From: Gordonia sp. UBA5067
GTDB lineage: Bacteria > Actinomycetota > Actinomycetes > Mycobacteriales > Mycobacteriaceae
Direction: 5' to 3'
Length of the DNA: 10,569 bases
NCBI RefSeq assembly: GCF_002414845.1
Contig: NZ_DIAX01000034.1
Location: 59,797-70,365 of the forward strand
Shown: positions 1-10,569 of the stretch, one piece after another
Position numbering within the stretch: the stretch's first letter is position 1
How the letters are laid out: the number at the start of each line of letters is the position of its first letter
Translations under genes and position numbers: made by a program
Notes under the pieces: model-generated
What the model was told of the DNA's origin: nothing
The model's input: only the letters and a program-made list of their open reading frames with translations
Database searches by the model: none

Positions 1-1101
1 GACGAACCGACCACCGCGCTCGATGTGACTGTTGCGGCACAGGTGCTCACGCTCCTGGCCACCCTGCAACGCGAGACCGACGCCGGACTCCTGCTGATCA
101 CCCATGATTTCGGCGTCGTCGCGCGTATCGCCGACGACGTCATCGTCATGCACGATGGCCGGGCGGTCGAGCGGGCCCCGGTTGCCGGCCTCTTCGACGA
201 CCCGCGCGACCCGTACACCGTCCGACTCCTCAATGCCGTGCCGCGGATCGACGGCCCGATGCGCCGTCGGGCGGTACTCGGTGACCAGCGGCCGCCGGTG
301 CTGACCGTGCGCGGTCTGAGTAAGACCTACGGTCTCACGTCGCGCCTCCTGCGCCGCCGCACCGGCGAGGTCCGGGCGGTCAACGACGTGTCCTTCGACC
401 TCGCGGCCGGCGAGACCCTCGCGATCGTCGGCGAATCCGGCAGCGGCAAGTCGACGACGCTGCATGAGATCATGGGCTTCGCCGCGCCGCCCGGCACGAT
501 CAGTGTGAACGACATGGACCCTGCGACGACTCGCGGCCGAACTGCTCGAGCGCTGCGCCAGGAGATCTCGATGGTGTTCCAAGACCCCGCCGGCGCCCTC
601 GATCCGCGGATGACTGCGCACGACATCGTGGCCGAGCCGCTGCGCGTCGCCGGGCGCGCGCCGGCCGAGGCGGCTGCGCGGGTGACCGAGCTGTTCACCC
701 GGGTCGGGCTCGACGCCGGGCACGGCCAACGATTCCCGCGGGCCTTTTCCGGCGGGCAGCGCCAGCGCCTGGCGATCGCCCGCGCGCTGGCCACCGAGCC
801 GTCGGTGATAGCGCTGGACGAACCACTGTCGGCGCTGGATGTGTCCATTCAGGCGGACATCCTCGAGTTGCTGTGCGAGATCCAAGACGCGACGGGCGTC
901 GCGTATCTGCTCGTCGCCCACGACCTTGCGGTGGTACGCAAGATCGCGCACCGCGTCGCGGTCATGCAGGGCGGAGAATTTGTCGAGATCGGTCCGGTCG
1001 CCGACGTTTTCGAGCGACCACAACACCCGTACACCCGTCAGTTGATCGCGGCGGTTCCGCCGCTGGACCCGCGTCGGGCCCGAATCGAGGCGGGGGCGTG
1101 A
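1..1101 (+). CDS. Peptide/nickel-type ABC transporter, tandem ATP-binding protein (5' partial)
   Basis: Energises import of oligopeptides or similar solutes at the inner face of the membrane. The reading frame is open from base 1, so the true start and most of the first nucleotide-binding domain lie upstream. The visible part (366 residues) opens with the first domain's Walker B/D-loop (DEPTTALDVT), then its H-loop His (residue 35) and an oligopeptide-type tail (DPYTVRLL). A full second domain follows: Walker A GESGSGKST (144-152), Q-loop MVFQDP, signature SGGQ (250-253), Walker B LDEP with Asp273-Glu274, H-loop His307, and the oligo/dipeptide C-terminal motif HPYTRQLI. Two ATPases in one chain correspond to a DppD-DppF fusion, common in actinobacteria. 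The last bases overlap the substrate-binding lipoprotein gene (GTGA), so the two are translationally coupled. The exact substrate cannot be read from the sequence. Confidence 0.95.
   Translation, partial: DEPTTALDVTVAAQVLTLLATLQRETDAGLLLITHDFGVVARIADDVIVMHDGRAVERAPVAGLFDDPRDPYTVRLLNAVPRIDGPMRRRAVLGDQRPPVLTVRGLSKTYGLTSRLLRRRTGEVRAVNDVSFDLAAGETLAIVGESGSGKSTTLHEIMGFAAPPGTISVNDMDPATTRGRTARALRQEISMVFQDPAGALDPRMTAHDIVAEPLRVAGRAPAEAAARVTELFTRVGLDAGHGQRFPRAFSGGQRQRLAIARALATEPSVIALDEPLSALDVSIQADILELLCEIQDATGVAYLLVAHDLAVVRKIAHRVAVMQGGEFVEIGPVADVFERPQHPYTRQLIAAVPPLDPRRARIEAGA
1087..1090 (+). promoter_or_regulatory. Ribosome binding site (GAGG) for the substrate-binding lipoprotein
   Basis: GAGG lies 7 bases before the GTG at 1098, inside the end of the ATPase gene. 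It supports GTG1098 as the start, although the open frame continues much further upstream inside the ATPase gene. Confidence 0.6.
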
Positions 1102-2774
1102 GGCGCCGCCGACCCTGGCCCGGGCGCCTGGCCGTCGCACTGCTCGCGTTCACCGCACTGCTCAGCGGATGCGGCGTCGACCTGTCCGCAATGAGCACGT
1201 ACAAGCCGGGAAAGGCGCAGTTGAACGTGCAACCGCGGGAGAATCTGCGCGATGGTGGCGGGCTGACGACAGCCCTGACCGAGATCACCCCGCAATGGAA
1301 CGTCTTCCAGGCTGACGCGACGGCGTATTCGCTGGCGCTGTGGCGCTGGTACAACCCGGTATTGGCCTATTTCTCGCCCGATGGCGCGTATTCGTTCAAC
1401 CGCGACTATCTCACCGATGTGCAGAAGGGCGTCGTCGATGGCCGGACCGTCGTGACGTACACGATCAATCCGCGTGCGATGTACAACGACGGTACGCCGC
1501 TGGACTGGCGCGCGTTCGAGAACACGTGGCGGCTCAACCGTGGCGCCGATGTCCGTTACGCGGCCAGCAGCACCGATGGCTACGATCAGATTGATTCGGT
1601 GCGGCGGGGCGCGGACGACCGGCAGGCCATCGTCACGTTCCGTGGCATCTGGGCGTGGCCGGATGGGTTGTTCAACACCGTGCAGCACCCGAAGATCGTC
1701 AGCCCCGACGACTTCAACCGTTCCTATCTGCAGAATCCGCGGGCCGATCTTGGGGCCGGTCCGTACACGATCGAGTCTTACGACCGCACGTCCGGGATCG
1801 TGGTCTTCGGGCGCAATCGGAAGTGGTGGGGCAAGCCGGGAAAGCTCGATCGGCGGGTGTTCCGTCAGTTGGAGCCGCAGGCGGCGATCAACGCATTCCG
1901 CAACGGTGAGCTCGATGCCACCGGCGTTGGCAGTAAGGACTATCGGGCCCAGGTCGTCACGATGAGCGGCATCGATGTCCGGGTGTCGGCGAGCCCCGCC
2001 AATTCCCTTCTGGTCGTCAACCTCGCCACCCCGGCGCTGCGCGACATCCGGGTCCGTGAAGCCCTGTTGCGAGGAATCGACCGGCGGACGCTCGCCCGCA
2101 TTCGGTTCACCGGGCTCGGTTACACCGAGCAGTTGCCGGGCTCTTTGCTGATGTATCCGTTTCAGCCCGGCTACCGGGACAACCTTGGATCCACGGCGGA
2201 CTTCGACCAGCAGCGTGCGCGCCGGCTGCTCGATGAGGCCGGGTGGGTGGCCGATCCTTCGGGGGTGCGGCGGCGGACCGGAGCATCCGGTGAGCGGTTG
2301 ACGTTAAGTCTGCCGATTCTCGGCGATGACGCCACGACGGCGAATCTGGCGCGAGCGATGCAGGCGATGCTGCGTCAGATCGGGATCGGTCTGACGATCT
2401 CGGTGCGGCCCAGCGCTGATTTTTCTGCGGTGATTGTCGGCAAGGAATTCGACGTATTCATGATGGGGTTCTCGTCGAGTGACCCGTTCGGAATGGCCTA
2501 TTTGTGCCAGATCTGGTGTTCGAATTCCCAGCTGAATCGTTCGGGTGCGGGGTCGCCGCAACTGGATGCCGAGATTCGCCGAGTCCAGGCTTTTCCCGTG
2601 CCAGCAGAGCAGATCAGGGCGGGTAATGCCGTCGAGGCCCAGGCGTTTCGGCAGTATTCGAATTTGCCATTGTTCAATGGTCCGACAATGGTCGCAGTGA
2701 AGCAGAAGCTGGCCAATTTTGGTGCTGGAATGTTCTTTGTCGGACCGGTCGAGGACATTGGATGGGAGCGGTAG
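1098..2774 (+). CDS. ABC transporter substrate-binding lipoprotein (SBP_bac_5, peptide type)
   Basis: Extracellular, membrane-anchored receptor that binds peptides or related solutes and passes them to the importer. The GTG at 1098 was chosen because it overlaps the ATPase stop as GTGA, has a GAGG site, and gives a classic lipoprotein signal. That signal is Arg2-Arg5, a hydrophobic stretch (11-22), and lipobox LSGC with acylated Cys25. The mature part has family 5 features, including a segment around residues 122-140 with NDGTPLDW, matching the usual 'F.DG.P.tA.D' signature. It continues to a C-terminal lobe with [15 protein letters not shown]. Length is 558 residues, normal for the family. 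It is probably the last gene of the importer operon, since no hairpin terminator but a fresh promoter follows. The final ~130 bases are clearly AT-richer than the rest of the gene. Substrate unknown. Confidence 0.92.
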
Positions 2775-2798
2775 GCGCGCCGCACTGGGACGAGTGTC

Positions 2799-2808
2799 CA
2801 AAATTTTG
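2799..2808. repeat. AT-rich palindrome CAAAATTTTG upstream of the LAL regulator
   Basis: This perfect 10-base palindrome lies in the 79-base gap before the LAL gene, about 35 bases upstream of its -10 box. It is loosely framed by CGAG (2791-2794) and CTCG (2810-2813). An A/T run of eight is unusual in this GC-rich DNA. It could be an operator or an UP-like/bending element. It is not a terminator, as the stem is too short and lacks GC pairs. Confidence 0.35.
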
Positions 2809-2841
2809 TCTCGTTGGGGCTCATCGCGGTGCGCGACGATC

Positions 2842-2847
2842 TACTAT
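2842..2847 (+). promoter_or_regulatory. -10 box TACTAT, probable leaderless promoter of the LAL gene
   Basis: TACTAT fits the actinobacterial TANNNT -10 consensus. The last T is followed by exactly six bases (CGTGTT) and then the ATG at 2854, so transcription would start at or next to the A of the start codon. There is no purine-rich ribosome site before this ATG, consistent with a leaderless mRNA. No convincing -35 box is visible. Confidence 0.6.
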
Positions 2848-2853
2848 CGTGTT

Positions 2854-5451
2854 ATGCCAACCGAATGGCCGATAGTTGAGCGCGCAAGCGAATTTCAGGT
2901 GATTCGTGATGCGCTACAGGTCAATTCGGACATCGGTGGTGTCATTCTCACCGGCGAGTCGGGTGTCGGCAAGACGACGCTGGCCCGCCTGGTGACTGCC
3001 GAACTCGGTGGGGCGCGCTGGGTGGCCGGCACCGAGTCGGCGAGGTCGATTCCGCTCGGCGTCTTCGCACACCTCGTCGGACCCTCGGCGACGAGCGACC
3101 CGGTCGGCTACCTCTCCGCGGCCCGCCACTCGTTGCTGGCCGAGGGGAAGACCATCATCGGCGTCGACGACGCACACCTGCTCGACGAGCTGTCGGCGAC
3201 GCTGCTGCATCAGTTGGCGATCGACCGTTCCGTGCACATCGTCGCCACGGTGCGCAGCGGCGAAGCCGTGCCCGATGCGGTGACGTCCTTGTGGAAGGAC
3301 CGCCACCTCCGGCGCCTGACGCTCAGCCCGTTCAGCAAGCAGCAGAGCGTGGAACTCGTCGAGTCGGTCCTCGGTGGCAGACTCGAAGGGCTGTCGGCCG
3401 ACCTGATGTGGGACGCCTCCGGTGGGAATGCGCTGTTTCTGCGGCATCTTGTCGACGGTGCCGTCGAGGCGGGTACCCTGCGCGAGCGAAACGGGGTGTG
3501 GCAGTTGCGCGGACGAACCGCCATCACCTCGGAGCTGGCGTCCCTGCTGGAGGGCCGGATCGATCGCCTCGACGCCGAGGTGCTGACGGTTCTGCAGTAT
3601 CTGAGTCTGTGTGAGCCGGCCTCGCTGGACGTGCTGACGGAGCTCGTCGGGGACACGGCGGTGGAGCGGGCCGAAGCCCTCGAGCTGGTCCGGATCGTGC
3701 GGGAGGGCGGCGCCCTTCGCGTGCAGTACACACACCCGCTTTTCGGTGAGGTGATCCGCCGCCGATTGGGATCATTGACCGCGCGGCGGCTGCGCGGCAA
3801 GTTGGTCTCGGTCCTGCAGGCGCAGGGATCCCGCACCGCGGCCGATCGCATTCTGATCGCCGACTTGGGGCTCGACAGCGACGTGGCGATTGCCGGCGAT
3901 GATCTGGCCGCCGCGGCAAATGAAGCCTTGACCTTGGCGAATATTCCGATGGCGCAGCGCTTTGCGCAGGCCGCCGTCGACGCCGGGGGTGGTTTGGCCG
4001 CGGTCGAGCCGCTGGCCCGGGCGCTGATGTGGCAGGGGCGTGCCGACGAGGCGGAGACGGCGCTGGCCGGCTTCAACGCCGATGACTTCGATCAGGTCGA
4101 ACTCGTCCGCTGGGGTTTGCTGCGCATCGGCAACCTGTTCTGGGCGGTCGGCGACGCCACCCGGGCGACCGGGGTCCTCGAACTTGTCGCCGGGCGGGTC
4201 ACCGAGCCGGCCTTGGCGCTGATCGTCAAGGGGGTCACATCGGCCATCGCCTTGTTCACCAACCGCCTTGACGAGGCGATCGCGCTGTCCGACGAGGTGC
4301 TCGCCAACCCGTTGGCGACCCCGTGGGCGGTCGAGTGGGCGGTATTCGGGGGCAGCTTGTCGCGGGCGTTGATCGGGCGGGGCGATGAGGTCGCCCCGCT
4401 CGCCGAACAGGCTCGCGAGGCCGAGCGGGTGACCGACGGGCTGTTGCGCTTCCCGGCGGGGTTCGGCGAGATTCTGGCCCTGACGCTGCCTGGGCATCTC
4501 GATGACGCGGAGAAGGCCGCGCAGCGCTACCTCGACTTCTCGTCGGCCGGGCACTATCTGGGGTGGGCCCTGTCCGGTATCCAGGCCGCCGAGGTGGCCG
4601 TCATGCGCGGCGATCTGCCCGGCGCCACCGCCCGATTGGAGCAGACCCTGGCGGCGCTGGGCGAGGAGGGCACCGCCGCCTCGTGGAGCTACCCGGCCTT
4701 TATTCTGCAGGCGATGGCCTTGTCCGGGCTCGGTCAGGGTGGGGCTGCCGAGTCGGCCATTGCGCGGGCGCGCAGCGCCTACAACGACCACGTGGCGGTA
4801 TTCGGCCCGAGTCTCGATGTGGCAGTCGCCTGGCAGGCCGCCGGTGCCGGGATGTTCAACCGGGCGGCCGAACTTGCGGTGACCGCCGCGCACAACGCCG
4901 CAGCGAGCAGCCAGTTCACGATCGAGGGGGAGGCCTGGCACTTGGCGGCGAGGTTCGGCCTCGCCGTCGGGGCGGCACGGCTGGCCGAATTGGCCGAGCA
5001 ACTCGACGGCCCGCTGATCGAGGTGTACGCCCGGCACGCGCGGGCGGTGGCCGACGGCGATCCGCACGCCCTCGATATGGTGGCCGATGAGTTTGCCGGG
5101 CTGGGCTTCCTACTCGCTGCCGCAGACTCCTCGGCCCAGGCCAGCGTCCTTTACGCCGAGCAGGGCTCCCGTTCGGCGTCGGTCGCGGCCGCGTCGCTGG
5201 CTAATCGACTGGCCGTCGAGTGCGGTGGCGCACGCACCCCGGCGCTGGTGCTGGCCGCACAGCCCTTGCCGTTGACGGCGCGGGAACGGGAGATCGCGAA
5301 CCTCGTCGCCGCCGGGCTGAGCAACAAGGAGATCGCCGACCGGCTGTTCGTCTCGGTCCGAACCGTCGAGGGACACGTCTACCGCGCCTGCGCCAAGCTC
5401 GACGTCGCCGATCGTGCCGAGATCGCCGCCCTCATCCGCGGCGGGCACTAG
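2854..5451 (+). CDS. LAL-type LuxR family transcriptional regulator with N-terminal ATPase
   Basis: Large cytoplasmic, STAND-like transcription factor of 865 residues, the usual LAL size. It has an N-terminal P-loop ATPase with Walker A GESGVGKT (34-41) and Walker B IIGVDDAH (Asp105-Asp106). A long, Ala/Leu-rich helical middle (~330-790), probably TPR-like, follows. The C-terminal LuxR/GerE helix-turn-helix (805-865) contains [20 protein letters not shown] and a recognition helix around [13 protein letters not shown]2854 was chosen because a TACTAT -10 box lies six bases upstream. The open frame extends 45 codons further, but that stretch is out of frame over the 3' end of the lipoprotein gene. 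LAL proteins usually activate nearby catabolic, transport or secondary-metabolism genes on binding an inducer. The upstream peptide importer and the convergent hydrolase are possible targets, but the sequence does not say which. Confidence 0.92.
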
Positions 5452-5461
5452 GGCTCGTCGT

Positions 5462-6712
5462 TCAGTCCCGGCGGGCAAGCCGGTCGTCGAGCCAGTCGAA
5501 TATGCGCTGATCGGTGCGGGTGCGCGCCAGCGGCTGACAATGCCCGTTCGCGCCCTCGTCGGCGGTGAAGTGGACGAGGGTCGCGATACCGTCGGCGCAG
5601 CGCGCCGCGAGTTCGGTGGATTGGCCCGGCCAGAACTGCTCGTCGTCGGGGTCGGTGATCAGCAGCGGCGTGGTGATGGCGCTGGCGATCGCCGGGTCGA
5701 TCACGTAGTCGCCGACGGCGGTCAGCGTGTCGAAGTAGCCGGCGTGTGGCTGCGACTGAAGGTAGGGCCGGGCCCGCCAGTCCCACATCCGGCGGGTCTT
5801 GGGGGACACCGTCAAACCGATCGCGAGATCGCGGTCGAACTCGTCGGCCCGGCCGGTCGCGAGCTGGTTCGTCAAGTGTTTCGGCATGTGGGTGAGCCAC
5901 GACGCGCGAACATCGACGACACCAGGATCAGCGATCGCAGCGGCGTAGCGGTGCTCGTAGGCCAGCGTGCGGGGCACCCAGTAGCCCGCCTGGCTGATGC
6001 CATAGAGCGCAAGGCGATCGGGATCGACACCGGGCAGCGTGCAGACATGGTCGGTGACCGGGGTCTGCACGGCCTCCCAATCGGGCCGGAACCCGGTGCC
6101 GCGCTCGAACAGCATCGATTGCTGGCCGGGCCCGTCGAAGAGCACGACGCCGTAGCCACGAGCCAGCGCGGCGAAGGCCGCGGCCGACCAGAGGGCCGAC
6201 ACCGAACCATCACTTCCGTTGATGGTGACGAGCGTCGCCCCGGTGCCGCCGCCGGCCGGGGTCAGATACCAGCCGGGCAGTGTGGTGTCCTCGTACGGGA
6301 TCGCCAACCGCTGTACGGAAAAGTCGCCATGATCGAGAAATGCCTCCCACGCCGCCCGGTGTTCGGCGAAGACGGGCATCCGCTTGGCATCGTCGGTGAG
6401 GCCGTCGAGCCCATCGAACGCCTGCGACAGATAGTTGGCCGCACGCAGGTAGGACGATGCGGCGCTGACCCGATGGCCGGCGCTGCTCGAGGCGTCGCCA
6501 TCGGCGACCAGGCGTCGGCCCACAGCGAGCCACGCGTTCGACCACTCGAGGTCATGGCCCTCCCGGCAACGGGCGATGGTTGCCAGCACTTCGCCGGTGT
6601 CGGCACCGCCGGAGGAGCAGTAGCCCAAGAGTAGGCGGACCGCGAAGTCGCGCCCGGCATCGGTGTAGAAGCCATCGGCGAACACTGTGTGGTTGGCATG
6701 AGGTCGATGCAT
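5462..6712 (-). CDS. Alpha/beta hydrolase, 2,6-dihydroxypseudooxynicotine hydrolase/FrsA-like type
   Basis: Serine hydrolase of 416 residues with an N-terminal helical cap (~1-130). The cap carries the pattern SAGHRVSAASSYLRAANYLS, known from the dihydroxypseudooxynicotine C-C hydrolase group. The catalytic domain shows an oxyanion-type strand INGSDGS (164-170), FDGPGQ (192-197), and nucleophile elbow GISQAG with Ser240. An acidic residue in TDPDDEQFWPGQ (Asp356 or Asp357) and His391 in NGHC complete the triad. Members of this group cleave carbon-carbon bonds or esters, so the reaction here is open. No signal peptide is seen, so it is probably cytoplasmic. ATG6712 was chosen for its GGAAGG site. 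The open frame reaches 44 codons upstream, but that part would overlap the end of the preceding gene and looks non-coding. It lies 55 bases after the SRPBCC-DUF5995 gene on the same strand and is likely the last gene of the module. Confidence 0.85.
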   Translation of the reverse strand: MHRPHANHTVFADGFYTDAGRDFAVRLLLGYCSSGGADTGEVLATIARCREGHDLEWSNAWLAVGRRLVADGDASSSAGHRVSAASSYLRAANYLSQAFDGLDGLTDDAKRMPVFAEHRAAWEAFLDHGDFSVQRLAIPYEDTTLPGWYLTPAGGGTGATLVTINGSDGSVSALWSAAAFAALARGYGVVLFDGPGQQSMLFERGTGFRPDWEAVQTPVTDHVCTLPGVDPDRLALYGISQAGYWVPRTLAYEHRYAAAIADPGVVDVRASWLTHMPKHLTNQLATGRADEFDRDLAIGLTVSPKTRRMWDWRARPYLQSQPHAGYFDTLTAVGDYVIDPAIASAITTPLLITDPDDEQFWPGQSTELAARCADGIATLVHFTADEGANGHCQPLARTRTDQRIFDWLDDRLARRD

Positions 6713-6716
6713 GGGC

Positions 6717-6722
6717 CCTTCC
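6717..6722 (-). promoter_or_regulatory. Ribosome binding site (GGAAGG) of the hydrolase gene
   Basis: Read on the minus strand, GGAAGG stands four bases before the ATG at 6712. The spacing is short but usable. It fixes the start over the longer open frame. Confidence 0.5.
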
Positions 6723-6737
6723 GAAGGTGGAGCCCCA

Positions 6738-6743
6738 ATCCTA
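6738..6743 (-). promoter_or_regulatory. Candidate internal -10 box TAGGAT before the hydrolase
   Basis: The 55-base gap between the fusion gene and the hydrolase contains TAGGAT on the minus strand. This fits TANNNT and would give a leader of roughly 20 bases carrying the GGAAGG site. No good -35 box is visible. The hydrolase may be read both from this site and by read-through from upstream. Confidence 0.3.
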
Positions 6744-6767
6744 ATAGTCCGGGACCCGGCGACGCGG

Positions 6768-7967
6768 CTATGTGAGCGCGCTCGGCGTTCCCCGGGTTGT
6801 CGCCACCGCCGCGGCGAAGGTGGCAACCCGGTGGCGGCCCACATCGTAGCCGGCGCGGCCCAGCAGTGCGTCGCGGAATTGTGGGTCGATGCGCGCGGCC
6901 AGCGACGTCCACCACGGTTTGTGGCTGCGCGGCAAATCGGCGAGGAGCCGGTCGGATGCGGCGGTGAAAACCGGCGCCAACCGCAGGTAGTCGGGCCGGA
7001 ACTCGCGCAGGTCGCGATCGGGATAATGCGCGGTGTGCACGTCGACGAGGGCGCGGGGCAGATCGGCGTCGATATGCGCGGACACCCCGTAGACCAGACC
7101 CTTCATCACGGGTAGGTGGGGGCGCTTGGGGTCCGGTGAATCAGCGGTCGACCACGCCTTCGACCAAGCCGGTTCCACTTCGCCGCCCGCGCAATAGGCC
7201 GCGAGGTTGCGCTCGTAATACTTGTGAAAGACGGGGATGAGGGCCAGTACCCAGTCGGGGTGGTCCAGGGCCCGGGTGGGTGCGGCGGGTGGGATGCCGC
7301 CGGAATGGGCAGTGCCGCTGGCCGCGCTGATCATCTCCTCGGTCACGTACTGGTAGACGCGCGCGAACCACTGTTTGGGGTCGTCGTCCGCGGCGAGTTC
7401 GTCGGCGAGGGTGCGTTGGGCCCGCAGTGAGTCCTGTGCGTCGGCGAGCAGCCGATCGAATTCACCGGAGCCGGGGACAACCTGGTTTGGGGCGGGCCTC
7501 GGCGTCGGCTCTGGGTCGTCGGCGGCCGCAAGGCGGGCAACCTCCGCGAGGCTGTCCAGCGACGCGCCGACCTGCCGGCGGATCACCCGGCACAGCGCAT
7601 GCGATAGCGGCGCGGCGATCAGCCGCATCGATACCTGCCACGAGAGGACGGTGCGTCCGTCGTTGGTGGGCGAGAATCGCTGTACGCCTTGATGACTCAG
7701 GAGTAGCGGGCCGCCGTCGTACACGCGGTAACGGAACTCGCGCGGCCAGTCGGCGTGTTCGACGACTTCGCGTAGGCGGTGCTTGCCGTCAGGCAGGGTG
7801 ATGGTTCGCAGGGCGCCGGCGCTGTCGGGTCGTTCACCGGGGCCAGGGTCGGCAAGATCGACGCGGGCGGTCGACCACCGGCGCATCTGCTCGGGGTCGG
7901 TGACCAGGTGCCACGCGGTGCCCGGCGTGCAGTCGAGGACTCGTGTCAGCGTGAACTGGGCGGTCAT
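6768..7967 (-). CDS. SRPBCC domain-DUF5995 fusion protein
   Basis: A 399-residue protein of two parts. Residues ~1-145 look like an SRPBCC (START/polyketide-cyclase-like) ligand-binding fold. It opens FTLTRVLDCTPGTAWHLVTD, then EQMRRWS, EFRYRVYDGGPLLL and TVLSWQVSMRL, and ends in a long helix. A Pro-rich linker (~150-168) follows. Residues ~169-399 resemble DUF5995: 'FARVYQYVTEEM', 'PVFHKYYERNLAAY', a Trp-rich 'AWSKAW', and the family hallmark GVSAHIDADLPRAL (294-307, His298, Asp300, Asp302). DUF5995 has no established function that I know of; the His/Asp cluster could hold a metal, which is inference. The start ATG overlaps the stop of the upstream oxygenase gene as ATGA, so the two are translationally coupled and probably made in similar amounts. 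SRPBCC folds bind hydrophobic ligands, suggesting this protein handles the substrate or product of the oxygenase. Confidence 0.8.
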   Translation of the reverse strand: MTAQFTLTRVLDCTPGTAWHLVTDPEQMRRWSTARVDLADPGPGERPDSAGALRTITLPDGKHRLREVVEHADWPREFRYRVYDGGPLLLSHQGVQRFSPTNDGRTVLSWQVSMRLIAAPLSHALCRVIRRQVGASLDSLAEVARLAAADDPEPTPRPAPNQVVPGSGEFDRLLADAQDSLRAQRTLADELAADDDPKQWFARVYQYVTEEMISAASGTAHSGGIPPAAPTRALDHPDWVLALIPVFHKYYERNLAAYCAGGEVEPAWSKAWSTADSPDPKRPHLPVMKGLVYGVSAHIDADLPRALVDVHTAHYPDRDLREFRPDYLRLAPVFTAASDRLLADLPRSHKPWWTSLAARIDPQFRDALLGRAGYDVGRHRVATFAAAVATTRGTPSALT

Positions 7968-9205
7968 GCGACGGGGTCCATCCTGTTCTCGTCGGCGGCG
8001 CGGTAGCGGGCGCCGACGATCTTGGGGTCGCCCAGGTCGATCCCCAGCCGCCAGGTGACCAGCCGCAGTTCGCGCTGGGCGATGGTGCGCTCAGAACCGA
8101 GTAGGCCGAGGGCGCGGACCAGTTCGCGGGAGCGCACGACCGGCCGGGCGAGGTCGACGACGTGGTGCAGCGGTGTTTGGCGCAGTCCCATCGCCGCGGC
8201 GATGTCGGCGTCGACCCACCGCGTGGACACCGCCGCGAAGAGTGGTCGCAGAAGTGGCCGCACCAGGGCGTGCACGGCGTCGTTGAGCGGTCCGGGCAGG
8301 CCCAGGTCGGCGCGGTAGCCGTCGTCGAGCAGGGCGCGGACGAGTGTCTTGGCGTCGTCGTGGGGGCGCAGCTGGAACTCCTGCGAGATCCGCCAGATAC
8401 GCATGGCGTCGTCGTAACTGGTGGGCAACAGGCGGTCTTCGACCCCCATGACCCAGCCGACCCATCGCCACAGGTGGGTGATGGCTTCGAGGTCGGCCCG
8501 CGAGTAGTGAATGCCGAAGTCTCGGGCGATCCGCAGTGGCAGTGCCAGGAATCCGGCGGTGATGGTCAGTTGGGAATAGGTCTGATTGATCGGGACGCCC
8601 CAGGCGTTGTCGTCCCAGCCATCGCTGGCGTGCAGGTGGTGGCGGACCATCGCGTGGACGAGGCGGATGCGCAGTGTCTCCACCCAGCCGCCGGCACCGA
8701 CATCCATCAACCCGGGCGCGGTGGCCAGCGTGACCCACCGGGCGGTGGCCTGGACGCGGTCCCAGGTTCCCTCGGTGAGTCGGCCGGTCGCGGCGAGGGG
8801 CCGGGTGAATCCGCGTGCCTGATAGCCGTAGATCAACGATTGGTACAGGGTGCTCGACTGGAGCGATCCGAAGCGCCACCAGGCGTCCGCGCCGGCCCGG
8901 GCCAGTGCCGGATCGAACCAGGGTGGCGGGGTGCCCGCGTGCTCGAGGAAGGCGCGGAAGGCCGGCGCCTCCTGGGATAGCGTTGCCGTGGTGAGTGCTG
9001 GATCATCCAGCGCCGAGACGATCTCGTTCCACTTGAGTCCGCCACCGGAAAAGAGTTCGGTGATCACCGCATCGGCCAGCGGATCACCCGCGAGCAGCCC
9101 CTGTGCCATCGCTTCGACGTGCGCGGGATAGCGAGCTGCGACGTCATCCCAGTTCTGTGCCCCGGTGATGGTGGCAGCGGTCGTGGCAGACACACTTCCG
9201 ATCAT
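7964..9205 (-). CDS. DUF2236 / MpaB-family putative haem oxygenase
   Basis: A 413-residue protein of the oxygenase MpaB/latex-clearing-protein superfamily. The hallmark is 'RIRLVHAMVRHH' (180-190) with His184, the position of the proximal haem ligand in Lcp. Upstream, Arg150 and Thr154 in WDRVQAT match the Arg/Thr pair near the haem of Lcp, but Ala153 stands where Lcp has its distal lysine. Downstream are WGVPINQTYSQLTITAGF and HLWRWVGWVMGVED, typical of the family. No signal peptide or Tat motif is present, unlike secreted Lcp, so an intracellular small-molecule substrate is more likely than rubber. Known members cleave C=C bonds (Lcp) or act in mycophenolate biosynthesis (MpaB). The start ATG9205 follows a -35/-10 pair with six bases between -10 and ATG and no ribosome site, so the mRNA is probably leaderless. 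It is the first gene behind the operator and is coupled by ATGA to the SRPBCC-DUF5995 gene. Confidence 0.85.
   Translation of the reverse strand: MIGSVSATTAATITGAQNWDDVAARYPAHVEAMAQGLLAGDPLADAVITELFSGGGLKWNEIVSALDDPALTTATLSQEAPAFRAFLEHAGTPPPWFDPALARAGADAWWRFGSLQSSTLYQSLIYGYQARGFTRPLAATGRLTEGTWDRVQATARWVTLATAPGLMDVGAGGWVETLRIRLVHAMVRHHLHASDGWDDNAWGVPINQTYSQLTITAGFLALPLRIARDFGIHYSRADLEAITHLWRWVGWVMGVEDRLLPTSYDDAMRIWRISQEFQLRPHDDAKTLVRALLDDGYRADLGLPGPLNDAVHALVRPLLRPLFAAVSTRWVDADIAAAMGLRQTPLHHVVDLARPVVRSRELVRALGLLGSERTIAQRELRLVTWRLGIDLGDPKIVGARYRAADENRMDPVA
9188..9196. repeat. Extra operator half-site AGACACACT inside the oxygenase 5' end
   Basis: AGACACACT is the perfect reverse complement of AGTGTGTCT at 9212-9220, giving a second, wider inverted repeat (15-base gap) centred on the start codon. 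Its AGACA core is 20 bases from the AGACA of the main palindrome, two helical turns. It could bind a second repressor dimer or extend the footprint over the transcription start. Confidence 0.45.
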
Positions 9206-9222
9206 AAAGACAGTGTGTCTTT
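9206..9222. promoter_or_regulatory. Probable TetR operator: 17-bp palindrome AAAGACA-GTG-TGTCTTT
   Basis: The two seven-base arms are perfectly complementary around a three-base centre, the size and form usual for TetR-family sites. It lies directly before the oxygenase ATG and covers the -10 box, so a bound repressor would block RNA polymerase. The tetR gene ends 31 bases further upstream on the same strand, making its product the obvious candidate binder. Confidence 0.75.
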
Positions 9223-9240
9223 TGTACTGGGAGGCGTCAA
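9212..9240 (-). promoter_or_regulatory. Promoter of the oxygenase-fusion(-hydrolase) operon
   Basis: On the minus strand TTGACG (9240-9235) is a near-consensus -35 box, followed after 17 bases by CACACT (9217-9212). CACACT keeps the key A (second) and T (sixth) positions of a -10 box. Six more bases (GTCTTT) lead to the ATG at 9205, so transcript and reading frame would start together. The -10 box lies inside the 17-bp palindrome. Confidence 0.6.
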
Positions 9241-9253
9241 GGAAGCGCCGCGC

Positions 9254-9871
9254 CTAGCGGGGCGTGTCGATTCCGGAGAAGCCCGACCACACCAAGAGGA
9301 ACAGGTGGTCGACGACCTGTTCCCGGCTGATGGTCCGAGTCGCCGACCACCACGTGATGGTCGACGACATCGCGCCGACGAGGGCATGCGCCCACGTCGG
9401 CGCCGGGGCGGTGTCGCGGCCCCGCGCGGCGAAGCCCTCGGAAAGAATCCCGGTGATGGCCGCAACGACCGCGGTGTCCGAAAGCGGCGCGGTCGGCAGG
9501 AGATGGCCAGAGAGCGCCTGGGCCAGTTGCGGCTCGTCCTCGAACCACCCGGCCAGGATGTCGATGGCGGCGCGCGTCTGCTCAGCGGGGTCGGCGATGC
9601 CCCCGGCGATACGGGCGAGTCGCCCGATAATGAGTCGGGTATGCCGGTTGGCGAGCGAATCGAGCAGGGCCGTCCGATCGGTGAACGATGCGTAGACCGC
9701 CGAGCGGGTCAGGCCGGCAGCGGCGGCCACCTCGGCGAGCCCGACGTCGGGCCCCGACTCGCGGATCGCCACTTCGGCGGCGTCGAGGAGTTGCTCCCGC
9801 CGCTGTGTCGGGTCCACCGGCGGTCCGGGAGGGCGGCCGCGCCGTCGACGTGCGCGTGTTTGCTCGACCAT
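9254..9871 (-). CDS. TetR family transcriptional repressor
   Basis: A 205-residue DNA-binding protein. The N-terminal TetR helix-turn-helix runs from about residue 21 to 76: RREQLLDAAEVAI, then EVAAAAGLTRSAVYASFTDR, then a Leu-rich helix LLDSLANRH. The C-terminal part is an all-helical ligand and dimer domain ending in TWAHALVGAMSSTITWW, where the ligand is usually sensed. The first 18 residues are strongly basic and contain RGRPPGPP, an AT-hook-like GRP core. It is followed on the same strand, after a 48-base gap, by the oxygenase gene, whose promoter carries a perfect palindrome. It is therefore the likely local repressor of that operon. The ATG at 9871 follows a TACGCT -10 box by nine bases, implying little or no leader. 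It is divergent from tag, but a regulatory link to DNA repair is not suggested. Confidence 0.9.
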   Translation of the reverse strand: MVEQTRARRRRGRPPGPPVDPTQRREQLLDAAEVAIRESGPDVGLAEVAAAAGLTRSAVYASFTDRTALLDSLANRHTRLIIGRLARIAGGIADPAEQTRAAIDILAGWFEDEPQLAQALSGHLLPTAPLSDTAVVAAITGILSEGFAARGRDTAPAPTWAHALVGAMSSTITWWSATRTISREQVVDHLFLLVWSGFSGIDTPR

Positions 9872-9880
9872 CGTCGTCCC

Positions 9881-9886
9881 AGCGTA
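9881..9886 (-). promoter_or_regulatory. -10 box TACGCT of the tetR gene
   Basis: TACGCT on the minus strand fits TANNNT and ends nine bases before the tetR ATG. Just upstream of it lies TGTGTC (9888-9893 on the + strand), which resembles one arm of the operator at 9206-9222, hinting at weak autoregulation. No clear -35 box at normal spacing. Confidence 0.45.
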
Positions 9887-9917
9887 CTGTGTCGCACCCG
9901 GTTCATCGGCGGCAAAC

Positions 9918-9923
9918 TAGACT
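9918..9923 (+). promoter_or_regulatory. -10 box TAGACT of the tag gene (leaderless)
   Basis: TAGACT fits TANNNT and is followed by seven bases (GGCGGCC) and the GTG at 9931. There is no ribosome site between them, so the transcript probably begins at the start codon. A -35 box is not evident. Confidence 0.55.
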
Positions 9924-9930
9924 GGCGGCC

Positions 9931-10542
9931 GTGGAACCCTATCTCGCTCCAGACGGCGATTTGCGGTGTGCATGGGCCGGCGGTGCGCCCGAGTTCTTGG
10001 CGTACCACGACACCGAATGGGGCTTTCCGGTCAGCGACGACATCAGGCTGTTCGAGAAGATCTGTCTGGAGGGATTCCAGTCCGGGTTGAGTTGGCGCAC
10101 CATCCTCAACAAGCGGGAGAACTTCCGAAAAGCGTTTGCCGGCTTCGACTTCCATCGTGTCGCGCAATTCGATGACGCGGATGTGACCAGGTTGCTGGGC
10201 GATCCGGGCATCGTTCGGCACCGCGGCAAGATCGAGGCGGCAGTCAACAATGCGCGTCGGGCCGTCGAGATGGAGGCGGGCGAGGGATCGGTGGCCGCCT
10301 ATCTGTGGCGGTTCGAACCCGGCCCCGGCGAGGTTGGTGTGCCCCAGACCAAGAGCACATCGGCGACCTCGGTGGCCCTGTCGAAGGACCTGAAGAAGCG
10401 CGGCTGGCGCTTTGTCGGGCCGACCACCGCGTACGCGTTCATCCAGGCGATGGGCCTGATCAACGATCATCAGCACGAATGTAAGACACGCGCCGAGGTC
10501 GACGCCGCCCGTCGGATGTTCGTTCCACCTGCAAGTATCTGA
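9931..10542 (+). CDS. tag: DNA-3-methyladenine glycosylase I
   Basis: Base-excision repair enzyme that removes 3-methyladenine from alkylated DNA. The 203-residue protein aligns along its length with E. coli Tag from memory. It has CAW near the start, YHDTEWG, ICLEGFQSGLSW, NKRENFRKAFAGFD, IVRHRGKIEAAVNNA, TSATSVALSKDLKKRGWRFV and GLINDH. The zinc ligands are present as Cys13, His26, His180 and Cys184. The catalytic-site Glu47 and stacking Trp55 correspond to E. coli Glu38 and Trp46. GTG9931 was chosen because it gives the family's usual N-terminus and lies seven bases after a TAGACT -10 box; the open frame upstream overlaps tetR on the other strand. It stands alone as a single gene, divergent from tetR. 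The stop is 27 bases from the window end. Confidence 0.96.
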   Translation: MEPYLAPDGDLRCAWAGGAPEFLAYHDTEWGFPVSDDIRLFEKICLEGFQSGLSWRTILNKRENFRKAFAGFDFHRVAQFDDADVTRLLGDPGIVRHRGKIEAAVNNARRAVEMEAGEGSVAAYLWRFEPGPGEVGVPQTKSTSATSVALSKDLKKRGWRFVGPTTAYAFIQAMGLINDHQHECKTRAEVDAARRMFVPPASI

Positions 10543-10569
10543 TCTGGTGCCCACTCGGCGGGGTGGAGG

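What the first reader, a model, noticed from the sequence alone, without database searches (positions are those of the whole stretch)
5462..9871. TetR-controlled module: DUF2236 oxygenase + SRPBCC-DUF5995 fusion + dihydroxypseudooxynicotine-hydrolase-like enzyme
Four same-strand genes, with a 4-base coupling between the first two enzymes and a perfect operator before them, look like one regulated pathway. It combines a putative haem oxygenase, a hydrophobic-ligand fold joined to a domain of unknown function, and a hydrolase from a group that can cleave C-C bonds. I know of no described pathway with this combination. A plausible logic is oxidative attack on a hydrophobic compound, hand-over by the SRPBCC part, and hydrolysis of the product. 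The substrate is not predictable from sequence.
Basis: partly seen in the sequence, partly recalled or inferred. Interest (0 to 1): 0.7.

Follow-up and report, generated by a model that had tools for sequence, protein, structure and literature searches.

The report
Repressor-controlled double-bond-cleaving oxygenase cassette
A Gordonia bacterium carries a small gene cassette in which a repressor is predicted to control a haem enzyme that cuts carbon-carbon double bonds and an uncharacterised lipid-pocket protein; some mycobacteria pair a related repressor and the same DNA switch with a carotenoid-cutting enzyme, which hints at what the Gordonia enzyme does.

Summary
The four genes are as described, but the conserved unit is TetR, MpaB/Lcp-family oxygenase and SRPBCC-DUF5995 fusion, without the hydrolase. 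MpaB adjoins the fusion in 20 of 21 Gordonia genomes that have the fusion. Among the loci fetched, the hydrolase lies near the fusion only in the window and four close relatives, 1-6.6 kb away there; 12 other hydrolase loci hold no module gene. The conserved one is a 17-bp palindrome, AAAGACANNNTGTCTTT, just before the MpaB start: 17 of 18 places in 59 Gordonia genomes, reversed control 0. The same palindrome precedes fusion-MMPL in 3 sister-genus loci and, in 15 of 15 mycobacterial loci whose TetR is 37-45% identical to this one, a carotenoid-oxygenase gene. A published TetR/AcrR regulator, CcoR, represses such an oxygenase 100-fold in M. kansasii (PMC9861118). Best reading: a TetR-repressed cytosolic C=C-cleaving haem oxygenase standing where mycobacteria use a carotenoid oxygenase, with the fusion binding a hydrophobic substrate or product. 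Activity and substrate are inferred. New variant of a known kind.

The parts
9254..9871 (-). TetR-family regulator (PF00440 + PF19344 TetR_C_32), predicted repressor of the cassette
   Evidence: Pfam; FasR, KstR and other NCBIfam models all far below cut-off; relatives of 44% identity or more at 23 places in 201 family genomes, 22 of them beside MpaB, the fusion or a carotenoid-oxygenase gene
9206..9222 (.). Conserved operator palindrome AAAGACANNNTGTCTTT, directly before the MpaB ATG (9203-9205)
9235..9240 (-). Conserved TTGACG, -35-like element, 17 bases before CACACT (9212-9217) inside the palindrome; predicted transcript starts at or next to the ATG (leaderless; inferred)
   Evidence: TTGAC stands before the palindrome in 23 of the 26 loci that have it; the tool's stricter sigma-70 scan lists no promoter here
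9188..9220 (.).
7964..9205 (-). MpaB/Lcp-family (PF09995) predicted b-haem oxygenase, no signal peptide seen by eye; R150, T154, H184 align with Lcp R164, T168, H198; Lcp K167 and E148 not conserved
6768..7967 (-). SRPBCC (residues about 1-150) + DUF5995 (about 165-390) fusion protein
5462..6712 (-). Alpha/beta hydrolase of the SMU_737 / Ayg1 / AntI / DHPON-hydrolase group; neighbour, judged not part of the cassette

Best explanation
A conserved cassette. A TetR repressor sits on a palindrome that overlaps the -10 region and start of the next gene and is released by a hydrophobic (isoprenoid- or polyene-like) ligand. This turns on a cytosolic MpaB/Lcp-family b-haem oxygenase that cleaves a C=C bond, translationally coupled to an SRPBCC-DUF5995 protein that holds the hydrophobic substrate or aldehyde/ketone product. 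In sister lineages an MMPL transporter gene follows. The oxygenase most likely does for Gordonia what a carotenoid-cleavage oxygenase behind a related TetR and the same operator does in mycobacteria. Shown by computation: gene content, co-occurrence, operator conservation, the swap of oxygenase type, conserved haem-site residues. Inferred: haem binding, C=C cleavage, substrate class, ligand and repressor role of TetR, role of the fusion, leaderless start. The hydrolase is a neighbour, not a step.
For: Co-occurrence: fusion in 21 of 59 Gordonia genomes, MpaB directly adjacent in 20 of 21 (the exception is cut by its contig end 35 bases from the fusion); of 39 MpaB relatives (E <= 1e-90) in 37 genomes, 20 adjoin the fusion, 17 adjoin an MMPL gene, 2 neither but have TetR. 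Gene order TetR-MpaB-fusion-MMPL-TetR2 in 4 loci of genus g10, one of them with broken MpaB and fusion frames. Of 357 ORFs from 27 chosen loci, MpaB, fusion and TetR recur most widely (20, 19, 16 loci; next family 7). Operator: 18 places with at most 1 mismatch in 17 of 59 Gordonia genomes, 17 of them within 41 bases of the MpaB match, reversed control 0 of 59. In 201 family genomes all 8 exact matches are at TetR loci of this kind. At most 3 mismatches: 17 of 23 loci of close TetR relatives (shuffled 2 of 23), 0 of 7 and 0 of 8 loci of remoter TetRs. Swap: 3 g18 loci have TetR-palindrome-fusion-MMPL without MpaB; 15 of 15 mycobacterial loci with a TetR 61% or more identical to the G099 one have TetR-palindrome-carotenoid oxygenase; the G099 oxygenase is PF03055, 374 bits, best solved match apocarotenoid-15,15'-oxygenase. 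R150, T154, H184 invariant in 17 of 17 aligned MpaBs. Literature: MpaB-family Nro1 shows b-haem-like bands and forms aldehydes/ketones from nitrile rubber (PMC12724181, passages); CcoR represses cco1 about 100-fold and its loss abolishes pigment in M. kansasii (PMC9861118, section 2.4).
Against: No activity, ligand or binding data for this protein. Similarity to Lcp is low (55 bits), and the distal haem Lys and catalytic Glu of Lcp are absent. Whether M. kansasii CcoR is homologous to this TetR was not tested; there the genes are divergent, here co-directional. A shared operator need not mean a shared substrate. The palindrome (<= 1 mismatch) stands before 16 of the 22 MpaBs of the window type but only 1 of the 17 MMPL-linked ones, so the MMPL-linked copies are mostly not under this operator. 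Five of 23 close TetR relatives lack a good palindrome: four g10 genomes without the fusion, and one whose neighbours include neither MpaB, fusion nor MMPL. Eleven further one-mismatch places lie in nine family genomes without the module and were not examined; the reversed control there gave 16 places in 14 genomes. The fusion also occurs in myxobacterial/deltaproteobacterial loci without TetR or MpaB (0 of 10, several on short contigs). In the window genome the MMPL gene lies elsewhere.
Confidence: 0.5

Rival explanations
1. Envelope-lipid or hydrophobic-compound handling: MpaB modifies an unsaturated lipid, the START-like fusion carries it and MMPL exports it; the carotenoid-oxygenase link is only a borrowed repressor.
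For: MMPL next to MpaB in 17 of 39 Gordonia copies and next to the fusion or MpaB in 8 g10 loci and 4 of 8 g18 loci; fusion beside DUF2804 in 3 mycobacterial loci and a fatty-acid desaturase in Minicystis rosea
Against: The window genome keeps MMPL at a separate place, with TetR2 and a BAX/YccA-like gene; one TetR/operator type beside two unrelated oxygenase families whose known members cleave C=C bonds is hard to explain by chance
Confidence: 0.3
2. Polymer (rubber-like) degradation: a relative of Lcp or Nro1 that attacks polyisoprene or nitrile rubber, with TetR acting like LcpR.
For: Same Pfam family as Lcp; TetR regulators beside lcp genes bind lcp promoters (PMC7413915, passages); Nro1 from Gordonia is called MpaB-family (PMC12724181)
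Against: No signal peptide visible; no Lys at the Lcp K167 column and no acidic residue at the E148 column in 17 aligned; the LcpR-bound palindromes printed in PMC7413915 differ from AAAGACANNNTGTCTTT; coupled to an SRPBCC-DUF5995 gene
Confidence: 0.08
3. One reading: oxygenase, carrier and hydrolase act in sequence in one operon.
For: Same strand, 55-base gap between fusion and hydrolase in this genome, no terminator-like site between them, so read-through is possible here
Against: 0 of 19 other neighbourhoods have the hydrolase; in the four relatives that do, 1-6.6 kb separate it from the fusion; 0 of 12 hydrolase loci elsewhere have any module gene; in the family sample 5 of 6 Gordonia genomes with the fusion have no hydrolase match at E <= 1e-40
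Confidence: 0.06

Closest known systems
CcoR-Cco1 carotenoid cleavage locus of M. kansasii / Rv0653c-Rv0654 of M. tuberculosis (PMC9861118)
   Same: TetR/AcrR regulator next to an oxygenase of isoprenoid C=C bonds; predicted logic of repression
   Different: Here the enzyme is an unrelated MpaB/Lcp-family protein, genes are co-directional and an SRPBCC-DUF5995 gene is coupled; homology of the two TetRs not tested
Lcp rubber oxygenase and LcpR regulators
   Same: Same Pfam family (PF09995), conserved R/T/H haem-site residues, TetR neighbour
   Different: 55 bits similarity only, no signal peptide seen by eye, distal Lys and catalytic Glu absent, different palindrome, different partners
Bacterial MpaB-family C=C-cleaving haem oxygenases (Nro1 of Gordonia J1A; Purwani 2024, cited there, not read) and fungal MpaB
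   Same: Family, predicted b-haem, predicted alkene cleavage
   Different: Window protein is a divergent member (70.8 bits to PF09995; four paralogues in the same genome score 135-242); T154 is Thr where PMC12724181 gives Arg72 for Nro1
SRPBCC and DUF5995 proteins (irumamycin Orf3, PMC11672594, passages)
   Same: DUF5995 domain
   Different: Fused to SRPBCC in one chain; no function for DUF5995 is given in the one paper found

Membership tests
MpaB/Lcp family (PF09995) | Profile match above curated cut-off | tested here: met
   70.8 bits, cut-off 23
MpaB/Lcp family (PF09995) | Haem-site residues R164, T168, H198 (LcpK30 numbering) | tested here: met
   R150, T154, H184; invariant in 17 of 17; residue roles from PMC6311187 passages
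MpaB/Lcp family (PF09995) | Bound b-type haem and O2-dependent C=C cleavage | not testable with these tools
   needs purified protein
Lcp rubber oxygenase | Distal Lys167 and catalytic Glu148 | tested here: not met
   A153 and P136 at these places; in 17 aligned the K167 column holds A, S, E, G or R, the E148 column P (16) or S (1)
Lcp rubber oxygenase | Secretion signal | tested here: inconclusive
   N-terminus read by eye only; no predictor run; that Lcp acts outside the cell is from the abstract of PMC5522427 (listing)
TetR regulator with this operator | TetR_N domain and conserved palindrome at the neighbouring promoter | tested here: met
CcoR-type carotenoid-cleavage regulator | Homology to M. 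kansasii CcoR / Rv0653c | not tested
   their sequences were not compared
CcoR-type carotenoid-cleavage regulator | Adjoins a carotenoid-cleavage oxygenase gene | tested here: not met
   in the window it adjoins an MpaB-family gene; a 44%-identical relative in G099 does adjoin one
Dihydroxypseudooxynicotine hydrolase group (the neighbour gene) | Sequence match over cap and nucleophile region | tested here: met
   profile E 2.2e-13 to 2jbw, 3.6e-32 to 3fnb; S240 and H391 invariant in 11 aligned; the usual acid position is not invariant
Dihydroxypseudooxynicotine hydrolase group (the neighbour gene) | C-C hydrolase activity and its specific Glu (recalled) | tested here: inconclusive
   the 2jbw alignments stop before that residue

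The most novel reading that the evidence does not exclude
An unrecognised isoprenoid/apocarotenoid cleavage and hand-over system: a haem MpaB-family oxygenase that stands, behind a related TetR and the same operator, in the place of the non-haem carotenoid-cleavage oxygenase of mycobacteria, with the SRPBCC-DUF5995 fusion as a dedicated carrier or second-step enzyme and MMPL as exporter in relatives. It would give DUF5995 a role and show two unrelated double-bond-cutting chemistries exchanged within one regulon.
Probability: 0.3. Interest if true: 0.75.

Novelty: new variant of a known kind. Interest (0 to 1): 0.55.

Why it matters
It turns a divergent MpaB subfamily and DUF5995 into a testable prediction: a related repressor and the same 17-bp switch serve a haem oxygenase in Gordonia and an apocarotenoid-type oxygenase in mycobacteria. 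If right, the repressor's ligand and the oxygenase's substrate can be sought with a handful of known carotenoid-derived compounds, and a non-homologous exchange of alkene-cleaving enzymes within one regulon would be documented.

Tried and rejected
Hydrolase as part of the module: rejected on neighbourhoods. A CobW/ZigA-like GTPase gene present between fusion and hydrolase in three relatives has no close copy in the window genome (best 30% identity), so the 55-base gap may be a local deletion; not proven.

FasR/KstR identity of the TetR: 39 and 17 bits against cut-offs 330 and 280. TA_Rv0910_toxin model on the SRPBCC part: 19 bits against 100, rejected. PDB sequence hits of the fusion to telomere TPP1/CyaA (E 0.002-0.45): taken as chance.

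Full-length fusion fold search only showed the SRPBCC part, so DUF5995 was folded alone: no confident PDB relative; this does not show a new fold.

Two mycobacterial TetRs 44% identical to the G099 TetR (L278, L279) have no carotenoid oxygenase next to them; one has a 3-mismatch palindrome far from the TetR gene, taken as chance.

Sigma-70 scan listed no promoter in 5400-9960; the TTGACG-17-CACACT reading rests on conservation only. Paper hit PMC11002830 uses the name MpaB for a daptide protein. Paper search for carotenoid cleavage oxygenase + TetR + operator gave two papers, judged irrelevant from the listing.

The MMPL coordinates typed into the script were 22 places; for the other MpaB genes I compared the coordinates by eye and found no further adjacent pair.
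Full report
What is there. The window lies in a Gordonia genome (G000, contig 46, 59797-70365; the nearest named proteins and loci are Gordonia, and several genomes of its genus match named Gordonia loci letter for letter over 200 bases). On the minus strand lie TetR (9254-9871), an MpaB/Lcp-family protein (7964-9205), an SRPBCC-DUF5995 fusion (6768-7967) and an alpha/beta hydrolase (5462-6712). MpaB and fusion overlap by 4 bases. Flanking genes on the plus strand are an ABC ATPase, a family-5 solute-binding protein, a LuxR/AAA regulator and a 3-methyladenine glycosylase.

Which genes belong together. Fusion relatives occur in 20 of 201 family genomes (E <= 1e-10) and in 21 of 59 Gordonia genomes (E <= 1e-20). 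In Gordonia 20 of the 21 have MpaB directly adjacent; the other lies 35 bases from a contig end (L224). MpaB relatives (E <= 1e-90) number 39 in 37 of 59 Gordonia genomes: 20 beside the fusion, 17 beside an MMPL-family transporter gene 48-482 bases away, 2 with TetR only (L157, L223). Two genomes (G203, G228) hold both forms. TetR usually precedes MpaB on the same strand; in L035, L176 and L224 it lies beyond the fusion on the other strand. In genus g10, four loci show TetR-MpaB-fusion-MMPL-TetR2-BAX/YccA-like in that order (one, L049, with broken frames) and four show the same without the fusion. Eight g18 loci have the fusion without MpaB, four with MMPL and three with TetR. The MMPL protein is MmpL3-like but far under that model's cut-off (390 and 402 of 1400 bits). 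Antrihabitans has TetR-MpaB-fusion (2 of 2, L064, L065). Clustering 357 ORFs from 27 chosen loci, MpaB, fusion and TetR recur in 20, 19 and 16 loci (the ORF picker missed some copies); the next families recur in 7, all one chromosomal background, and 6. I read the three genes as a cassette.

The hydrolase. In the 19 other neighbourhoods the hydrolase is absent. Among all loci fetched it is found on the same strand as the fusion in four close relatives: G209 (L168), G236 (L169), G. araii (L051/L171) and UBA7599 (L052), at about 1.3, 5.0, 6.6 and 1.0 kb. A CobW/ZigA-like GTPase gene intervenes in three of the four; in L052 no clear gene does. The LuxR gene of the window is the next gene on the far side of the hydrolase in L168 and L169, lies beyond an MspA-like gene in L052, and was not found in the stretch held as L171. 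Twelve hydrolase loci (12 of the 46 other genomes with a match) contain no TetR, MpaB or fusion. In the window the 55-base gap may allow read-through, but there is no comparative support for a shared function.

The operator. The 31 upstream regions show a compact palindrome AAAAGACANNNTGTCTTTT just before the MpaB ATG in most. In the window TTGACG (9235-9240) is 17 bases before CACACT (9212-9217), which puts a predicted transcript start at the ATG. Of 35 loci, 26 match a relaxed palindrome at the module, 23 of these with TTGAC before it; two more (L157, L054) match with one mismatch; L159-L161 have TetR but a degenerate site; L162-L164 and L166 have neither an adjacent TetR of this type nor the site. 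A scan of 59 Gordonia genomes for AAAGACANNNTGTCTTT (<= 1 mismatch) gave 18 places in 17 genomes; 17 lie within 41 bases of an MpaB match, one (G236) elsewhere; the reversed control gave none. Set against, 16 of the 22 MpaBs of the window type and 1 of the 17 MMPL-linked ones have it. In 201 family genomes there were 25 places in 23 genomes: 14 at TetR loci of this type, 11 in nine genomes without the module and not examined; all 8 exact matches are among the 14; reversed control 16 places in 14 genomes. At 23 loci of close TetR relatives (44% identity or more), 17 hold the site with <= 3 mismatches; the six without are G172 (its site is upstream of MpaB, outside that stretch), four g10 genomes lacking the fusion, and G119, whose neighbours include no MpaB, fusion or MMPL. 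Remoter TetRs: 0 of 7 and 0 of 8; shuffled loci of the first group: 2 of 23.

The swap. One exact site outside the known cassette, in G099 (Mycobacterium sp. TNTM28 by the protein record P0074), lies between a TetR 44% identical to the window one and a gene of family PF03055 (RPE65/carotenoid oxygenase, 374 bits; best solved match apocarotenoid-15,15'-oxygenase, 243 bits; lignostilbene dioxygenase 128). A search of 248 genomes of that genus found 25 TetR relatives at E <= 1e-30; the 15 with 61% identity or more to the G099 TetR all have this oxygenase gene next and the palindrome directly before it (11 exact, 4 with one mismatch); their identity to the window TetR is 37-45%. The other 10 (37-44% to the G099 TetR) have no such gene within the 1.5 kb held; one of them, M. 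koreensis (L278), has the fusion. In three g18 loci the palindrome stands before fusion-MMPL. Thus one TetR/operator type is found before MpaB, before fusion-MMPL and before a carotenoid oxygenase.

Mechanism. I propose repression by TetR, release by a hydrophobic isoprenoid-like ligand, C=C cleavage by MpaB and binding of substrate or product by the fusion. MpaB-family Nro1 shows bands that its authors read as b-haem and makes aldehydes/ketones (PMC12724181, abstract and passages). In M. kansasii CcoR, a TetR/AcrR protein, represses cco1; its loss raises cco1 100-fold and leaves the cells unpigmented, and the M. tuberculosis segments complement (PMC9861118, section 2.4 read in full). Rv0654 cleaves beta-apo-10'-carotenal (PMC5133782, passages). 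That these regulators are homologous to the window TetR was not tested. That Gordonia make carotenoids is recalled, from no call.

Novelty. In the library searched, DUF5995 appears in 1 paper, 'oxygenase MpaB family' in 2, MpaB with oxygenase and Mycobacterium in 1 and DUF2236 in 12 (listing). None of the passages I saw describes this cassette; most of these papers I did not open. The library holds open-licence papers only.

Noticed in passing
L036-L038, L049 versus L158-L161 (genus g10): The palindrome is exact in the four loci with the fusion and degenerate in the four without it, as if losing the fusion relaxed the operator.
   Followed up: partly
L062 6902-7945, L063 9135-10169, L066 9091-10125: In three Mycolicibacillus/Mycobacterium loci the fusion adjoins a DUF2804 gene instead of TetR-MpaB (Pfam on L062; the others by 70-71% identity).
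   Followed up: no
L072 6873-7940 (Minicystis rosea): A fatty-acid desaturase gene lies directly before the myxobacterial fusion relative.
   Followed up: no
L168 9023-10174, L051 7578-8738, L169 11196-12324: A CobW/ZigA-like GTPase lies before the hydrolase in relatives but no close copy was found in the window genome.
   Followed up: partly
L222 4014-7890 (G000:C56): The window genome keeps the MMPL, TetR2 and BAX/YccA-like genes together at another place without an MpaB gene.
   Followed up: yes
L049 (G076): MpaB and fusion reading frames are broken in this genome; described only.
   Followed up: no
window 2854-5451: LuxR/AAA regulator resembling AbsR2 (239 bits, cut-off 850) between the transporter genes and the hydrolase.
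   Followed up: no
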